NCBI GenBank assembly: GCA_949286415.1
Contig: CASEBV010000023.1
Span: 1-64,000, forward strand
Reading direction: 5' to 3'
Length of the DNA stretch: 64,000 nucleotides
From: an uncultured Bacteroidales bacterium
Lineage (GTDB): Bacteria; Bacteroidota; Bacteroidia; Bacteroidales; UBA932
A program made the position numbers and the translations under genes. The notes below the pieces were generated by a model. The model made no database searches. It worked only from the letters and a program-made list of their open reading frames with translations, and was not told where the DNA came from. Below, piece after piece: positions 1-64,000 of this stretch. Within the stretch, counting starts at the first letter, position 1; each line of letters starts with the position of its first letter.

Positions 1-2
1 AT

Positions 3-398
3 GTGTCCGACGGCACTTATTCCGATTCCGATCTTTCGCAGGTAGCCACATCCGTCAATGCGATGTCCTCATGCACGGTGGATCTGCGCAATGGCGAAGT
101 TGAATCAGGCTCTGCTGCCCGTCCGGCAAGATACATGGAAAAGAAGGGGAATTCCGTGTCATATATGCTGATTCCGCAGAAGAAAGACGATGTCACTGTA
201 GAGGTCTCTTTCCAGGGTATGAAAAAGACATTCACTCTTCCGGACACCACCGGGGACGGTCAGGCGCTCAGTCTGCTTGAAGGAGGAAAAATGCTGACGG
301 TGCAGCTTGAGATTTCTTCGGACGGGATCAGAATGGACGGGGTGCAGATTGTGGGCTGGGAGTCCCAGGGAACTGTCAACGGAGGCATATCATTCTGA
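3..398 (+). CDS. Fimbrillin-like protein, C-terminal part (5' partial)
   Basis: The reading frame is open to the left edge of the window, so this is the last ~131 residues of a longer protein. The end (strand-like stretch with KMLTVQLEIS, then a GIRMDGVQIVGW motif and a glycine-rich tail) resembles the C-terminal strand region of Bacteroidales fimbrillin-family (Mfa/FimA-like) proteins, where a terminal beta strand is used in donor-strand assembly of surface fimbriae. There are no cysteines except one and no membrane segment. The gene converges on the decarboxylase/cupin gene. The family call rests on the strand pattern of the tail only, so it is tentative; another surface beta-sandwich protein is possible. 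Confidence 0.5.
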   Translation: MSDGTYSDSDLSQVATSVNAMSSCTVDLRNGEVESGSAARPARYMEKKGNSVSYMLIPQKKDDVTVEVSFQGMKKTFTLPDTTGDGQALSLLEGGKMLTVQLEISSDGIRMDGVQIVGWESQGTVNGGISF

Positions 399-490
399 TG
401 CCGCAGCAGTGTTCTTTTCAGTTTCAAACAACTGCCCGGCATTCTCCTGCAGGATTTTAGTTGGACTTCAGCACTGCATCCGGCTGTCAG

Positions 491-1312
491 TCATTTGCCT
501 AATTTTTCATACTCTTCGTCAGTCACAGGCTCCAGCCATTCATTTGACGCGTTTTCTCCCGGAATTTCAAAGGCGAGATGTGCAAACCAACTGTCTGCTG
601 CCGCACCGTGCCAATGCTTTACATTAGCAGGAATGTGGATGACATCACCAGGAAGCATCTGAACGGCAGGCTTGCCTTCTTCCTGATACCACCCTTTGCC
701 TGCCACACAGACAAGCATCTGCCCTCCTCCTTTCGTGGCACGGTGGATATGCCAGTTGTTGCGGCAGCCCGGCTCGAAAGTCACATTGGCAAACGGTATC
801 TGTTCCTTGGAAACCGTAGCGAGATAACTGTTACCGACAAAATACTTGGCGTATGCGGTGTTCGGTTCTCCGACAGGGAATATCATCTCGCGCTGGAAAG
901 CGGCTTTGCCGTCTGTCCCGGCCGTGTCATCAGCCCAGACATCCTTTGCCAGCCTAAATGCTCCCCATGCGTTGGGCCATCCTGCATAAAAGGCGATATG
1001 CGTCAGCATTTCCGATATTTCGGTACGTGTAATGCCATTCTGTTTGGCAAACTGAAGATGATGTGTCAGGGATGAGTCGATGATGCCTTTACCGACAAGT
1101 GTCGCTACGGTTATCATGCTCCGGTCGCGGGGGCTGAGTCCCGGACGGTTCCATACTTCCCCGAAAAGCACGTCATCGTTAAGTTCGGCAAATTTCGGGG
1201 CAAATTCGCCCAACTGCACATGTCCGGCAGTCTGTGAAATTTTTTCTTGTGCCATAATTCCTTGAATATTAATCGTTGTTGCCGTCAACAATAAAAACAG
1301 TATCTTTTTCAT
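491..1312 (-). CDS. Secreted carboxymuconolactone decarboxylase-like / cupin fusion protein
   Basis: 273 residues with an N-terminal signal peptide (MKKILFLLLTATT..., cleavage near GIMAQ). Residues ~35-130 form a carboxymuconolactone decarboxylase (CMD) domain; residues ~160-260 form a cupin beta barrel with the metal-ligand pattern H-I-H (NNWHIHRAT) and a later H (NVKHWHGAAAD). The CMD part has no CxxC pair, so an AhpD-like peroxidase role is unlikely. This two-domain arrangement is familiar in Bacteroidales; substrates are not established. The signal peptide puts it in the periplasm or outside. Start ATG at 1312 directly precedes the signal peptide. No promoter of the TAnnTTTG type was seen upstream. 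Domain calls are firm, the reaction is unknown. Confidence 0.85.
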   Translation of the reverse strand: MKKILFLLLTATTINIQGIMAQEKISQTAGHVQLGEFAPKFAELNDDVLFGEVWNRPGLSPRDRSMITVATLVGKGIIDSSLTHHLQFAKQNGITRTEISEMLTHIAFYAGWPNAWGAFRLAKDVWADDTAGTDGKAAFQREMIFPVGEPNTAYAKYFVGNSYLATVSKEQIPFANVTFEPGCRNNWHIHRATKGGGQMLVCVAGKGWYQEEGKPAVQMLPGDVIHIPANVKHWHGAAADSWFAHLAFEIPGENASNEWLEPVTDEEYEKLGK

Positions 1313-1425
1313 GCGCTTTATGTATAAAAAGGTTTGTCATTTCAACGACACCATGAATTGGTATCATAATAATAGCATTAAAGCCACACCTGATATGAAG
1401 ATGTTATTCTTTGTGTGAACAAGTT

Positions 1426-1734
1426 TCATATCCGTTTGATAACTTTTGCCGGAACACCTACTGCAACTGCATTTGCAGGAATGTCCTGTGTCACGACTGC
1501 ACCGGCTCCCACCACGGCATTGTCACCGATGGTGACACCCTGCAGAATAGTGGCATTGGAACCGACCCAGACATTTTTGCCCAGGACGATAGGAGCGGAA
1601 TAAGTCAGCTTGCGTTTCTCCGCCTCAATGAAGTGGTTCAATGTGGCAAACACGACATTATCGCACTGTAATGTCACCGGGAACGGGGTCTGGTCGCCAG
1701 CGATGATATTGCATTTTCGTCTGTCAATGCAAAT
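1426..1734 (-). pseudogene. Sugar O-acetyltransferase remnant (5' truncated)
   Basis: Only the C-terminal half of a left-handed beta-helix (hexapeptide) acetyltransferase of the maltose/galactoside O-acetyltransferase group is present: ATLNHFIEAEKR, then APIVLGKNVWVGSNATILQG and the closing VGVPAKVIKRI. The frame can be read back to a stop at 1735-1737, giving a further ~19 residues that do not look like the family's normal N-terminal domain; the usual substrate-binding segment (MxxG...) and the first helix coils are absent. A GTG at 1677 could start an 83-residue product. Family members are ~180-200 residues, so this is about 40-50% of a gene. I regard it as a decayed fragment. Confidence 0.7.
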
Positions 1735-1833
1735 TTACCGGTTCTTATGGAAACTGAAGTAACGATAAGAGGGCAGTTTGTGCCATTTTTACAGATTTTC
1801 GGCTGTGTCGGCCTCTGTCTGACGGAAATTCGT

Positions 1834-1841
1834 TACATTTG
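1834..1841 (+). promoter_or_regulatory. Probable promoter -7 box upstream of priA
   Basis: TACATTTG matches the Bacteroidota -7 consensus TAnnTTTG. No good TTTG is found at the -33 position. If used, it would give priA a leader of about 160 bases (1848-2005). That leader contains short open frames (for example 1847-1930, 27 codons, and 1890-1970, 26 codons) that I cannot assign to any family. Confidence 0.5.
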
Positions 1842-2005
1842 CAACAATGAAACAGGCAGTTCATTACACGCAGACTGGAGAATTCCGATATGCTGATATG
1901 GTTCAGCAATCTGTTGCAGAGCTATTGTGAAGAATTGCGGAATGACTTGCGCGACACTTCTGCCGTATAGCACAATCGTGCAGGCATGACAATGATTGGG
2001 GAGAT

Positions 2006-4231
2006 ATGGCCGCTGACAGAATCTACATATCAGTAATTTTGCCGCTCCGGCTTGAATGGGAGCCTTGCTATTCATATACCGGGGATATTCCCTGTCCGCC
2101 GGAGTCCATGACAGGTCCGGAGGCGGAGATCAAGGACAATAGGACGGAGGGAGTCAGACGAGGTGACCGGGTCAGGGTACAGTTTGCCGGGAAGGAATAT
2201 ATCGGAACGGTCGACCAAGTGGGAATACTGCCGCAGATTTCTCCGGACAAAATCAAAGGAATCATATCTGTGGAGAGGGAGCTGGCTCCGGTTTCGGAAG
2301 AGGAGAGAACTCTCTGGAAGCAGGTCGCGGAATATTACATGTGCAGCATCGGAGAGGTAAGCAAGGCGGCCTATCCTGCCGGAAAAATCAGCGGGGAGAA
2401 GAAGCTGGCCGGGATGCAGCAGAGAGAAGAGGAGCGCAGAAACAAGAAAATATCACTGCTTCGGGAGAAACTGGCAAAACTGCAGGGAAAGCGGCCGCAG
2501 GAAGGGAAAATCAGAGAAAAGATTGCTGCCGCCGAGGCAGAACTTCAGAGACTTCAGGGGCTGATGCCGGGAGAAGGCAATACATTGCCGATGCCTGACG
2601 ACAGAATCATGCTTTCACAGGCACAGGAGAAGGCTTTTCTGAAAATTAAGGAAGCATTTGGCAAAGGAATGCCGGCACTGCTGAAGGGAGTGACAGGCTC
2701 TGGTAAGACTGAAATATACACAAAACTGGCCTGTGAATGCATCAGAGCAGGAAAAAATGTCCTGTACATGGTGCCGGAAATAGCATTGGGAAGACATCTT
2801 GAAATGAGACTGCAGGAAGTCTTCGGTGCGCGGCTTATGACATTTCATTCGGGGGAAAGCATGGCAAGGAGACGAGATACGGCAGACAGAGTCAGGACCG
2901 CCGAAGGATACATAGTCCTCGGCACAAGGTCTTCCATATTCCTGCCGCACCACAACCTCGGACTCATCATTGTGGATGAAGAGCATGATTCATCCTACAA
3001 GCAGGACTCCCCCGCCCCGAGATACAACGGCAGGGATACTGCGGTCATGCTCGCCGGCATCCACGGCTGTGACATAGTACTCGGCTCGGCGACGCCTTCC
3101 CTTGAGTCTCTGTACAACTGCATGAGCGGGAAATACACCATTGCAGAACTGAAGGAACGGTACCATCATGCCGAAGACGCAGAAATCGAAATAATAGACA
3201 CTATAGCCGAAAGGAAAAAGAACGGGATGAGAGGCTCGTTCTCGGTAAGGCTGATTGAACACATAAGAGAGACTCTGGATGAGGAAGGGCAGGTGATGCT
3301 GTTCCGGGCAAGGAGATCATTCTCTCCCGCCGTACAATGCATTGAATGCGGCTTCATCCCCAAATGCCCGCACTGCAATGTGAGCCTGAGCCTGCACAAA
3401 GGGAAAAATGATGACGGACACGGAAGACTCGTGTGCCACAGCTGCGGATACAGTGCGCCATTCACCGGACAATGTCAGAAATGCGGCGGGAAAATGAGAG
3501 GGCTCGGAACAGGCACACAGAAAATCGAAGAGGAAGTGTCTGCCCTGTTCCCTTCGGCAAGAGTTGCAAGGCTGGACAGCGACACAGCCCAGAGCCCTGT
3601 ATACAGCAAGGAAACCGTCAGGAAGTTCAGCAAGGGAGAGACCGACATTCTCATCGGCACGCAGATGGTGACAAAAGGGTTCGATTTCCCGAATCTCAGG
3701 CTTGTGGCGGTCCTGCAGGCAGACACTCTTCTCGGCATCGAGGATTTCAGGGCAGATGAGAAGGCGGCCCAACTGCTGGAGCAGTTCAGGGGCAGATGCG
3801 GCAGGAGAGACAGGCGCGGACTGTTTGTCATTCAGACATCGGCCCCGGACCATCCGGTATACAGGATACTTGCCGAGGGGACAAAAATTGAAGAAACCTC
3901 TCTGCTGTCCGAACGGAAACTGTTCTCATACCCTCCGTACACAAGAGTCATCAATATTGAAATCAGGGACAAATCCGAACAGCGCGCAATGCTCATGAGC
4001 ACAAAACTCTGCGGCATCCTTGAAGCCGGAGCCCAGCCATACGCGCTGACTGGCCCCTTCAGTCCGGCAGTGGACAAGGCAGCCGACAACTACATCAGGG
4101 TCATCAGGCTGAACCTGCGCAAAGACAAGAATCTTGTCGGCACAAAAAGACGCATCATGACAGCCGTAAACGATTTCGAGTCCAAAGAAAAATACGCAGG
4201 ACACATTGCCATAGATGTTGACCCCATATAA
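2006..4231 (+). CDS. priA: Primosomal protein N' (replication restart helicase PriA)
   Basis: 741 residues. PriA recognises stalled or D-loop forks and reloads the replicative helicase. Visible: N-terminal fork-binding domain (ILPLRLEWEPCYSY, residues ~11-24, then RRGDRVRVQFAG); Walker A GVTGSGKT at ~228-235; DEEH box (VDEEHDSSYKQ); helicase motif III GSATPS; and the PriA zinc module with four CxxC pairs (CIECGF, CPHCN, CHSCGY, CQKCGG). Later motifs (GTQMVTKGFDFP, QFRGRCGR) are intact. A coiled-coil-like charged stretch (~130-185) separates the N-domain from the helicase. An ~11-residue acidic insertion (EAEIKDNRTEG, ~40-50) interrupts the N-domain. The ATG follows a GGGGAG ribosome site. Full family length. 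Confidence 0.97.
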   Translation: MAADRIYISVILPLRLEWEPCYSYTGDIPCPPESMTGPEAEIKDNRTEGVRRGDRVRVQFAGKEYIGTVDQVGILPQISPDKIKGIISVERELAPVSEEERTLWKQVAEYYMCSIGEVSKAAYPAGKISGEKKLAGMQQREEERRNKKISLLREKLAKLQGKRPQEGKIREKIAAAEAELQRLQGLMPGEGNTLPMPDDRIMLSQAQEKAFLKIKEAFGKGMPALLKGVTGSGKTEIYTKLACECIRAGKNVLYMVPEIALGRHLEMRLQEVFGARLMTFHSGESMARRRDTADRVRTAEGYIVLGTRSSIFLPHHNLGLIIVDEEHDSSYKQDSPAPRYNGRDTAVMLAGIHGCDIVLGSATPSLESLYNCMSGKYTIAELKERYHHAEDAEIEIIDTIAERKKNGMRGSFSVRLIEHIRETLDEEGQVMLFRARRSFSPAVQCIECGFIPKCPHCNVSLSLHKGKNDDGHGRLVCHSCGYSAPFTGQCQKCGGKMRGLGTGTQKIEEEVSALFPSARVARLDSDTAQSPVYSKETVRKFSKGETDILIGTQMVTKGFDFPNLRLVAVLQADTLLGIEDFRADEKAAQLLEQFRGRCGRRDRRGLFVIQTSAPDHPVYRILAEGTKIEETSLLSERKLFSYPPYTRVINIEIRDKSEQRAMLMSTKLCGILEAGAQPYALTGPFSPAVDKAADNYIRVIRLNLRKDKNLVGTKRRIMTAVNDFESKEKYAGHIAIDVDPI

Positions 4232-4265
4232 AAAGATGAAGAACTCCGGTATGAAAATTTCTCGC

Positions 4266-4273
4266 TATCTTTG
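4266..4273 (+). promoter_or_regulatory. Probable promoter -7 box for the HsdR_N gene operon
   Basis: TATCTTTG fits TAnnTTTG and lies 41 bases before the ATG at 4314. No TTTG is present at the -33 position, so it is a half match. It suggests the HsdR_N-cca-xerC-hpf run has its own promoter rather than relying only on priA transcription. Confidence 0.45.
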
Positions 4274-4313
4274 CAGATGCGGATAAAATGCCTGTATACG
4301 CATTCAGGAGACA

Positions 4314-4751
4314 ATGGAGAATCTGGAAATGACAGGAAAGACAGTCTGGGATCCCCTCAGGAAAAAGGAAGTGGCCCTGACTCCGGAAGAGCATGTGCGC
4401 CAATGGTTCATCGGGCAGCTCGGCAGCCGGATGAATGTTCCCATGCACATGATGATGAGCGAAACGGCTTTCCGGCTCGGGGACAAGCTTTTCAGGGCAG
4501 ACATACTCATATTCGGGAGGAATGCGAGACCGCTTGCGGTGGTGGAGTGCAAGCGGCCGGAGACAGACCTGGACAATAATGTGCTCGACCAAGTCATCAG
4601 ATACAATATGGTACTGAATGTCAAATACATATTCATCACCAACGGGAATGAGACATTCATCTGCAGGAAAAAGAACTCATCCGAGTATGAATTCATCAGC
4701 CATATTCCGGACTACGGGGAAATGTGCGGCCCTGCCGGACAGGGGAAATGA
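4314..4751 (+). CDS. Solo type I restriction HsdR N-terminal-like nuclease domain protein
   Basis: 145 residues, almost only a PD-(D/E)XK nuclease-like domain of the HSDR_N type. The core is visible as RADILIF (acidic residue) followed by LAVVECKRP (the E-x-K motif), with VRQWFIG in front and KYIFITNGNETFIC behind. There is no helicase part and no specificity or methylase gene nearby, so it is not a restriction system. Single-domain versions of this family are common in Bacteroidota housekeeping neighbourhoods; their function is not established as far as I know. It sits between priA and the CCA-adding enzyme gene. The stop codon (TGA 4749-4751) overlaps an ATG at 4748 in an ATGA arrangement. 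Confidence 0.85.
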   Translation: MENLEMTGKTVWDPLRKKEVALTPEEHVRQWFIGQLGSRMNVPMHMMMSETAFRLGDKLFRADILIFGRNARPLAVVECKRPETDLDNNVLDQVIRYNMVLNVKYIFITNGNETFICRKKNSSEYEFISHIPDYGEMCGPAGQGK

Positions 4752-4810
4752 ACCGGACAAAGACCATATCCGAAACACAAAGACACGGAACATCAGAGAC
4801 ATCAGAAGCA

Positions 4811-6337
4811 ATGACAATAACACACGGATTTCTTGAACACAGGATTTTCTCAATCATATCTGACATCGCCGAGAAGAAAGGCGTCAGGGCATTTGTCATA
4901 GGAGGCTATGTACGGGACTGCTTCCTCGGATGCCCGAGCAAGGACATCGACATCGTCGTCGAGGGCAGCGGCATCAGTCTGGCCGAAGCCGTCGGTGAGG
5001 CTGTTCACAGCAATGTGACCGTATTCAAGAATTTCGGTACGGCCATGCTCAGATACAAAGGCATTGAGGTGGAATTTGTCGGAGCCAGAAAGGAATCATA
5101 CCGGAGAGATTCCCGGAAACCGATTGTAGAGGACGGCACGCTGGAGGACGACCAGAAAAGGAGGGATTTCACCATCAACGCCATGGCATTCAGCCTGCAG
5201 AAAGAAGACTTCGGAGCACTTGTGGATCCTTTCGGCGGCATCAGAGACCTCAAGGACGGCATCATCCGGACGCCGCTCAACCCGGACACCACATACAGTG
5301 ACGACCCCCTCAGGATGGTCAGGGCCATAAGATTCGCGACAAGGCTCACCTCCCCTGAACATGAATTCAGAATCACGCAGGAATCACTTGAATCCATTCG
5401 GAGAAACCGAGACAGAATGAGCATCCTTTCCAAGGAAAGAATTACGGAAGAACTCAACAAGATGCTTGTATGCAGCAGGCCGTCTGTCGGGTTCCGGCTT
5501 ATGGACGAAACCGGCCTGCTGGACTTCGTGCTGCCGCAGCTCACAAAGCTCAAAGAGACAAATACAGTGGACGGGAAAGGACACAAGGAAAATTTCTCCC
5601 ATACCCTTGAAGTAGTTGACAATGTTGCAGCCCTTGAGACAAGCCTGATTTCAGAAGGAGCACTTCACGACTGGCACACCGAAGACAATACGGAAATTGG
5701 AACCGTGCGTACGGAACCTTATCTATGGCTCAGGTGGGCAGCACTTCTGCATGACATCGGGAAACCGGTGACAAAGAGATACGACCCTCAGGCCGGATGG
5801 ACATTTCACGGGCATGAGATTGTCGGGGCAAGGATGGTCCCGAAAATCTTCCAGTCCATGAAGATGCCTCTCAATGAAAAGATGAAATATGTCCAGAAGC
5901 TTGTGAACCTCCACCTCCGTCCGATAGCCCTTGTAACCGAAGAAGTCACGGATTCGGCGGTAAGGAGGCTTCTGTTCGACGCAGGAAATGACATAGACGA
6001 CCTCATGGTACTCTGCAAGTCCGACATCACATCCAAGAATCCGAAAAAAGTAGAACGGCTGAAGCACAATTTTGACATAGTAAGGCAGAAACTGGTTGAT
6101 GTAGAGGCAAAGGATGCCATAAGGAACTTCAAAAACCCTATCAGGGGGGAATACATCATGGAGACATTCGGCATACCTCCGGGAAGACCGGTCGGCATAA
6201 TTCAGGAGCATGTCAAGAATGCAATACTTGACGGCATAATAGAGAACAGATTCGAAGACGCCGACAGGCTCATGAGAGAAAAAGCCGCCGAAATGGGACT
6301 TTTTCCAAAAGGCGGTCCGGAGCCTCAGGCGGACTGA
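4811..6337 (+). CDS. cca: CCA tRNA nucleotidyltransferase with HD domain
   Basis: Adds or repairs the 3'-CCA end of tRNAs. Class II poly(A) polymerase head: GGYVRD, DIDIVVEGSG (catalytic aspartates), RRDFTINAMAF, then DDPLRMVRAIRFATRL and the RRNRDRMSILSKERI neck. A C-terminal HD phosphohydrolase domain carries LLHDIGKP and GHEIVGA. I chose the ATG at 4811 (about 508 residues) because MTITHGFLEHRIF aligns with the usual N-terminus; an ATG at 4748, overlapping the upstream stop codon, would add 21 residues and cannot be excluded. Ends 18 bases before the recombinase gene, so the two are probably co-transcribed. Confidence 0.94.
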   Translation: MTITHGFLEHRIFSIISDIAEKKGVRAFVIGGYVRDCFLGCPSKDIDIVVEGSGISLAEAVGEAVHSNVTVFKNFGTAMLRYKGIEVEFVGARKESYRRDSRKPIVEDGTLEDDQKRRDFTINAMAFSLQKEDFGALVDPFGGIRDLKDGIIRTPLNPDTTYSDDPLRMVRAIRFATRLTSPEHEFRITQESLESIRRNRDRMSILSKERITEELNKMLVCSRPSVGFRLMDETGLLDFVLPQLTKLKETNTVDGKGHKENFSHTLEVVDNVAALETSLISEGALHDWHTEDNTEIGTVRTEPYLWLRWAALLHDIGKPVTKRYDPQAGWTFHGHEIVGARMVPKIFQSMKMPLNEKMKYVQKLVNLHLRPIALVTEEVTDSAVRRLLFDAGNDIDDLMVLCKSDITSKNPKKVERLKHNFDIVRQKLVDVEAKDAIRNFKNPIRGEYIMETFGIPPGRPVGIIQEHVKNAILDGIIENRFEDADRLMREKAAEMGLFPKGGPEPQAD

Positions 6338-6355
6338 CGCGGCTCAGATGCAGAG

Positions 6356-7438
6356 ATGAACCTCACGGACAAATACATAACTTACATCAGTTCCATAAGG
6401 AGATATTCGGACAAGACAGCCCGGAACTACCGTGCCGTCCTGGATGATTTCCTCTTGTTTGCCTTTGCAGACATCCCGGACAAAAGCTCCATTTGCGACG
6501 AAGACATCGTCAGCACCCTGACTCCGGGTGTCATCCGGGGCTATGAGGTATATCTCATGGACAAGAGAAAGCTGATCCCGAGGACAGTCAACCTGCACCT
6601 CTCGGTGCTCAGCGGATTCTGCCGCTGGATGACAAGAGAAAATCTGCTGCAGTCAAATCCGGTCGGGGCAGTGGCAAGACCTAAAGTTTCAAAGAAACTG
6701 CCCACAATATTCAGGGAAGCTGAACTTGAAGAATATTTTCGCCGGACAGCCATATTCGCGTCAGGGGAGTTCCGTCCCGACCCTGATTCATTCATAGAAA
6801 AATACAAGGCTACCAGACCATACGGGTACAGACCGGAAACGGACCGTCTGCTGCTTGAGATGTACAGCCTGGCCGCAGATCCGGAGAAATTCGCCATTTT
6901 CCTTTATATGAAAAGACTCAGGAGAGTGATAATCGCAACATTGTACGGCACAGGCATGCGGCGGGCAGAACTTGTGTCGCTGAATACCGGCGATGCGGAT
7001 TTCCGGCGACATGTTGTCAAAGTGAAAGGAAAAGGAGACAAAACGAGAGAAATTCCTCTTACTTCTTCATTGTCAGAAGAAATTTTATTATATTTACAGG
7101 CAGTTGAGATGATTTGCGGGAAGGCAGCCTGCGGCAATGCCCTTTTTGTCACGGACAAGGGAAGGAGAGTATATCCGGAATTCATTGACCGGGCAGTGAG
7201 GACGGAACTGGAGGAAACAGGAGGATTTACCGGGAAAAAGTCACCACATGTCCTTCGCCATACGCTTGCGACGGAACTGCTGGATGAAGGCGCAGACCTT
7301 AATTCCATCAAGGAATTGCTCGGACATTCTTCGCTGGCCGCCACACAGGTCTACACCCACAACACCATCGAGAAACTCAAGAAAGTTTATCAAACCGCCC
7401 ATCCGAGGGCTAAAAATGGAGGTAAAAATGGAGATTAG
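6356..7438 (+). CDS. Tyrosine recombinase, XerC-like, with a ~57-residue insertion
   Basis: 360 residues. N-terminal SAM-like DNA-binding domain (~1-105) and catalytic domain with the full tyrosine-recombinase set: R202 (GTGMRRAEL), K226 (KGKGDK), H298 and R301 (PHVLRH), H324 (LLGHSS) and nucleophile Y333 (QVYTH). Position in a housekeeping run directly in front of hpf is the place where Bacteroidota carry a chromosomal XerC-type resolvase, so dimer resolution is likelier than mobile-element integration. Unusual: residues ~131-187 (including PDPDSFIEKYKA and TDRLLLEMYSLAAD) are an insertion between the N-domain and the catalytic domain that ordinary ~300-residue XerC/D lack. No flanking att-like repeats were seen. 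Confidence 0.88.
   Translation: MNLTDKYITYISSIRRYSDKTARNYRAVLDDFLLFAFADIPDKSSICDEDIVSTLTPGVIRGYEVYLMDKRKLIPRTVNLHLSVLSGFCRWMTRENLLQSNPVGAVARPKVSKKLPTIFREAELEEYFRRTAIFASGEFRPDPDSFIEKYKATRPYGYRPETDRLLLEMYSLAADPEKFAIFLYMKRLRRVIIATLYGTGMRRAELVSLNTGDADFRRHVVKVKGKGDKTREIPLTSSLSEEILLYLQAVEMICGKAACGNALFVTDKGRRVYPEFIDRAVRTELEETGGFTGKKSPHVLRHTLATELLDEGADLNSIKELLGHSSLAATQVYTHNTIEKLKKVYQTAHPRAKNGGKNGD
7418..7422 (+). promoter_or_regulatory. Strong ribosome binding site deciding the hpf start
   Basis: GGAGG followed by TAAAA and ATG at 7428. Strong Shine-Dalgarno sites are rare in this window, so this one supports the inner start (7428) over the ATG at 7416, and lies inside the end of the recombinase gene. 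Confidence 0.7.
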
Positions 7439-7718
7439 AGTACAATCCATCAAGTTCGATGCTGATCAGAAACTTCTGGACTTCGTAGAGAAAAAACTTT
7501 CCAGACTTCCAAAGTTCTATGACGAAATCACAAGCATTGAAGTTGCAATGTCACTTCTGCCTGAGCATCAGAACAAAAATGTGAAAGTGCATGTGAGGAT
7601 TCCTGGCAATGACCTTGTAGTCGAGAGAAACGCCAAAACTTTCGAAGACGCCGTCGTCGACTGCGCGGACATACTCAAGGACAAGCTCGTCAGGGCAAAG
7701 GAGAAGAAAGTCGAGTAA
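7428..7718 (+). CDS. hpf: Ribosome hibernation promoting factor / sigma-54 modulation protein family
   Basis: 96 residues beginning MEIRVQSIKFDADQKLLDFV. Short-type HPF/RaiA (YfiA) fold: beta-alpha-beta-beta-beta-alpha, with the conserved KFYDEI and VKVHVRIPGNDLVVE strand and a basic C-terminal helix (DILKDKLVRAKEKK). It binds the decoding centre of idle 30S subunits and promotes hibernating ribosome formation. The C-terminal dimerisation domain of long HPF is absent. The start overlaps the recombinase end by 11 bases, implying translational coupling. A palindromic terminator follows directly. Confidence 0.92.
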   Translation: MEIRVQSIKFDADQKLLDFVEKKLSRLPKFYDEITSIEVAMSLLPEHQNKNVKVHVRIPGNDLVVERNAKTFEDAVVDCADILKDKLVRAKEKKVE

Positions 7719-7745
7719 TCTTCAGTCAAATACTTGCAGAAATTG

Positions 7746-7769
7746 AAAGGCTGCCCCGGGGCAGCCTTT
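7746..7769. terminator. Bidirectional intrinsic terminator
   Basis: Perfect 24-base palindrome AAAGGCTGCC-CCGG-GGCAGCCTTT, with A-rich and T-rich flanks, between the convergent hpf and flavoprotein genes. It can serve both strands. Confidence 0.85.
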
Positions 7770-7819
7770 ATTGTTCAGGGCCGAAGCATTTCAGGACAGA
7801 TGGAATTGCCCGGGCACAT

Positions 7820-9355
7820 TCAGACAAGGTCAGCACACCGGATACCGTCAAGGGCGGACGAGACTATACCTCCTGAATATCCGGCCCCTTCTCCGCAAGG
7901 GTACAGCCCCTTTATCCGGATATGTTCAAGCGTATCGGGATCACGAGGAATCCTCACTGGAGAAGAAGTCCGGGACTCTACGCCCAGCAGAAGCGCCTCA
8001 TTGGTATAATATCCTTTCATTTTTCTGCCTCCAATTTCCGGAAAGGCATATTTGAGTCGCAGAGAGACATTCCCGGGGAGAAGCTCATGCAATGGGGCAG
8101 GCACCGCACCCGGATGATAGGATGTGGCCGGCAGTGAGGAGGACTCCACACGGCGGCAGAAATCCATCATCCTCTGGGCAGGAGCCTTTATAGAACCCGA
8201 GAAGTCATACATTCTCTTCTCCACATCCATCTGGAAACGCAGCAGGGAAAGGGGGCCATACTTCGCATACTCAGGCACATCCTCCGGCTCGACCGACACC
8301 ACGACTCCGGCATTGGCCCATCTTGAGTTGCGCGCAGAATTGGACATGCCGTTCAGGACCGTCTCCCCCGGGCCGGTTGCAGACGGCACAAGAATGCCTC
8401 CCGGACACATGCAGAACGAGAAGACTCCCCGTCCCTCTATCTGTGTCACGAATGAATATTCCGCCGCAGGCATGTACGGCTGATATTTGCCGTGGTATTG
8501 GATTCTGTTGATCAGAGACTGCGGATGTTCGGCGCGGACACCGAGGGCAAACCCCTTGGCCTGAAGTTCCCATCCCTTTTCAGCAAAAAGTTCATAAATA
8601 TCCCGGGCAGAATGTCCTGTGGCAAGAATCACTTTTCTGGCAGAATACACGGTATCGGATACAGCAGAAGCGACAACATCGAAGCCTCCGCCTTCCCTCT
8701 TGCGTATATCGGTCACCCTTGTCCCGAAATGATATTCGCCTCCGTGAGAAACGATGCATTTGCGGATATTCTCAACTATTGCAGGAAGCCTGTCGCTTCC
8801 TATGTGCGGGTGCGCATCTGTCAGAATCGAGGAATCGGCCCCGAAAGCCACAAGCTGATGCAGCACCTCCCTGATGTCCCCGCGCTTTGAGGAACGCGTA
8901 AACAGTTTGCCGTCGGAAAATGTTCCGGCTCCTCCCTCTCCGAAACAATAGTTGGAGTCCGGATTGACTGTTCCCTCCCTTGAAAGCCTCGCCATATCCG
9001 CTTTCCTTGCATGTACATCCTTGCCGCGCTCAAGAATTACCGGCCTGATGCCCCTCATGAGAAGATGCAGGGCGGCAAACATCCCGGCCGGACCGGCTCC
9101 TATTATGATCACTGGCTCTGCAGAAGACACATCCCGGTATTCCGGCAATGAATACAATGGAATTTCCTCCCCGGACCGGTATGCCTCCACTCTGTACCTG
9201 TAAAGTATTTCGCCTCTCGCATCCACCGACCGGCGGACAATCCTCCATCCCGACACGGCTTTCTGTGCCACGCCCATAGCTCTCGCTGCTGCAGAGGTTA
9301 TCTGCTCCGCTGACGGCTCCTGCCCTATAGAACACGCTATTTCTATCTCCTTCAT
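7820..9355 (-). CDS. FAD-dependent oxidoreductase (COG2509 type)
   Basis: 511 residues. N-terminal ~80-residue accessory domain (MKEIEIACSIGQEPSAEQ...), then a Rossmann FAD-binding motif VIIIGAGPAGMFAAL with the downstream ERG (VILERGKDVHARK). A glycine-rich YCFGEGGAGTFSDGKL and the VILATGHSARDIYEL second dinucleotide motif identify the uncharacterised FAD-dependent dehydrogenase family COG2509. The C-terminus (GLYPCGEGAGYSGGIVSSALDG) is the usual FAD-contacting motif. No membrane segment, so cytosolic. Its substrate is unknown in the family. It lies 44 bases downstream of tsaD on the same strand and may be co-transcribed with it. Confidence 0.88.
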   Translation of the reverse strand: MKEIEIACSIGQEPSAEQITSAAARAMGVAQKAVSGWRIVRRSVDARGEILYRYRVEAYRSGEEIPLYSLPEYRDVSSAEPVIIIGAGPAGMFAALHLLMRGIRPVILERGKDVHARKADMARLSREGTVNPDSNYCFGEGGAGTFSDGKLFTRSSKRGDIREVLHQLVAFGADSSILTDAHPHIGSDRLPAIVENIRKCIVSHGGEYHFGTRVTDIRKREGGGFDVVASAVSDTVYSARKVILATGHSARDIYELFAEKGWELQAKGFALGVRAEHPQSLINRIQYHGKYQPYMPAAEYSFVTQIEGRGVFSFCMCPGGILVPSATGPGETVLNGMSNSARNSRWANAGVVVSVEPEDVPEYAKYGPLSLLRFQMDVEKRMYDFSGSIKAPAQRMMDFCRRVESSSLPATSYHPGAVPAPLHELLPGNVSLRLKYAFPEIGGRKMKGYYTNEALLLGVESRTSSPVRIPRDPDTLEHIRIKGLYPCGEGAGYSGGIVSSALDGIRCADLV

Positions 9356-9399
9356 GCCTTTTGTTTCCGGCTCTTATTTTGTTCCGGCCCTTATTGATA

Positions 9400-10428
9400 T
9401 CAGATCTTGTGAAAATCAGCCATCCTTGACACCGGAGCAACATCAAGGGAAGTCCTTTCCCCGTTCAGATAATGGAAATATCCGGCGATGGCAATCATGG
9501 CAGCATTGTCAGTAGTGAACTTGAATTCAGGAAGGTATGTATTCCATCCCCTCTTCTTTCCCTCTTCAGTGACAGCATTCCTGAGACCGCTGTTGGCCGA
9601 CACGCCTCCACCGATGGCAATTTCCCGGATTCCGGTCATCTTCGCCGCCTTGATGAGCTTGTCCATCAGGATTTCAATCAATGCATTCTGAAAACTTGCG
9701 CAGATGTCCTCCTTGTTTTTCTCCATGAAGTCCGGATCAAGGGCCATCTGGTCCCGCACAAAATACAGCAGGGAGGTCTTGATGCCGCTGAAGCTGTAGT
9801 CCAGCCCGGGGACATGAGGTTTGGCGAAGCGGAACCTGTGCGGATCCCCGGCTTTTGCAAGCCTGTCGACAACAGGTCCGCCGGGATAGCCGAGCCCCAT
9901 CATCTTGGAACATTTGTCAAAAGCCTCCCCGACGGCATCGTCTATGGTCTGTCCGAGGATTTCGAAATCAAGCGGGCTGTTGACCTTGACTATCTGGGAA
10001 TTGCCTCCCGAAACCAGCAGGCACAGATAAGGGAATGACGGATGAATATTCTCCTTGTCGTACTGTTTGATGAACGACGCAAGTATATGCCCCTGAAGAT
10101 GATTCACCTCAATCAGCGGCTTGTCAAGCGATATTGCAAGCGCCTTGGCGAAAGAAGTACCCACAAGAAGCGAACCGAGAAGCCCCGGCCCCCGTGTAAA
10201 GGCTATCGCCGTAATGTCAGAAGCGCTGATGCCGGCACGGTCTATGGCCTGGCTTACGACCGGCACGATGTTGAGCTGATGCGCCCTTGAGGCCAGCTCT
10301 GGAATCACGCCGCCGTACGCTTTGTGCACATCCTGGCTTGCCAGCACATTCGACAGAAGATATCCGTCCCTGATGACGGCGGCAGAAGTGTCGTCGCATG
10401 AGGATTCTATACCGAGAATTATATCCAT
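9400..10428 (-). CDS. tsaD: tRNA N6-adenosine threonylcarbamoyltransferase TsaD
   Basis: 342 residues, full family length. Transfers threonylcarbamoyl to A37 of ANN-decoding tRNAs (t6A) together with TsaB/TsaE, which are not in this window. Motifs: ILGIESSCDDTSAAV at the N-terminus, GGVIPELASRAHQ, the metal-binding H-x-x-x-H in NHLQGHILAS, and LLVSGGNSQIV. The C-terminal IAIGGGVSANSGLR and FTTDNAAMIA are intact. It is divergent from the tamB-like gene. Functionally linked to mtaB at 16.4 kb, which modifies t6A further. Confidence 0.97.
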   Translation of the reverse strand: MDIILGIESSCDDTSAAVIRDGYLLSNVLASQDVHKAYGGVIPELASRAHQLNIVPVVSQAIDRAGISASDITAIAFTRGPGLLGSLLVGTSFAKALAISLDKPLIEVNHLQGHILASFIKQYDKENIHPSFPYLCLLVSGGNSQIVKVNSPLDFEILGQTIDDAVGEAFDKCSKMMGLGYPGGPVVDRLAKAGDPHRFRFAKPHVPGLDYSFSGIKTSLLYFVRDQMALDPDFMEKNKEDICASFQNALIEILMDKLIKAAKMTGIREIAIGGGVSANSGLRNAVTEEGKKRGWNTYLPEFKFTTDNAAMIAIAGYFHYLNGERTSLDVAPVSRMADFHKI

Positions 10429-10441
10429 AAAATCAAATTAT

Positions 10442-10449
10442 CAAAACTA
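10442..10449 (-). promoter_or_regulatory. Possible tsaD promoter -7 box
   Basis: On the minus strand TAGTTTTG (plus strand CAAAACTA) fits TAnnTTTG and is 13 bases upstream of the tsaD ATG. No -33 TTTG at the right distance, so support is partial. Confidence 0.4.
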
Positions 10450-10479
10450 CCGCAGCGGCAAAAATACGACTTTTTTTAT

Positions 10480-10487
10480 TAATTTTG
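10480..10487 (+). promoter_or_regulatory. Probable promoter -7 box for the tamB-like operon
   Basis: TAATTTTG(C) fits TAnnTTTG. It sits only 10 bases before the earliest possible start (TTG at 10498), which argues for translation starting further in, for instance TTG at 10549. No TTTG at -33. Confidence 0.5.
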
Positions 10488-10497
10488 CTTGTTTTAA

Positions 10498-13400
10498 TTG
10501 ATTCACACAATTCTGTCAACTGATACTGGAGATACGGTAAAGAAGGTATTGAAAATATTGTGGCTGGTTGCGGTAGCACTGACAGCCCTGATACTTGCAG
10601 GGATTCTTGGAATACAGACTCCCCAGGTACAGACATACCTTTCGCGCAGAATCATAGAAAACATTTCATCAAAAATAGACGCAGACATCAGGTTTGACAA
10701 GATTCACATCAAGCCGTTCAATGCATTGGTGCTGAAGAATGTCGCCATAATAGACAGAAAGCCATGCAATGAAGAGGCTGCAGACACTCTCTTCGCTGCG
10801 GAATATGTCATCGCCCGGTTCACCCTCAAGGGACTCGGCAGACAGGAAGGCCTGCACATAGGAAGGACATATCTGAGGAACGCCGAGATGAACCTTGTGA
10901 TAGAAGACGGCGGGACAAGCCTGCAGAGGATGTTCGGGATAGAGAAGAAACAGGAAAAGAAGCCTCAGGACAAGAACATTTTCGACATACGCAGGGTGGA
11001 TATAGACGGGATGACTTTCCGCATGCAGAATTTCAGGAAAGAACACAAGGAAAAACCGGCAGGATGCATAGACTGGAGTGACCTTGAAGTCTCCGACATC
11101 AACCTGGGGGCAAGGCATCTGAAATTCAGCAAGGGAATAATGTCAGGCAGCGTGGATTATCTGTCATTCAGAGAAAAAAGCGGCTATGTATGCAATTCCA
11201 TTTCCGGCAAGGCAAGAGTCGGCCGCGGACAGGCCAGGATTGAAAAAATAAAAATAAATGACCCCTGGTCAGATGTTGCGCTTGAGTCATTCATAATGTC
11301 TTACGGCAGTTCAGCGGACTTCAGGGAATTTGTGGAAAAAGTCAGGCTTGACGCAAGCATTTCCGGCAGCAGACTCGACATGCAGACCCTGTCATATTTT
11401 GTTCCCGGACTTGCGGACAATACATTCGCCGCCGACATCAGCGGCAATGTCTCCGGTACAGTCAGCAGCCTGGCTCTCGGGAATCTCAGGATTGACGGGG
11501 GAGATGACAATGTATCCGGAGTATTTGACGGCCGGATCACAGGACTTCCGGACACGCAGAAAATGTACCTTGACCTGAAAATCGCAGGCCTCGGATTCGG
11601 CTCCCGCGGGCTGCAGAATTTCATCGGAGAGTGGAACAAGGGGAAAGCTCCGGCCATAGAAAAATACGGAAGAGGAGAAACTTTCATCCTTGACGGACAT
11701 GCCAGAGGCACACTGAACAGGCTCGCCCTCACCGCAGGCATCCGCTCCGGACTCGGAAGAATATATGCCGACCTGGACATGACCGGGCTCATATCCGGGA
11801 ACAAGTCAATCAAAATCGGCGGAAGCGTAACGACAGATGACTTTGACATCGGGAAAGCCACAGGCTCAGACATCATCCGGCAATGCTCCATGAAAGCGAG
11901 GCTCAATGCAGATCTCGGCAACAGGGGCGGCAGCCCAGAGCTGAGGATAGATTCGCTCATGGTCAGCAGACTCAATTTCAAAGGCTATGACTACAGCGGG
12001 ATAGCCGCTGCAGGTACTGTTGCCAGGGAGACATTCGACGGCAAGATCATCTGCAGCGACCCGAACCTTAACTTCATGTTCCAGGGATTGTTCAATCTGT
12101 CAAGAAAGACAAACAATGCCCTTTACAAATTCTACCTGAATGTCGGCTACGCAGACCTCAACGCAATGAATATAGACAGGCGGGGCATATCACGAGTCAG
12201 GTTCAGCACGACAGCGAATTTCAATCTCATAAAGAACAGAGGTGACATCATCGGGGACATTGACATTGCAGATCTGGTACTTGAGAACAGAATGGGCTCC
12301 CATGACATAGGAGACATTGCAATAAATTCATATTCAGGGAATGACATAAACAGAATGTCGTTCTCATCAAAATTCGCAGAAGGCAGTTTCGCAGGAACCG
12401 CATCAATAGCAAAATTCATAAGGGACTTCCAGTCCGTCACCCTGAAGAAAGAGCTTCCTGCAATGTTCAGAGACACAGTCAGGACATGGGACAAAGACAG
12501 ATACAGGATTTCTGTCAAGACATTCGACACAATGGACCTGATGTCATTCATCGCCCCCGGGGTATATATTGCCGACAGCACATCCCTGAATGCAAGAATT
12601 GACTCCTCCGGCATCTTCAACGCCAGTATCGTCTCACAAAGACTTGCATTCAAGGAACAGTACATCAAGGACCTGACCCTTACCGCCGACAATTCGGACG
12701 GAAGCCTCAAAGGCAAAATCAACAGCGGGAGCATCCGGCTTGCAACTCTGATGCTCAACAACAGTCTTATGGAATTTTTTGCCGACGAGAATCATATAGG
12801 AGTCGGACTTTCCTACGACAACCGCAGCACACTGACCAACAGAGGAGAATTTTTCGCACTTGGAAATGTGACAAGAGACAAGGACGGAGAAATGGGACTC
12901 GAGGCAAGTATCCTCCCGACAAGCATTTATCTGAATGACAGGGAATGGAACATCCGGCCTTCGAAATTCAAAGTGAAGGGCAAGGATGTCGACGTGGATA
13001 TCATCGAGTTCACAAGCGGCGACCAGACAATCCGGGTCACCGGCGGCACTTCCGAGAATACGGAGGACAGACTGACCGTAGCCCTGGACAGATTTGACAT
13101 ATCCATAGTGAATCCTCTTCTGAAAAAAGACCTCGGCATCAGCGGGGCAGTGACAGGGCAGGCGGAAATCACCACCCCGTACAGGAAACTCGGCCTCAGC
13201 ATGAATTTCCTTTGTGACTCAGCTTCTGCAGCAGGTTCAGACATGGGGACAATAATGATGGAAGGCCGGCTCGGGGATTCCGGTGACGGGAAAAGACTCT
13301 TCCTTAATCTTACAAATGAGATATCAGGACAAAACACGATTGACATAAACGGCAATTATGCATTCAAAAGCCGGAAAGCGGACTTCAACATAGTCCTTGA

Positions 13401-15141
13401 CAGATTCGACATTTCATGCGCCTCCCCATTTGTGTCAGGCGTCATAAGCACACTGGACGGACATGTGTCAGGAAATTTCTCCGCAAAGGGACCTTTGGAC
13501 AGGCTCGCCGTCAGAAGCGAAGGCGCCGGCTTTGAAAATGCAGGACTGACAGTCGCATTCACAAATGTCAGATACCTTCTCAACGGAGGCTTCAGAATGG
13601 ACGAAACCGGAATATATTTCAACGATGTCAGCATAGAAGACGGGAAGAACGGACGCGGCATGCTTACAGGCAACATCAGCTACGACTGCTTCAAAGACAT
13701 AAGGTTCAACGCAAGGGCGAATGTCATGGATATCGAAGCCATCAACCTTACCGGAAATGAGTCCGAGTCATTCTACGGCAATGTTGCGGCCACCGGCTCC
13801 GTTGAGTTCTCCGGCCCTATGAAAGCCATTACGCTGACTGTAAATGCCGCGACATCCGGAAACGGGCAGTTCCATATACCTCTGTCATCCGGAGGAAATG
13901 CCACCGGAGGCAATCTTCTTACATACAGACAACCTGTGGTAATAAAGAAGACTGACCCGTATGAGGCGATGATTGCAAGAATCAAGGAACAGGAGACAAA
14001 AGAAAGCGACTTCAGGATGAAGCTACGCGTAGCCGCAAACCAAGGCACAGAGGCCTTCATTGAGATAGACAAGGCCACGGGCAATGTCCTGTCCGGCCGT
14101 GGAGACGGAGTGATTGAAATAGAACTCCAGCCAAAAAAGGACATATTCAACATCACCGGAGACTATACAATCGCATCCGGGAACTATAAATTCGTTGCCC
14201 TTGGTTTTGCCTCCAGAGACTTCTCCATACAGGAAGGAAGCACAGTGAAATTCAACGGTGACATCATGGACAGCATGCTGGACATAGACGCATCCTATAC
14301 GACCAAGGCATCCCTGTCCACCCTCATTGCAGACACTACATCCGTATCCAACCGCAGGACGGTCGAGTGCGGCATAACCATTTCAGACAAGATCAGCAAC
14401 CCGAGACTCGGGTTCTCGATTGTCGTGCCAGACCTTGATCCTACGGTACAGTCGCGGGTAGAAAGCGCCCTGAGCACGGAAGACAAAGTGCAGAAACAGT
14501 TCCTCTCGCTGATTATCTCGAACAGTTTCCTTCCTGACGAACAGTCCGGCATCGTCAACAACAGCTCCGTGCTGTATTCCAATGTCACCGACATCATGAC
14601 CAACCAGCTGAACAACATTTTCCAGAAACTGAATATTCCTCTTGACCTCGGACTGAACTATCAGCCGAATGAAAAAGGCAATGACATCTTTGATGTGGCC
14701 GTATCCACCCAGCTCTTCAACAACAGAGTGATAGTAAACGGAAACATAGGGAACAGGCAATACAATTCCGGGAACTCCGGCAGCGATGTAGTCGGCGACC
14801 TGGACATAGAAATCAAGCTCACAAGATCAGGTGCACTGAGGCTCAATCTGTTCTCACACTCTGCGGACGAATACACCAACTATCTTGACAATTCGCAGAG
14901 GAACGGAATAGGTATCGCCTGGCAGAAAGAATTTGACAGATTCGACACATTCATACGCAACATATTCAAGAAAAAGGAAGAAAGGGAAGAAGAGGAGCGG
15001 CAGGCCCTCATCCAGCGCCGCAACATGGACAGGAATGTGATAATTATCGGACCTGACGACAATTCAGCTGACAAGCCCCGCAAGCAGAAATGCATCAGGC
15101 GCAAAGAAAAAAGGAAGACCGATGGCAACACAGAAGAATGA
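10498..15141 (+). CDS. Translocation/assembly module TamB-like AsmA/DUF490 family protein
   Basis: About 1,530-1,547 residues. One N-terminal membrane anchor (ILWLVAVALTALILAGILG) is followed by a very long beta-rich periplasmic region and a C-terminal DUF490/TamB domain (~1200-1500, with GDYTIASGNYKF, LDIDASYTTKASL and the terminal LGLNYQPNE). TamB-like proteins span the periplasm as lipid-bridging beta-taco folds and take part in outer-membrane lipid transport and protein assembly. The frame has no in-frame ATG near the start: a stop at 10495-10497 is followed by TTG (10498), and another TTG lies at 10549 just before the anchor. The real start is therefore uncertain. The highly charged tail (KKKEEREEEERQ) extends past the TamB domain. 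Its end overlaps the next gene by 20 bases. Confidence 0.88.
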   Translation: MIHTILSTDTGDTVKKVLKILWLVAVALTALILAGILGIQTPQVQTYLSRRIIENISSKIDADIRFDKIHIKPFNALVLKNVAIIDRKPCNEEAADTLFAAEYVIARFTLKGLGRQEGLHIGRTYLRNAEMNLVIEDGGTSLQRMFGIEKKQEKKPQDKNIFDIRRVDIDGMTFRMQNFRKEHKEKPAGCIDWSDLEVSDINLGARHLKFSKGIMSGSVDYLSFREKSGYVCNSISGKARVGRGQARIEKIKINDPWSDVALESFIMSYGSSADFREFVEKVRLDASISGSRLDMQTLSYFVPGLADNTFAADISGNVSGTVSSLALGNLRIDGGDDNVSGVFDGRITGLPDTQKMYLDLKIAGLGFGSRGLQNFIGEWNKGKAPAIEKYGRGETFILDGHARGTLNRLALTAGIRSGLGRIYADLDMTGLISGNKSIKIGGSVTTDDFDIGKATGSDIIRQCSMKARLNADLGNRGGSPELRIDSLMVSRLNFKGYDYSGIAAAGTVARETFDGKIICSDPNLNFMFQGLFNLSRKTNNALYKFYLNVGYADLNAMNIDRRGISRVRFSTTANFNLIKNRGDIIGDIDIADLVLENRMGSHDIGDIAINSYSGNDINRMSFSSKFAEGSFAGTASIAKFIRDFQSVTLKKELPAMFRDTVRTWDKDRYRISVKTFDTMDLMSFIAPGVYIADSTSLNARIDSSGIFNASIVSQRLAFKEQYIKDLTLTADNSDGSLKGKINSGSIRLATLMLNNSLMEFFADENHIGVGLSYDNRSTLTNRGEFFALGNVTRDKDGEMGLEASILPTSIYLNDREWNIRPSKFKVKGKDVDVDIIEFTSGDQTIRVTGGTSENTEDRLTVALDRFDISIVNPLLKKDLGISGAVTGQAEITTPYRKLGLSMNFLCDSASAAGSDMGTIMMEGRLGDSGDGKRLFLNLTNEISGQNTIDINGNYAFKSRKADFNIVLDRFDISCASPFVSGVISTLDGHVSGNFSAKGPLDRLAVRSEGAGFENAGLTVAFTNVRYLLNGGFRMDETGIYFNDVSIEDGKNGRGMLTGNISYDCFKDIRFNARANVMDIEAINLTGNESESFYGNVAATGSVEFSGPMKAITLTVNAATSGNGQFHIPLSSGGNATGGNLLTYRQPVVIKKTDPYEAMIARIKEQETKESDFRMKLRVAANQGTEAFIEIDKATGNVLSGRGDGVIEIELQPKKDIFNITGDYTIASGNYKFVALGFASRDFSIQEGSTVKFNGDIMDSMLDIDASYTTKASLSTLIADTTSVSNRRTVECGITISDKISNPRLGFSIVVPDLDPTVQSRVESALSTEDKVQKQFLSLIISNSFLPDEQSGIVNNSSVLYSNVTDIMTNQLNNIFQKLNIPLDLGLNYQPNEKGNDIFDVAVSTQLFNNRVIVNGNIGNRQYNSGNSGSDVVGDLDIEIKLTRSGALRLNLFSHSADEYTNYLDNSQRNGIGIAWQKEFDRFDTFIRNIFKKKEEREEEERQALIQRRNMDRNVIIIGPDDNSADKPRKQKCIRRKEKRKTDGNTEE

Positions 15142-15913
15142 AATGGGAAACAGTCAGGACATGACGGAAAGAATGGTCATGACAGAAAGCACAACATGCC
15201 GAAAGGACGGCAGAGGCAACCTGTACCTTATACCCTCCCCACTCGGGGACAATGCCCCGCAGGAAGTCATTCCGGCTTCTGTACTGCAGATGCTTCCGCA
15301 TTTCACGACTTTTGTCGTAGAGGAAACGAGGACGGCAAGAAGATATCTGTCAAAGGCAGGACTGAAGGGGAAAATCCAGGACCTCCGGTTCTTTGAACTC
15401 AATGAACACACCGGACATGAGCAGATTGAAAGCTACATGGAGCTGTTCAATGACGGCAATGACGTGGCCCTCATCTCAGAAGCCGGACTCCCGGCAGTGG
15501 CAGACCCCGGCGCACAGCTCGTCGCCCTTGCCCACAGACATGGCATCAGGGTTATCCCGTCTGTCGGACCGTCCTCACTCATGCTTGCCCTCATGGCGTC
15601 GGGACTCAACGGACAGTCATTCGCATTCTGCGGATACCTTCCGGCAAAAAGCGAAGAAAGGAAGAGCAGACTCAAAGCCATAGAGAAACTGTCAGCCGCG
15701 GCGGACCAGTCACAGATATTCATCGAGACCCCGTACAGAAACGAACAGATGCTCTCTGACATACTTTCCGTGTGCCGGCCGGGGACAAGGCTCTGCATTG
15801 CTGCGGACATAACACTGCCTGATGAGTTCATCCGTACCAGGACAATCTCGGAGTGGAAAGAGGAAAAGACCGCAATAGGCAAACGGCCATGCGTCTTCAT
15901 ACTCCATGGCTGA
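15122..15913 (+). CDS. SAM-dependent methyltransferase, RsmI-related (tetrapyrrole methylase superfamily)
   Basis: Up to 263 residues. Homologous in layout to RsmI (16S rRNA 2'-O-methyltransferase): GNLYLIPSPLGD at the N-terminus, ALISEAGLPAVADPGAQLV (the RsmI signature) and VIPSVGPSSLMLALMASGLNGQSF. The variant features VVEETRTARRYL and PCVFILHG belong to a second Bacteroidota paralogue group distinct from RsmI itself, so the exact rRNA target is not certain. About 33 residues precede the first family motif, so one of the inner ATGs (15143, 15161, 15179) may be the true start. It overlaps the tamB-like gene and folB, forming a tight operon. Confidence 0.85.
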   Translation: MATQKNEMGNSQDMTERMVMTESTTCRKDGRGNLYLIPSPLGDNAPQEVIPASVLQMLPHFTTFVVEETRTARRYLSKAGLKGKIQDLRFFELNEHTGHEQIESYMELFNDGNDVALISEAGLPAVADPGAQLVALAHRHGIRVIPSVGPSSLMLALMASGLNGQSFAFCGYLPAKSEERKSRLKAIEKLSAAADQSQIFIETPYRNEQMLSDILSVCRPGTRLCIAADITLPDEFIRTRTISEWKEEKTAIGKRPCVFILHG

Positions 15914-16382
15914 CAAACAGCAAATCCACAAAAATGTTCATCTATCGGAAAAAATGGATTCAGACAAGCACAACGCAAACATCGGCAAGGAAATACAGCC
16001 AGGCATCCTCGAACTCGAAGGGATGGAATTTCATGTCTGCCACGGATGCCTTCCGCAAGAGAAGACAGTCCGGAATCTGTTCACCGTGGATTTCAGGGCA
16101 GAACTTGACATGACGGCAGCAGCAGAGAGCGACGACCTTCGGGATGCGCTTGACTATGGACTCGTGTATGATGTCATCAGAAAAGAAATGGAGATTCATT
16201 CCGACCTGCTTGAGCACCTGGCAGGGAGGATTGTCAGCGCCATTGCCGATGCATTCCCCCGGTTGGGAAACTTTTCAATACGGGTATCCAAGAGGAGGCC
16301 TCCGGTCAATGGAGTAGCGGCATGGTCAAGAGTGACGCTCTTCAATAAAAGCAATAGTGACGCTCTTCATAAAAATAAATGA
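15906..16382 (+). CDS. folB: Dihydroneopterin aldolase FolB
   Basis: 158 residues; the enzyme converts 7,8-dihydroneopterin to 6-hydroxymethyl-dihydropterin in folate synthesis. The FolB core spans about residues 33-148: MEFHVCHGCLPQEKTVRNLF with the conserved Glu, DDLRDALDYGLVYDVIRKEM (catalytic Tyr region), LLEHLAGRI, and SKRRPPV carrying the active-site Lys. The N-terminus is ~38 residues longer than usual; the ATG at 15906 overlaps the methyltransferase stop by 8 bases, so an inner start at MDSDK or MEFHV is possible. A 14-base direct repeat at the 3' end adds a short non-family tail. Confidence 0.92.
   Translation: MADKQQIHKNVHLSEKMDSDKHNANIGKEIQPGILELEGMEFHVCHGCLPQEKTVRNLFTVDFRAELDMTAAAESDDLRDALDYGLVYDVIRKEMEIHSDLLEHLAGRIVSAIADAFPRLGNFSIRVSKRRPPVNGVAAWSRVTLFNKSNSDALHKNK
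16331..16369 (+). repeat. 14-bp direct repeat at the folB 3' end
   Basis: AGTGACGCTCTTCA occurs at 16331-16344 and 16356-16369, spaced 25 bases apart. The second copy encodes the last residues of FolB, which are outside the conserved fold. It looks like a small local duplication. Confidence 0.75.
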
Positions 16383-17647
16383 CAATGAAGAAAAAGATGG
16401 CATTCGTTACCCTCGGCTGCAAACTGAACTATGCCGAGACTTCGACTTACGAGCGGGGACTGATCAGGGAAGGCATCGAAGTCGTCCCGTGGGAAGAAAA
16501 AGCCGACATATATCTGGTGAACACATGCACGGTGACCGAACATTCCGACAAAAAATGCCGTAACATCATACGGAAGCTGCACAGAGTGTCTCCGGAAGCC
16601 TCCATATTCGTCACCGGCTGCTACGCCCAGCTCAAGAAAGAGGAGATTCTCCGGATAGAAGGTGTGACGGCAGTATTCGGAGCCGACGAAAAGCCGCTTG
16701 TTGTGCCGTCAATATCCGCATTCCTCAAGCCGGCAGGCGACAAGGATGCCGTCAAATGCCGCAGGACGGATTTCCTTCCGGCATACTCGTCAGGGGAGAG
16801 GACACGGTCATTCCTGAAAGTCCAGGACGGATGCGACTATTTCTGCTCATACTGCACGGTGCCGTACGCCAGAGGCCGCAGCCGCAACATTCCGATCAGT
16901 GACATTGTCCGGCAGGCAGAAGAAATTGCCTCCGGAGGAATCAGGGAAATCGTGCTGACCGGAGTAAACACCGGGGATTTCGGGAAATCAACCGGAGAAA
17001 ATTTCCTTGACCTGCTCAAGGCCCTGAACGAAGTCAGAGGCATCGAAAGGTACAGGATATCTTCCATAGAACCGAACCTCCTGAAGGATGAAATTGTGGA
17101 CTGGATTGCAAGCGGGACAAAATTTCTCCCTCATTTCCACATCCCGCTCCAGTCCGGCTCCGACACAATCCTCAAGGCGATGGGAAGGAGATACGACACG
17201 GCATTCTTTGCCCGCAAGATAGATTATATCAGGCAGGCGATGGAACATCCCGGAGGTCCGAAAGTATTCTTCGGGATAGATGTCATCACGGGATTTCCCG
17301 GAGAGACCGACGCCCTTTTCAAGGAAACATATGATTTCCTGAAAGACACGGCAAGACCCGCATTCATCCACATTTTCCCGTACTCCCGGAGAGCAGGGAC
17401 ACCTGCAGCTGCCCGCAGGGACCAGGTGCAGGATTCAGTCAAGACGGACAGAGTGAAAATACTTGAGGAGCTGAGCAGTGAACTCCATGCAGAATTTATG
17501 GAAGCCAACAGAGGAGTCCGCGAAAATGTCCTGTTCGAGAGCACTGACAAAAACGGAATCATGTCCGGATATACAGGCAACTATATCCGCATTGAACGGC
17601 CATACGACCCGGAACTGGTCGGGAAGACCGTCCCGGTGACAATCTGA
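16379..17647 (+). CDS. mtaB: tRNA (N6-threonylcarbamoyladenosine37-C2)-methylthiotransferase MtaB
   Basis: 422 residues. Radical-SAM methylthiotransferase converting t6A37 to ms2t6A37. N-terminal UPF0004 domain with three cluster cysteines (LGCKLNYAET, VNTCTV, VTGCYAQ); radical-SAM CxxxCxxC in DGCDYFCSYCTVPYARG; C-terminal TRAM domain (~360-422). The MtaB rather than MiaB/RimO assignment follows from GCKLN and PYARG-R-SRN. The start codon overlaps the folB stop (ATGA). Together with tsaD in the same region it covers two successive steps of A37 modification. Confidence 0.95.
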   Translation: MTMKKKMAFVTLGCKLNYAETSTYERGLIREGIEVVPWEEKADIYLVNTCTVTEHSDKKCRNIIRKLHRVSPEASIFVTGCYAQLKKEEILRIEGVTAVFGADEKPLVVPSISAFLKPAGDKDAVKCRRTDFLPAYSSGERTRSFLKVQDGCDYFCSYCTVPYARGRSRNIPISDIVRQAEEIASGGIREIVLTGVNTGDFGKSTGENFLDLLKALNEVRGIERYRISSIEPNLLKDEIVDWIASGTKFLPHFHIPLQSGSDTILKAMGRRYDTAFFARKIDYIRQAMEHPGGPKVFFGIDVITGFPGETDALFKETYDFLKDTARPAFIHIFPYSRRAGTPAAARRDQVQDSVKTDRVKILEELSSELHAEFMEANRGVRENVLFESTDKNGIMSGYTGNYIRIERPYDPELVGKTVPVTI

Positions 17648-17704
17648 GTCCCGGCGCAGATCATCGGAAAGGAAGATATACCATCATAAGGATTTGACTG
17701 AAGC

Positions 17705-18622
17705 ATGGAGACAAGACTGACATTTTTAGGAACGGGCACATCACAGGGAGTCCCGATGATAGGATGCGGATGTGAGGTGTGCACCTCTGGTGACCCTCGG
17801 GACAAGAGGCTCAGATCATCGGCTTTCGTACAATACAGGGGACTGGACATTCTGGTGGACGCCGGACCTGACTTCCGCCAGCAGATGCTCAGGGCAGGTA
17901 TAAGCCACCTGGACGCCATCCTGCTGACACACAACCACAAGGATCACACCGGTGGACTGGACGATGTGCGTGCATTCAACTATATCGAGAGGTCTCCGAT
18001 AAAAATCTACTGCGAAAAATATGTCGAGGACTCCCTGCGCATGGAATACTCATATGCTTTTGCAGAAAAGAGATATCCCGGGGTCCCGGAATGGCAGATT
18101 ACCCGCATTGACGACAGCCCGTTCTGTGTTTCTGAGAATGTTCCGGATTTCATGCTGGTATGGAAAGACAGGAAAGGCTATGAGAAAGTCCGGGTCACGC
18201 CTGAGTTCTGGGCTTCCGAACGGATGAAAAGGAAAAATCCGGACGGCATCACAGCAGCCGGACTGCCGGACATCACTCCCGGACAGGCTGAAATCATCCC
18301 GATAAGAGGGAAACACTACATGCTTCCGGTCCTCGGCTACCGGTTCGGCAAAATAGCATATCTGACGGACATGAACTTCATACCGGAGGAAGAATTTGAC
18401 AAGCTCCACGGTCTTGAGCATTTCATAATCAACTGCGTACGCAGGGGGCGCCACCTGTCCCACTTTTCACTTGAAGAGGCCGTCGAAATATCCCGTAGAG
18501 TAGGCGCGCCGCACACATGGCTGACCCACCTCTCCCATCAGCTTCCGCGCCATTCAGACCTGTGCGCAGAACTGCCCCCGGAAATCCGCCCTGCGTATGA
18601 CGGGCTTGTGATTGAAGCCTGA
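17705..18622 (+). CDS. Metallo-beta-lactamase-fold hydrolase, PhnP-like
   Basis: 305 residues. MBL motif HNHKDHTGGLDD with the other ligands expected from the fold; N-terminal FLGTGTSQGVPMIGC and GCGCEVC, as in the PhnP/cyclic-phosphodiesterase-like branch; C-terminal HTWLTHLSHQLPRH. The family is ~250 residues, so ~50 residues are inserted in the middle (18170-18310). Likely a cytosolic phosphodiesterase; the substrate is unknown. It follows mtaB by 57 bases on the same strand and ends convergent with recQ. No terminator hairpin was evident between them. Confidence 0.85.
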   Translation: METRLTFLGTGTSQGVPMIGCGCEVCTSGDPRDKRLRSSAFVQYRGLDILVDAGPDFRQQMLRAGISHLDAILLTHNHKDHTGGLDDVRAFNYIERSPIKIYCEKYVEDSLRMEYSYAFAEKRYPGVPEWQITRIDDSPFCVSENVPDFMLVWKDRKGYEKVRVTPEFWASERMKRKNPDGITAAGLPDITPGQAEIIPIRGKHYMLPVLGYRFGKIAYLTDMNFIPEEEFDKLHGLEHFIINCVRRGRHLSHFSLEEAVEISRRVGAPHTWLTHLSHQLPRHSDLCAELPPEIRPAYDGLVIEA

Positions 18623-18663
18623 TTCAGAGAGCGGACCTGACCCCAGTACGGCCGAAGCCTGAC

Positions 18664-20706
18664 TCAGACAATATAAGGGGGAACAGCGCCTTCGTCAATC
18701 AGGTCGCGCAATTCATCCAGATATGCCTTGTCGGGCGAAGAAACGGGATTTCCGAAACGGACATTTATGTCGTTGAGAGTATATGAGCCGCCCTTCTCTT
18801 CCAGAATATATGACGAAATCTCCTCCCTGAGCAATCTCATGGATGGCCTGCTGCCTCCGTCATGACCGTTGCTGCTGCCGCCGTCATGGCAAATGTCCCG
18901 GCGTTTCCTGCGGCAGACATCACAGGTTCCGCAGTCCTCCGATTCAGTCTGGCCGAAATATGAAAGGAGAAACCGGCTGCGGCATGTACCGGTCTCCTCC
19001 ACATAACTGACCATCGTCTCCATTCTTTCAATATATGTGGATTTGAGGCGGTCATGCCTTTCGGGAGTCAGCCTGACATTCTTTGGCATCAGTCTGTTTT
19101 CATTGAGATATATGACTGTGGTATGGTCTCCCGGTATATATTTTATCAAGTGCTCCAGCGACATTCTGTACAGCAGCTGCCTGAGCTCCGGAGCGGTCAT
19201 TCCGGCCTTGTCTGCGACATATTGCTCATCTATCGGCACCGGGAACGAAAACAGCCCCGTATAACGGCGCATAATGATTTCAGCCACCGTCCCCATTTTC
19301 TCCTCAGACATCGGCGTGCCGTAAAGGGAGCCGCGAGGGACAATGAACATCACCTTGGTCTGGACATCAACATCCTCCATGACCGTCCAGTGCCCTTCTC
19401 TCTCTATATATTTTATGGCATACCATGCCGAGGAACGGTTCAGTCCGAAGCGGATACAGAACTCATGGAGGTCAAACTTCAGCTGCATACCCTTGCCGAC
19501 ATCATACGGAATCCCATACATTATATGCACCTTATGATATATGTCCTCGACATATTCAATGGAAGGGAATGACACCGAGGCGGTCTGCCTGAGCCGGCGG
19601 ACATCACCGCTGTTCCACAGCAGGACAGCATACGACCGCTTCCCGTCCCTGCCGGCCCTGCCCGCCTCCTGAAAATATGCCTCCGGTGAATCCGGCACAT
19701 CAAAGTGCACCACGAATCTCACGTCCGGCTTGTCTATGCCCATGCCGAATGCATTGGTGCAGACCATCACCCTTATGGCTCCGGACTTCCACTGCTCCTG
19801 TCTTTCCGTCCGGGAATGGGAGCCGAGACCGGCATGATAAAAGGATGCAGAGACGCCGTTTGACTTCAGGAACGCAGCAATTTCCTCACATTTCCTGCGG
19901 TTGCGCATATAAACGATTCCCGTTCCCGGAACAGCGCCGCATATATTCAGAAGCTGCCCGAGCTTGTCCTCGGTATGCCTTACGACATATGAGAGGTTCG
20001 GCCTTTCGAAGCCGCTTTTCAGGAGCAGCTTTTCCCTGAAGCACAGTTTTTCCATTATGTCTTCCGCAACCTGCGGCGTCGCAGTGGCAGTAAGGGCAAT
20101 CACAGGAGCCTCGGGCAGGATTTTCCGGAGTTCCCCGATTTTCAGATAGTCCGGACGGAAGTCATAGCCCCACTGGGATATACAGTGCGCCTCGTCAACC
20201 ACTATATAGCTGACATCCATATCCTTGACATAACTCCGGAAAAGTTCTGTCCCCAGCCGTTCGGGAGACAGGTAAAGAAACTTGAAATCCCCGTAGACGG
20301 CATTGTTCAGCGCAAGCTCGATTTCCCTCCTGGTCATTCCAAGATAGACTGCGAGCGCCTTGATGCCCCTGTCGGAAAGATTCTGCACCTGGTCCTTCAT
20401 CAGGGCAATCAGAGGCGTGACCACAAGGGCAATCCCCGGCTTCATCAGAGCCGGCACCTGAAAGCACACGGACTTCCCCCCTCCAGTCGGAAGAATGGCG
20501 AGCACATCCTTTCCGTCCAATGCCGCGCCGACTATGTCCTCCTGCATCGGCCGGAACGACGGATAGCCCCAATATTCACGGAGGACATCAGCCGGAGCAA
20601 TATCCCCGGAGACATCAGTCGGCTGCGGCATCCCGGGGCTTGCCGCAGGCATGACATTCCCCGTGACATCGGTCTGTTTCATCTGGCTGTCAGCACATTC
20701 GCTCAT
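18664..20706 (-). CDS. recQ: ATP-dependent DNA helicase RecQ family
   Basis: 680 residues. 3'-5' DNA helicase acting in recombination and fork repair. Helicase motifs: FRPMQEDIV (motif 0), LPTGGGKSVCFQ (Walker A), VDEAHCISQWGYDFRPDY (DEAH plus aromatic loop), LTATATP, and QEAGRAGRDGK (motif VI). The RecQ-Ct zinc site is present (CRSRFLLSYFGQ, CGTCDVCRRKR). No HRDC domain is evident at the C-terminus, which is common in Bacteroidota RecQ forms. The first ~35 residues (rich in P, D, A) are not part of the fold, so an inner start is possible. Divergent from pckA. Confidence 0.94.
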   Translation of the reverse strand: MSECADSQMKQTDVTGNVMPAASPGMPQPTDVSGDIAPADVLREYWGYPSFRPMQEDIVGAALDGKDVLAILPTGGGKSVCFQVPALMKPGIALVVTPLIALMKDQVQNLSDRGIKALAVYLGMTRREIELALNNAVYGDFKFLYLSPERLGTELFRSYVKDMDVSYIVVDEAHCISQWGYDFRPDYLKIGELRKILPEAPVIALTATATPQVAEDIMEKLCFREKLLLKSGFERPNLSYVVRHTEDKLGQLLNICGAVPGTGIVYMRNRRKCEEIAAFLKSNGVSASFYHAGLGSHSRTERQEQWKSGAIRVMVCTNAFGMGIDKPDVRFVVHFDVPDSPEAYFQEAGRAGRDGKRSYAVLLWNSGDVRRLRQTASVSFPSIEYVEDIYHKVHIMYGIPYDVGKGMQLKFDLHEFCIRFGLNRSSAWYAIKYIEREGHWTVMEDVDVQTKVMFIVPRGSLYGTPMSEEKMGTVAEIIMRRYTGLFSFPVPIDEQYVADKAGMTAPELRQLLYRMSLEHLIKYIPGDHTTVIYLNENRLMPKNVRLTPERHDRLKSTYIERMETMVSYVEETGTCRSRFLLSYFGQTESEDCGTCDVCRRKRRDICHDGGSSNGHDGGSRPSMRLLREEISSYILEEKGGSYTLNDINVRFGNPVSSPDKAYLDELRDLIDEGAVPPYIV

Positions 20707-20815
20707 CTCTTTCTCATTTGTCTCCGGCCGTCCGGCATTGGCACATTTTGTGCAGTATAAATTTTCTTGGACAGGCGGATGCTTATATCATCCCGCCGCG
20801 ATCCCCGGCAGCGAA

Positions 20816-20847
20816 CAAATGTAAAATTATATTTGAACGATTGCAAA
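20816..20847 (-). promoter_or_regulatory. recQ promoter (-33 and -7 boxes)
   Basis: Minus strand: TTTG (plus 20844-20847), 20-base spacer, TACATTTG (plus 20816-20823). This fits the Bacteroidota housekeeping promoter. It gives recQ a leader of roughly 100 bases. The -33 box lies in the second copy of the 22-bp tandem repeat. Confidence 0.75.
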
Positions 20848-20865
20848 ATTATATTTGAACGATTG
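20823..20865. repeat. 22-bp tandem repeat (two copies) in the recQ-pckA divergent promoter region
   Basis: A 21-base identical block (AAAATTATATTTGAACGATT plus G) occurs at 20823-20843 and 20845-20865, a period of 22. Both divergent promoters place their -33 box in the second copy. It may be a duplicated promoter segment or a pair of regulator sites two helical turns apart. Confidence 0.85.
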
Positions 20866-20884
20866 TAAAAATACTTTAATTTTG
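20854..20884 (+). promoter_or_regulatory. pckA promoter (-33 and -7 boxes)
   Basis: TTTG (20854-20857), a 19-base spacer, and TAATTTTG (20877-20884): a full match to TTTG-N19-TAnnTTTG. The ATG is 92 bases downstream. A second TAATTTTG-like stretch sits just before the ATG but is too close to the start to be the main promoter. Confidence 0.85.
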
Positions 20885-20976
20885 CATCGCATTCGGGAAT
20901 GAACCGGAGGACCGGCCGGAAATTCCGAAAATGCTCCAGACCATGAAATTATAAACCTTAATATAATTTTGGAATT

Positions 20977-22584
20977 ATGAGTAAAATCGATTTGACCAAG
21001 TACGGCATCACAGATGTCAAGGAAATTCTCCACAACCCGTCTTACGAGGTACTCTTCCAGGAAGAGACAAAGGAAGGACTCGAGGGTTACGAGAAAGGCC
21101 AGGTTACTGAACTCGGCGCCGTCAATGTAATGACAGGCATCTACACAGGACGCTCTCCTAAAGACAAATTCTTTGTTTACAACGAAGCCAGCAAGGACAC
21201 CGTATGGTGGACTTCAGACGCATACAAGAATGACAACAAGCCTTGCTCAGAGGAAGCCTGGGCTGACCTCAAGGCAAAGGCAGTGAAGCAGCTTTCAGGC
21301 AAGAGACTTTTCGTGATGGATACTTTCTGCGGAGCAAACCCTGCTACCCGCCTCAAAGTCCGCTTCATCATGGAAGTTGCATGGCAGGCTCATTTCGTGA
21401 AGAACATGTTCATCCGCCCTACAGAGGAAGAACTTGCAAACTACGGAGAGCCTGATTTCGTTTCATTCAACGCTGCAAAGGCAAAGGTTGAGAACTACAA
21501 GGAGCTCGGCCTCAACTCCGAGACTGCAACTGTCTTCAACCTCAAGACCAACGAGCAGGTTATCCTCAACACATGGTACGGCGGTGAGATGAAGAAGGGT
21601 ATCTTCTCCATCATGAACTACCTCAACCCTCTCCGCGGCATCGCCTCAATGCACTGCTCAGCAAACACAGACAAGGAAGGCAAGAGCACAGCCATCTTCT
21701 TCGGCCTTTCAGGAACAGGCAAGACTACCCTCTCTACAGACCCTAAGAGACTCCTCATCGGCGACGACGAGCACGGCTGGGATGACGAAGGAGTATTCAA
21801 CTACGAAGGCGGATGCTATGCAAAGGTCATCAACCTCGACAAAGAAAGCGAGCCTGATATCTACAACGCCATCAGAAGGGATGCACTCCTTGAGAATGTC
21901 ACAGTAGACGCTGCCGGCAAGATTGACTTCGCCGACAAGAGCGTTACCGAGAATACCCGCGTATCCTACCCTATCGACCACATCGAGAACATCGTCAAGC
22001 CGGTTTCAAAGGGTCCTCACGCAAAACAGGTAATCTTCCTCTCAGCAGATGCATTCGGAGTACTTCCTCCGGTTTCCATCCTTACTCCTGAGCAGACTCA
22101 GTACTACTTCCTGTCAGGCTTCACAGCCAAGCTTGCAGGTACTGAGCGCGGCATCACAGAGCCGACCCCTACCTTCTCCGCATGCTTCGGTGCAGCATTC
22201 CTCTCACTCCACCCTACAAAATACGGTGAGGAACTCGTGAAGAGAATGAACGCAGTAGGCGCAAAGGCATACCTCGTCAACACAGGCTGGAACGGAACAG
22301 GCAAGCGTATCTCCATCCGCGACACCCGCGGAATCATCGACGCCATCCTTGACGGCTCAATCGAGAAGGCTCCTACCAAGAAGATCCCATACTTCGACTT
22401 CGAAGTACCTACAGAGCTTCCAGGCGTAGACCCTGCCATCCTTGACCCTCGCGACACATACGCTGACGCAAGCGCATGGGACACAAAGGCCAAAGACCTC
22501 GCAGGCCGCTTCATCAAGAACTTTGAGAAATTCACAGGCAACGAGCTCGGCAAGTCCCTCGTGGCAGCCGGCCCTAAGCTCTGA
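20977..22584 (+). CDS. pckA: Phosphoenolpyruvate carboxykinase (ATP)
   Basis: 535 residues, full length. Interconverts oxaloacetate and PEP with ATP/ADP; in Bacteroidales it mainly runs in the PEP-to-oxaloacetate direction to feed the fumarate-succinate route. Motifs: TGRSPKDKF (substrate), [11 protein letters not shown] (P-loop kinase-1a), [12 protein letters not shown] (kinase-2 and Mn ligand), and FSACFGAAF with the [11 protein letters not shown] region. Its codon use is strikingly different from neighbours (many CTC, AAG, CGC, TTC, TAC codons), as expected for a highly expressed gene. Monocistronic: own promoter and terminator. Confidence 0.98.
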
Positions 22585-22605
22585 TACAGAATTTCAGAAT
22601 ATGAT

Positions 22606-22640
22606 AAATGGAGAGTCTGAACGGCTCTCCATTTTTTGTT
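22606..22640 (+). terminator. pckA intrinsic terminator
   Basis: AAATGGAGAG (22606-22615) pairs with CTCTCCATTT (22625-22634) across a 9-base loop, followed by TTTTG. Confidence 0.9.
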
Positions 22641-22707
22641 TTATTGCCTGCATGGGCATCCATGGCTTTAGCGATTCGAGATGTGACTGACAGGGAATCT
22701 GTCACCA

Positions 22708-23311
22708 CCCAGGTGGGCATTCTCAGTGCGGGCTGCCGACCCACCTGACACAGTTACATTCCGTTTTCGCGGCAGGTGGGAACAATATGGCGCCACCGAT
22801 GTCCCACCTGACGCAATTTTCGTTGATTTCGCGGCAGGTAGTACATTCATTGCATCACCTAACATGGATTCGCGGCTTTTTCGTGGCAGGTGGACATTCT
22901 CAATGCGGGCTGACGACCCACATGACACAGTTACAATCAGTTTTCGCGGCAGGTGGGCATTCTCTCAGCGCGCAGACGCCCCACCTGACATAGTTGCAAT
23001 ACTTTTCCGCGGCAGGTGGGTACAATATGGCACTTCCGATGTCTCACTTGACGCGATTTTCGCTGATTTCGCGGCAGGTAGTGCATTCATTGCATCACCT
23101 GACATGGATTCGCGACATTTTCGGGGCAGGTGGGCATTCTCACAACGGGCAGACGGCCCACCTGACATAGTTGCAATACTTTTCCGAGGCAGGTGGGAAC
23201 AATATGGCACCCACGATGTCCCACCTGACGCAATTATCGCAGATTTCGCGGCAGGTAGTGCATTCGTTGCATCACCTGGCATGGATTCGCGGCGTTTCCG
23301 CGGCTGGTGGG
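22708..23311. repeat. Ordered array of ten 52-63 bp palindromic units (A/B/C types) beside a RAYT transposase
   Basis: Ten contiguous units, each opening with GGCAGGTGGG or a variant. By position: A 22708-22770, B 22771-22832, C 22833-22884, A 22885-22947, A' 22948-23010, B 23011-23072, C 23073-23124, A' 23125-23187, B 23188-23249, C 23250-23301, then a truncated GGCTGGTGGG at 23302-23311. Lengths are constant by type (A 63, B 62, C 52), so A-B-C is 177 bp. In A and B units the opening arm is answered ~22-24 bases later by CCCACCTGAC or a decayed variant, giving 8-bp stems; C units start GGCAGGTAGT and carry ATCACCTG. Units join at a conserved TTTCGC-GGCAGG junction. A separate TGACAG/CTGTCA hairpin sits at 22688-22703, just left of the array. 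Confidence 0.93.
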
Positions 23312-23497
23312 AAGATTCTATGAAACAATTGATTCATAATATATTAATTAAACGTTTAATCGTTGCAAAAGAAGGAATTTATTGTTTTCTTGCAGGCAAA
23401 TATCGCAGGCCGCGGACGCAGATTTATACAGCCGTTGTGAAGACTGAGGACGCTGGCTGGCTATGTACAATCAGGAATTTGACTAAAGGAATTGGAA
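23312..23497. other. AT-rich leader between the array and the RAYT gene, with a 14-bp palindrome
   Basis: After the array ends the base composition turns AT-rich. A perfect palindrome ATTAAACGTTTAAT lies at 23347-23360 and could be an operator or a transposase site. A frame continuing from the array stays open to 23559 with an ATG at 23320 (79 codons), but it overlaps the transposase start and shows no family resemblance, so I do not call it a gene. No convincing TAnnTTTG box was found here. Confidence 0.5.
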
Positions 23498-24400
23498 ATG
23501 AATTACTACCATCTATGCACGGAAGGATTGGGGGAAACGGTAATGTTCAGGGACAATGAGGATTATGTCACGGGTATCAATTACCTTGCTGTCTGTCAGA
23601 TTGCATTGAATCAGATTGCACCAAATCAGATTACACCAAATCAGATTACACCGAAAAAGATTGAGATCATTGCTTTCTGTCTGATGTCAAATCACCTGCA
23701 TATTGTCGCAAAGGGAGAGAACGCGATATTGAAGAAATTCATCATTTCTTTTAAACGCAGGTATTCAATGTGGTTGGCAAGGAAATATAATGAACATAAA
23801 ATTCTTCACAGGACGGCATTTACGATAAAGGAAATTGACAGTACTGAATATTTGAAACAAGTCATTGCCTATGTATTGAGAAATCCGATTGCCGCCGGAA
23901 TAAATGTCAGCCCTTTCCAATATAAATGGAGCAGTGCATCCTGTTATTTCCGGCAGAAAGACATAGGCAGCAAGAAAATTCAGACATGGCTTACGGGCAA
24001 TGGAATACGGCGTATTTTCAAGACGAGGACACTGATTATTGATGGAATAAATATAATTGACGGGGAAATGGCAGATTTAATGTCATTTGTCAAATTTACT
24101 GAAGTCGAGGCCATCTTCAAGACCCCCAGGGCGCTCATGTATTTTATGTCCAAGGACAATGACAACGAAATTGAATTGGAAATGAATACATTGAAGAAAG
24201 TCTCATACAATGACTCCACTGTCATCAATGCAATCCGACAAATCTGTGAAAAGAAGTTTCAGACATCACAAATCAATGCGCTGGGAATACATGAGAAATG
24301 TTCATTGGTAAAATATATGAAGAAGAACTTCAATTCTTCGCCAAAACAAATTGCAAGAATACTGAGCCTCAGGTTGCAGACAATCGCACAAATATACTGA
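23498..24400 (+). CDS. REP-associated tyrosine transposase (RAYT), IS200/HUH Y1 family
   Basis: 300 residues from the ATG at 23498 (MNYYHLCTEGLGE...). HUH single-strand nuclease motif H66-L-H68 in CLMSNHLHIVAKG; the Y1 catalytic tyrosine is Y125 in VIAYVLRNPIAAGI, the hallmark RAYT sequence. A C-terminal region (SPKQIARILSL) looks like the helix-turn-helix seen in many RAYTs. Such enzymes cut and rejoin single-stranded DNA at cognate REP hairpins and are usually domesticated single copies. Codon use is AT-rich compared with neighbours, suggesting transfer. A four-fold 15-bp repeat (NQITP motif) lies just before the HUH motif. The gene stands directly downstream of the palindromic array, its likely substrate. 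Confidence 0.88.
   Translation: MNYYHLCTEGLGETVMFRDNEDYVTGINYLAVCQIALNQIAPNQITPNQITPKKIEIIAFCLMSNHLHIVAKGENAILKKFIISFKRRYSMWLARKYNEHKILHRTAFTIKEIDSTEYLKQVIAYVLRNPIAAGINVSPFQYKWSSASCYFRQKDIGSKKIQTWLTGNGIRRIFKTRTLIIDGINIIDGEMADLMSFVKFTEVEAIFKTPRALMYFMSKDNDNEIELEMNTLKKVSYNDSTVINAIRQICEKKFQTSQINALGIHEKCSLVKYMKKNFNSSPKQIARILSLRLQTIAQIY
23597..23656 (+). repeat. 15-bp tandem repeat (x4) inside the RAYT gene
   Basis: Units of the form CAGATTACACCAAAT repeat four times (with small changes), encoding QIALN-QIAPN-QITPN-QITPK. It sits in the stretch between the first strand and the HUH motif. Being a multiple of three, copy-number slippage would keep the frame. Confidence 0.9.
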
Positions 24401-24429
24401 CGGGAATACAATTTTCAGGTAAAACTTGT

Positions 24430-24437
24430 TACATTTG
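24430..24437 (+). promoter_or_regulatory. Probable promoter -7 box for the M16 peptidase gene
   Basis: TACATTTG fits TAnnTTTG and lies 46 bases before the ATG at 24484. No good -33 TTTG. It supports the inner start over the ATG at 24463. Confidence 0.5.
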
Positions 24438-24483
24438 TATGATGTGAATGACACGGAAATAAATGTTAATCATACCAAATAAA

Positions 24484-27384
24484 ATGAAAAGATTTCTTTT
24501 GCTTGTCGCGGCATTCGCAGCAATTGCCGTGACATCCTGCTCGCAGTACAAGTACGACACTGTGGCAGGTGACCCGCTTGAGACGAAAATCTACACTCTG
24601 GACAACGGGCTGAAGGTGTACATGAGCGTCAACAGGGAGACGCCGCGTATACAGACCTACATCGCAGTGATGGTCGGAGGCAAGAACGACCCTTCCGAGA
24701 CGACCGGTCTCGCCCACTATTTCGAGCACCTGATGTTCAAGGGCACGCCGAACTACGGCACATCGGACTATGCGGCAGAAAAGCCGATGCTCGATGAGAT
24801 AGAAAGGCTCTTTGAGGTGTACAGGCAGACTGAAGACGAGGCGGAAAGGGCAGCAATCTACCATCAGATTGACTCCATCAGCTATGAGGCTTCAAAGATT
24901 GCCATTCCGAACGAATACGACAAGCTCATGTCAATCATAGGGGCGAAGGGGACAAATGCCTTCACTTCACAGGACATGACGGTATATGTGGAGGACATTC
25001 CTTCAAACGAAATCGAAAACTGGGCAAGAATTGAGGCCGACAGATTCAAGAACCCGGTAATCAGGGGCTTCCATACTGAATTGGAGACTATCTACGAGGA
25101 AAAGAACATGTCTCTCACCCAGGACAGCAGGAAAGTATCCGAAGCCATGGACGCCGCCCTCTTCCCTCACCATCCGTACGGGACACAGACAGTGCTCGGC
25201 ACACAGGAGCACCTGAAGAATCCTTCCATCACCAATGTGAAGAACTACCACAAGACATATTATGTGCCCAACAATATGGCCATCTGCCTGTCCGGTGACT
25301 TCGCCCCTGACGAGATGGTGGCTGTGATTGAAAAATATTTCGGCGACATGCAGCCGAACCCTGAGCTGCCGCAGCTTCAGTTTGAAAAAGAACAGCCTAT
25401 CGTCTCCCCGGTGGTAAAGAAAGTCTACGGGCTTGAAGCCGAGAACATCACCATAGGATGGAGGCTTCCGGAGGCTACAGACAAGTCAAATGATGTGGCA
25501 AACATCGTAAGTTCCATTCTCTACAACGGACAGGCAGGCCTCATTGACCTTGACCTCATTCAGCAGCAGAAGGTGCTTTCGGCATACGCATACAACAACA
25601 ATCAGCCTGACTACGGGTCATTCATCGTGTCGGCAAGGCCTAAGGCCGGGCAGACTCTTGACCAGGTGCGCGACCTGCTTCTTGCAGAAGTGGCCAAGCT
25701 CCGCAGCGGGGACTTTGATGAAAGCCTCATCGAGGCCACGGTCAACAACTACAAGATGTACATGATGAAGAACTATGAAGACAATTCCAACAGGGCAATG
25801 CTCTATGTGATGTCATTCATCAATGGCTCCGACTGGGCCGACGAAGTGCAGATGCTCGACCGTATGGCACAGATTACCAAGCAGGATGTGGTTGACTGGG
25901 CCAACACTTACCTCGGAGCAGAAAACTATGCAGTCATCTACAAGCTCCAGGGTGAAGACAAGACGGTGCAGAAGATAGCCGCGCCGAAGATCACACCGAT
26001 TGTCACCAACAGGGACAAGCAGAGTGACTTCCTCACAGAAGTCCAGAACACTCCGGTCAAGCCTGTCGAACCAGTCTTTGTGGATTATTCAAAAGACATG
26101 TCGAAGTTCGAGGCCCGTCCGGGAGTCGAAGTTCTCTACAAACAGAATGAGATGAACGACCTCTTCACCCTGATTTATGTCTTTGACATGGGCACGGAGA
26201 CCGACCCGGCCCTCAATCTTGCGGCAGACTATATCTCGTACCTCGGCACGAAAGAAATGTCCGCAGAAGAAATAGGCTCAAGGATGTATGACATCGCCTG
26301 CTCATTCGGGATATATGCCGGAGCCAACCAGACGACAGTCCAGATTTCCGGACTGAGCGAGAACATGGGAGAAGCAATGGACATCGTGGAAAGCCTGATC
26401 AGCGGAGCGCAGGCGGACGAGGACATCCTCGCCAATCTCAAGGCAGACCTCTTCAGAAGCAGGGCAAACGCCAAGCTCAGCCAGGGAAGCTGCTTCGGGG
26501 CACTCCAGAGATACATGGTGTACGGGCCTGAATTCATCAAGAGGACCGTCCTTGACAACCCTGCCGTGGAGGCCCTTACTTCCGAGGCTCTCCTCGGCAA
26601 AATCCGCAGCCTGATGGACAAGCAGCATGAAGTGCTTTACTATGGTCCGCAGAGCCGGAAGGAGTTCACTGCATCCCTCGATGCACATCACAAGACAGCT
26701 GCAGAGCTCCAGCCTCTCGAGAAGAAATTCACCAAAGGGCTTGAAGTGGACGAGACAAGCGTCGTGCTTGCCCAGTATGACGCCAAGCAGCTCTACATGA
26801 TGCAGTATTCGGACAGAGGAGAGAAATTCAGCATACCGGATGAACCGGGAATCGCCCTATACAATGAATATTTCGGAGGCGGGATGAACACCATCGTGTT
26901 CCAGGAGATGAGGGAAGCCAGAGGCCTTGCATATACGGCCGTGGCACAGCTTGTTTCCCCTTATTTCCTTGACGGCGACTACTATTACCTCGCATTCATC
27001 GCCACGCAGAACGACAAGCTGAAACAGGCAGTGGAAGCATTCGACGAAATCATCAACGAAATGCCGGAATCACAGGCTGCATTTGACATCGCCAAGGAAG
27101 CAATGCTGAACAGAATCCGCACACAGCGCACCGTCCGCGACCAGGTTCTCTGGAACTACATCAATGACAGGGAACTCGGGCTTTCCGAGCCTCTTGACAG
27201 ACAGATATTCGAAGCGGTGCAGACGATGACCCTCGATGATGTCAAGGCCATTCAGGAAAAATGGGTGAAAGGCCGCTGCTACACCTACGGTATCCTCGGC
27301 GACAAGAACGACATCGACACGAAATTCCTGAGGATCCTCGGTCCGGTCAAGGAAGTTTCGCTCGAAGAAATCTTCGGATACTGA
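24484..27384 (+). CDS. M16 family zinc metallopeptidase, lipoprotein
   Basis: 966 residues from 24484. Lipoprotein signal MKRFLLLVAAFAAIAVTSC with the acceptor C19, so membrane-anchored in the cell envelope. Inverted zinc motif H78-x-x-E81-H82 (GLAHYFEHLMFKGTPNYG), with the third ligand expected around ETIYEEKN. Two pairs of M16 domains follow: the second, inactive half starts near residue 530 and includes YNEYFGGGMNTIVFQEMREARGLAYTA. This matches the pitrilysin/insulinase fold, which degrades peptides in a closed chamber. Start chosen because the ATG at 24463 would put seven residues before the signal peptide. Own promoter and terminator indicate a single-gene unit. Confidence 0.93.
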   Translation: MKRFLLLVAAFAAIAVTSCSQYKYDTVAGDPLETKIYTLDNGLKVYMSVNRETPRIQTYIAVMVGGKNDPSETTGLAHYFEHLMFKGTPNYGTSDYAAEKPMLDEIERLFEVYRQTEDEAERAAIYHQIDSISYEASKIAIPNEYDKLMSIIGAKGTNAFTSQDMTVYVEDIPSNEIENWARIEADRFKNPVIRGFHTELETIYEEKNMSLTQDSRKVSEAMDAALFPHHPYGTQTVLGTQEHLKNPSITNVKNYHKTYYVPNNMAICLSGDFAPDEMVAVIEKYFGDMQPNPELPQLQFEKEQPIVSPVVKKVYGLEAENITIGWRLPEATDKSNDVANIVSSILYNGQAGLIDLDLIQQQKVLSAYAYNNNQPDYGSFIVSARPKAGQTLDQVRDLLLAEVAKLRSGDFDESLIEATVNNYKMYMMKNYEDNSNRAMLYVMSFINGSDWADEVQMLDRMAQITKQDVVDWANTYLGAENYAVIYKLQGEDKTVQKIAAPKITPIVTNRDKQSDFLTEVQNTPVKPVEPVFVDYSKDMSKFEARPGVEVLYKQNEMNDLFTLIYVFDMGTETDPALNLAADYISYLGTKEMSAEEIGSRMYDIACSFGIYAGANQTTVQISGLSENMGEAMDIVESLISGAQADEDILANLKADLFRSRANAKLSQGSCFGALQRYMVYGPEFIKRTVLDNPAVEALTSEALLGKIRSLMDKQHEVLYYGPQSRKEFTASLDAHHKTAAELQPLEKKFTKGLEVDETSVVLAQYDAKQLYMMQYSDRGEKFSIPDEPGIALYNEYFGGGMNTIVFQEMREARGLAYTAVAQLVSPYFLDGDYYYLAFIATQNDKLKQAVEAFDEIINEMPESQAAFDIAKEAMLNRIRTQRTVRDQVLWNYINDRELGLSEPLDRQIFEAVQTMTLDDVKAIQEKWVKGRCYTYGILGDKNDIDTKFLRILGPVKEVSLEEIFGY

Positions 27385-27402
27385 TGACATTCCTGATAAA
27401 GT

Positions 27403-27447
27403 GAGGGTGACTCAAAATGGCGCTTTCCCGCCTTTTGGGCCACCCTC
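27403..27447. terminator. Large hairpin between convergent M16 and WalJ-like genes
   Basis: GAGGGTG (27403-27409) pairs with CACCCTC (27441-27447), and inner segments CAAAATGGCG and CGCCTTTTG add further pairing around a small loop. There is no long T-tract, so it may act as a weak bidirectional terminator or an RNA-stabilising stem. Confidence 0.65.
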
Positions 27448-27499
27448 ATTGCATTCACAAAAGAACAGCCGCACTGCACAACGAAGTATCATGGCTGTT

Positions 27500-28294
27500 T
27501 TACAGCACGAACAGCGGAGAAGGCGTACGGCGCGGGAGACAGCGCAGGGAGACTGTGCCTTTCTCGATTCCGAGCTGCTGAAGAGCTGCCGAAGAGCAGC
27601 GGAACGCAAGATCAGGCGTATTGTTGTTCTCGCTTAGATGACACAGAAAAATGTTGCGCAGACCTGGATGCCAGAAGCGCCTGATTGCAGAGGCGCATTC
27701 GTCATTGCTCAGATGCCCGTATCCCTGCACGATGCGCATCTTCAGTTCATATGTATAGGATCCGCCCATAAGCATGTCCACATCGTAGTTGGACTCGACG
27801 ACCACCGTATCGGCTGAAGAAGCAATTTCCACGGCCTCATCCGTCATCCTGCCGAGGTCAGTCATAATGACGAATCTGTGCCCATGACAGTCAATGGCAT
27901 AGCCTACGGTCTGGGTGGCATCATGAGGGACGACAAAATAACGGACCGAAGCAAAGCCGATGTCGTTCCACACTCCGCGTTCCAGCACACGGGAGCAGCC
28001 GCCGAACCACGGGGAAGTGAAAGTATGGCGCATGAGAGCAGTCTTGAGTTCAGCTGTAGTATAGACAGGCTTGTGAAGCCGCTTGCAGAAAGAGCCCAGA
28101 TGCCTTATATGGTCAAGATGGTCATGTGTGACCAGCACTGCGGAGAACGAGTCCGCGGACAGGGAATTCTCCTCAAGGGTCTTCTTGAGCTTCCTCAGGC
28201 TGACTCCTGCATCTATCAGAAGTCCGTCCTCCCCAGTACCGAGGTAATAGCAGTTGCCGCAGCTCCCGCTTGACAAGCTCATGAACCTCAGCAT
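27500..28294 (-). CDS. Metallo-beta-lactamase-fold hydrolase, YycJ/WalJ-like
   Basis: 264 residues. SSGSCGNCYYLGTGEDGLLIDAG is the N-terminal signature of the YycJ/WalJ branch; the metal motif is THDHLDHIRHL, with MTDLGRM and CHLSENNNTP as later ligand regions. WalJ-type enzymes are 5'-3' exonucleases linked to DNA repair and, in Firmicutes, to WalRK; no such two-component system is present here. Cytosolic. Its start overlaps the HAD gene stop by 7 bases (ATGCTGA), so the two are translated as a pair. Confidence 0.9.
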   Translation of the reverse strand: MLRFMSLSSGSCGNCYYLGTGEDGLLIDAGVSLRKLKKTLEENSLSADSFSAVLVTHDHLDHIRHLGSFCKRLHKPVYTTAELKTALMRHTFTSPWFGGCSRVLERGVWNDIGFASVRYFVVPHDATQTVGYAIDCHGHRFVIMTDLGRMTDEAVEIASSADTVVVESNYDVDMLMGGSYTYELKMRIVQGYGHLSNDECASAIRRFWHPGLRNIFLCHLSENNNTPDLAFRCSSAALQQLGIEKGTVSLRCLPRRTPSPLFVL

Positions 28295-28974
28295 TTCCCG
28301 TCGCCCTCCAGTCCGGCATTCACAGCCGTGCGCAGGTCAGCGCCAGGTACATACTGCACGGCATGGATTCCGAGAGATGCCGCCGCAGCGACATTGGACA
28401 CGGAATCATCTATGAAAAGCATTTCATCCGGAGAAAGGCCGATATCCTCAATGACGGCCCTGTATATCTGCGGAGATGGCTTCAGCATTTTCATCTCATA
28501 TGAGAGATACTGCTTTCTGAAGACTTTTTCCATCGGCAGCCCGGCTTCTTCAAAAATCTGACGGCATCTTACCATTGATATGCCGTTGTTGTTGCTGAGC
28601 AGATACAGGTCATATTTTCCGGACAATTCCCGCAGGAAATCAATTTTATAGGGTTCAATTCCCGTCAGCAATGCCCACATCGCATGGTCTACGTCATCAG
28701 GAGACACTGCCGGCACAGACTCGGCGGACGGCACAGACTCGGTGGACGGCGCAGAATGCCCGGCAAAGGCAGAACCTTCGATTATTTTCCGGCGGAATTC
28801 ATCTGCCGACAGCTTGCCTTCCTCCAGGTCCGAATAGAATCCTTTCTGATGCCAGGCATCCAGAAGTTCATTAATTTTCCTGTAACCGACATCCTCGGCA
28901 AACGCCTTCCTGCACCTTTCAAGGTCAAGGTCTATGAGGACACCTCCCAAATCGAATATTATTGCCTTTATCAT
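28288..28974 (-). CDS. HAD-superfamily phosphatase (beta-phosphoglucomutase-like subgroup)
   Basis: 228 residues from the ATG at 28974. HAD motif I is IIFDLGGVLIDLD, an FDLGG variant in which the DxD second Asp is replaced by Gly, as in many YihX-like members; motif II LLSNNNG; motif III Lys in MLKPSPQIY; motif IV FIDDSVSN. These are small cytosolic phosphatases of sugar phosphates or nucleotides. An 18-bp repeat at 28712-28747 codes for a Ser/Glu/Val/Pro-rich insertion (TESVPSAESVPA) in the cap domain. Upstream in-frame codons to 29040 run into the TPR gene and lack a start of good quality. Confidence 0.88.
   Translation of the reverse strand: MIKAIIFDLGGVLIDLDLERCRKAFAEDVGYRKINELLDAWHQKGFYSDLEEGKLSADEFRRKIIEGSAFAGHSAPSTESVPSAESVPAVSPDDVDHAMWALLTGIEPYKIDFLRELSGKYDLYLLSNNNGISMVRCRQIFEEAGLPMEKVFRKQYLSYEMKMLKPSPQIYRAVIEDIGLSPDEMLFIDDSVSNVAAAASLGIHAVQYVPGADLRTAVNAGLEGDGKC
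28712..28747 (-). repeat. 18-bp tandem repeat within the HAD gene
   Basis: GGCACAGACTCGGCGGAC and GGCACAGACTCGGTGGAC stand in tandem, followed by a decayed third copy (GGCGCAGAATGC). It encodes a low-complexity loop in the cap region and keeps the frame. Confidence 0.8.
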
Positions 28975-29021
28975 GATTGTCTGTCTTGATTCCGTCAAGA
29001 AAAATGATTTCTGCCCGATTT

Positions 29022-31094
29022 TTACTCTTCCTCCTCGCAATACCGCTTGATGACATTATATGCATCCGCGACGCCGAGCTCGCCTGCCCTGGAAAGGTCA
29101 ATGCAGCCTTTTTCCCTGTCCTTGAGATAGATGAGCACCAGGCCGCGGTTGAAATAGGCATCTCCCATATATGGATACAGCTCTATGGCGCGCGTATAAT
29201 TTTCAATGGACTGCACATGCTCGGAGGCAAGGCAATACAGATTGCCGAGGTTGAAATAGATGTACGGGATGTCAGGCACAGTCTCCGCAGCTGCCCTCAT
29301 GTCGGCTATGGCCTCGGAATAGTCATACTGCCGGCTGACTCTGTCCCGGACTCTTGCGCGTGTGGTGCCGGCATCGTCCATCGTGAGCACCTGCACATTA
29401 CTTTCAATCGAGGATATGAAATCTATCATCTCAGCCCTCAGGACTCCCCTGTTCATGCGGTAGAATGCGGCATAGTACCTGGAAATATCCGGGGTGAGGC
29501 CGGATTCTCCGCCAAGCGGAAGGGCGCCGGAAGAATCACCGCCGCCTGCTGCAGAGTCAGTCTTGTCTATGGCCCTGGTATAATAGTTCAGGGATGAATT
29601 GTACTGCTTGCCCTCATATTCATAGAGAGCCTTCAGGAAATCATTCAGAGCAGAGCCGGAAGTATCCCCGTATATCCTCCCCTCGTAAAGTTCCCGTGCC
29701 GAAGGAGTCCACAGAGTGTCATTGCTTCCTATGGCAATGTCGACCGGAGAATCTCCCTCAAACCTGTCAATCAGAGGATGTTCGAACTTCCGCTGCAGGG
29801 CATATTCGGTCCTGTCCTTAAGCGGGGCAAGGACGAACTTGTACAAAGGCCTCAGCCTGATGTCGATGTCCCTGTGCTGGAGAAGCTCGTCGTTGAAATC
29901 CTTCTGGGCGAACTCTGCGTCAAGGGCGAGAAGAGAACTGTATTTCTTCGTCGTATCGGCGAATGACGCCGCATTCTCCGATGTCGCGGCCCTGTATTCC
30001 GCCACCTTTTTCTGGGCCGTATCGTAATCCTCCTTAGAGGACTTGTAGTCGCCGAGCATATTCTTCACATACGAACGGTTCATATATGCCTTTGCAAAGT
30101 CAGGATACAGCTCTATGGCCCTGTCATAATCCTCCAGGGCATCCTGCCAGCGTCCCATTTCAATGAAAATCGAAGCCCGGTTGAAGTAGGCAAGGACATT
30201 GTCAGGATTGATGTTCAGCACCCTGTCCATATCTGAGAGCGCCTCCTCATAGTCCCCGACCTGGGCCCTTATCAGACCTCTGTTGTACAGTGTGAGCGCA
30301 TTGCCAGGCTCGTCGCGGAGTACTCTGTTGAGATCGGCCATGGCCCCGATATAATCCTTCTTCTCGTAGAGCATGATTGCCCTGTTGAAATAGGCATAAG
30401 TACTCGTGCTGTCAAGCTCTATTGCCTTGTCCATGTCGGCGATTGCCCTGTCATAATCATTTTCTGCGGCATAGAGGCGGCCCCGTCTGATATAGCCCTC
30501 CGGATCAAAGCGGTCAAGTTTTATGGCCTTGTTATAGTCCTCAAGGGCCTTCAGGGTATCTTTCAGGAAGAGCCGGCTCGCCCCACGGTTGAGATAAGCC
30601 GACGGATCCTTCGGTTCCTTTCTTATATACCGGTCAAAATCGGATACGGCCTTGTCGAACTGCTGCGACAGAAAATATGTCACGCCCCGCGTAAAATACA
30701 GGCCGATATACCCCGGACGCAGTTCGATTGCGCGCTGAAGGTCGTCAAGCGCCTCGTCATATTTGCCCACACGGCTGTAAGTGATGGCACGGTAATGATA
30801 GCCTGAAGTGAATACCGGATTGAGTCTTACAGAATTGTCAAAATCCCGCTGGGCGCCCCGCAGATCCCCGAGATTATATTTGGCAATACCCCGGAAAAAG
30901 TAAGTCCAATAGTCAGTGGTATCAAGCCGCGCAAGGACATTGAAATTCTCTATTGCAAGAGAATATTTGCCGTCCGCAAGGGCCTGACGGCCTCTGAAGG
31001 AAAACACATCCTTGTCATACTGGCCCATGGCCATGAATTCCCCAAGGGAAAACACGGCAAGCAGAACCATGATGAGTTTAAGGACAGGACGCAT
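29022..31094 (-). CDS. Secreted tetratricopeptide (TPR) repeat protein
   Basis: 690 residues. Signal peptide (LKLIMVLLAVFSLGEFMAMG), so periplasmic or surface. About ten TPR units of 34 residues run from ~30 to ~370 (for example YDEALDDLQRAIELRPGY and YDRAIADMDKAIELDSTS), then a ~220-residue linker without recognisable repeats and two to three more TPRs near the C-terminus. Such arrays are protein-docking scaffolds; the partner is unknown. It lies upstream of the HAD and WalJ-like genes on the same strand, with a 47-base gap. A charged acidic tail (CEEEE) ends the protein. Confidence 0.9.
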   Translation of the reverse strand: MRPVLKLIMVLLAVFSLGEFMAMGQYDKDVFSFRGRQALADGKYSLAIENFNVLARLDTTDYWTYFFRGIAKYNLGDLRGAQRDFDNSVRLNPVFTSGYHYRAITYSRVGKYDEALDDLQRAIELRPGYIGLYFTRGVTYFLSQQFDKAVSDFDRYIRKEPKDPSAYLNRGASRLFLKDTLKALEDYNKAIKLDRFDPEGYIRRGRLYAAENDYDRAIADMDKAIELDSTSTYAYFNRAIMLYEKKDYIGAMADLNRVLRDEPGNALTLYNRGLIRAQVGDYEEALSDMDRVLNINPDNVLAYFNRASIFIEMGRWQDALEDYDRAIELYPDFAKAYMNRSYVKNMLGDYKSSKEDYDTAQKKVAEYRAATSENAASFADTTKKYSSLLALDAEFAQKDFNDELLQHRDIDIRLRPLYKFVLAPLKDRTEYALQRKFEHPLIDRFEGDSPVDIAIGSNDTLWTPSARELYEGRIYGDTSGSALNDFLKALYEYEGKQYNSSLNYYTRAIDKTDSAAGGGDSSGALPLGGESGLTPDISRYYAAFYRMNRGVLRAEMIDFISSIESNVQVLTMDDAGTTRARVRDRVSRQYDYSEAIADMRAAAETVPDIPYIYFNLGNLYCLASEHVQSIENYTRAIELYPYMGDAYFNRGLVLIYLKDREKGCIDLSRAGELGVADAYNVIKRYCEEEE

Positions 31095-31133
31095 CCGGGA
31101 GATAAAAAATTTTCTGTTGCTGCTTAATTTTTC

Positions 31134-31141
31134 TAATTTTG
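31134..31141 (+). promoter_or_regulatory. Probable promoter -7 box for the M28-like gene
   Basis: TAATTTTG fits the consensus; TTTC at 31111-31114 stands 19 bases upstream as a near match to the -33 TTTG. The leader to 31232 would be about 84 bases. Confidence 0.5.
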
Positions 31142-31185
31142 GCCGTCAATTCCGGCATAAATTCCGGCCGTCAAAAGCCAAATTG

Positions 31186-31193
31186 CAAATATA
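31186..31193 (-). promoter_or_regulatory. Probable promoter -7 box for the TPR gene
   Basis: Minus strand TATATTTG (plus CAAATATA) fits TAnnTTTG. The nearest TTTG upstream is 23 bases away, a little far. It overlaps the leader of the divergent M28-like gene. Confidence 0.5.
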
Positions 31194-31231
31194 ATCATTT
31201 ATCATGCCTGAGATGACAAAAATTTTCCGAA

Positions 31232-32287
31232 ATGACAAAATACTGCCAAAAAGACATGATACAGCCCGTCCGTAAAGCATCATCGGGCCTTTGCATCGCT
31301 GCAGCAGTCCTGTTGTCCCTATGCGGACCTGCCATTCAATGCCCGGGACAAAGCGCATGGACAACCAACGACAACGCCGCCCACAATGTAGTCTGGGAAG
31401 ATAAACTTTACAGGGAAATCTGTTTTCTTTCCGACTCACTCTGCGGAGGAAGAGCCACCGGGTCCGCCGGAGGAAATGAAGCGGCATTCTACATAATCAG
31501 AAGATTCCGTCAGGAAGGGCTGATGGCTTTCGGAGGCAATTACGCAAAACATGTATTTGCCGGAGGAGGACTGGTCGGACACAATGTCATAGGGATGCTC
31601 CCCGGCTCAAGGAAACACCCGGCAGAATCATACATCATTGTAGGCGCTCACTATGACCATCTCGGCATACTGGACGGAAGAATGTACCCCGGCGCTGACA
31701 GCAATGCTTCCGGCGTGGCGGCAATGCTTTCGCTTGCAGACATGTTCTCCGCAATGAAAATACTCGGAAAAACATACGGCAGCAACATAATATTCGTGGC
31801 ATTCGACGCCAACGGGATGAATCTTTCCGGCTCATACGCATTATGGAGAATGATTGAGAACGGAGAGCTTTCCGACCCGCTGACCGGAGAGGCAGTCACC
31901 CCGGACAAAATCAGGCTGATGGTCAATCTTGACCAGATCGGGAGCAGCCTGTCCCCCCTCTCATCCGGGCGCGGAGACTATATGATAATGCTCGGGAACG
32001 ACAGTCTGCCCAAGGAGGACAGATGGCTGATAGAAATGTGCAATTCATTCTATGACACAAGACTGGAATTGTCACACTCTTATTATGGAAGCGAGGACTT
32101 CACGAGAATATTTTCTTCACTCTCGGACCAGAGGGTCTTCATGGAACACGGGATACCGTCTGTGCTCTTCACTTCCGGCATCACGATGAACAACAACAAG
32201 ACTGCGGACATTCCGGACACCCTTGACATGAAGGTGATGCGCCTGCGTGTCATACTTATTTTCCACTGGCTCGAGAAGATGCTGTAA
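31232..32287 (+). CDS. M28-family peptidase-like protein, probably without a complete active site
   Basis: 351 residues with a signal peptide (SSGLCIAAAVLLSLCGPAIQC). The fold of M28 aminopeptidases is clear: IIVGAHYDHLG (first His and the Asp after it), GADSNASGVAAML (bridging Asp), and MVNLDQIG. But the catalytic Glu-Glu pair expected after the VAFDA strand is replaced by ANGMNLSGS, and the last His ligand region reads TMNNNKTADIPD. I therefore expect binding without hydrolysis, or a different chemistry. An inner ATG at 31256 is possible. The 3' end overlaps the convergent glycosyltransferase gene by 32 bases. Confidence 0.85.
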   Translation: MTKYCQKDMIQPVRKASSGLCIAAAVLLSLCGPAIQCPGQSAWTTNDNAAHNVVWEDKLYREICFLSDSLCGGRATGSAGGNEAAFYIIRRFRQEGLMAFGGNYAKHVFAGGGLVGHNVIGMLPGSRKHPAESYIIVGAHYDHLGILDGRMYPGADSNASGVAAMLSLADMFSAMKILGKTYGSNIIFVAFDANGMNLSGSYALWRMIENGELSDPLTGEAVTPDKIRLMVNLDQIGSSLSPLSSGRGDYMIMLGNDSLPKEDRWLIEMCNSFYDTRLELSHSYYGSEDFTRIFSSLSDQRVFMEHGIPSVLFTSGITMNNNKTADIPDTLDMKVMRLRVILIFHWLEKML

Positions 32288-33254
32288 GGACCCCTCGGCA
32301 ATAAAAAGGCCACAGATACCTTATCTGCCACAGTTTTTTCTTGTGAGTCGGCCTTGTCAGGCTGCGCCGCGCGAGATTTTTCAGGATACGCTGTCTCACT
32401 TGCATAACCTCCGGATAATCTCTGCCCTCCCCGCTTGATTTCACAATCATATTTTCAAATGCCCACAATAAGGAGGACGCAATGCCGGACACAAGAATTT
32501 TTGACTGAGAGGCATCAAATGCATGCGAAGCATTCACAAATTCCAGCCTTTCCAAGTCTGCCAGCGCATGATGATAATATTTGACAAAATCCATTGTATG
32601 GGAGATGCTGCCCGACCTCTGGACATAATGGTATAGGGACTCGGGAATCCACACGCATCCTGACGACGCACCGGCAACCAGACGCCAGGTAGTTGCCCTG
32701 TCCTCAAAATACCTGCCCTCAGGAAACAGTGTACCGTCTTTGCCGAACAGACTTTTCCTGTAAAGCCCGGTACAGGCAGAGCTGCACACTTCTTCTTTCA
32801 ACAGCCTGAATGTCATCTCCGCAGATGACATGAAAACAGCCTTGTCTGAGGATGTGTAGGGTTCTTCCGTCTTCCCGTCCGGATAAATCCGGTCAAAATT
32901 GCATACGGCGACATCAGCATTATATTGAATGAGCGCCCCATACATTTTTTCCAGCATATCAGGTTCTATGAAATCATCACTGTCAAGAAAAGCCACAAAA
33001 GGAGAAGAGGACTCCTTTATGGCGCAATTTCTGGCATGTGACAATCCGGCCTTGTCCAGATGGAGCACTCTTGCTCTCCCGTCAGAAGCGGCCAGTTCAT
33101 CACATAACAGGCCGGAACCGTCCGAAGACAGATTTTCCGCCAAAATTATTTCAATGTCCCGCAGAGTCTGTGATGCGGCAGAGCCGAAAGTGCGCCTGAG
33201 CGTATCGGCGGAATTATGTACTGGAATGATTACTGAAACAACAGGCATTGGCAA
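32256..33254 (-). CDS. Glycosyltransferase family 2
   Basis: 332 residues. GT-A fold: VSVIIPVHNSADTL at the start, LSHARNCAIKES, and the DxD-type motif FLDSDDFIEPDML that binds the sugar-nucleotide metal. C-terminal half helical without clear membrane segments. It is a cytosolic or inner-membrane-associated enzyme adding a sugar to a glycan or lipid carrier. It is divergent from the DUF5672-GT2 gene, so both probably serve the same surface polysaccharide or lipooligosaccharide pathway. Donor and acceptor cannot be read from the sequence. Confidence 0.92.
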   Translation of the reverse strand: MPMPVVSVIIPVHNSADTLRRTFGSAASQTLRDIEIILAENLSSDGSGLLCDELAASDGRARVLHLDKAGLSHARNCAIKESSSPFVAFLDSDDFIEPDMLEKMYGALIQYNADVAVCNFDRIYPDGKTEEPYTSSDKAVFMSSAEMTFRLLKEEVCSSACTGLYRKSLFGKDGTLFPEGRYFEDRATTWRLVAGASSGCVWIPESLYHYVQRSGSISHTMDFVKYYHHALADLERLEFVNASHAFDASQSKILVSGIASSLLWAFENMIVKSSGEGRDYPEVMQVRQRILKNLARRSLTRPTHKKKLWQIRYLWPFYCRGVLTASSRASGK

Positions 33255-33272
33255 TTTTTTGCGCTAAATTAC

Positions 33273-33280
33273 TAATTTTG
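33273..33280 (+). promoter_or_regulatory. Promoter -7 box that decides the DUF5672-GT2 start
   Basis: TAATTTTG(C) fits TAnnTTTG but sits one base before the ATG at 33282, so transcription would begin inside the longer frame. This favours the ATG at 33321 (MTDAAVVIPIYK), which also fits the DUF5672 N-terminus. Confidence 0.55.
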
Positions 33281-33320
33281 CATGATAAAAAAATTTCAGC
33301 AATATCATCAACTCAGAAAA

Positions 33321-35162
33321 ATGACTGACGCAGCCGTAGTAATCCCGATATACAAGAACAGTCTCTCCGGAAACGAAGAAATTTCACTGGAAAGATGCTT
33401 CCGCATACTCGGCAGGCATATGATAATATTTGCCGCCCCGGAAGGACTGGACATCAGCGGCATCACCAGCAGATGGACAAGTCTCTACCCACAGGCCCGG
33501 ACAGGGATTGAACGATTCGGCAGAGAATATTTTGACGGCATCAAGGCATACAACAGGCTGGTCCTCTCGGAGGATTTCTACAGAAGATTCGCGGAATACC
33601 GGTACATCCTCATATACCAGACGGACGCGTTCGTGTTCAGGGACGAACTTGACCACTGGTGCGGCAAGGGATACGACTATATGGGAGCCCCGTGGCTTCC
33701 GCTCAACAGGAAATATGAAAATCCCCTCAGGAAGATGTGGCTGAAGATATACCGCCATCTGTACCGGGGGAAGAATGTGGCCCACCACAAATTTCACCTG
33801 TATGAAGTCGGCAACGGGGGCTTCTCTCTCCGGAAAGTCAAGAAATTCATAGACATAACGCACAAATACCGGGAACAGATTGACAGGCAGCTTGCCGATG
33901 GTGCGGAATTCTACCCTGAAGACCTTTGGCTGCTGCTGGAGCTGAAAGGGAAAGACAGGCTCCGCAAGCCGTCATACCGGGAAGCCGCGCAGTTTGCGAC
34001 CGAATGCCGGCCTGAATGGGCCATGAGAATCAACCATGGCAGGCTTCCGTTCGGATGTCATGCATGGTACCACAGGCTGTACGCTGATTTCTGGGAAAAA
34101 ATTATCCTGACGAAAGCATTGACAGAATCGGCACCCGGCAGTCCGGTCAGAATGCTTCCGGAAAGAGGGGAAGAAAACACCCTGGGGAGCAGGCCGGAAG
34201 TATCAGTCATTATTCCGGCATATAATGCAGAGTCCTGCATCAGGAGATGCCTTGAAAGCGTCCTGTCACAGACATACCCGGACCTGGAAATCATAATCAT
34301 CAACGACGGCAGCACGGACAGTACGGACAGCATTGTCAGAGAATATGCGGACAAAGACACAAGAATAAGGTACTTTGTCCAGGAAAATTCAGGGACAGCC
34401 GCCACAAGAGAACGCGGCATATCCACGGCAACAGGGAAATACATCCAGTTCCTGGATGCCGACGACACATTCCGGGACAGAGACACGATATTCAGGATAG
34501 TCAGGGCCGCAGAAGAAAACGATGCCGACATGGTCCTGTCCCCGTTCATCAGACGGGACGAAGCCAATCCGGACAAGGACAGGCTCTCCGAGATTCCGGA
34601 CAAAGAGAAAATGTCAGGGACAGACTGCCTGAAGTACATGCTGGAAGGCAAGGCATACTGGGCCATCTGGACCAAATTCCACAGGAAGAGTCTCTATGCC
34701 CCGCACATGTCTTTCCCGAAGATAACACTCGGCGAAGATGTAATCATCAGCACACAGGTGGCGATGCGGGCAAAGAATATAATCGCGGTCCGGTACCCTT
34801 CCATAGACTATTACATTTGCCCCTCATCCGTGACAATGCAGATTGACGACAGGAAATACGGAGACTTCAGGACATATCTGCAATGGCTATATACCTTCAT
34901 TGACAGCAACAATCTGCGGGAAGTCATCGGGGAAAAGACTCTTGCCCACTTCCATCTCATCAACACCATGATGAGGATGCACTGGAAAAGACTGGACGCC
35001 TTCGGACAGGACATGGAAAAAGTCATCCGGGACATAGGCCGGTATCCGGAGCTGTGCCGGTACCTGTCAAGACGGGAAAAGAGAATCGTGACGACCTGGA
35101 AACACTCATCCGCCGCAGGCCGGCTGCTTATGGGACATTATATGAAGCGGCGCAAAATATAG
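33321..35162 (+). CDS. Two-domain glycosyltransferase: DUF5672 + GT2 fusion
   Basis: 613 residues from 33321. Residues ~1-260 match DUF5672: AAVVIPIYK, ILIYQTDAFVFRDEL (a DxD-like TDAFVF), YDYMGAPWLPL, and VGNGGFSLRKVKKF. Residues ~290-520 form a second, GT2 domain: VSVIIPAYNAESCIRRCL, IIINDGSTDSTDS, and the FLDADDTF motif. A helical C-terminus follows. DUF5672 is a putative glycosyltransferase family; joining it to GT2 suggests one protein adding two successive sugars. It is followed 41 bases later by an MsbA-like exporter gene on the same strand, although that gene has its own -7 box. The first start (33282) is less likely given the promoter position. Confidence 0.88.
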   Translation: MTDAAVVIPIYKNSLSGNEEISLERCFRILGRHMIIFAAPEGLDISGITSRWTSLYPQARTGIERFGREYFDGIKAYNRLVLSEDFYRRFAEYRYILIYQTDAFVFRDELDHWCGKGYDYMGAPWLPLNRKYENPLRKMWLKIYRHLYRGKNVAHHKFHLYEVGNGGFSLRKVKKFIDITHKYREQIDRQLADGAEFYPEDLWLLLELKGKDRLRKPSYREAAQFATECRPEWAMRINHGRLPFGCHAWYHRLYADFWEKIILTKALTESAPGSPVRMLPERGEENTLGSRPEVSVIIPAYNAESCIRRCLESVLSQTYPDLEIIIINDGSTDSTDSIVREYADKDTRIRYFVQENSGTAATRERGISTATGKYIQFLDADDTFRDRDTIFRIVRAAEENDADMVLSPFIRRDEANPDKDRLSEIPDKEKMSGTDCLKYMLEGKAYWAIWTKFHRKSLYAPHMSFPKITLGEDVIISTQVAMRAKNIIAVRYPSIDYYICPSSVTMQIDDRKYGDFRTYLQWLYTFIDSNNLREVIGEKTLAHFHLINTMMRMHWKRLDAFGQDMEKVIRDIGRYPELCRYLSRREKRIVTTWKHSSAAGRLLMGHYMKRRKI

Positions 35163-35171
35163 AAAAACAAT

Positions 35172-35179
35172 TATATTTG
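35172..35179 (+). promoter_or_regulatory. Probable promoter -7 box for the ABC exporter gene
   Basis: TATATTTG(C) fits TAnnTTTG and lies 24 bases before the ATG at 35204. No -33 TTTG at the right distance. Confidence 0.5.
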
Positions 35180-35203
35180 CAGTTTGTTTGACTTTCGCAT
35201 GAG

Positions 35204-37036
35204 ATGAAAGAATTTTTGCAGATGATGAAGCGCTTTGTGGCGCCATATAAGAAATATCTTGTCGGGGCCGTGATTCTGAACATGCTTTCGGCGGTCTTCA
35301 ACATATTTTCATTCACATTGATCATACCTATTCTCCAGATTTTGTTCAAGATAAATGACAAGGTCTACGAATTTATCCCGTGGGATGCCGCCGTGGACAT
35401 AAAGGAGAAAGCCACAAACAATCTGTACTTTTATGTGACCCAGCTTATAGACCAGTACGGCGGGTCCGTGACGCTGCTGGTCCTCGGACTTTTCCTCGGG
35501 ATAATGACTGCCCTCAAGACATCATGCTATTTCGGCTCGTCGGCGGTCATGATACCACTCCGCACAGGTGTAGTCCGGGACATAAGAATCACCGTCTACA
35601 ACAAGATGATGCGTCTTCCTCTGGGATTCTTCTCCCAGGAAAGGAAAGGAGACATAATAGCAAGAATGAGCGGGGATGTCGGGGAAATCGAGTATTCCAT
35701 CACAAGTTCGCTTGACATGCTCATAAAGAATCCGATATTGATTCTCTTCTATTTCGGGACACTGGTTTTCACAAGCTGGCAGCTCACGCTCTTTACCCTG
35801 CTTGTCGTGCCCGGGATGGCATGGGGGATGAGCGCCATCGGCAAGAAACTCAAGCGGCAGTCCCTCGAGGCCCAGTCAAAATGGAGCGACACCATGTCCC
35901 AGCTTGAGGAGACTCTCGGAGGACTGAGAATCATCAAGGCCTTCATAGCAGAAGACAGGATGGTCGGAAGATTCACAAAGGTCAGCAACGAGCTCCGCAA
36001 TGCATCCGGCAAAGTGGCCACAAGACAGGCTCTCGCCCATCCGGTCAGCGAATTTCTCGGCACAATAATGATAATGATAGTGCTCTGGTTCGGAGGCACG
36101 CTGATTCTCAGCGACAAGGCTCCGATTGATGCGCCTACATTCATATTCTATATGGTGATTCTGTACAGCGTGCTCAATCCGCTGAAAGAATTTGCCCGCG
36201 CAGGCTACAACATTCCCAAAGGGCTTGCGTCAATGGAGAGAGTGGACAAGATACTGAAAGCCGAGAACAACATAAAGGAAAGGCCCGATCCCATTGCACT
36301 GGAAGGCTTCGGGGACAAGATTGAGTTCAGGGACGTATGCTTCAGATATGAAGGAGGGAAAGAGGTTCTCCGGCACATCAGCATGACTGTCCCGAAAGGA
36401 AAGACTGTTGCCCTCGTGGGTCAGTCCGGCTCAGGAAAATCCACTCTCGTGGACTTGATCCCTCGATATCATGATGTGACTTCCGGGGAAATCCTGATTG
36501 ACGGGAAGAATATCAAGGATGTCCGCATCCGGGATCTCCGCAGCCTCATCGGAAATGTCAATCAGGAGGCCATCCTGTTCAACGACACCATTTTCAACAA
36601 TATTTCCTTCGGAGTAGAGGGAGCCACCATGGAGCAGGTCATTGCCGCAGCAAAGATTGCCAATGCCCATGATTTCATCATGGAAAAGGAAAACGGCTAC
36701 GACACCAACATAGGAGACCGCGGAGGAAAGCTGTCCGGAGGACAGAGGCAGAGAATAAGCATAGCCAGGGCCATCCTCAAAAACCCTCCGATACTGATTC
36801 TTGACGAGGCTACATCTGCCCTTGACACGGAATCCGAAAGAATCGTACAGGAAGCCCTTGACAGGCTCATGACCTCAAGGACCACAATTGCCATTGCGCA
36901 CAGGCTGTCCACAATCAAGAATGCCGATGAAATATGTGTAATGCATGAGGGGGAAATTGTGGAGAGGGGGACACACGAGGAACTTCTTGCGCTTGACGGA
37001 TATTACAAGAAACTCAACGACATGCAGACTCTGTAG
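35204..37036 (+). CDS. ABC exporter, MsbA-like (fused permease and ATPase)
   Basis: 610 residues, half-transporter that works as a dimer in the inner membrane. Six membrane helices in residues ~15-320 (for example VGAVILNMLSAVFNIFSFTLII), then an ATPase with Walker A VGQSGSGKSTL, Q-loop NQEAILFNDT, signature LSGGQRQRISIARA, Walker B ILILDEATSALD and H-loop IAHRLST. MsbA-type proteins flip lipid A or other lipid-linked molecules; next to glycosyltransferases, a role in exporting a lipid-linked glycan is reasonable. Substrate cannot be fixed by sequence. The stop TAG is directly followed by the next ATG. Confidence 0.93.
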   Translation: MKEFLQMMKRFVAPYKKYLVGAVILNMLSAVFNIFSFTLIIPILQILFKINDKVYEFIPWDAAVDIKEKATNNLYFYVTQLIDQYGGSVTLLVLGLFLGIMTALKTSCYFGSSAVMIPLRTGVVRDIRITVYNKMMRLPLGFFSQERKGDIIARMSGDVGEIEYSITSSLDMLIKNPILILFYFGTLVFTSWQLTLFTLLVVPGMAWGMSAIGKKLKRQSLEAQSKWSDTMSQLEETLGGLRIIKAFIAEDRMVGRFTKVSNELRNASGKVATRQALAHPVSEFLGTIMIMIVLWFGGTLILSDKAPIDAPTFIFYMVILYSVLNPLKEFARAGYNIPKGLASMERVDKILKAENNIKERPDPIALEGFGDKIEFRDVCFRYEGGKEVLRHISMTVPKGKTVALVGQSGSGKSTLVDLIPRYHDVTSGEILIDGKNIKDVRIRDLRSLIGNVNQEAILFNDTIFNNISFGVEGATMEQVIAAAKIANAHDFIMEKENGYDTNIGDRGGKLSGGQRQRISIARAILKNPPILILDEATSALDTESERIVQEALDRLMTSRTTIAIAHRLSTIKNADEICVMHEGEIVERGTHEELLALDGYYKKLNDMQTL

Positions 37037-37468
37037 ATGCATGCCGGGGACAACTCAAAGACATCGCTGATGAAACGGAAATTCACATGGCTTTCACGGG
37101 GACTCATGCTGTTATATGCGATGACCGTATGTCTGCTGTGCTTCACTCATTTTGGCGGAAACATCAACATGAATGAAGAATGGTTCGGCATAGCCAAGGA
37201 CAAGATTGCTCACTTTCTGATGTTCCTGCCTTTTCCGATACTGATGTATATGGCATTCCATACGCACCATGGCAATCCATGGAGACTGATAATATTCATG
37301 ACAGTCACAATTCTCATCGGAGCCGCGGCCGGCGCCGGGATAGAACTTCTGCAGATGACAACAAAATACAGAAGCTGTGACATTCTTGACTTCAGGGCTG
37401 ACTGCATCGGTCTGCTTGCAGGCAGTTTCCTTGTCATGACATATGCCGCAGTTTCAAGAAAATGGTAG
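37037..37468 (+). CDS. VanZ-like family membrane protein
   Basis: 143 residues with four predicted membrane helices: one at LSRGLMLLYAMTVCLLCF, then HFLMFLPFPILMYMAF, LIIFMTVTILIGAAAGAGIE and CIGLLAGSFLVMTYAAV. The VanZ signature residues are present (KDKIAHFLMF, GIELLQ and the DILDFRADCIG segment). The family is widespread; teicoplanin resistance was the first phenotype linked to it, but most members have no known role. It begins one base after the exporter stop, so it is translationally coupled; an inner ATG at 37070 is an alternative start. Confidence 0.9.
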   Translation: MHAGDNSKTSLMKRKFTWLSRGLMLLYAMTVCLLCFTHFGGNINMNEEWFGIAKDKIAHFLMFLPFPILMYMAFHTHHGNPWRLIIFMTVTILIGAAAGAGIELLQMTTKYRSCDILDFRADCIGLLAGSFLVMTYAAVSRKW

Positions 37469-37472
37469 AATC

Positions 37473-40400
37473 ATGAAAAAATGCATTTCCGGTGTGCTGG
37501 CAGCAGCCTTGATTATCATTGTTTCCCCGACATTTTCATGGAAATCCGATGCTGCGATAAGGAAAAGCCGGATAGTAATGGACTTTGAGCCGGTATGCGA
37601 TACCCTGGACTCCCTGATTGCCGCAAGGACAACCGTCGAGGGAGAACTTGGACTCAAGGCAGTCATGAAGAGAGGCAATGTACTTGACTTCTATTTTACC
37701 GTCAGCCTGAGCGACTGGCCATGGTCCGCAGGAGATGTGAAATGGCTCAGGAAAGAACTGAAACAGCATTTTCCTGACAAATACAGGGCATTGAATGTAG
37801 GGAATCTTTTCAGCAACGGCATCAGGCTTGACAGACTTGTCACTCCGGACCTGAGCTTCAACGGTTCACCAGCCGACTCTCCGCACAGGATTGACGGACA
37901 CAGGGGCTCAGGCGCTCCGATAGTGGAGAATCTGCAGAAACCGCGGTTCAGCAACGGCCTGGCCAACAGGCACATCGCCTTATGGCAAAGCCACGGGCGA
38001 TATTTCGAGCAGTCCATGGACCGGTGGGAATGGCAGCGTCCGTGCCTGTTTCAGACAGCAGAAGACATCTTCACCCAAAGCTTTGTGCTCCCCTATCTTG
38101 TTCCGATGCTTGAAAATGCCGGGGCATGCACATTCCTTCCCCGCGAACGCGACATCCAGACCAATGAAATCATAGTGGACAATGACCCGTCTTTCGAAAG
38201 GATTCCAGGCACGGCATCAAGAGGGACAGGGCAATATTCCGAAACAGGAGACTGGGAAGATGCAGGGACGGGCTTCGGCGACTCCCTCATGACATACACA
38301 GGACTTGACAATCCGTTCGGCATGGGCTCTGCCAGAATGGCGGCAATCTCCAAAAAGAAAAGCGGCGGCTCTCCGCAGGCCAGATGGACCCCGGACATCC
38401 CCGAAAAAGGAGAATACGCCGTATATGTCTCATACAAATCATTGCCGGAAAGCACAGACAAGGCGGAATATACAGTCAGGCATCTCGGCGGGGTCAGCAG
38501 ATTTGTCGTGAACCAGAGAATGGGTGGAGGCACCTGGATATATCTGGGCACATTCATGTTTGACAAAGGCTCGGACGGATATGTATGTCTGAAGGCAGCC
38601 GGAGAGAAAGATGCTTCCGGAGCGAGGAGGACAGGAGGGGTCATCACCGCCGATGCTGTCAAGTTCGGCGGCGGAATGGGAAATATAGCCAGAAAAATAT
38701 TTGAAGACTCCACCGCCGTTGCCGAAGTCTCCGGACTGCCAAGATTCGTCGAAGGGGCAAGATACTGGATGCAGTGGTCAGGTGTTGACACCACCGTATA
38801 CAGCCAGAATGAGCAGAAAAATGACTATATGGACGATTTCATGTCAAGGGGTGCATGGGTAGGCTGGCTCAGCGGAGGCTCTCCGGCAAATCCTGAGGGA
38901 GAAGGACTGGGCATACCGATAGACCTGTCGTTCGGATTCCATTCAGACGCAGGAGTCACACCCAATGATTCCACGATAGGCACTTTGTCCATATATACCC
39001 TCAGATGCGACGGAAGCCGCAGATTGCCTGACGGAGAAGACAGGATGACCTGCAGGGAATACGCAGACATAGTCCAAAGCCAGATTGTCAGGGACCTCAG
39101 AGCCCAGTATGACCCGATATGGAACAGAAGAAGCCTGTGGGACAGATCATACAGCGAATCAAGGACACCGCCTGTGCCGGCCATGCTGCTTGAACTGATG
39201 TCACACCAGAACTTCTCGGACATGAGGTACGGACTGGACCCTGCATTCAGGTTCACCGTCAGCAGAGCCGTGTACAAGGGCATTCTGAAATACCTTAGCA
39301 ACAGATACGGATGCAACTATGCAGTACAGCCTCTTCCCGTCAATTCGTTTGCAGTACGGTTCGCCGGGCCAGGGCAGAAAAGCGACACCAGGAAGACAGA
39401 CCTCGCACAGGCCTCCACGCTGATTGAGCTCAGCTGGAAAGCCACGGCAGACACACTTGAACCCACAGCCGTCCCCCAAGGTTATATCCTGTATACAAGG
39501 GTTGACTCCGGGGCATTTGACAACGGGCGTGTCCTAAAGGAAACCAAGAAAGAAAACGGGAAAATCCGTTTCACGACAAGGATAGAACCAGGACATATCT
39601 ACAGCTTCAGGCTCACTGCATGGAACTCCGGAGGAGAGAGCTTCCCTTCCGAAACCCTCAGCATCGGGATTCCGGAGAACGGCGGCACAAACAGCGCCTC
39701 CGAGGGAAGCGGCACTCCAGACAAGAAGGCTGCGGCATCCGGACCGGTGCTCGTGGTCAACAATTTCAGCCGGATATCGGCGCCTGTGTCCTTTGACACT
39801 CCGCAGTATGCCGGATTCGACAACCGCATAGACAGCGGCGTCCCGTACATCCGGGACATATCTTTCATGGGAGAAATGTACCAGTTCCGCAGGGACATGC
39901 CATGGACTGACGATGACAATCCCGGATTCGGGGCATCATCCGGAGACTATGCCGGCAAAGTAATCGCCGGAAACACTTTTGACTATCCGTACATACACGG
40001 CAAAGCCATAATGAAGGCTGGAAGGCCTTTCTGCTCGGCCGGAGCGGATGCCTTCGTATCCGACTCCACGCTTTCTGCAGGAATCAGGGACATTGACCTG
40101 ATATGCGGAAAACAGGTCACAGTGAAGACCGGCTGCGGTACAATGCCGGACAGATACAGGGTCTTCACTCCTGAAATGCAGCTCGCCCTCACAAGACATG
40201 CGGCAAACAGCGGCAACATACTCATATCCGGCTCCAAGATAGCCACTGACATCTGGGACAGAATCTATGAAGTGTCATGCGACAGCGCTTTCCGGGCAGA
40301 AAGCATAAGATTTGCCGAAAATATCCTCGGATACAGGTGGATAACAGGCTTTGCAGGGAAAACGGGCGAAGTGAAATGGTCCGGAACCCCGGGAGAGAAA

Positions 40401-40724
40401 GGAAGACCGGCAGGCCCAAGCCATACATCTGCAGGCCCGGACAACTTCGGCTTCAACACAGACTACAGCAGCAGGATATACAGAGTGGAGGCACCTGACG
40501 GGATAGCACCCGTACATACGGAAAGCACCGGGCAGGACGCTGAAGCAGACTCTGCGGATTCGGGGACCTTCCTCAAATACAAAGACAGCAATATTTCAGC
40601 AGGAACATGGCTTGATACCGGCAACAGAAAAGTAATAGCCATAGGATTCCCGCTTGAGACTATACTTCAGGAAGAAGCAATGGAGAGAATCATCGGGGAA
40701 GCGCTGGATTTCTTTGAGGAATAA
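37473..40724 (+). CDS. Large secreted protein with split amidase-like and golvesin-like domains ('xanthan lyase'-type)
   Basis: 1083 residues from the ATG at 37473. Signal peptide MKKCISGVLAAALIIIVSP. Residues ~140-250 resemble the first half of an N-acetylmuramoyl-L-alanine amidase-like fold (HIALWQSHGRYFEQ, LPYLVPMLENAGA); ~270-410 is a golvesin C-terminal-like beta domain (EKGEYAVYVSYKSLPESTDKAEYTV and GTWIYLGTFMFDKGSDGYV); the amidase-like fold then resumes (FHSDAG and LSIYTLRCDG). A fibronectin-III-like stretch (~680-760) precedes a C-terminal domain. Such proteins are often labelled xanthan lyase in Bacteroidota, without biochemical proof. Cell-wall or surface polysaccharide binding is the fair reading. 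It follows VanZ by four bases. Confidence 0.75.
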   Translation: MKKCISGVLAAALIIIVSPTFSWKSDAAIRKSRIVMDFEPVCDTLDSLIAARTTVEGELGLKAVMKRGNVLDFYFTVSLSDWPWSAGDVKWLRKELKQHFPDKYRALNVGNLFSNGIRLDRLVTPDLSFNGSPADSPHRIDGHRGSGAPIVENLQKPRFSNGLANRHIALWQSHGRYFEQSMDRWEWQRPCLFQTAEDIFTQSFVLPYLVPMLENAGACTFLPRERDIQTNEIIVDNDPSFERIPGTASRGTGQYSETGDWEDAGTGFGDSLMTYTGLDNPFGMGSARMAAISKKKSGGSPQARWTPDIPEKGEYAVYVSYKSLPESTDKAEYTVRHLGGVSRFVVNQRMGGGTWIYLGTFMFDKGSDGYVCLKAAGEKDASGARRTGGVITADAVKFGGGMGNIARKIFEDSTAVAEVSGLPRFVEGARYWMQWSGVDTTVYSQNEQKNDYMDDFMSRGAWVGWLSGGSPANPEGEGLGIPIDLSFGFHSDAGVTPNDSTIGTLSIYTLRCDGSRRLPDGEDRMTCREYADIVQSQIVRDLRAQYDPIWNRRSLWDRSYSESRTPPVPAMLLELMSHQNFSDMRYGLDPAFRFTVSRAVYKGILKYLSNRYGCNYAVQPLPVNSFAVRFAGPGQKSDTRKTDLAQASTLIELSWKATADTLEPTAVPQGYILYTRVDSGAFDNGRVLKETKKENGKIRFTTRIEPGHIYSFRLTAWNSGGESFPSETLSIGIPENGGTNSASEGSGTPDKKAAASGPVLVVNNFSRISAPVSFDTPQYAGFDNRIDSGVPYIRDISFMGEMYQFRRDMPWTDDDNPGFGASSGDYAGKVIAGNTFDYPYIHGKAIMKAGRPFCSAGADAFVSDSTLSAGIRDIDLICGKQVTVKTGCGTMPDRYRVFTPEMQLALTRHAANSGNILISGSKIATDIWDRIYEVSCDSAFRAESIRFAENILGYRWITGFAGKTGEVKWSGTPGEKGRPAGPSHTSAGPDNFGFNTDYSSRIYRVEAPDGIAPVHTESTGQDAEADSADSGTFLKYKDSNISAGTWLDTGNRKVIAIGFPLETILQEEAMERIIGEALDFFEE

Positions 40725-40736
40725 ACACATAATGAG

Positions 40737-42110
40737 ATGACACAACGACAAGCCGAAATAATAGGTCTTATCCAAAGAGAAGTCAAGCCGGCCCTCGGCT
40801 GCACGGAGCCGATTGCAGTTGCCCTTGCCGTTGCCAGGGCTGCTGAAATCATCGGAGAAAAATGCAGCGAATGCAGACACCCGGACTGGCGTCTCAAGGC
40901 GGATTTCAGCATATCAGCGGAAGTCAGCGGGAATATCCTCAAGAACGGGATGGGAGTAGGCATCCCCGGGACCGGAATGATCGGGCTGTACATTGCTTCA
41001 GCTTTGGGTGCAGCCTGCGGGGAATCGGAATACGGGCTTGAAGTCCTGCATGACCTTTGTCCGGAAGCCATTGCCAGAGCCAAAGAACTTGTCGATGGCA
41101 AGAAAGTGAACATAACCGTGGCAGATACCTGCCACAAGCTGTATGTGAAAGCTACGGTGACTGTCTCCAGCCCGGATACATCTGACATTTCCGCATCAGG
41201 AGCACCAGGAGAGCGGCACAGCGCGACAGCAGTCATCGAGGACGACCACGACCACATTGTGGAGACATGGTTTGACGGCAGGATGCTGCAGTCCTCACGC
41301 AGAAAGACCGATGCTCCGGACGAAATCCCGGCAGAAGGAATTACCGGGAAAGACATCCCAATACAGGAAATATACGACTTTGCGACCCATGCCGCATTCG
41401 ATGACATAAAGTTCATCCTTGAGTCTCGCACCCTCAACCTTGCCCTTGCCGAGGAAGGCCTGCACGGAGACTACGGGCTCAAGGTCGGAAAGACCATCGG
41501 GAACAGCCGGTATGACGAGGTCTTCGGGAAAGACTTCATGAGCTACGCCATGTCCCTCACCGCCGCAGCATCAGATGCCAGGATGGCAGGCTGCACTCTC
41601 CCTGCAATGAGCAACTCCGGCAGCGGCAACCAGGGAATCACAGTCACCATGCCTGTAATCGCCTACGCCATCAGATACGGCACCGACGACGAGACCCTCG
41701 CCAGAGCCCTGATTCTGAGCCACCTCGTGGCAATCCACATCAAGGGCTATCTCGGCAAGCTCTCCGCTCTCTGCGGCTGCGTGATAGCCTCGACGGGCTC
41801 AGCCTGCGGCATCACATGGCTCCGCGGAGGCAGCTACGCCCAGATATGCGCAGCCATCAAGAACATGATAGGCAACATCACCGGAATGGTATGTGACGGG
41901 GCCAAGGTCGGCTGCGCCCTGAAAGTGGCCTCCGGAGTCTCCGGAGCCATCCAGTCGGCAGTCCTTGCCATGGAAGGCACCTGCATCTCGGAGCACGACG
42001 GCATCATTGAGAAAGACATCGAGAAGACCATCATGAACCTGGGACAGATAGGCTCCGTCGGCATGCAGAATACAGACAACATGATTCTGGATATCATGGT
42101 CTGCAAATAA
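40737..42110 (+). CDS. L-cysteine desulfidase / serine dehydratase alpha family (UPF0597, CyuA-like)
   Basis: 457 residues. The family uses a [4Fe-4S] cluster; the signature EVKPALGCTEPIAVALAVARA and the C-terminal cysteines (CGCVIASTGSACGI and GCALKVASG) are present. SNSGSGNQGI is the substrate-binding loop shared with L-serine dehydratase. CyuA-type enzymes break cysteine into pyruvate, ammonia and sulfide. Cytosolic, full length. It starts 12 bases after the preceding gene and is closed by a strong terminator. The alternative reading is L-serine dehydratase, since the two are hard to separate by sequence. Confidence 0.9.
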   Translation: MTQRQAEIIGLIQREVKPALGCTEPIAVALAVARAAEIIGEKCSECRHPDWRLKADFSISAEVSGNILKNGMGVGIPGTGMIGLYIASALGAACGESEYGLEVLHDLCPEAIARAKELVDGKKVNITVADTCHKLYVKATVTVSSPDTSDISASGAPGERHSATAVIEDDHDHIVETWFDGRMLQSSRRKTDAPDEIPAEGITGKDIPIQEIYDFATHAAFDDIKFILESRTLNLALAEEGLHGDYGLKVGKTIGNSRYDEVFGKDFMSYAMSLTAAASDARMAGCTLPAMSNSGSGNQGITVTMPVIAYAIRYGTDDETLARALILSHLVAIHIKGYLGKLSALCGCVIASTGSACGITWLRGGSYAQICAAIKNMIGNITGMVCDGAKVGCALKVASGVSGAIQSAVLAMEGTCISEHDGIIEKDIEKTIMNLGQIGSVGMQNTDNMILDIMVCK

Positions 42111-42144
42111 AAAAGACCTGCCCTTTTGCGGGGCAGGTCCTTTT
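42111..42144. terminator. Intrinsic terminator between convergent cysteine desulfidase and LamG genes
   Basis: AAAAGACCTGCCC (42111-42123) pairs with GGGCAGGTC and TTTT (42131-42144) with one bulged C; the loop is short. A- and T-rich flanks make it usable from both strands. Confidence 0.88.
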
Positions 42145-42186
42145 ATGTCGGCATACCTCAATTCTCGGCATGCCTGATTTGTTGCG

Positions 42187-43380
42187 TCAATATGACCACT
42201 TGGTGTCCATCATTGTAGGAGATGATGATATGCCGTATGCATCATAACCATTGCCGGTAGCATCGCGGACAACATTGCGGTAAGTATAATTTTCATTTGC
42301 ATTGCCTCTTATGTTGATTACTTCATTGCACTGTTCGTATTCATTCATCCTCCAATATGCAAGAAGTCCGTCACTTGTAGGGTCAACATAATACATATTG
42401 TTGGCAATCTCTGTCTGGCTCAACGCCCTGGTCCATACTCTTACTTCGGACAGATACCCGTTGAGTGTTCGTCCGAAACTGTATGATGCACCGAGCTGGA
42501 ATCCGCAGGAACCTACCTCTGTAAGATTCATGGTCTCGCCGCCATTAGACGTACCTGTGATATATTGTCCGTTGATGTATATATCCCATGTGGATGTTGT
42601 CCATACGGCAGCAATATGATACCATTTCCCGGCTTCGCACGGTGCTGTTGTTGCAGCTGGCTGATAGTTCCCGTGACAGATCTGCACGCAGTTTCTGTCT
42701 ACCTTGACATCCCCGAAACGGACACCGCAGGTACCTTCAATGCCCATAATGGAACTGATGTACGGATCGCTGTTGCAGAAATCATTAACATATACCATGG
42801 CTTCGAGCGTCACTTCCCTGAGGGCAGAAAGAGTCTGATCATCCTTGAATCCAGGCACTATATATCGGTTACTGCCAATTTGTATGGCCTTGCTTACTAC
42901 TGGTGTCTTGATGACGAGGAAAAGAGTCTTTGAGGGCTCAAGCGGCGTCATTGATGAGGTGGACTCGATCGTGACCGGGATACAGTACTGGGTACCTGTC
43001 TGATAGCCATCAAGCGAAGTAATCAAGACCTCGATATCGTCTGAAACACTGTATCCGGCCTCAATGGTAGCCGTCGTTGCAGACAGCTGATATGTCCCTT
43101 CCGGTGCCATGACATAGTTCTTGCCGTATTTCTGGTTATAGGCTTCAATGACATTCGGAGTGACGGCAAGTGTCACGTCGACATTTTCCGTAGCCTTGAC
43201 GGAAGATGAGACGGAGAATGTAGCCGAGGCCGGCGGTTCGTCCACACTCAGGGTCAGTTCAAGCTCTTCCTGAGCTTGAGTTATGTAAACTGCATCATAC
43301 GGTTCTGTCGGATTGACACAGGAAGCCAGTCCTGCAGCCAGAGCCACGGATGCTGTCAAAAGTTTTATATTGCTTTTCAT
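42187..43380 (-). CDS. DUF1735 + LamG domain surface lipoprotein
   Basis: 397 residues from the ATG at 43380. Lipoprotein signal ending LAAGLASC. Residues ~25-175 are a DUF1735 (BT_3987-type, Ig-like) domain; residues ~190-390 a laminin-G/concanavalin-like domain (ALREVTLEAMVYVND, GKWYHIAAVWTTSTWDIYING and LNGYLSEVRVWTRALS). Such proteins bind glycans on the cell surface. In Bacteroides, DUF1735 is found joined to GH18 endo-N-acetylglucosaminidases; here it is a separate gene just downstream of the GH18 gene. It ends the four-gene PUL, before a shared terminator. An ATG at 43410 is an alternative start. Confidence 0.88.
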   Translation of the reverse strand: MKSNIKLLTASVALAAGLASCVNPTEPYDAVYITQAQEELELTLSVDEPPASATFSVSSSVKATENVDVTLAVTPNVIEAYNQKYGKNYVMAPEGTYQLSATTATIEAGYSVSDDIEVLITSLDGYQTGTQYCIPVTIESTSSMTPLEPSKTLFLVIKTPVVSKAIQIGSNRYIVPGFKDDQTLSALREVTLEAMVYVNDFCNSDPYISSIMGIEGTCGVRFGDVKVDRNCVQICHGNYQPAATTAPCEAGKWYHIAAVWTTSTWDIYINGQYITGTSNGGETMNLTEVGSCGFQLGASYSFGRTLNGYLSEVRVWTRALSQTEIANNMYYVDPTSDGLLAYWRMNEYEQCNEVINIRGNANENYTYRNVVRDATGNGYDAYGISSSPTMMDTKWSY

Positions 43381-43406
43381 TTTCGCTAAATTTAATGAGT
43401 TCGCTG

Positions 43407-44447
43407 TCAATTATTGTCTTCAGGTGACTCCTCCTGCTGAATGCCTCCTGCAGGATTCACATCCTGGATGGCCTCACGCATGTATTTGTACGGCTTGTCA
43501 GCATGGCCGTACTCATACTCCATGTGATATGCACCGAAGCCCGCACAGGTACCCTGAGTAGGATTGAACCGGGCCATACCCAGAAGAGAATTGACAGTCT
43601 CGCCTTCTCTGGTAATATGTTCTACGCCACCGTCTTTCCAATATGACTCGAAATTCTCCGCGAAGATATACTGCTCCGGAAGCCATCCATTGTTATAGGC
43701 ATTGTTGAACCTGTTCTGAAGGTCAGTATATGTATACGATGCATACGCCTGGACGATTCCGTAGTCAAAATATCCGGCCATTTCGCCTCTCACTGCATAC
43801 GGGACACCGTCTATGATGAGGAGCTTGCCAGTGCCTGACTTAGGTCCGAGATATTTTCCGAGCTCACGGATGAGGACATTGAAGAGCTCAGGACAAGGAT
43901 TGCCGACAAGCGGTCCGCTTGCTCCATATCCAGGCTCATAGTCTATGTCCATGCCGTCATAGTTGTATTTGTTGATGGAGTCCCGGCCCCATGCTGCGGC
44001 AAAGGTTGCTATCTCCTCCTCGGTCGGCACATCGCCTGCCCTGAACTCCTCCGGAATATTGTCAAGGAAAGTGGTGAATGTCACCTTGGTGCCCTTTACT
44101 TTCTGCACATACTCCTTGTCGGCCATCTGCTCCGGAGTCAGGGAATGCCACTGGCTCCAGATAGATATTATGTCCATGGAGTCAGGGGCGCTGACAAGGC
44201 GGGACTGATAGGAAGCCCCGGTGGCTGTCCATGAGCCGTACCAGCCGAATGCCAGCTTGTGGTCAGTCTGCTTGTACTCGCGGAGAGCCTGCCAGTAGGC
44301 ATCGTCCTTTACAATAGGGCTCTGCTCGTCCGCATGCTGGACGATGACCCTTTCAGGCTTCACCCAGTCGGAACATCCGGAGATCATGGCGGCAGCCATG
44401 AGCCCGGCCAATGTATATTTCAAAAATCCTTTCATATCTGTTTTCAT
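43407..44447 (-). CDS. GH18 endo-beta-N-acetylglucosaminidase-like lipoprotein
   Basis: 346 residues. Lipobox MISGC with acceptor C25, so surface-anchored. The GH18 catalytic motif D164-G-M-D167-I-D169-Y-E171 is complete, with Glu171 as acid and Asp169 supporting the substrate-assisted mechanism. An LAFGWYGSW motif starts the barrel and IIDGVPYAV follows the motif. Family members in Bacteroides PULs cut between the two core GlcNAc residues of N-glycans; this gene is shorter because it lacks the DUF1735 module, encoded next door. Acts outside the cell, feeding released oligosaccharide to the SusCD pair. The alternative, a binding-only GH18-like protein, is less likely because the catalytic Glu is present. 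Confidence 0.88.
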   Translation of the reverse strand: MKTDMKGFLKYTLAGLMAAAMISGCSDWVKPERVIVQHADEQSPIVKDDAYWQALREYKQTDHKLAFGWYGSWTATGASYQSRLVSAPDSMDIISIWSQWHSLTPEQMADKEYVQKVKGTKVTFTTFLDNIPEEFRAGDVPTEEEIATFAAAWGRDSINKYNYDGMDIDYEPGYGASGPLVGNPCPELFNVLIRELGKYLGPKSGTGKLLIIDGVPYAVRGEMAGYFDYGIVQAYASYTYTDLQNRFNNAYNNGWLPEQYIFAENFESYWKDGGVEHITREGETVNSLLGMARFNPTQGTCAGFGAYHMEYEYGHADKPYKYMREAIQDVNPAGGIQQEESPEDNN

Positions 44448-44456
44448 TTAATGAGA

Positions 44457-46046
44457 TTATTTGCAGTCCCACCAGAGTCTGGCTGCACCGTTGTCAACAC
44501 CTCCTGTAAGAAGGGCTGCGGCAGCCTGCACCTGCGCAAGGTTGTTGGAATACTCCGACCTCGGGAAAGTCATTCTGCGTACCTGGATATCGGTACTGAT
44601 GACTCCGTTGCTCCTGTTGTTGACGATAGGGATGATTCTCGGATAGCCGGTCCTGCGGAATTCCGACCAAGCCTCCTGTCCGTTCGGATAGAGGGCAATC
44701 CATTTCTGGGTGATGATTCTCTCAAGATTCTGCTCCTGAGTAGCAGCGTCACCCCATGTAGGAGTGATGGATACACTCATATTGTATGAATTTGTCGCAG
44801 AGCCGAGAGAGCAGTCGACGAAATTTGCCGGCACATTCGAATTATTCGTATAATATTCGGCAGCTGCTCCCGCAGTAAGTCCGCGTTCCTCGAATGAGAG
44901 CTCTATTCCCTTGTGATAGAAATCCTTGGCACTTCCGCCCATGTTCCATCCAATCAGAGCGCCTTCGGCCTTCAGGAATGCCACTTCAGAGGCAAGCATC
45001 CATATTACAGGATCATCGGCATTGATATTCGGGCAAGAAAGGACCGTATAGTCCGGGTCATTGTCTGCCTGCATGTTGGCGATGCCGCAGCGGATGCCGT
45101 GATAGCCGCCTCCATCAATCGTGGCCTCAGAAAAATATTTCGGAAGACGAGGATCGGCATAGCCGTTGAGATAACTGTCCATGGTTGCGCCCATCCTGAA
45201 GTCCACATAGTCATGCCATGACACATACGAAGGATTCTTTACCGAAATGGACCCGGTTGACTTGAGCCATGCACCGTCAGAGGAAGTCTCCATGACTCCT
45301 GCCGCAACAGCCTCCTCGGCCCAAGCCTTGGCCTCAGTAGGAAGGATGTGGCGAAGGCGGATAGCAATGCGCAGCTTCTCCGAATTGGCAAGCTTGTACC
45401 ATTTGGAATAGTCTCCGGCGAATATTGCATCGACTTTCGCAAGCTGAGGTGAGGTAAGGGTATTGTAGTTGGACAGGATGTCAAGCGCAGCGTCAAGGTC
45501 TTCCATCAGGTCCATGTAGACCTGCTCCTGAGAGTCGTATGGATTGACATCCTCGCCGAAATGGGAGGCCGGGATAGGCCCGTAGATATCGGTAGTCTGC
45601 TGGAGACAGAAGACCTTGATGACCTCTGCCACTGCAAAGATATCCTCGTCTACCTGCTCATTTTCATAAGCAATCCTCAGGTTCAGCCATGCAGGCATGA
45701 CATTGGTGAATGCCATCTCAAACGGGACATTGTTGTAGTCCTCCGCATTAAGGGCATATGTAAGGGTATAGTTGCCTCCGCCGAACTGCTGGCATGGGGC
45801 AAAATATCCGGCATACCCGTTGCCGATGAGGTCGCATGCCCTCTGGTATGCATTAGCACCGACATCGCTGCACGGGATGATCGCATCCATCTGCATTGTA
45901 GTGATATAGGACTTCACGTCCACTTCCTGCACGGCATCCGGATTGGTGTTGAATTTCTCAAATGACTTGGTGCAGGCCAGGGCAAGTGCGGCAGTCGCCG
46001 CAATGGCTCCGGCTCTTATTATCTTGTTCATATTCATCTTGCTCAT
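44457..46046 (-). CDS. SusD-like nutrient-binding outer-membrane lipoprotein (SusD-like_2)
   Basis: 529 residues. Lipoprotein signal IIRAGAIAATAALALAC (acceptor C25). The TKSFEKFNTNPDAV start, helical TPR-like core, FCLQQTTDIYGPIP and IITQKWIALYPNGQEAWSEF match the SusD/RagB superfamily, subgroup SusD-like_2. It forms the lid of the SusC pore and captures the target oligosaccharide. Four bases separate its start from the SusC stop, indicating co-transcription. Ligand not readable from sequence, but the GH18 downstream suggests an N-glycan. Confidence 0.93.
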   Translation of the reverse strand: MSKMNMNKIIRAGAIAATAALALACTKSFEKFNTNPDAVQEVDVKSYITTMQMDAIIPCSDVGANAYQRACDLIGNGYAGYFAPCQQFGGGNYTLTYALNAEDYNNVPFEMAFTNVMPAWLNLRIAYENEQVDEDIFAVAEVIKVFCLQQTTDIYGPIPASHFGEDVNPYDSQEQVYMDLMEDLDAALDILSNYNTLTSPQLAKVDAIFAGDYSKWYKLANSEKLRIAIRLRHILPTEAKAWAEEAVAAGVMETSSDGAWLKSTGSISVKNPSYVSWHDYVDFRMGATMDSYLNGYADPRLPKYFSEATIDGGGYHGIRCGIANMQADNDPDYTVLSCPNINADDPVIWMLASEVAFLKAEGALIGWNMGGSAKDFYHKGIELSFEERGLTAGAAAEYYTNNSNVPANFVDCSLGSATNSYNMSVSITPTWGDAATQEQNLERIITQKWIALYPNGQEAWSEFRRTGYPRIIPIVNNRSNGVISTDIQVRRMTFPRSEYSNNLAQVQAAAALLTGGVDNGAARLWWDCK

Positions 46047-46049
46047 GTT

Positions 46050-49000
46050 TTAGAATTGAAGCTTAACGCTGAATCCGAGATTTCTCGTGCTCGGCTGCAT
46101 GAAATAGTCGAGTCCCTGATAATATGTGCCTGTGGAGGCAGTGAGTTCAGGGTCGAACGGAGCCTTGCAGTAGATCATCCACAGGTTGCGGCCGACAAGC
46201 GACACGGAAAGCCCGAGCTTGTCCTTGAACCACGAACGAGGGAAATCATATCCGATGCTGAGTTCGCGCAGGCGCACATTTGTCATGCTGTACACATAGT
46301 GCGAGAGCATGGACATGCCGTTTCCGCTGTTGGAGTAGAATGTCTTCGCATCAGGGATGAACTGGTCCTCGGAAATCCATACCCCGCCTTCGTCACGGGC
46401 ATCGGCAGAAGCCTGGGAGGCGCCGAAGCGGTCAAGCAATGCCTGCGTGGCAGACACACCCTGACCTCCGATGCGGGCATCGATGAGGATACCGAGGTTG
46501 ATGCCTTTCCATGAGAACTGGTTGTTCCAGCCGATTCTCGCCTTGGCTTCGGTGTTACCGCCGTATATCCATGTGTTGGCGTCGACAGTCACGGTATTGG
46601 AGTTCGGGTCCACATAGATGCGTCCCTGGTCATCGGTCTTGAGGCCGTTAACATAGAAGTCGCCGATGGAGCCGCCAGGAGTTATCTTCATGCGGTATCC
46701 GCCGTAGTCCATGTTGACCTCATCCACAGTCACGAGATTGCCGGACACATCCCTTGTGCCTTCAGGAACGAGCTCCACAATCTTGTTCCTGTTCATGGAG
46801 AATGTGAAGGATGTGGACCAGAAGAAATTCCTCCATGTGTTCTTGAATCCGAGGGATGCCTCGATACCCCAGTTGTTTACCTTGCCGGCATTGATGTATG
46901 CCTGCTTGTAGCCTGTGCTCGGCGGTGCATCATACTGGAAGAGCTGGTTGTAGGTATTGGTATTGTAGTATGTGGCGTCCAGCCATATCATGTCGTCGAG
47001 GAACTTCACATTGAGCCCGGCCTCCACTGACTTCGTGCGCTCTGGAGTAAGGTTGACTGCCGGAGCATATGTGTCTGAAGAAATGAGACCGCCCTTGTTC
47101 ACCGGAGTATTGACGCTTGTGATATAGCGCTGCGGAGCATTGCCGACCTCAGCGTATGACGCACGCACCTTCAGGAATGAGATTCCGGCCTTGGACAAGT
47201 CTGTCATTGAAGAAATGACGGCAGAAAGTCCGACTGAAGGATACGGGATATTGAGATGCTGTGTGAATGCAAGCTGTGAGGCCCATTCATTGCGGAATGT
47301 CGCATCGAGATAGAGCATTCCCTTGTAGCCGAGCTGCAGGGTGGCATAGATGGCCTGGTTCTGGTCATGGTACCTGTCAGTGTAGGCGAATGTCTGGGAA
47401 TGAGTCATATCGATGTTGTTCACGGAGAACATGTTCGGAATGTTGGCGAGATGGCCTTCGAATCCTGTTCCCTTGTGTACATCGTCCGTGATGCTGGCTC
47501 CGAGGTTGAAGAGAACGGAAAGACTGTTGTCGAAGAATGACTTGTCGAACGTCAGGAGCACATCTCCGTAGAAATTGTTGTGGGTGATGGTATTGTCCTG
47601 ATAGTTTCCGTATTCGGAAGCAAACAGAGTGTTCGATGATGCGTATATCTTCCTGGTATAGTTCATCACCGTGTTGTCAAGACGGGCCCTTCCCATCACG
47701 CTCAGCCAGTCGGTGATCTGCCACTTGAGAGTACCGTTGAGGGTATATCTGTGGGCTGTGTTCTCGAAGAGATTGCGGTTGGTCTCCCAGTAAGGGTTCT
47801 GCGCTCCGTCAAGGAAGTTCAGATCCCAGAACTGGGCCATGATGCCCTGGGCAGGATCCCATCTCTCATATATCTGATACTTGGTGATGTCCGCGCCGCG
47901 CGGGAAAAGATAAATCGGGACAAGAGGGTTGTGATACTGTCCCTGCACGGTAGGATTGCGCTTGTACTGCTTCATGTAGCTTGCGCTCAGATCGAGGGTA
48001 AGCTTGTCCTTGACCAGTTCGGTGGTATTGCGCATCGACACATTGTATCTGTTGTATACATTGTTCGGGATGATTCCCCTTGAATTGGTCGATGCGAGGG
48101 AAATGTATGTCTGGTTGCGCTCTGTGCCGCCTGACACAGACAGGGCGTTGGTAGTATTGAAGCCTGTCTGGAAGAAGTCCCTCGGGTCATAGTCAGACGG
48201 GGTTGCGAGCTTGGCACCCCAGCTCATGCTCGGTGCAGTGGCGTCAGTGCCGTAGGTATTCTGGAACTGAGGCAGGACGAAAGGACTTGAGAAAGTCGTG
48301 TTGTTGGAATAGTTGACTCTCACTTTCCCCTCGGAGCCTTTCTTCGTGGTGATGAGGATGACTCCGTTCGCGCCCTGAGAACCATAGAGGGCAGCCGCAG
48401 TAGCGCCTGTCATGACTGTCATCGACTCGAAGTCCTCCGGGTTGAGGTTGGAGATACCCTCGAAGTCACCTCCGTCTGGAGTCTCCTGTATACCGGACAC
48501 CTGGGTTGCACGGAGGTTCGGCATCGGGATACCGTCCACTACATAGAGGGCGTTGTTGTTGCCGCTGATGGACTTGACGCCTCGCATGATGACGCGGGTG
48601 GAACCGCCTGCTCCCGAGGAGCTCTGCGAAATCTGGAGACCGGCCACCTTTCCGGAGAGGGAGTTGACGAAGTTGGCGTCCTTCACGGTGTTGACAATGT
48701 CGCTGGATACTTCCTGCACATTGTAGCTCAATGCCTTCTCCTCCCTTTCAATACCGAGGGCAGTCACGACTACGCCCTCAAGGAGAGTGCTCTCCTCATT
48801 CAGGACGACATTGACCACAGCCCGGCCGTTCAGAGGCAGAGTCTGTGTCTCGTAGCCGAGGATGCTCACCTGGAGCTGAGTGTCAGCCTCCGGAGAATCT
48901 ATTGTAAGCGAATATTTTCCGTCAAGGTCAGAAACGACCCCGATGTTGGTGCCTGCCACCATGACTGCGGCTCCCGGCACCGGAAGACCAGACTGGTCTG

Positions 49001-49187
49001 TAATTGTTCCCGTGACTGTCACAGGCCCGTTCACAGCCTGCTGTCCCGTCACCAGTTCTGTCCGGGTCTCTGCCCGGTCCAAAGCATTGCCGACATCAGA
49101 AGTACGGGCATTGGCCGCAGCCCCCCCCAGTGACATCAGCACGACTCCTGCAAATGCAGAAAATCTTGTGATAATCGGATTTACCAT
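46050..49187 (-). CDS. SusC/RagA-family TonB-dependent outer-membrane transporter
   Basis: 1045 residues. Signal peptide (TRFSAFAGVVLMSLGGAAANA), then ~28 residues with no family motif, a carboxypeptidase-regulatory-like beta domain (VTVTGTITDQSGLPVPGAAV), the plug (NALYVVDGIPMPN, GSQGANGVILITTKKG), and the 22-strand barrel ending NLGFSVKLQF. No STN domain is present, so it is not expected to signal to a FecR/ECF sigma pair. It imports oligosaccharides with its SusD lid using TonB energy. First gene of the four-gene locus; no regulator gene (SusR, HTCS or ECF) lies in the window beside it. Confidence 0.96.
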   Translation of the reverse strand: MVNPIITRFSAFAGVVLMSLGGAAANARTSDVGNALDRAETRTELVTGQQAVNGPVTVTGTITDQSGLPVPGAAVMVAGTNIGVVSDLDGKYSLTIDSPEADTQLQVSILGYETQTLPLNGRAVVNVVLNEESTLLEGVVVTALGIEREEKALSYNVQEVSSDIVNTVKDANFVNSLSGKVAGLQISQSSSGAGGSTRVIMRGVKSISGNNNALYVVDGIPMPNLRATQVSGIQETPDGGDFEGISNLNPEDFESMTVMTGATAAALYGSQGANGVILITTKKGSEGKVRVNYSNNTTFSSPFVLPQFQNTYGTDATAPSMSWGAKLATPSDYDPRDFFQTGFNTTNALSVSGGTERNQTYISLASTNSRGIIPNNVYNRYNVSMRNTTELVKDKLTLDLSASYMKQYKRNPTVQGQYHNPLVPIYLFPRGADITKYQIYERWDPAQGIMAQFWDLNFLDGAQNPYWETNRNLFENTAHRYTLNGTLKWQITDWLSVMGRARLDNTVMNYTRKIYASSNTLFASEYGNYQDNTITHNNFYGDVLLTFDKSFFDNSLSVLFNLGASITDDVHKGTGFEGHLANIPNMFSVNNIDMTHSQTFAYTDRYHDQNQAIYATLQLGYKGMLYLDATFRNEWASQLAFTQHLNIPYPSVGLSAVISSMTDLSKAGISFLKVRASYAEVGNAPQRYITSVNTPVNKGGLISSDTYAPAVNLTPERTKSVEAGLNVKFLDDMIWLDATYYNTNTYNQLFQYDAPPSTGYKQAYINAGKVNNWGIEASLGFKNTWRNFFWSTSFTFSMNRNKIVELVPEGTRDVSGNLVTVDEVNMDYGGYRMKITPGGSIGDFYVNGLKTDDQGRIYVDPNSNTVTVDANTWIYGGNTEAKARIGWNNQFSWKGINLGILIDARIGGQGVSATQALLDRFGASQASADARDEGGVWISEDQFIPDAKTFYSNSGNGMSMLSHYVYSMTNVRLRELSIGYDFPRSWFKDKLGLSVSLVGRNLWMIYCKAPFDPELTASTGTYYQGLDYFMQPSTRNLGFSVKLQF

Positions 49188-49308
49188 ATTTTTATCGGTT
49201 ATTGTTTAATTGTTATTCCTTCTCGCCGGGCAGACACCATGTCGGAATCCTCCGGAAACATAATGTGGTTTTGCTATACCATAGGCATACTGTTTTGTAA
49301 AAAACGCT

Positions 49309-49339
49309 CAAAGATAGAAAAAATTTCCCTGTTTTCAAT
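49309..49339 (-). promoter_or_regulatory. Probable PUL promoter upstream of susC
   Basis: Minus strand: TATCTTTG as -7 box (plus 49309-49316) and ATTG, a near match to TTTG, 19 bases upstream (plus 49336-49339). Leader to the SusC ATG is about 115 bases and could carry regulation, but I see no strong hairpin. The rest of 49188-49482 holds no recognisable feature. Confidence 0.55.
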
Positions 49340-49482
49340 ACAGGAATCATGATATGGGCAGATATTCAGAGCCGCGCCCGGCGGCAATCTCAAAATGCCA
49401 TCGGCCATACTTTGCGGAAAAATGATTATTTTCGCCCCGACATTATTCCTAAGGACACTTCAGACAAATTCACATACATACA

Positions 49483-49992
49483 ATGGAAAATCCGAAGATA
49501 AGAATCAGCGCGGACTTCGACATTGAAGAAAGGGTGCAGGCCGCAAGAGACAACTTCAGGAAGCACGGATACAATTGCTGCCAGTCGGTGCTGCTGGCGT
49601 ATGCCGATGTCATCGGACTTGATCCCCAGACCGCGGCTGTGCTCACTTCCGGATTCGGAGGAGGAATGGGCCGGCTCAGGGAAGTGTGCGGCTCGGTGAG
49701 CGCCATGTTCATGATTGCAGGCTTCATCTCGCCTGCGGCAGACCCTTCGGTGAAGACCGACAGGACGGCCAACTATGCCCTTGTGCAGGAAATCGCGGGG
49801 AAGTTCAGGGAAAAGAACGGTTCGATTGTATGCAAGGAACTCTTAGGGAAACCGGCGGCACTGAAACAGGAGTCACCCGAGCCCTCGGACAGGACTCCGG
49901 AATATTACAGAAAGCGTCCGTGCGAAGACCTTATAGCCTGCTCGGCAAGAATCATCGGAGAAAAACTTAAAGCAGCCGGTCATGAAGCCTGA
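49483..49992 (+). CDS. C_GCAxxG_C_C-type redox/cluster-binding family protein, variant motif
   Basis: 169 residues, no signal peptide. Resembles the C_GCAxxG_C_C family: N-terminal YNCCQSVLLAYAD, glycine-rich SGFGGGMGRLREVCGSVSAM in place of the classic GCAxxG element, VCKELLG, and a later RPCEDLIACSARI. Cysteines are at the positions expected for metal or cluster binding, but the middle motif deviates (CGSVSAM). Function in the family is unknown; an oxidoreductase-associated role is often assumed. The 3' end overlaps the convergent mltG gene by 13 bases. No clear promoter box was found in front. Confidence 0.8.
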   Translation: MENPKIRISADFDIEERVQAARDNFRKHGYNCCQSVLLAYADVIGLDPQTAAVLTSGFGGGMGRLREVCGSVSAMFMIAGFISPAADPSVKTDRTANYALVQEIAGKFREKNGSIVCKELLGKPAALKQESPEPSDRTPEYYRKRPCEDLIACSARIIGEKLKAAGHEA

Positions 49993-51056
49993 CGGTCACG
50001 CTCCCGCTGACGGGCAGTAAGAGCCCGCTGGAACTCCCGGGCATTCTTCAGATGCTCCCCGTATGTGACAGCGAAACGATGTGTACCGTCAAAGGCAGGA
50101 CTGGCGCAGAAATAGATATAACCGTGAGTGTCAGGATTGAGGACAGCATCGATGCAGGCCTTGGACGGGACATTGATGGGGGCAGGAGGAAGACCGGCAT
50201 ACTTGTATGTATTATAAGGTGAGTCTATCCTGAGATGCTTCTTGAATATTCTGTCAAGCGTATAGTCATAACAGAATGCTATGGTCGGATCGGCCTGAAG
50301 CTTCATGCCTTTGTGGAGCCTGTTGAGATATACCCCGGCAATCACCGGATACTCCGATTTCTGAAGTGTCTCACCGCTGACGATTGAGGCCATGACGGAT
50401 GCCTCCATCTGAGAGAGGCCCTGCCTGCGGGCCTTGGACACACGCTCTTGTGTCCAGAATGCATCATATTCCTTCTTGAAACGGTCAAAAATGTCCTTGA
50501 CTGATGCCGTCCAGTACATTTCATAAGTGTCCGGAAGGAAAAGGGCGAAGACATTCTCGGGAGTGAAACCATATTGCTCCAGGAAGGCAGCATCATCAAG
50601 GGCATCCGCCACCTGCGCAGAATCCACCATCATCTGCCGGTCAATGACTGCGGCAAGCTTCCCTTTGCTGCGGATTGTACCGGCCAAAGTAAGATTCTGT
50701 GGAGTCTGCCAGCCGTTGCATATCATCCTTATGGCATATACGGCCGTATATGAAGGTTCAATGACATAGCGGCCCGGCCTGGCTCTTTCCGGGAGATTCT
50801 CTTTGGCGGCGCTGCGCATCACGCTGCCTTTCCGCAAGGCACCTGCGCCCCTGCACAAAGAATCCGTGATAGCGTCAGATGACATGCCCGGACGGACATA
50901 GAGGACATATCTTTCGGAGAAATTCTCCATCCTGTTGTCTGCCATATATCTGCCGACAAAAAAAACTGCCGCCGCAAGTACTGCAACCATGACGGCATTC
51001 AGCAGAAACCGGCTGACCTTCCGATTCTCATGGTTTTCTCCGCTTTTTCTTTTCAT
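49980..51056 (-). CDS. mltG: Endolytic murein transglycosylase MltG
   Basis: 358 residues. N-terminal membrane anchor (FLLNAVMVAVLAAAVFFVG), then periplasmic YceG domain: RPGRYVIEPSYTA (LysM-like part), LFLPDTYEMYW, and the catalytic Glu in MASIVSGETLQ, with YLNRLHKGMKLQADPTIAF and YNTYKYAGLPPAPI after it. It cuts nascent glycan strands and so limits their length during wall growth. Starts six bases after the upstream glucosaminidase gene; both probably share one mRNA and act on the same wall. Confidence 0.95.
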   Translation of the reverse strand: MKRKSGENHENRKVSRFLLNAVMVAVLAAAVFFVGRYMADNRMENFSERYVLYVRPGMSSDAITDSLCRGAGALRKGSVMRSAAKENLPERARPGRYVIEPSYTAVYAIRMICNGWQTPQNLTLAGTIRSKGKLAAVIDRQMMVDSAQVADALDDAAFLEQYGFTPENVFALFLPDTYEMYWTASVKDIFDRFKKEYDAFWTQERVSKARRQGLSQMEASVMASIVSGETLQKSEYPVIAGVYLNRLHKGMKLQADPTIAFCYDYTLDRIFKKHLRIDSPYNTYKYAGLPPAPINVPSKACIDAVLNPDTHGYIYFCASPAFDGTHRFAVTYGEHLKNAREFQRALTARQRERDRQAS

Positions 51057-51062
51057 ATCTGT

Positions 51063-52094
51063 TTACCTTTTTCTCAGTTTGACTACATCTCCCTCACGGA
51101 GTTCAGTGCCGGGAACAAAGGAGTTCATCTTCTCCAGACTCTTCATCTGGACTCCATATCTCTGGGCTATGTCCCTCAGAGACTCGTCCCCGTCAACAAT
51201 ATGCATTTGTATATTCTTTGCCGCCTGCTTTTTCTTTTTCTGCAGATAGACGACCGTCCCCGGGAGCAGGTCGCTCTCTTCGGTCAGGTCATTGAACCTG
51301 AGGATTTCTTTCCTGAACAGTCCATTGGCCCTGGCTATATCGGAATAAGTCTCCCCAGGCACGGAATAGACGAAAGGAACCCCGTTCTGTGAATACAGCT
51401 GGCGTGAAAGTGAGAAATTGAATTTCTTTCCTTCACTTCTGTCCAGCGGCAGAGCCTGCTCCAGTTCAGACGGAGATTCAGGCAAAGCGGCAGGCACATC
51501 GTCCTTTTCCTTTGCCCTGGCCTTTCTGGACTTTTTGCCATTGTCTTCAGAACCGGCCCCGTAGCTTGAAGGCATGGTGTCAAATCTGTCGAGCCCGTAG
51601 TCCTCTATCAGCTTTATCAGTTTGCGGGGATACGCAGGGTCGGTTGCATATCCGGCCCTCTTGAGGCCGTAGGCCCAGCCGCGGTAATCCGTTATGTCCA
51701 GGTCAAAAAGAGACTTGTATCTGTCCCTGTATCTCAGAAAATCAGAATGATCCCGGAACGACTCCCATGCCGAGGCATATACGCGGAAGCATTCGCCTCT
51801 ACGGTCATCGTCATAATACATTTTCCGCCCTGTCCAGTCATGGCACTTGATTCCGAAATGATTGTTTCCCTTGACAGCAAGCTCCGACCTGCCGTTGGAG
51901 GATTCAAGCATCCCCTGCGCAAGGGTAATGCTGGCAGGGACACCGCTGCGGTACATTTCTGCCACAGCAGTCCTCGAGTATGTATCAATATATGTCTGCT
52001 GCGGGGATTTCTCCGCCTTTGACACTATGCTCCCGGCAAAAAGCAGCAGCGCAATGAGCCAGGTGCGGAATATTGTACGGATTCTGAAGTCCAT
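51063..52094 (-). CDS. Peptidoglycan glucosaminidase (GH73) with two LysM domains
   Basis: 343 residues from the ATG at 52094. Signal peptide (TWLIALLLFAGSIVSKA). GH73 domain at ~35-190: SGVPASITLAQGMLESSNGR with the catalytic Glu, NNHFGIKCHDW, and FRVYASAWESFRDHSDFL. A Lys/Arg/Glu-rich linker leads to two C-terminal LysM modules (FVYSVPGETYSDIARANGLF and MHIVDGDESLRDIAQRYGVQ) that bind peptidoglycan. It cleaves GlcNAc-MurNAc bonds in the periplasm. The inner start is preferred because the longer frame (52178) would begin upstream of the predicted transcription start. Confidence 0.92.
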   Translation of the reverse strand: MDFRIRTIFRTWLIALLLFAGSIVSKAEKSPQQTYIDTYSRTAVAEMYRSGVPASITLAQGMLESSNGRSELAVKGNNHFGIKCHDWTGRKMYYDDDRRGECFRVYASAWESFRDHSDFLRYRDRYKSLFDLDITDYRGWAYGLKRAGYATDPAYPRKLIKLIEDYGLDRFDTMPSSYGAGSEDNGKKSRKARAKEKDDVPAALPESPSELEQALPLDRSEGKKFNFSLSRQLYSQNGVPFVYSVPGETYSDIARANGLFRKEILRFNDLTEESDLLPGTVVYLQKKKKQAAKNIQMHIVDGDESLRDIAQRYGVQMKSLEKMNSFVPGTELREGDVVKLRKR

Positions 52095-52165
52095 TCCTGA
52101 AAAATTAAAATTATGCCATTCTGACAAATATCCGTAACATGTTCTGTCAAAATATCCGAAGTGTG

Positions 52166-52196
52166 CAAATTTATACAAAATGACGATGAAATCAAA
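52166..52196 (-). promoter_or_regulatory. Promoter of the glucosaminidase-mltG operon
   Basis: Minus strand TTTG (plus 52193-52196), 19-base spacer, TAAATTTG (plus 52166-52173). A full consensus match. The -33 box lies within the last codons of the rnz gene. Confidence 0.85.
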
Positions 52197-53184
52197 TGCG
52201 GAATTTTCTGAGAGGAACTTCTATGACATCACCTTCATTCGCAAGGACAGTATCCGGAAATATCTCCTGCGCCTCCTTCAGGAAGACTGAAACATCCGGG
52301 TAGCGGGACGAATAATGGCCTATCAGAAGCCTGCCGGCCCCGGCATCCCTGGCACACTCGGCCGCCTGCCTTGCTGTGGAATGATATGTCTTGGCCGCCA
52401 TGTCAGAAAGTTCCTCCGGGAATGTCGCCTCATGATACAGCAGAGTCACTCCTCCGACCCATTCATGCAGCCGCGGGAACGGCGCGGTATCACTGCAATA
52501 GGCATAGCTACGCGGAATGTATGGACGATATGTCGCTTCCCGGCAGCTTATGACGAGAGGCTCCGGACCTCCCGAGAATCGCATGAACCCGTTCTCCGGT
52601 CCCGGTTCAGCGTCAATGCCGGCGGGTCGGACCACATCTTCGCCTCTCTTGAGGGCTGCAATTTCCGCTATAGTCAGACCGTATTTTTCTATCACATCCT
52701 TACGGACATTGGGCATCGGCTCCTTTTCCCTCAGGATGAAGCCGTAGGCCTCCACCCTGTGATTGAGAGGGAATGCAAGCAGCTCGGCATTGCGGGATTC
52801 CCATACGGTCTCGGGAGCATCAGCCGACAGCACATGATGCTCGGCCTCGAATCTCATTCCTTCCCCGAAAGCCGTCTTCCAGAATTTCAGCACCTTGCCG
52901 AAATCCTTCGGGGCGAAAATGTCAAGGTGCGAGGTCCTGCCCATGAGAGCCATCGTGGACAGAAGGCCGAAGATGCCGAAGACATGGTCCCCGTGAAGAT
53001 GCGACAGACAGACGGTACCGATGTTGAGATAGGAGAGTCTCATCCTGCGCATCTGCATCTGCGTCCCTTCGCCGCAGTCAAACAAAAACAAGCGCCCCCG
53101 CACATCGAGCACTTGGGCGCTTGGATATCTTTTCATAGTGGGCAGGGCCGAAGCCGTGCCCAATATGTTGAGTGTAAAGTTCAT
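52192..53184 (-). CDS. rnz: Ribonuclease Z
   Basis: 330 residues. Removes 3' trailers of tRNA precursors. Metallo-beta-lactamase motif SHLHGDHVFGIFGL; N-terminal LGTASALPT; FDCGEGTQMQMRR; the flexible exosite region (~140-190); and the C-terminal ligands in YHEATF, YHSTARQAA and IGHYSSRY. Cytosolic. It starts 12 bases after rpsA, with no terminator between, so the two are probably co-transcribed. Pairs naturally with the CCA-adding enzyme also in this window. Confidence 0.96.
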   Translation of the reverse strand: MNFTLNILGTASALPTMKRYPSAQVLDVRGRLFLFDCGEGTQMQMRRMRLSYLNIGTVCLSHLHGDHVFGIFGLLSTMALMGRTSHLDIFAPKDFGKVLKFWKTAFGEGMRFEAEHHVLSADAPETVWESRNAELLAFPLNHRVEAYGFILREKEPMPNVRKDVIEKYGLTIAEIAALKRGEDVVRPAGIDAEPGPENGFMRFSGGPEPLVISCREATYRPYIPRSYAYCSDTAPFPRLHEWVGGVTLLYHEATFPEELSDMAAKTYHSTARQAAECARDAGAGRLLIGHYSSRYPDVSVFLKEAQEIFPDTVLANEGDVIEVPLRKFRI

Positions 53185-53196
53185 CGGCAGAGAAGA

Positions 53197-55071
53197 TTAC
53201 TCGCCTTTCTCAAGCTTGTCCTTGAGGGCGGCAAGCTCAGTGATGTCACCGAGAGTCGTCTTCTCAATATTGGAGTTGATCTTCTTTACTGCCTTCTTGG
53301 TATTGTCTGATTCAGAAGCAGGTCTTTCAACCTTCTTCTCCTCAACTGCAGCATAAGTCTTCACATGAGAAAGAGTGATTCTCTTTGTGCTGCGCTTGAG
53401 TTCAGTGACCTTGAACGGAAGCACATCGCCCGCAACCGGCATTGTGCCGTCTTCCTTGACAAGTTCCTTGCTGCTGCAGAATGCCTCCACATCGTTGTCA
53501 AGGGTTACAGTGGCGCCCTTGTCTGAAATTGAGGCAATCTTGCCGTCATGCACAGTGCCGACAGAGAATTTGCTCTCGACCTCATCCCATGGGTTAGGGA
53601 GAAGCTGCTTGTGGCCGAGGCTGAGCTTGTGGTTCTCCTCGTCGAAGTCAAGGATGACAACATCAATCTTGTCTCCCGGCTGAACGAACTCTGACGGATG
53701 CTTGATCTTGGTCCACGAAATGTCGCTGATGTGCACAAGACCTTCGATGCCTTCCTCAAGTTCCGCGAATACACCGAAGTTGGTGATGTTGCGCACAACG
53801 GCAGTATGCTTGGAGCCTACAGGATATTTCTCGCGGATGTTCTCCCATGGATTAGGCACAAGCTGCTTGAGTCCGAGGGACATCTTCTTCTCTTCCCTGT
53901 CGAGTGTAAGAATCTGGGCCTCAACTTCGTCTCCCACCTTCAGGAAATCCTGTGCGATGCGGAGTCTCGGAGACCATGACATCTCGGAGACATGGATGAG
54001 GCCTTCTACGCCCGGCTCGATCTCAACGAATGCGCCGTAGTCAGCGATGAGGACAACTTTGCCTTTCACCTTGTCGCCGACCTTGAGGTTCGGGTCAAGG
54101 GCATCCCAAGGATGTACGGTAAGCTGCTTGAGTCCGAGGGCGATTCTCTTCTTGGCCTCGTCAAAGTCAAGGATAACGACCCTGATCTTCTGGTCAAGCT
54201 GCACGACTTCCTCCGGATGATTGATGCGGCCCCATGAAAGGTCTGTGATGTGGATGAGTCCGTCCACACCGCCGAGGTCCACGAATACACCGTAAGGAGT
54301 GATGTTCTTTACAGTACCCTCGAGTACCTGTCCTTTCTCGAGCTTGCTGATGATCTCGCTCTTCTGCTGCTCGAGCTCTGCCTCGATGAGGGCCTTGTGG
54401 GAAACGACCACATTCCGGAACTCCTGGTTGATCTTGACAATCTTGAAGTCCATTGTAGTGTCGACATACTGGTCGTAGTCCCTGATAGGCTTGATGTCAA
54501 TCTGTGAGCCCGGAAGGAAGGCCTCGATGCCGAAGATGTCGACAATCATGCCGCCCTTTGTACGGGTCTTGACATAACCTTTGACGATTTCATTGTTGTT
54601 GTATGCCTGGTTGACCATATCCCAGGAGCGGAGAGCGCGTGCCTTCTTGTGAGAGAGGACGAGCTGCCCCTTCTTGTCTTCGGCGGTCTCGACATACACT
54701 TCCACCTTGTCTCCGACCTTCAGATCAGGATTGTAGCGGAACTCAGGAGCCATGATGACACCTTCGCTCTTGTAGCCGATGTTCACGATGACTTCCCTCT
54801 TGCTGATGGCTGTGACTACACCCTCCACAACTTCGTTCTCGACTACTTTCGAGAGGGTCTTGTCATACTCCTGTGCGACAGCCTTCTTGTCTTCCTTGCC
54901 GTAGATGTCGCCGTCGTTTTCAAATGAATCCCAGTCGAACTTGTCCGGATCTACCGAAGCGTTCAGCACCGGGCTGCTGGTCTTTTCTGCTGCGGGAGCC
55001 TCTGCTGCAGGAGTCTCTGCTGCCTGAGCCACCGGAGTCTCCTCCGCAACAACTGTCTTGTTTTCTTCCAT
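53197..55071 (-). CDS. rpsA: 30S ribosomal protein S1
   Basis: 624 residues. Six S1 RNA-binding repeats. The later ones show the usual core (for example GTVKNITPYGVFVDLGGVDG, LIADYGAFVEIEPGVEGLIH and RNITNFGVFAELEEGIEGLV, each followed by LIHVSEMSW-type ends). The acidic Ala/Glu/Pro-rich N-terminus (~1-35) and a basic tail are extra, as in other Bacteroidota. S1 recruits mRNA to the 30S subunit, important where Shine-Dalgarno sites are weak, as in this genome. High-expression codon use is obvious. It has a complete promoter and a leader of about 80 bases. Confidence 0.97.
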   Translation of the reverse strand: MEENKTVVAEETPVAQAAETPAAEAPAAEKTSSPVLNASVDPDKFDWDSFENDGDIYGKEDKKAVAQEYDKTLSKVVENEVVEGVVTAISKREVIVNIGYKSEGVIMAPEFRYNPDLKVGDKVEVYVETAEDKKGQLVLSHKKARALRSWDMVNQAYNNNEIVKGYVKTRTKGGMIVDIFGIEAFLPGSQIDIKPIRDYDQYVDTTMDFKIVKINQEFRNVVVSHKALIEAELEQQKSEIISKLEKGQVLEGTVKNITPYGVFVDLGGVDGLIHITDLSWGRINHPEEVVQLDQKIRVVILDFDEAKKRIALGLKQLTVHPWDALDPNLKVGDKVKGKVVLIADYGAFVEIEPGVEGLIHVSEMSWSPRLRIAQDFLKVGDEVEAQILTLDREEKKMSLGLKQLVPNPWENIREKYPVGSKHTAVVRNITNFGVFAELEEGIEGLVHISDISWTKIKHPSEFVQPGDKIDVVILDFDEENHKLSLGHKQLLPNPWDEVESKFSVGTVHDGKIASISDKGATVTLDNDVEAFCSSKELVKEDGTMPVAGDVLPFKVTELKRSTKRITLSHVKTYAAVEEKKVERPASESDNTKKAVKKINSNIEKTTLGDITELAALKDKLEKGE

Positions 55072-55160
55072 AATAATGTAAATTAAAACAAATTAGTGGG
55101 TTTGACTTTATTTCCATGCCTTGCCGGGGCAAAAAAATGCGCACCCGGTCAAAAGGCGCG

Positions 55161-55191
55161 CAAATATATGCATAAATTCCGTATTGTCAAA
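55161..55191 (-). promoter_or_regulatory. rpsA promoter (-33 and -7 boxes)
   Basis: Minus strand TTTG (plus 55188-55191), 19-base spacer, TATATTTG (plus 55161-55168): full consensus. The leader to the ATG contains a small TTGCC/GGCAA stem but nothing that looks like an S1 autoregulation site. Confidence 0.85.
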
Positions 55192-55238
55192 CTTTTCTGT
55201 GCCTTAATATCACACTTTCATATCATATCCATGTCTCT

Positions 55239-56186
55239 TCAGAGCATTCTCCTCTTCTTGAATATCAGCAGAATCATGCCGAACGACAGCAGCATCAGCC
55301 CCAATATTATCGCCCAGTCCCAATTTGTGCCGGTCATCGGGAGCACCACATTCATGCCATAGAAGCTCGCAATCAGGGTCGGCGGCATCAACAGAAGGGA
55401 AACGAGAGTGAAGACTTTCATTATCTTGTTCTGGTCCAGATTGATAAGACCTATCACGGTATTCTGCAGATACTCCAGCCTCTCAAATCCGAAATTGGTA
55501 TGGTTGATGAGGGACGATATGTCCTTCAGCATCACATTCAGCTTTGACTGGAGCTCATGCGGGTATTTGCTGCTCTTGAGCAGGCTCGATATGACACGCT
55601 GCTTGTCGACTATGTTCTCGCGCACCAGCATCGTGTTCTCCTGCAGCTGGTTGATGTCAAGGAGGAACTCCTCGTTGATGTCCTCGCCGAGGCTGACTTT
55701 CCTGTTGTATTGCTCTATTTCCTTGGACATGAGCTCAATCATGTCGGCATCAAGGTCAATCCTCTGCTCAAGTATGCTCACGAACACCCGGAATCCCGAC
55801 GGATACATCTTCGGGAAAGCGAGCATCCTGCGCTGAAGGTCGGTGAAACTCCTGAGCGGACATTCCCTGAGGGTAGTCAGTACATTTCCGGTGATGATGA
55901 ATGAGACCGCCTCCATTGAATACTCCTCCGGTCCCGGAATAAGGAAGTTGGTATTGGCGAAAATGGCGTTCTCCGTCTCTGAAAACCTTGACGAACTCTC
56001 GATTTCTTCGGCTGTCGCGCGGCTCTGGATTGTAGTCCCGACAAAAGCCTCCGCAGCCCGCTTTTCGTCTCCAGAAGGCGCGAAAAGGTCTATCCAGACC
56101 ACATCCTGCATCTTCAGGCTCCTGAACATGTCCTCCGACTGCGACATCAGCATCTGACCGTTTGACTTGTAGAAGATTTCAATCAT
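55239..56186 (-). CDS. corA: CorA-like magnesium/divalent-metal transporter
   Basis: 315 residues. N-terminal cytosolic funnel domain, long helix, then two C-terminal membrane helices joined by the selectivity loop. The GMN signature is present in FYGMNVVLPM, preceded by LVSLLLMPPTLIAS and followed by WAIILGLMLLSFGMILLIF, ending with a basic KKRRML tail. Forms a pentameric Mg2+ (or Co2+/Ni2+) channel in the inner membrane. Own promoter; lies between rpsA and mntP on the minus strand. Confidence 0.95.
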   Translation of the reverse strand: MIEIFYKSNGQMLMSQSEDMFRSLKMQDVVWIDLFAPSGDEKRAAEAFVGTTIQSRATAEEIESSSRFSETENAIFANTNFLIPGPEEYSMEAVSFIITGNVLTTLRECPLRSFTDLQRRMLAFPKMYPSGFRVFVSILEQRIDLDADMIELMSKEIEQYNRKVSLGEDINEEFLLDINQLQENTMLVRENIVDKQRVISSLLKSSKYPHELQSKLNVMLKDISSLINHTNFGFERLEYLQNTVIGLINLDQNKIMKVFTLVSLLLMPPTLIASFYGMNVVLPMTGTNWDWAIILGLMLLSFGMILLIFKKRRML

Positions 56187-56248
56187 AACGACTTCAGTTT
56201 TGTTCCGGCACGCAGTCGGAAAAGTTTGACATAATTGATACAGACTGG

Positions 56249-56279
56249 CAAAAGTATGGATTTCTGATGAAATTTCAAA
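56249..56279 (-). promoter_or_regulatory. corA promoter (-33 and -7 boxes)
   Basis: Minus strand TTTG (plus 56276-56279), 19-base spacer, TACTTTTG (plus 56249-56256). Full consensus; leader about 60 bases. No Mg2+-sensing riboswitch-like structure noted. Confidence 0.8.
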
Positions 56280-56308
56280 TTTTATGTTTACCTGACATCA
56301 CCCTGAAA

Positions 56309-56857
56309 TCATATCAGGAGCCGGATGCCTATGGCTATGAGCACGAGGCCTCCGGCGACTCTTGCCGGTGTCCCGAACCTGCAGCCGACAAGGCTGCCGC
56401 AGACAACTCCGAATACGGCCGCAAGGACAGTCATGGCGAAGACGGCGACCGTGAGAGAAATCGCAGGAGAAAATTCCATCCCTGTCATGGCCAGCGACAC
56501 TCCCACGGCAAATGCATCCACACTCGTGGCAAACGCAGCCAGAAGCAGATGCCTCATTCCGTTCAGACAGACATTCTCATCGGACTTCCTGACTGCAGAC
56601 CATATCATTGAACCGCCGATATAAAGGAGTATCACAAACCCGATTATATGTGCCGCCTGATGGACGAACGAAGCCACGGAAGCACCTAAAAGCCAGCCGG
56701 CAAAAATCAGTCCGGCCTGCATGATGCCGAAAGCCAGGGAGACTTTCAGCACTTTAGAAGGGGACATGCGCCCCAGTGACACGCTTCCGCTCATCGACAC
56801 GACAAGAGTATCCACGCTCAACGAAAGCGACAGAAGCAAGATTTCAATGAAATTCAT
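56309..56857 (-). CDS. mntP: Putative manganese efflux pump MntP
   Basis: 182 residues from the ATG at 56857, behind AAAGGA. Six membrane helices in two inverted halves, each with a conserved Asp-containing motif: SLSVDTLVVSMSGS near the start and FATSVDAFAVGVSLAM in the middle. It exports Mn2+ across the inner membrane in enterobacteria; conservation of both Asp motifs supports the same use here. A longer frame (to 57019) runs into recR and is not needed. Last gene of the kinase-recR-mntP run; there is no yybP-type manganese riboswitch in the 67-base gap to recR. Confidence 0.93.
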   Translation of the reverse strand: MNFIEILLLSLSLSVDTLVVSMSGSVSLGRMSPSKVLKVSLAFGIMQAGLIFAGWLLGASVASFVHQAAHIIGFVILLYIGGSMIWSAVRKSDENVCLNGMRHLLLAAFATSVDAFAVGVSLAMTGMEFSPAISLTVAVFAMTVLAAVFGVVCGSLVGCRFGTPARVAGGLVLIAIGIRLLI

Positions 56858-56924
56858 AGTAAGATCCTTTTGCCTGTTGAAAATTTCCCGGGCAAGGTTC
56901 TTTTCCGTCCCGTGTCCGAGGACT

Positions 56925-57587
56925 TCACGGACGGAAAATCTGTCTGTTGACAATCGACCTTCCCAGCGTAAGTTCGTCCGCATATTCAAGGTCGTCCCCG
57001 AAGCCAAGCCCTCGGGCAAGCGACGATACCTTCACTCCATATTTTTCAATCTGCCTGTAAATATAGAATGCAGTGGTCTCACCCTCCACATCTCCGCTCA
57101 ATGCAAGTATCACTTCCATTCCACCCTCCGGAAGCGGGGCTGTTCCTGCGGGACTGCCGGGACTGCAGCCGCACCCGGCAGCCACCCTGTCCACAAGTTC
57201 CCGGATTGTCAGGTCCGAAGGCCCCACGCCGTTAATCGGCGATATGATGCCGCCAAGCACATGATACAGGCCATGGTACTGTCCCGTATTCTCAATGCTC
57301 ATCACATCCCTCACACTCTCCACCACACATACGGTATTCCTGTCCCGGGAAAGATCCGAGCAGATGGAACACACGTCATCGTCAGAAATCATCCTGCATA
57401 CGCGGCAATATCTGACATCATCCCTGAGCCGGTTGATTGCTGACGTAAAGTGGTGCACATTCTCCTGCGGCTGACGCAGAAGATGCAGGGCAAGCCTCAA
57501 CGCACTTCTCTTTCCGACCCCCGGAAGCATATTTATCGCATCCACCGCGTCTGCGAGAAGTTTCGACGGATAATTCTCCTTATACAT
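56925..57587 (-). CDS. recR: Recombination protein RecR
   Basis: 220 residues from the ATG at 57587 ([20 protein letters not shown]). Helix-hairpin-helix [19 protein letters not shown], zinc site with four cysteines (CRVCRMI and CSICSD), and a Toprim domain beginning [14 protein letters not shown]. With RecF/RecO it loads RecA on gapped DNA. An insertion of ~20 residues ([18 protein letters not shown]) sits inside the Toprim part before [12 protein letters not shown]. The start overlaps the kinase stop by 8 bases; a GTG/ATG-type start at 57617 is less likely. Confidence 0.95.
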
Positions 57588-58458
57588 CACCAATCCCTTT
57601 AATTGATTGTTTCCCATTATGGTACAGCAGAAGTCCGTCCATCGGAGCAGGTGCGAACCTGACGAACCTTAGCCCGTATTCCTCTCCGATACTTCCGAGA
57701 ATGCCCCGGCAGGCGTACCCGAACGAACCAGTCACGGACACCCGGTCCTCCCCATTGCCGTATCTGAGCAATGACCTTTCGATAAAATTCCGGAAATTCC
57801 TGCAAATCATCTCATGTATATACGGATTGTCCTTCCATTTCATGATATACGGGGCAAAGGCGGCCATGTCTGCAGCAGGATGCGCACCTTTGTATACAAA
57901 GTTCACAATCTTGTTATAGTCAAGGCCGTATGTCTCCCCGAAATCATCCGAGACTTCTGCCGGAAGCAATTCCTTTATATAGTCCGAAAGAAACATCCGC
58001 CCGAGAGATGCGGCACTGCCCTCATCTCCGAGCACAAAGCCTCCCGGACGAATATTCTTCACTATTTTATTTCCGTCATACAGACAGCTGTTTGAACCTG
58101 TCCCGAGGATTGCCGCAATCCCCGGCTGCTTTCCGCACAAACCGCGGGCTGCCGCAAGAAGATCCGAATGGAAGTGACAGATCGCCGACGGAAAAGCCTC
58201 CATGACGGCATCAGCCCCGGACGGAAAAGCATCAGTTATGCCGGCCCCATAAAAAAAAAGTTCCCCGACATCTCCCGAAGCATCAAATCCGGCATCGGAC
58301 ACAAAAGAAACAGCGTCAAGCATCGCCCGGGACACCGACAAAGTATCCGCCGCAGCCATATTCAGGCCGGCTATCCTGAAGCGGGAACGCACTCCGCCTT
58401 CCGCATCCAGAAGACAGCAGTCAGTCTTCGTCGCCCCGCTTTCCATTATGAGTACCAT
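57580..58458 (-). CDS. N-acetylglucosamine kinase-like BadF/BcrAD-type ATPase
   Basis: 292 residues from the ATG at 58458. ASKHA sugar-kinase fold: phosphate-1 motif [14 protein letters not shown] (an E replaces the more usual D), phosphate-2 [14 protein letters not shown], then [16 protein letters not shown]. It phosphorylates an amino sugar or a related carbohydrate in the cytosol; GlcNAc is the common guess for this branch. The earlier in-frame codons (to 58572) pass over the predicted promoter and are excluded. First gene of an operon with recR and mntP. Confidence 0.87.
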
Positions 58459-58502
58459 ACCTTTGCCATTTTGCTCCCGACCTGCACCGGAATGAAAGAC
58501 GA

Positions 58503-58533
58503 CAAATTTAATCAAATTCGGATATTCCGCAAG
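58503..58533 (-). promoter_or_regulatory. Promoter of the kinase-recR-mntP operon
   Basis: Minus strand TAAATTTG (plus 58503-58510) with CTTG, one mismatch to TTTG, 19 bases upstream (plus 58530-58533). It lies upstream of the chosen ATG at 58458 and downstream of the longer frame's start, deciding the start. Confidence 0.65.
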
Positions 58534-58545
58534 CACGATTTTCAC

Positions 58546-58553
58546 TATATTTG
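58546..58553 (+). promoter_or_regulatory. Promoter -7 box for the FKBP gene
   Basis: TATATTTG(C) fits TAnnTTTG. ATG 58575 follows after a short leader; the earlier in-frame ATG-like start at 58551 overlaps the box and is rejected. No clear -33 TTTG. Confidence 0.55.
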
Positions 58554-58574
58554 CCGCTTGTAAATATAGCAATT

Positions 58575-59180
58575 ATGGACAAGAACAGTTATGCATTGGG
58601 CATGAGCATCGCCCACAACATGATTTCGTCAGGAGTGAAGGAAGTGGCTTTCGAAGATTTTGTATCAGGACTCAAAGCCGTACTCACGGGAGCAAAGCCT
58701 GAAATCTCTTTCGATGAGGCTGCCGGCCTTCTGGACAAATATTTCGCAGACATTGAAAATAAGCAGCGTTCTGAAGCAGCCGCAATGGGAGCCGCAATGA
58801 AAAAGGAAGGAGAGGAATTCCTCGCTGCAAATGCAGGGAAAGAAGGTGTAAAAGTCCTTCCGAGCGGCCTGCAGTATAAAGTTCTCACTGAAGGTTCCGG
58901 GAAGAAGCCGGGCCCGAAGGACAAGGTAAAATGCCACTACTGCGGCACCTTCCCTGACGGCACGAAGTTCGACAGCTCATACGACAGGGGCGAGCCCGCA
59001 GTATTCGGTGTCAACCAGGTGATTGCAGGATGGACAGAAGCTCTTCAGCTCATGTCCGAGGGCTCGAAATGGGAACTCTACATCCCATACAATCTCGGAT
59101 ACGGCGAACATGGGGCTCCGGGGGCAATCCCTCCATACAGCGCCCTCGTCTTCACCGTCGAGCTGATCTCCGTGCTCTGA
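58575..59180 (+). CDS. FKBP-type peptidyl-prolyl cis-trans isomerase
   Basis: 201 residues. N-terminal helical dimerisation domain (~1-90; MDKNSYALGMSIAHNM), then FKBP fold at ~105-201: VLPSGLQYKVLTEGSG, KVKCHYCGTFPDGTKFDSSYDRG, VIAGWTEALQLMSEGSKWELYIP and YGEHGAPGAIPPYSALVFTVEL. Active-site aromatic and Asp residues (YCG, FDSS, VIAGW, ALVF) are kept. No signal peptide, so cytosolic folding helper, resembling FklB/Mip in layout. Convergent with the NUDIX gene and separated by a terminator. Confidence 0.93.
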   Translation: MDKNSYALGMSIAHNMISSGVKEVAFEDFVSGLKAVLTGAKPEISFDEAAGLLDKYFADIENKQRSEAAAMGAAMKKEGEEFLAANAGKEGVKVLPSGLQYKVLTEGSGKKPGPKDKVKCHYCGTFPDGTKFDSSYDRGEPAVFGVNQVIAGWTEALQLMSEGSKWELYIPYNLGYGEHGAPGAIPPYSALVFTVELISVL

Positions 59181-59190
59181 TGCCAGACAG

Positions 59191-59239
59191 AAAACACCTG
59201 CCTGCCGCATGACCAATATGCATCAGAGCAGGTGATTTT
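59191..59239. terminator. Bidirectional hairpin between FKBP and NUDIX genes
   Basis: CACCTGC (59195-59201) pairs with GCAGGTG (59228-59234), extended by AAAA/TTTT with one bulge; an inner GCAT/ATGC pair fills the loop. It overlaps the end of the NUDIX gene. Confidence 0.65.
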
Positions 59240-59873
59240 CCGCAAAATATTTCCATAGTGGGGCAGCCATCAGTGACTGCCTTATTTTGTCTCCTGTCAA
59301 CAGCATGCGCACCTGCCCGAGGGACATGAGGCAGACCCTGAGGTCTTCCGTGCTGTCAAGGTGCTGGCCGGAAAGTTTCTTCACCCCGACAGCCAGAAAA
59401 CAATGCGTCAGGTTGCTCGTGGTGCTGCAGTTGCCGGATATGACCATGAGCTCCTTCCATTCTCCCCCGCCGTATCCGGTCTCTTCCCCGAGCTCTCTTC
59501 TGGCAGCCTGCTGCGGAGTCTCTCCCTTTTCCATTACACCCGCAGGGATTTCGTAGCATGTCTTTCCCAACCCCTGGCGGAACTGACGCTCCATCACAAA
59601 GTCCCCGTCTTCCGTAATTGCGATTACATTCACCCAGTCAGGATATTCCAGCACATAGAATTCCGGGTTGACTCTGCCGTCAGGCAGCCTCACCTTGTCA
59701 TGCCTTACGGTCAGCCAGGGCCGCCTGAACAGATATTCGCTGCTGAGGGTCTCCCACCTGCCGTCATCGCCGACAGCCTTGTCCATATCCAGCACCTGAC
59801 TTCCGGCAACGGCCGGATTTTCTTTCATTTCTTCAGATTTCATGTCTTTTGCAGTAATCATATTTATCCCCAT
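59223..59873 (-). CDS. NUDIX hydrolase, ADP-ribose pyrophosphatase-like
   Basis: 216 residues. NUDIX box GVMEKGETPQQAARRELGEE plus TG, matching GX5EX7REUXEEXGU, with the family lead-in VMERQFRQGLGKTCYEIPAG. Upstream strand RRPWLTVRHDKVRLPDGRV and the downstream PLWKYF tail fit the ADP-ribose pyrophosphatase branch, which hydrolyses ADP-ribose to AMP and ribose-5-phosphate. The first ~30 residues are not part of the fold. Start at 59873 overlaps the AddA-like gene stop by 10 bases; an ATG at 59861 just past that stop is equally plausible. Confidence 0.9.
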   Translation of the reverse strand: MGINMITAKDMKSEEMKENPAVAGSQVLDMDKAVGDDGRWETLSSEYLFRRPWLTVRHDKVRLPDGRVNPEFYVLEYPDWVNVIAITEDGDFVMERQFRQGLGKTCYEIPAGVMEKGETPQQAARRELGEETGYGGGEWKELMVISGNCSTTSNLTHCFLAVGVKKLSGQHLDSTEDLRVCLMSLGQVRMLLTGDKIRQSLMAAPLWKYFAENHLL

Positions 59874-62800
59874 ACCACTTCATCATCCGGCACATACCAG
59901 ACGGCGGTCTTCACCGACTTGTACCCCATGCGCCGGAAGATGTCCGCATACCCGGCAACCTGACGCATGTATCTCCGGTCAGAAGCAGGCTCCCGGTGTG
60001 CAAATTTATAGTCAACTATCATGATGCCGCCGTCCTTCTGCCGAATCACCCTGTCCGGGCGGCAGAGGCTGCCGTCAGTATCCATGAGGGTCACTTCCCT
60101 GAGAACGGAAGCATAATTGCGGCCGGCATCGAACCATCCGTTTTTTGCGGCGGAGGCAATCCTTTCTGAAAGCATCCCGTACGCCCTCTCCCCTTCTTCC
60201 GGGCTTAGTTCTCCGGACCTGACGGATTCGTCCACTGCCTGCCTGAGGTCTGACGGGACCTCAACACGGGACAGAATGCCATGAAGGACGATTCCCCTAA
60301 GCCTGTCAGAAACCCCGGCGCCGACAAGTCCGTCCCTGGAAAAGAAATCCAGCGAGTCCGTCCTGAATTTCAGACGGTCACTTCCCTGCAGATTCAGCGG
60401 CCATGACGGATATGCCGACGGCACACTTCTGACGGCCGGCTTTACTTCCCCTGCTCTCTCCGCTCCATTCTCCGCAACAGGCTGCCCCGCATCGGTCCGG
60501 AAATCCGTGGAATATACGATTGTCCCGTCATCCTCCTCCGAGAAGTACAGCTTCGGACACCTGTCCGGCATCCCGTCTCCGGGACCATCCGGAACATCAG
60601 TGGCTTCTTGCCCGGACCGGCGCACGGCAAAGCAGTACAATATCTGAGAAAAATCCGAAAACGGACCGGCATATCCGGCTCCGGCCCCATCGCGGATGCT
60701 TTCCGACGGCAACTTTGCGATCAGATACATTCCTTTGACGGCCCTTGTCAGAGCGACATATATTGCATTAATGTTGTCGACATACTGCATTTTCAGTTCA
60801 GTGCGGTAGTCGTCTGCAAATAGGGTCTTGTCACTTTTGGATGAAAGTTTGACATCATAGAGGCCGTCCGATGCGGACTCAAGCGGAGTACCGGAAAACT
60901 CCGGACGGCACCAGCGGTTCCCGGCCTTGAAAAGATTGACAGTTTCAACATACGGAAAAATCACATATTTGAAATCCAGCCCCTTGGCCTTATGAATAGT
61001 CATCACCCGCAATGAATCACCGGATGACGGCGACGATATGGCGGGATCAGCCTCCGCCCACGACTTGAGGAAATCGTGCAGAGAATTCCCGTTGAGGGAG
61101 ACATAATCCTGAAGAGCGTCCATGAATGACTGGACATACAGCACCTCGCTGTCAAACAACTGCGGGTCAGCCTGCCGCAGCCCCCGAAGCAGGGCCTCGC
61201 ACATATCGGTCAGGGAATGGCAGTTCTCCGGAACAGAAATGTCAAGAGTCCCGGCAAGATACCCGTTCACCCTGTCTGCAGGATTGTCCGCAAGGGACAG
61301 CAGGGAACACAATCTTCTGACAGTCACGGAAGACTTCACCTTCAGTGAATCATCAGTCAGCACCGGAACATCATTTTCAATCAGATACGTCGCAATCACG
61401 GCTCCGGAGACATTATTGCGGACAAGGACGGTAATGTCCCTGAACGGAATGTTCCTTTTCCTGAGCATCCGGACAGTTTCAAGGACCTTCCCCGGCTCCT
61501 CTTCACGAGGACAGAACATAAGACTGACTTCCCCGTCCTCCGTCCGGTTGTCCGGAAGTCTCTGCATCACATCGGAATAAATTTCAGAAACCTTACGCCC
61601 GGACTGCGGCCCGTACTGGCCATCAAGAATATCTGCGGCATAAGGAAAGAAACTGTTGTTGAAATTGACTATATTCCTGCAACTCCTGTAATTTGTGTCA
61701 AGATTTTTCTCTTTTGCCTTCGGAAATTCATTCTGGACTTCAGAGTCAAGAAGATTCCAGTCCGACCCCCTCCAACGATATATGCTCTGCTTCACATCCC
61801 CGACAAGAAGATTGTCAAAGCCCTGTGCCTCGCTGTTCTGGAGCAAAGGGCGGAAATTGTCCCACTGTATCCTGGATGTATCCTGAAATTCGTCCAGAAG
61901 AAAATTCTCATACCTTGTGCCTGTTTTCTCGTATATGAACGGGGCGTCAGAACCGTCTATGATGTCTTTCAGAATAGTATTGGAATCATCTATGCTCAGT
62001 ACATTCTTCTCTTTCATAAGCGCCCCAAACTCCCGGTACAGGTCAGCCGTGACTCCCAGCCCATAGAGCTGTCCGTCAAGAATCAATGCCGTACGGTAGA
62101 TTCTGAACTTCTCCCCGAACAGCGAGCAGAAATCCTCAAGCGGAGCCTCAAGAAGCGGATAGACTGAAGGCAGAAGCTTCCCGGCCTTTGCTTTCGCGAA
62201 CCACTGTTCATGATCAGATGCACGGGCCATGAATGCGGCCGTCGGGGCTTCGATGCAATCGCCCGGTCCGAGCTCTGCATAGCCGTACAAAATCTTCATG
62301 AAGCCGTTTTTGAAGTCTTCAGGTCTGACGCCCGCATCTGCAAGAAGCCTGAGGATTTCTTCGGCCGATGATTTCACCGCATCTGCAAACTCACGGATTG
62401 TCCTCCTGCAGGATTTCTTTATTTCGGCAAGCCTCTCCCTTGAATAGATTTTTTCTTCATCCACACCGAATTTCTCAACAAGCGCCCTGTGCTCGTCTGA
62501 CTTAAGCCTTGAGGCAATGTACACCAGACTTGATTCAAGATTGTATTTCCCGTCTTGCTCTATCTGTTCCATCACACTGTCAGTCAGCCATTTCAGCTTA
62601 AGCGTATCATTCTCGTCCAAAGAGTCAAGCACCCTGTCCACACTTTCAGACACGAGAGAATCCTTGTCCAGCTCCACCTGATATGAAGCGAACTGACCTA
62701 TTTCCCTTGAAAACGCCCGGAGAGTCTGCTGGAAGAATCTGTCTATGGTACTTACAGAGAATGCGCTGTAGTCATGAAGAATGCTGCACAGCATGTCCGT

Positions 62801-63136
62801 AGCGCACTCAGACAGGGAATCAAGGGTCACCGGCAGCCCCTTTCTTCCCGGAAGCTCCGTAATGAAGTCATCGGGGTCAATCTCCGCAGTTTCGGAAGCC
62901 GGGAACATTGACGGCATAAAATATTTGAGATATCCCGACTGTTCCGGAGCCGTGGAGAGGATGAAGAGCTCTTTCATGATTCTGCTCTTCATCTCGTCCG
63001 TAGCCTTGTTGGTAAAAGTCACTGCAAGAATATGCTTGTAGGCATAGCGGTCCTGCTTCTTGAAAAGCAGGGTGATATATTTTCTGGCAAGGTTGAATGT
63101 CTTGCCGGAGCCGGCTGAAGCTTTCATCAATTCCAT
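59864..63136 (-). CDS. UvrD-type helicase/nuclease, AddA-like
   Basis: 1090 residues. Superfamily-1A helicase: Walker A KASAGSGKTFNLAR at the very start, TNKATDEM (motif Ia), FLLDEFQDTSRIQW (Walker B), GDVKQSIYRWRG, and MTIHKAKGLDFKYVIFP (motif V), then VALTRAVKGMYLIAKL (motif VI). The C-terminal ~200 residues form a PD-(D/E)XK nuclease ending VDYKFAHREP. Layout matches the AddA subunit of AddAB, which processes double-strand breaks for RecA. The AddB-like gene stands directly upstream, but a 315-base repeat region separates them. Codons are GC-biased as in neighbours; nothing looks transferred. Confidence 0.9.
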   Translation of the reverse strand: MELMKASAGSGKTFNLARKYITLLFKKQDRYAYKHILAVTFTNKATDEMKSRIMKELFILSTAPEQSGYLKYFMPSMFPASETAEIDPDDFITELPGRKGLPVTLDSLSECATDMLCSILHDYSAFSVSTIDRFFQQTLRAFSREIGQFASYQVELDKDSLVSESVDRVLDSLDENDTLKLKWLTDSVMEQIEQDGKYNLESSLVYIASRLKSDEHRALVEKFGVDEEKIYSRERLAEIKKSCRRTIREFADAVKSSAEEILRLLADAGVRPEDFKNGFMKILYGYAELGPGDCIEAPTAAFMARASDHEQWFAKAKAGKLLPSVYPLLEAPLEDFCSLFGEKFRIYRTALILDGQLYGLGVTADLYREFGALMKEKNVLSIDDSNTILKDIIDGSDAPFIYEKTGTRYENFLLDEFQDTSRIQWDNFRPLLQNSEAQGFDNLLVGDVKQSIYRWRGSDWNLLDSEVQNEFPKAKEKNLDTNYRSCRNIVNFNNSFFPYAADILDGQYGPQSGRKVSEIYSDVMQRLPDNRTEDGEVSLMFCPREEEPGKVLETVRMLRKRNIPFRDITVLVRNNVSGAVIATYLIENDVPVLTDDSLKVKSSVTVRRLCSLLSLADNPADRVNGYLAGTLDISVPENCHSLTDMCEALLRGLRQADPQLFDSEVLYVQSFMDALQDYVSLNGNSLHDFLKSWAEADPAISSPSSGDSLRVMTIHKAKGLDFKYVIFPYVETVNLFKAGNRWCRPEFSGTPLESASDGLYDVKLSSKSDKTLFADDYRTELKMQYVDNINAIYVALTRAVKGMYLIAKLPSESIRDGAGAGYAGPFSDFSQILYCFAVRRSGQEATDVPDGPGDGMPDRCPKLYFSEEDDGTIVYSTDFRTDAGQPVAENGAERAGEVKPAVRSVPSAYPSWPLNLQGSDRLKFRTDSLDFFSRDGLVGAGVSDRLRGIVLHGILSRVEVPSDLRQAVDESVRSGELSPEEGERAYGMLSERIASAAKNGWFDAGRNYASVLREVTLMDTDGSLCRPDRVIRQKDGGIMIVDYKFAHREPASDRRYMRQVAGYADIFRRMGYKSVKTAVWYVPDDEVVWG

Positions 63137-63191
63137 ATCTGATACTCTCCTGTTTTATATTTTTTCAGAGGTGAGTATCAGATATGGAATT
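63129..63191. repeat. 19-bp inverted repeat spanning the addA-like start codon
   Basis: AATTCCATATCTGATACTC (63129-63147) is the exact reverse complement of 63173-63191. The left arm contains the start codon and first residues of the AddA-like gene; the right arm belongs to the first 144-bp unit. A third match of the arm occurs at 63317-63335 in the second unit. Confidence 0.95.
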
Positions 63192-63430
63192 CTGAATACC
63201 CCCTCCGCTGCGCGGTTTCCCCGGTGGGGAACGGCCCCTCCACCGCCTCCCGCCGGAGGCCCGTCGCGATTCCGCTCCTGTTCTTGTACTCTCCTATTTT
63301 ATATTTTCTCAGAGGTGAGTATCAGATATGGAATTCTGAATACCCCCTCCGCTGCGCGGTTTCCCCGGTGGGGAACGGCCCCTCCACCGCCTCCCGCCGG
63401 AGGCCCGTCGCGATTCCGCTCCTGTTCTTG
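63143..63430. repeat. 144-bp palindrome-rich unit, two tandem copies
   Basis: Copies at 63143-63286 and 63287-63430 differ at two positions only (both within the first 25 bases); a fragment of a third (TACTCTCC) begins at 63431. The unit is GC-rich with several small palindromes: TTCCCC/GGGGAA, GCCTCC-CGCC-GGAGGC, and the GAGTATCAGATATGGAATT arm that mirrors the neighbouring gene start. It occupies nearly all of the gap between the two Add-like genes. It looks like a small non-autonomous (MITE-like) insertion that has duplicated. Open frames across it are read-through artefacts. Confidence 0.93.
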
Positions 63431-63451
63431 TACTCTCCGATTCCGCTTCTG

Positions 63452-64000
63452 TTATCGGCCGCAGATGGCTTTGAAATCACAATATTGGCAAACGGACAAG
63501 TCTTCAGTGCGGCTGAACGGCTTGCTTATGTCAGAAATCTCATCAAGCAGGCCGGCCAGATGTCCCGACATGGCATCATAGAAAGACTTCCCGACTTCTG
63601 CCTGGGCCGGAGGTCCGCTGAACAGCTGGGCAGTAGAATAGACCGAGTCTATCACCCTGCGTCCATGGGACAGGCCGTTTTTTTCAAGCAGAAGGTCATA
63701 TATGAACAGTTGAAGCGCTATCTTAGGCTTGTCGGCAAACGGGCCGTCCCCGAAAAGCTTGTCCACAGCCTTTGTCCCGTCGGCTTCCGTTATCTGCATG
63801 TCCTCCTGATGGACTTTTCCGGTCTTGTAGTCCACGACGCGGATTTCGTCCGGGGCAAAACTGTCCATACGGTCGATATAGCCCTTGAAACGGAACCCTC
63901 CGAACTCACACTCAAGTCTTTTTTCAAGGCCGAGGATTTCAAATTCACCCGAACCTCTTGCCTCCAGCTGTTCCTTGTCCCGCTCTATGGTCTTGAGCAC
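63452..64000 (-). CDS. AddB-like PD-(D/E)XK nuclease, C-terminal part (partial)
   Basis: 182 residues before the window edge; the gene continues beyond 64000. RecB-type nuclease core: GYIDRMDSF (first Asp), IRVVDYKTGKV (D-x-K), and the QLFIYDLLL helix. The C-terminus SVCQYCDFKAICGR holds the cysteines that, with an N-terminal one outside this window, clamp the 4Fe-4S cluster typical of AddB. It lies upstream of the AddA-like gene on the same strand, consistent with an AddBA double-strand break repair operon. Confidence 0.88.
   Translation of the reverse strand: MLKTIERDKEQLEARGSGEFEILGLEKRLECEFGGFRFKGYIDRMDSFAPDEIRVVDYKTGKVHQEDMQITEADGTKAVDKLFGDGPFADKPKIALQLFIYDLLLEKNGLSHGRRVIDSVYSTAQLFSGPPAQAEVGKSFYDAMSGHLAGLLDEISDISKPFSRTEDLSVCQYCDFKAICGR

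Follow-up and report, generated by a model that had tools for sequence, protein, structure and literature searches.

A RAYT-like gene preceded by an ordered tandem array of REP-like palindromes in Candidatus Cryptobacteroides: a probable REPtron-like locus in a genus with a recurrent 52-bp step

A gene for a RAYT-like protein preceded by ten regularly ordered palindromic units raises the question of whether gene and palindromes belong to one system and, if so, of what sets the spacing of the units. The locus lies in a stretch of 64,000 nt (the window) of a genome of 2.18 Mb in 29 contigs. The M16-type peptidase flanking the locus has relatives at 81–92% identity that include named Candidatus Cryptobacteroides genomes, and this is the genus of the host, a gut bacterium. 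The RAYT-like gene of the window is called RAYT1 here, and a second RAYT of the same genome, on contig C22, RAYT2. The features of the locus are as follows, L and S denoting long and short units:

20977..22584, + strand, phosphoenolpyruvate carboxykinase (PEPCK; our reading), flanking gene, syntenic in relatives with an empty site
22708..23301, + strand, palindromic array, ten units in tandem (L L S L L L S L L S; 63/62/52 bp), from step finding and TRF
22708..22770, + strand, unit 1, long type A, 63 bp, with a degenerate left edge
22771..22832, + strand, unit 2, long type B, 62 bp, a 42-bp palindrome and a 20-bp spacer (DNA fold −13.9 kcal/mol, z −3.7)
22833..22884, + strand, unit 3, short type C, 52 bp, a 31-bp palindrome and a 21-bp spacer
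22885..23124, + strand, units 4–7 (A, A', B, C; 63+63+62+52 = 240 bp)
23125..23301, + strand, units 8–10 (A', B, C; 177 bp)
23302..23311, + strand, truncated eleventh unit, left arm only (GGCTGGTGGG), closing the array
23498..24400, + strand, RAYT1, gene for a RAYT-like HUH/Y1 protein with a predicted HTH-like domain at the C terminus; a TTG at 23492 is the alternative start
24463..27384, + strand, M16-type peptidase (our reading), flanking gene, syntenic in relatives

The ten units run head to tail from 22708 to 23301 with steps of 63, 62, 52, 63, 63, 62, 52, 63, 62 and 52 bp, in the order ABC-AABC-ABC (A-B-C, A-A'-B-C, A'-B-C), and the end of the array is 186 bp from RAYT1. The lengths (A 63, B 62 and C 52 bp), the order and the distance to the gene had all been given in the original prediction and were confirmed by the unit steps and by TRF, which also yielded higher-order periods of 177 and 240 bp. 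Arms common to nearly all units had been proposed as well. The pattern GGCAGGTGGG-N(15-40)-CCCACCTGAC did occur four times in the array and never in 100 shuffles, with the minor corrections that the short units carry GGCAGGTAGT in place of GGCAGGTGGG and that the first unit starts with CCCAGGTGGG. Two classes of palindromes were distinguished, a long one of 42 bp with a spacer of 20–21 bp and a short one of 31 bp with a spacer of 21 bp. In single-stranded form, long and short units folded better than shuffled sequences when they were intact (z −3.7, −2.4 and −3.0), and a mutated short unit folded no better than its shuffles. The tetranucleotide GT[AG]G is present in nearly all left arms of this family, but within the stem, whereas in REP sequences it is placed 5' at the hairpin foot; several other palindrome families of the genus lack it. 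In comparison with REPINs, the units follow each other head to tail, yet every unit is itself an imperfect palindrome. Neighbouring units are not inverse, as those of BIMEs are, since the units of any one array share a single orientation. A CRISPR array was also considered and rejected, the palindromes being variable and the spacers recurring within one locus. Finally, a 277-aa ORF running through the array (22726–23559) was judged non-coding because the unit orders at other loci break its frame; that it stays open here follows from the 177-bp period, which is divisible by three.

The likeliest start of RAYT1 is the ATG at 23498 (MNYYH...), from which the catalytic residues are H66, H68 and Y125, exactly as first proposed. 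Numbered from the upstream TTG at 23492 these are H68, H70 and Y127 and, together with N131, they were invariant among the 57 homologues compared. The protein thus has the HUH motif and the single catalytic Tyr in Y-x-x-x-N-P. Its length is about 300 aa, its HuH–Y distance is 57 and its Y1_Tnp score was 31.1 bits, above the cut-off of 23. With 39.4 bits it did not reach the cut-off of 80 of NCBIfam NF047646 (REP-associated tyrosine transposase equivalog), a name model that was built on short RAYTs and does not define the superfamily, and RAYT1 was therefore filed as a divergent RAYT-like clade outside that equivalog. When solved structures were searched by sequence, none was obtained from the single query and a profile gave weak matches alone. 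The AlphaFold model of RAYT1 (pLDDT 90) had as its best structural match 4er8, the E. coli RAYT with a bound REP hairpin (Z 13.7 over 154 residues), followed by IS608 transposases (best Z 7.8). Sequence and model together support the RAYT-like nature of the product, in agreement with the original prediction. The C-terminal 60 residues are predicted to form helices and are weakly HTH-like (all known-fold matches had E above 1 and were mostly of HTH type), which only suggests an HTH-like domain. Full-length matches to RAYT1 were confined to the genus, the core alone being found elsewhere among the 198 genomes of the order searched, and a plasmid search gave nothing beyond remote core matches.

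The interval between the PEPCK and M16 genes was compared among relatives. In G266, the nearest complete relative (the genome of L078, by identical coordinates), it measures about 357 bp and contains neither RAYT nor array, and it is likewise short in L052. The array and RAYT1 were therefore either gained here or lost there. No second copy of RAYT1 was found in the host genome. The assembly of G193, a very near species, does not include this region and says nothing on the presence of RAYT1; its apparent absence from G193 was dropped as evidence, as that assembly has no contig with PEPCK and its contig with M16 starts about 340 bp past the RAYT.

The units are not restricted to this RAYT, a point that the original prediction had left to a search of the genome and its relatives. 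The same palindrome family forms arrays at about five further loci (C10, C8, C4/C15, C6 and, degenerate, C18), the contig ends C4 and C15 probably being joined through one array, and all 36 steps were of 52, 62 or 63 bp. Between loci, identity was 87% in the arms, 52% in the loops and 40% in the spacers (28% for shuffled spacers). Spacer length stays at 20–21 bp and is therefore kept better than spacer sequence. At both C10 and C8 the array immediately precedes a 16S rRNA gene (contig ends, our reading). Each of the two 16S rRNA operon starts recovered (L013 2300–2950, L017 1900–2250) has a RAYT1-type array directly upstream, and in the sister species G266 a short array occupies a site of this kind too (L213). 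When array DNA was used as query, the 151 genus genomes gave almost no matches, because the palindrome families are species-limited, and a search of the genus genomes for the short-unit pattern found G193 and G266 only.

Several of these data would also be expected if the array were a plain tandem repeat that began as a small number of old REP-like insertions and grew by replication slippage and unequal recombination, with the RAYT as a bystander or no longer acting. Units resemble each other most within a locus (spacers are 0.61 identical there and 0.40 identical between loci) and arrays are present at other loci that have no RAYT. As these are similar in length to that of RAYT1, the "nursery" at the RAYT once suggested is not needed. 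Comparison of arrays between relatives, as had been envisaged, revealed other unit counts and orders at the same loci of G193 (LSLLLS against LSLSLS, for example). In G266 (99% complete), RAYT1-type units are found beside an rRNA operon without RAYT1, so the units persist without that gene; the possibility raised beforehand, that relatives might hold the array without any RAYT, was realized only with regard to RAYT1, since a RAYT2 homologue is there as the sole RAYT. Array growth as such can be explained by recombination alone.

What this explanation leaves aside became apparent in the genus. RAYT homologues were present in 124 of the 151 genomes sampled, at 1–14 per genome. The flanks of 91 RAYT loci contained 242 palindromes, against 38 after shuffling and 19 in the gene bodies, and their number peaked at less than 300 bp from the RAYT gene. 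A palindrome arm word was common to both sides in 31 of the 46 two-sided loci, against 1.5 expected when sides were re-paired at random, which upholds the proposed tie between palindromes and RAYT. By self-comparison, a significant short period was detected in 86 of the 182 flanks; it was of 51–53 bp in 55 of them and of exactly 52 bp in 35. Control blocks from other Bacteroidales loci were periodic in 90 of 1331 cases, with 4 of 1331 at 51–53 bp. The 39 loci with a 51–53-bp period, which are not phylogenetically independent because their RAYTs are related (10 clusters at 50% identity among 33), fell into 34–38 palindrome families; this count comes from a replacement clustering, chained clustering of the arms having been uninformative. 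The spacers of 19 loci had a G/C-rich midpoint between A/T-rich sides (difference 0.289, null sd 0.061). In G126, the single relative tested in this way, the 52-bp unit of its own RAYT occurred at seven places and was absent from three other genomes. Outside the genus, none of 11 periodic flanks of short RAYTs was at 51–53 bp, and flanks mostly contained single palindromes. The 52-bp step common to dozens of unrelated palindrome families in the genus hints, from sequence, at a shared candidate mechanism.

Growth of a plain repeat leaves unexplained the crowding of palindromes at RAYTs throughout the genus, the arm family common to both sides and the 52-bp step of unrelated families; we regard it as a real but somewhat doubtful alternative. 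The window presents what defines a REPtron, a RAYT gene beside palindromes that recur elsewhere in the genome, and sequence evidence supports the palindromes as a REP-like family associated with RAYT-like genes. The locus is probably REPtron-like: the gene of a RAYT-like single-strand nuclease/transposase adjoins clustered tandem REP-like palindromes that are probably its cognate ones. Against this reading, RAYT1 has an array on its upstream side only.

The second RAYT bears on a further alternative. RAYT2 is 54% identical to RAYT1 and is flanked on both sides by its own module of long-short-long (L-S-L) palindromes, unlike those of RAYT1. The module occurs at at least 40 places in the genome (71 BLAST matches before strands were merged) and also around the orthologous RAYT of G266. 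If the palindromes were the recognition ends of a RAYT-carrying mobile element (a TIRYT-like transposon), with arrays as ends stacked by repeated insertion and excision, one would understand the same palindrome on both sides of many RAYTs of the genus and the PEPCK-M16 interval of the nearest relatives, devoid of RAYT and array; in addition, terminal inverted repeats have been linked to long HTH-bearing Y1 proteins (PMC6006769). However, the two modules flanking RAYT2 are direct and not inverted, most of the approximately 40 copies stand without a RAYT, and RAYT1 has units on one side and no second copy, all of which makes such an element quite improbable here. At C6 (L016 715–900), a three-palindrome module of RAYT2 type seems to be inserted in the loop of a long unit of RAYT1 type, and seems to be so at the same place in G193 (L215). 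In G266, long GGAGGCGAGGCATTTCGTAAAGCG-like degenerate repeat runs adjoin each palindrome module of the RAYT2 orthologue (L192 700–850 and 2150–2320).

Under the REPtron-like reading, the HUH domain would bind and cut single-stranded hairpins exposed in replication, and the RAYT would move units (a palindrome and a spacer of about 21 bp) into new intergenic sites. There, slippage or unequal recombination between adjacent near-identical units would expand and homogenise them, so that unit length would be inherited. Local duplication passing on the unit length is the simpler view, but it leaves open why unrelated families have the same step. A pair of adjacent palindromes, or the spacer, may be contacted in duplex form by the C-terminal HTH-like domain or by a dimer of the protein; this would hold the palindromes at a distance of five helical turns (52 bp) or six (63 bp). 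With 10.5 bp per turn of B-DNA, the two lengths come close to five and six turns and would fit duplex recognition of adjacent palindromes by either of these. A bolder and rather speculative extension, which we do not expect to hold in full, is that the HTH-bearing RAYTs, as a genus-wide radiation, read palindrome pairs as duplex five turns (52 bp) apart with a common A/T-G/C-A/T spacer. Palindrome sequence would then set specificity, spacing and spacer would be a common code, and arrays would be built or read in this register. Fixed helical spacing would equally suit duplex binding in a putative host role of the arrays (transcription termination, supercoiling or binding sites of the nucleoid), with the RAYT domesticated as their maintainer. 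The predicted HTH-like domain, the two arrays just upstream of 16S rRNA genes and the similar one in G266 are compatible with this role, which we consider unlikely given that near species differ in array content.

The original prediction stated that REPs are as a rule dispersed, alone or in pairs, and that it knew of no earlier example of such an ordered arrangement. The literature supports neither point. In Pseudomonas fluorescens SBW25, alternating GI and GIII REPs form tandem arrays whose spacing is fixed at 112/72 bp, and each RAYT gene has a REPIN cluster beside it (PMC3116915). In E. coli, BIMEs combine y and z (z1, z2) REPs into tandem mosaics (PMC8266576). The SBW25 arrays resemble the present ones in their alternating REP types, ordered tandem arrangement, fixed spacing and clusters at RAYTs. 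They differ in spacing (112/72 bp) and in their REPINs being inverted pairs (PMC3116915), whereas here head-to-tail units succeed each other every 52, 62 or 63 bp, the RAYT is a different, long one and the 52-bp step recurs across unrelated families. The HUH/Tyr core, tandem copies and several palindrome subtypes per family are shared with E. coli REPtrons; however, the REPs of BIMEs are inverse, with GTAG at the hairpin foot and not GT[AG]G within the arm, and the C-terminal domain of RAYT1 is absent from the E. coli RAYT (PMC8266576). Bacteroidetes RAYTs of TnpAY1 subclass 2.6 are likewise flanked by atypical palindromes recurring in the genome, but these proteins have about 179 aa and a HuH–Y distance of about 82 (PMC6006769), values that place the about 300 aa and 57 of RAYT1 outside the subclass. 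With subclass 2.1, long HTH-bearing Y1 proteins for which no nearby REP-like sequences were reported (PMC6006769), and with TIRYTs, RAYT1 shares the long Y1 protein and the C-terminal HTH-like domain, here predicted; the strong enrichment of palindromes sets it apart from their description (PMC6006769, PMC3733652). No report of such arrays in Cryptobacteroides was found in the literature searched. What looks new is the 52-bp register throughout the genus, the spacer pattern in common and the occurrence of HTH-bearing RAYTs together with REP-like arrays.

This genus could help to clarify how RAYTs choose their hairpins and multiply them. Its divergent RAYTs, many with a palindrome family of their own but with a common 52-bp register, constitute a natural experiment separating the feature read by the enzyme (hairpin sequence) from the needs of the mechanism (spacing and spacer). 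Moreover, RAYTs with a C-terminal DNA-binding-like domain, earlier reported without REPs, are now linked to REP-like arrays.

Two minor observations were also made. Beside short RAYTs of other Bacteroidales genera, single 33-bp palindromes with 15-bp arms and a 3-base loop recur, often adjoining the gene (L266, L269, L271, L274, L278, L280, L284 and L286). An in-frame 15-bp tandem repeat is present inside the RAYT1 gene at 23596–23663 of the window (NQIAP/NQITP, 4.5 copies), and the RAYT2 orthologue of G266 contains another, different in-frame tandem insert (L192, about 1440–1510).
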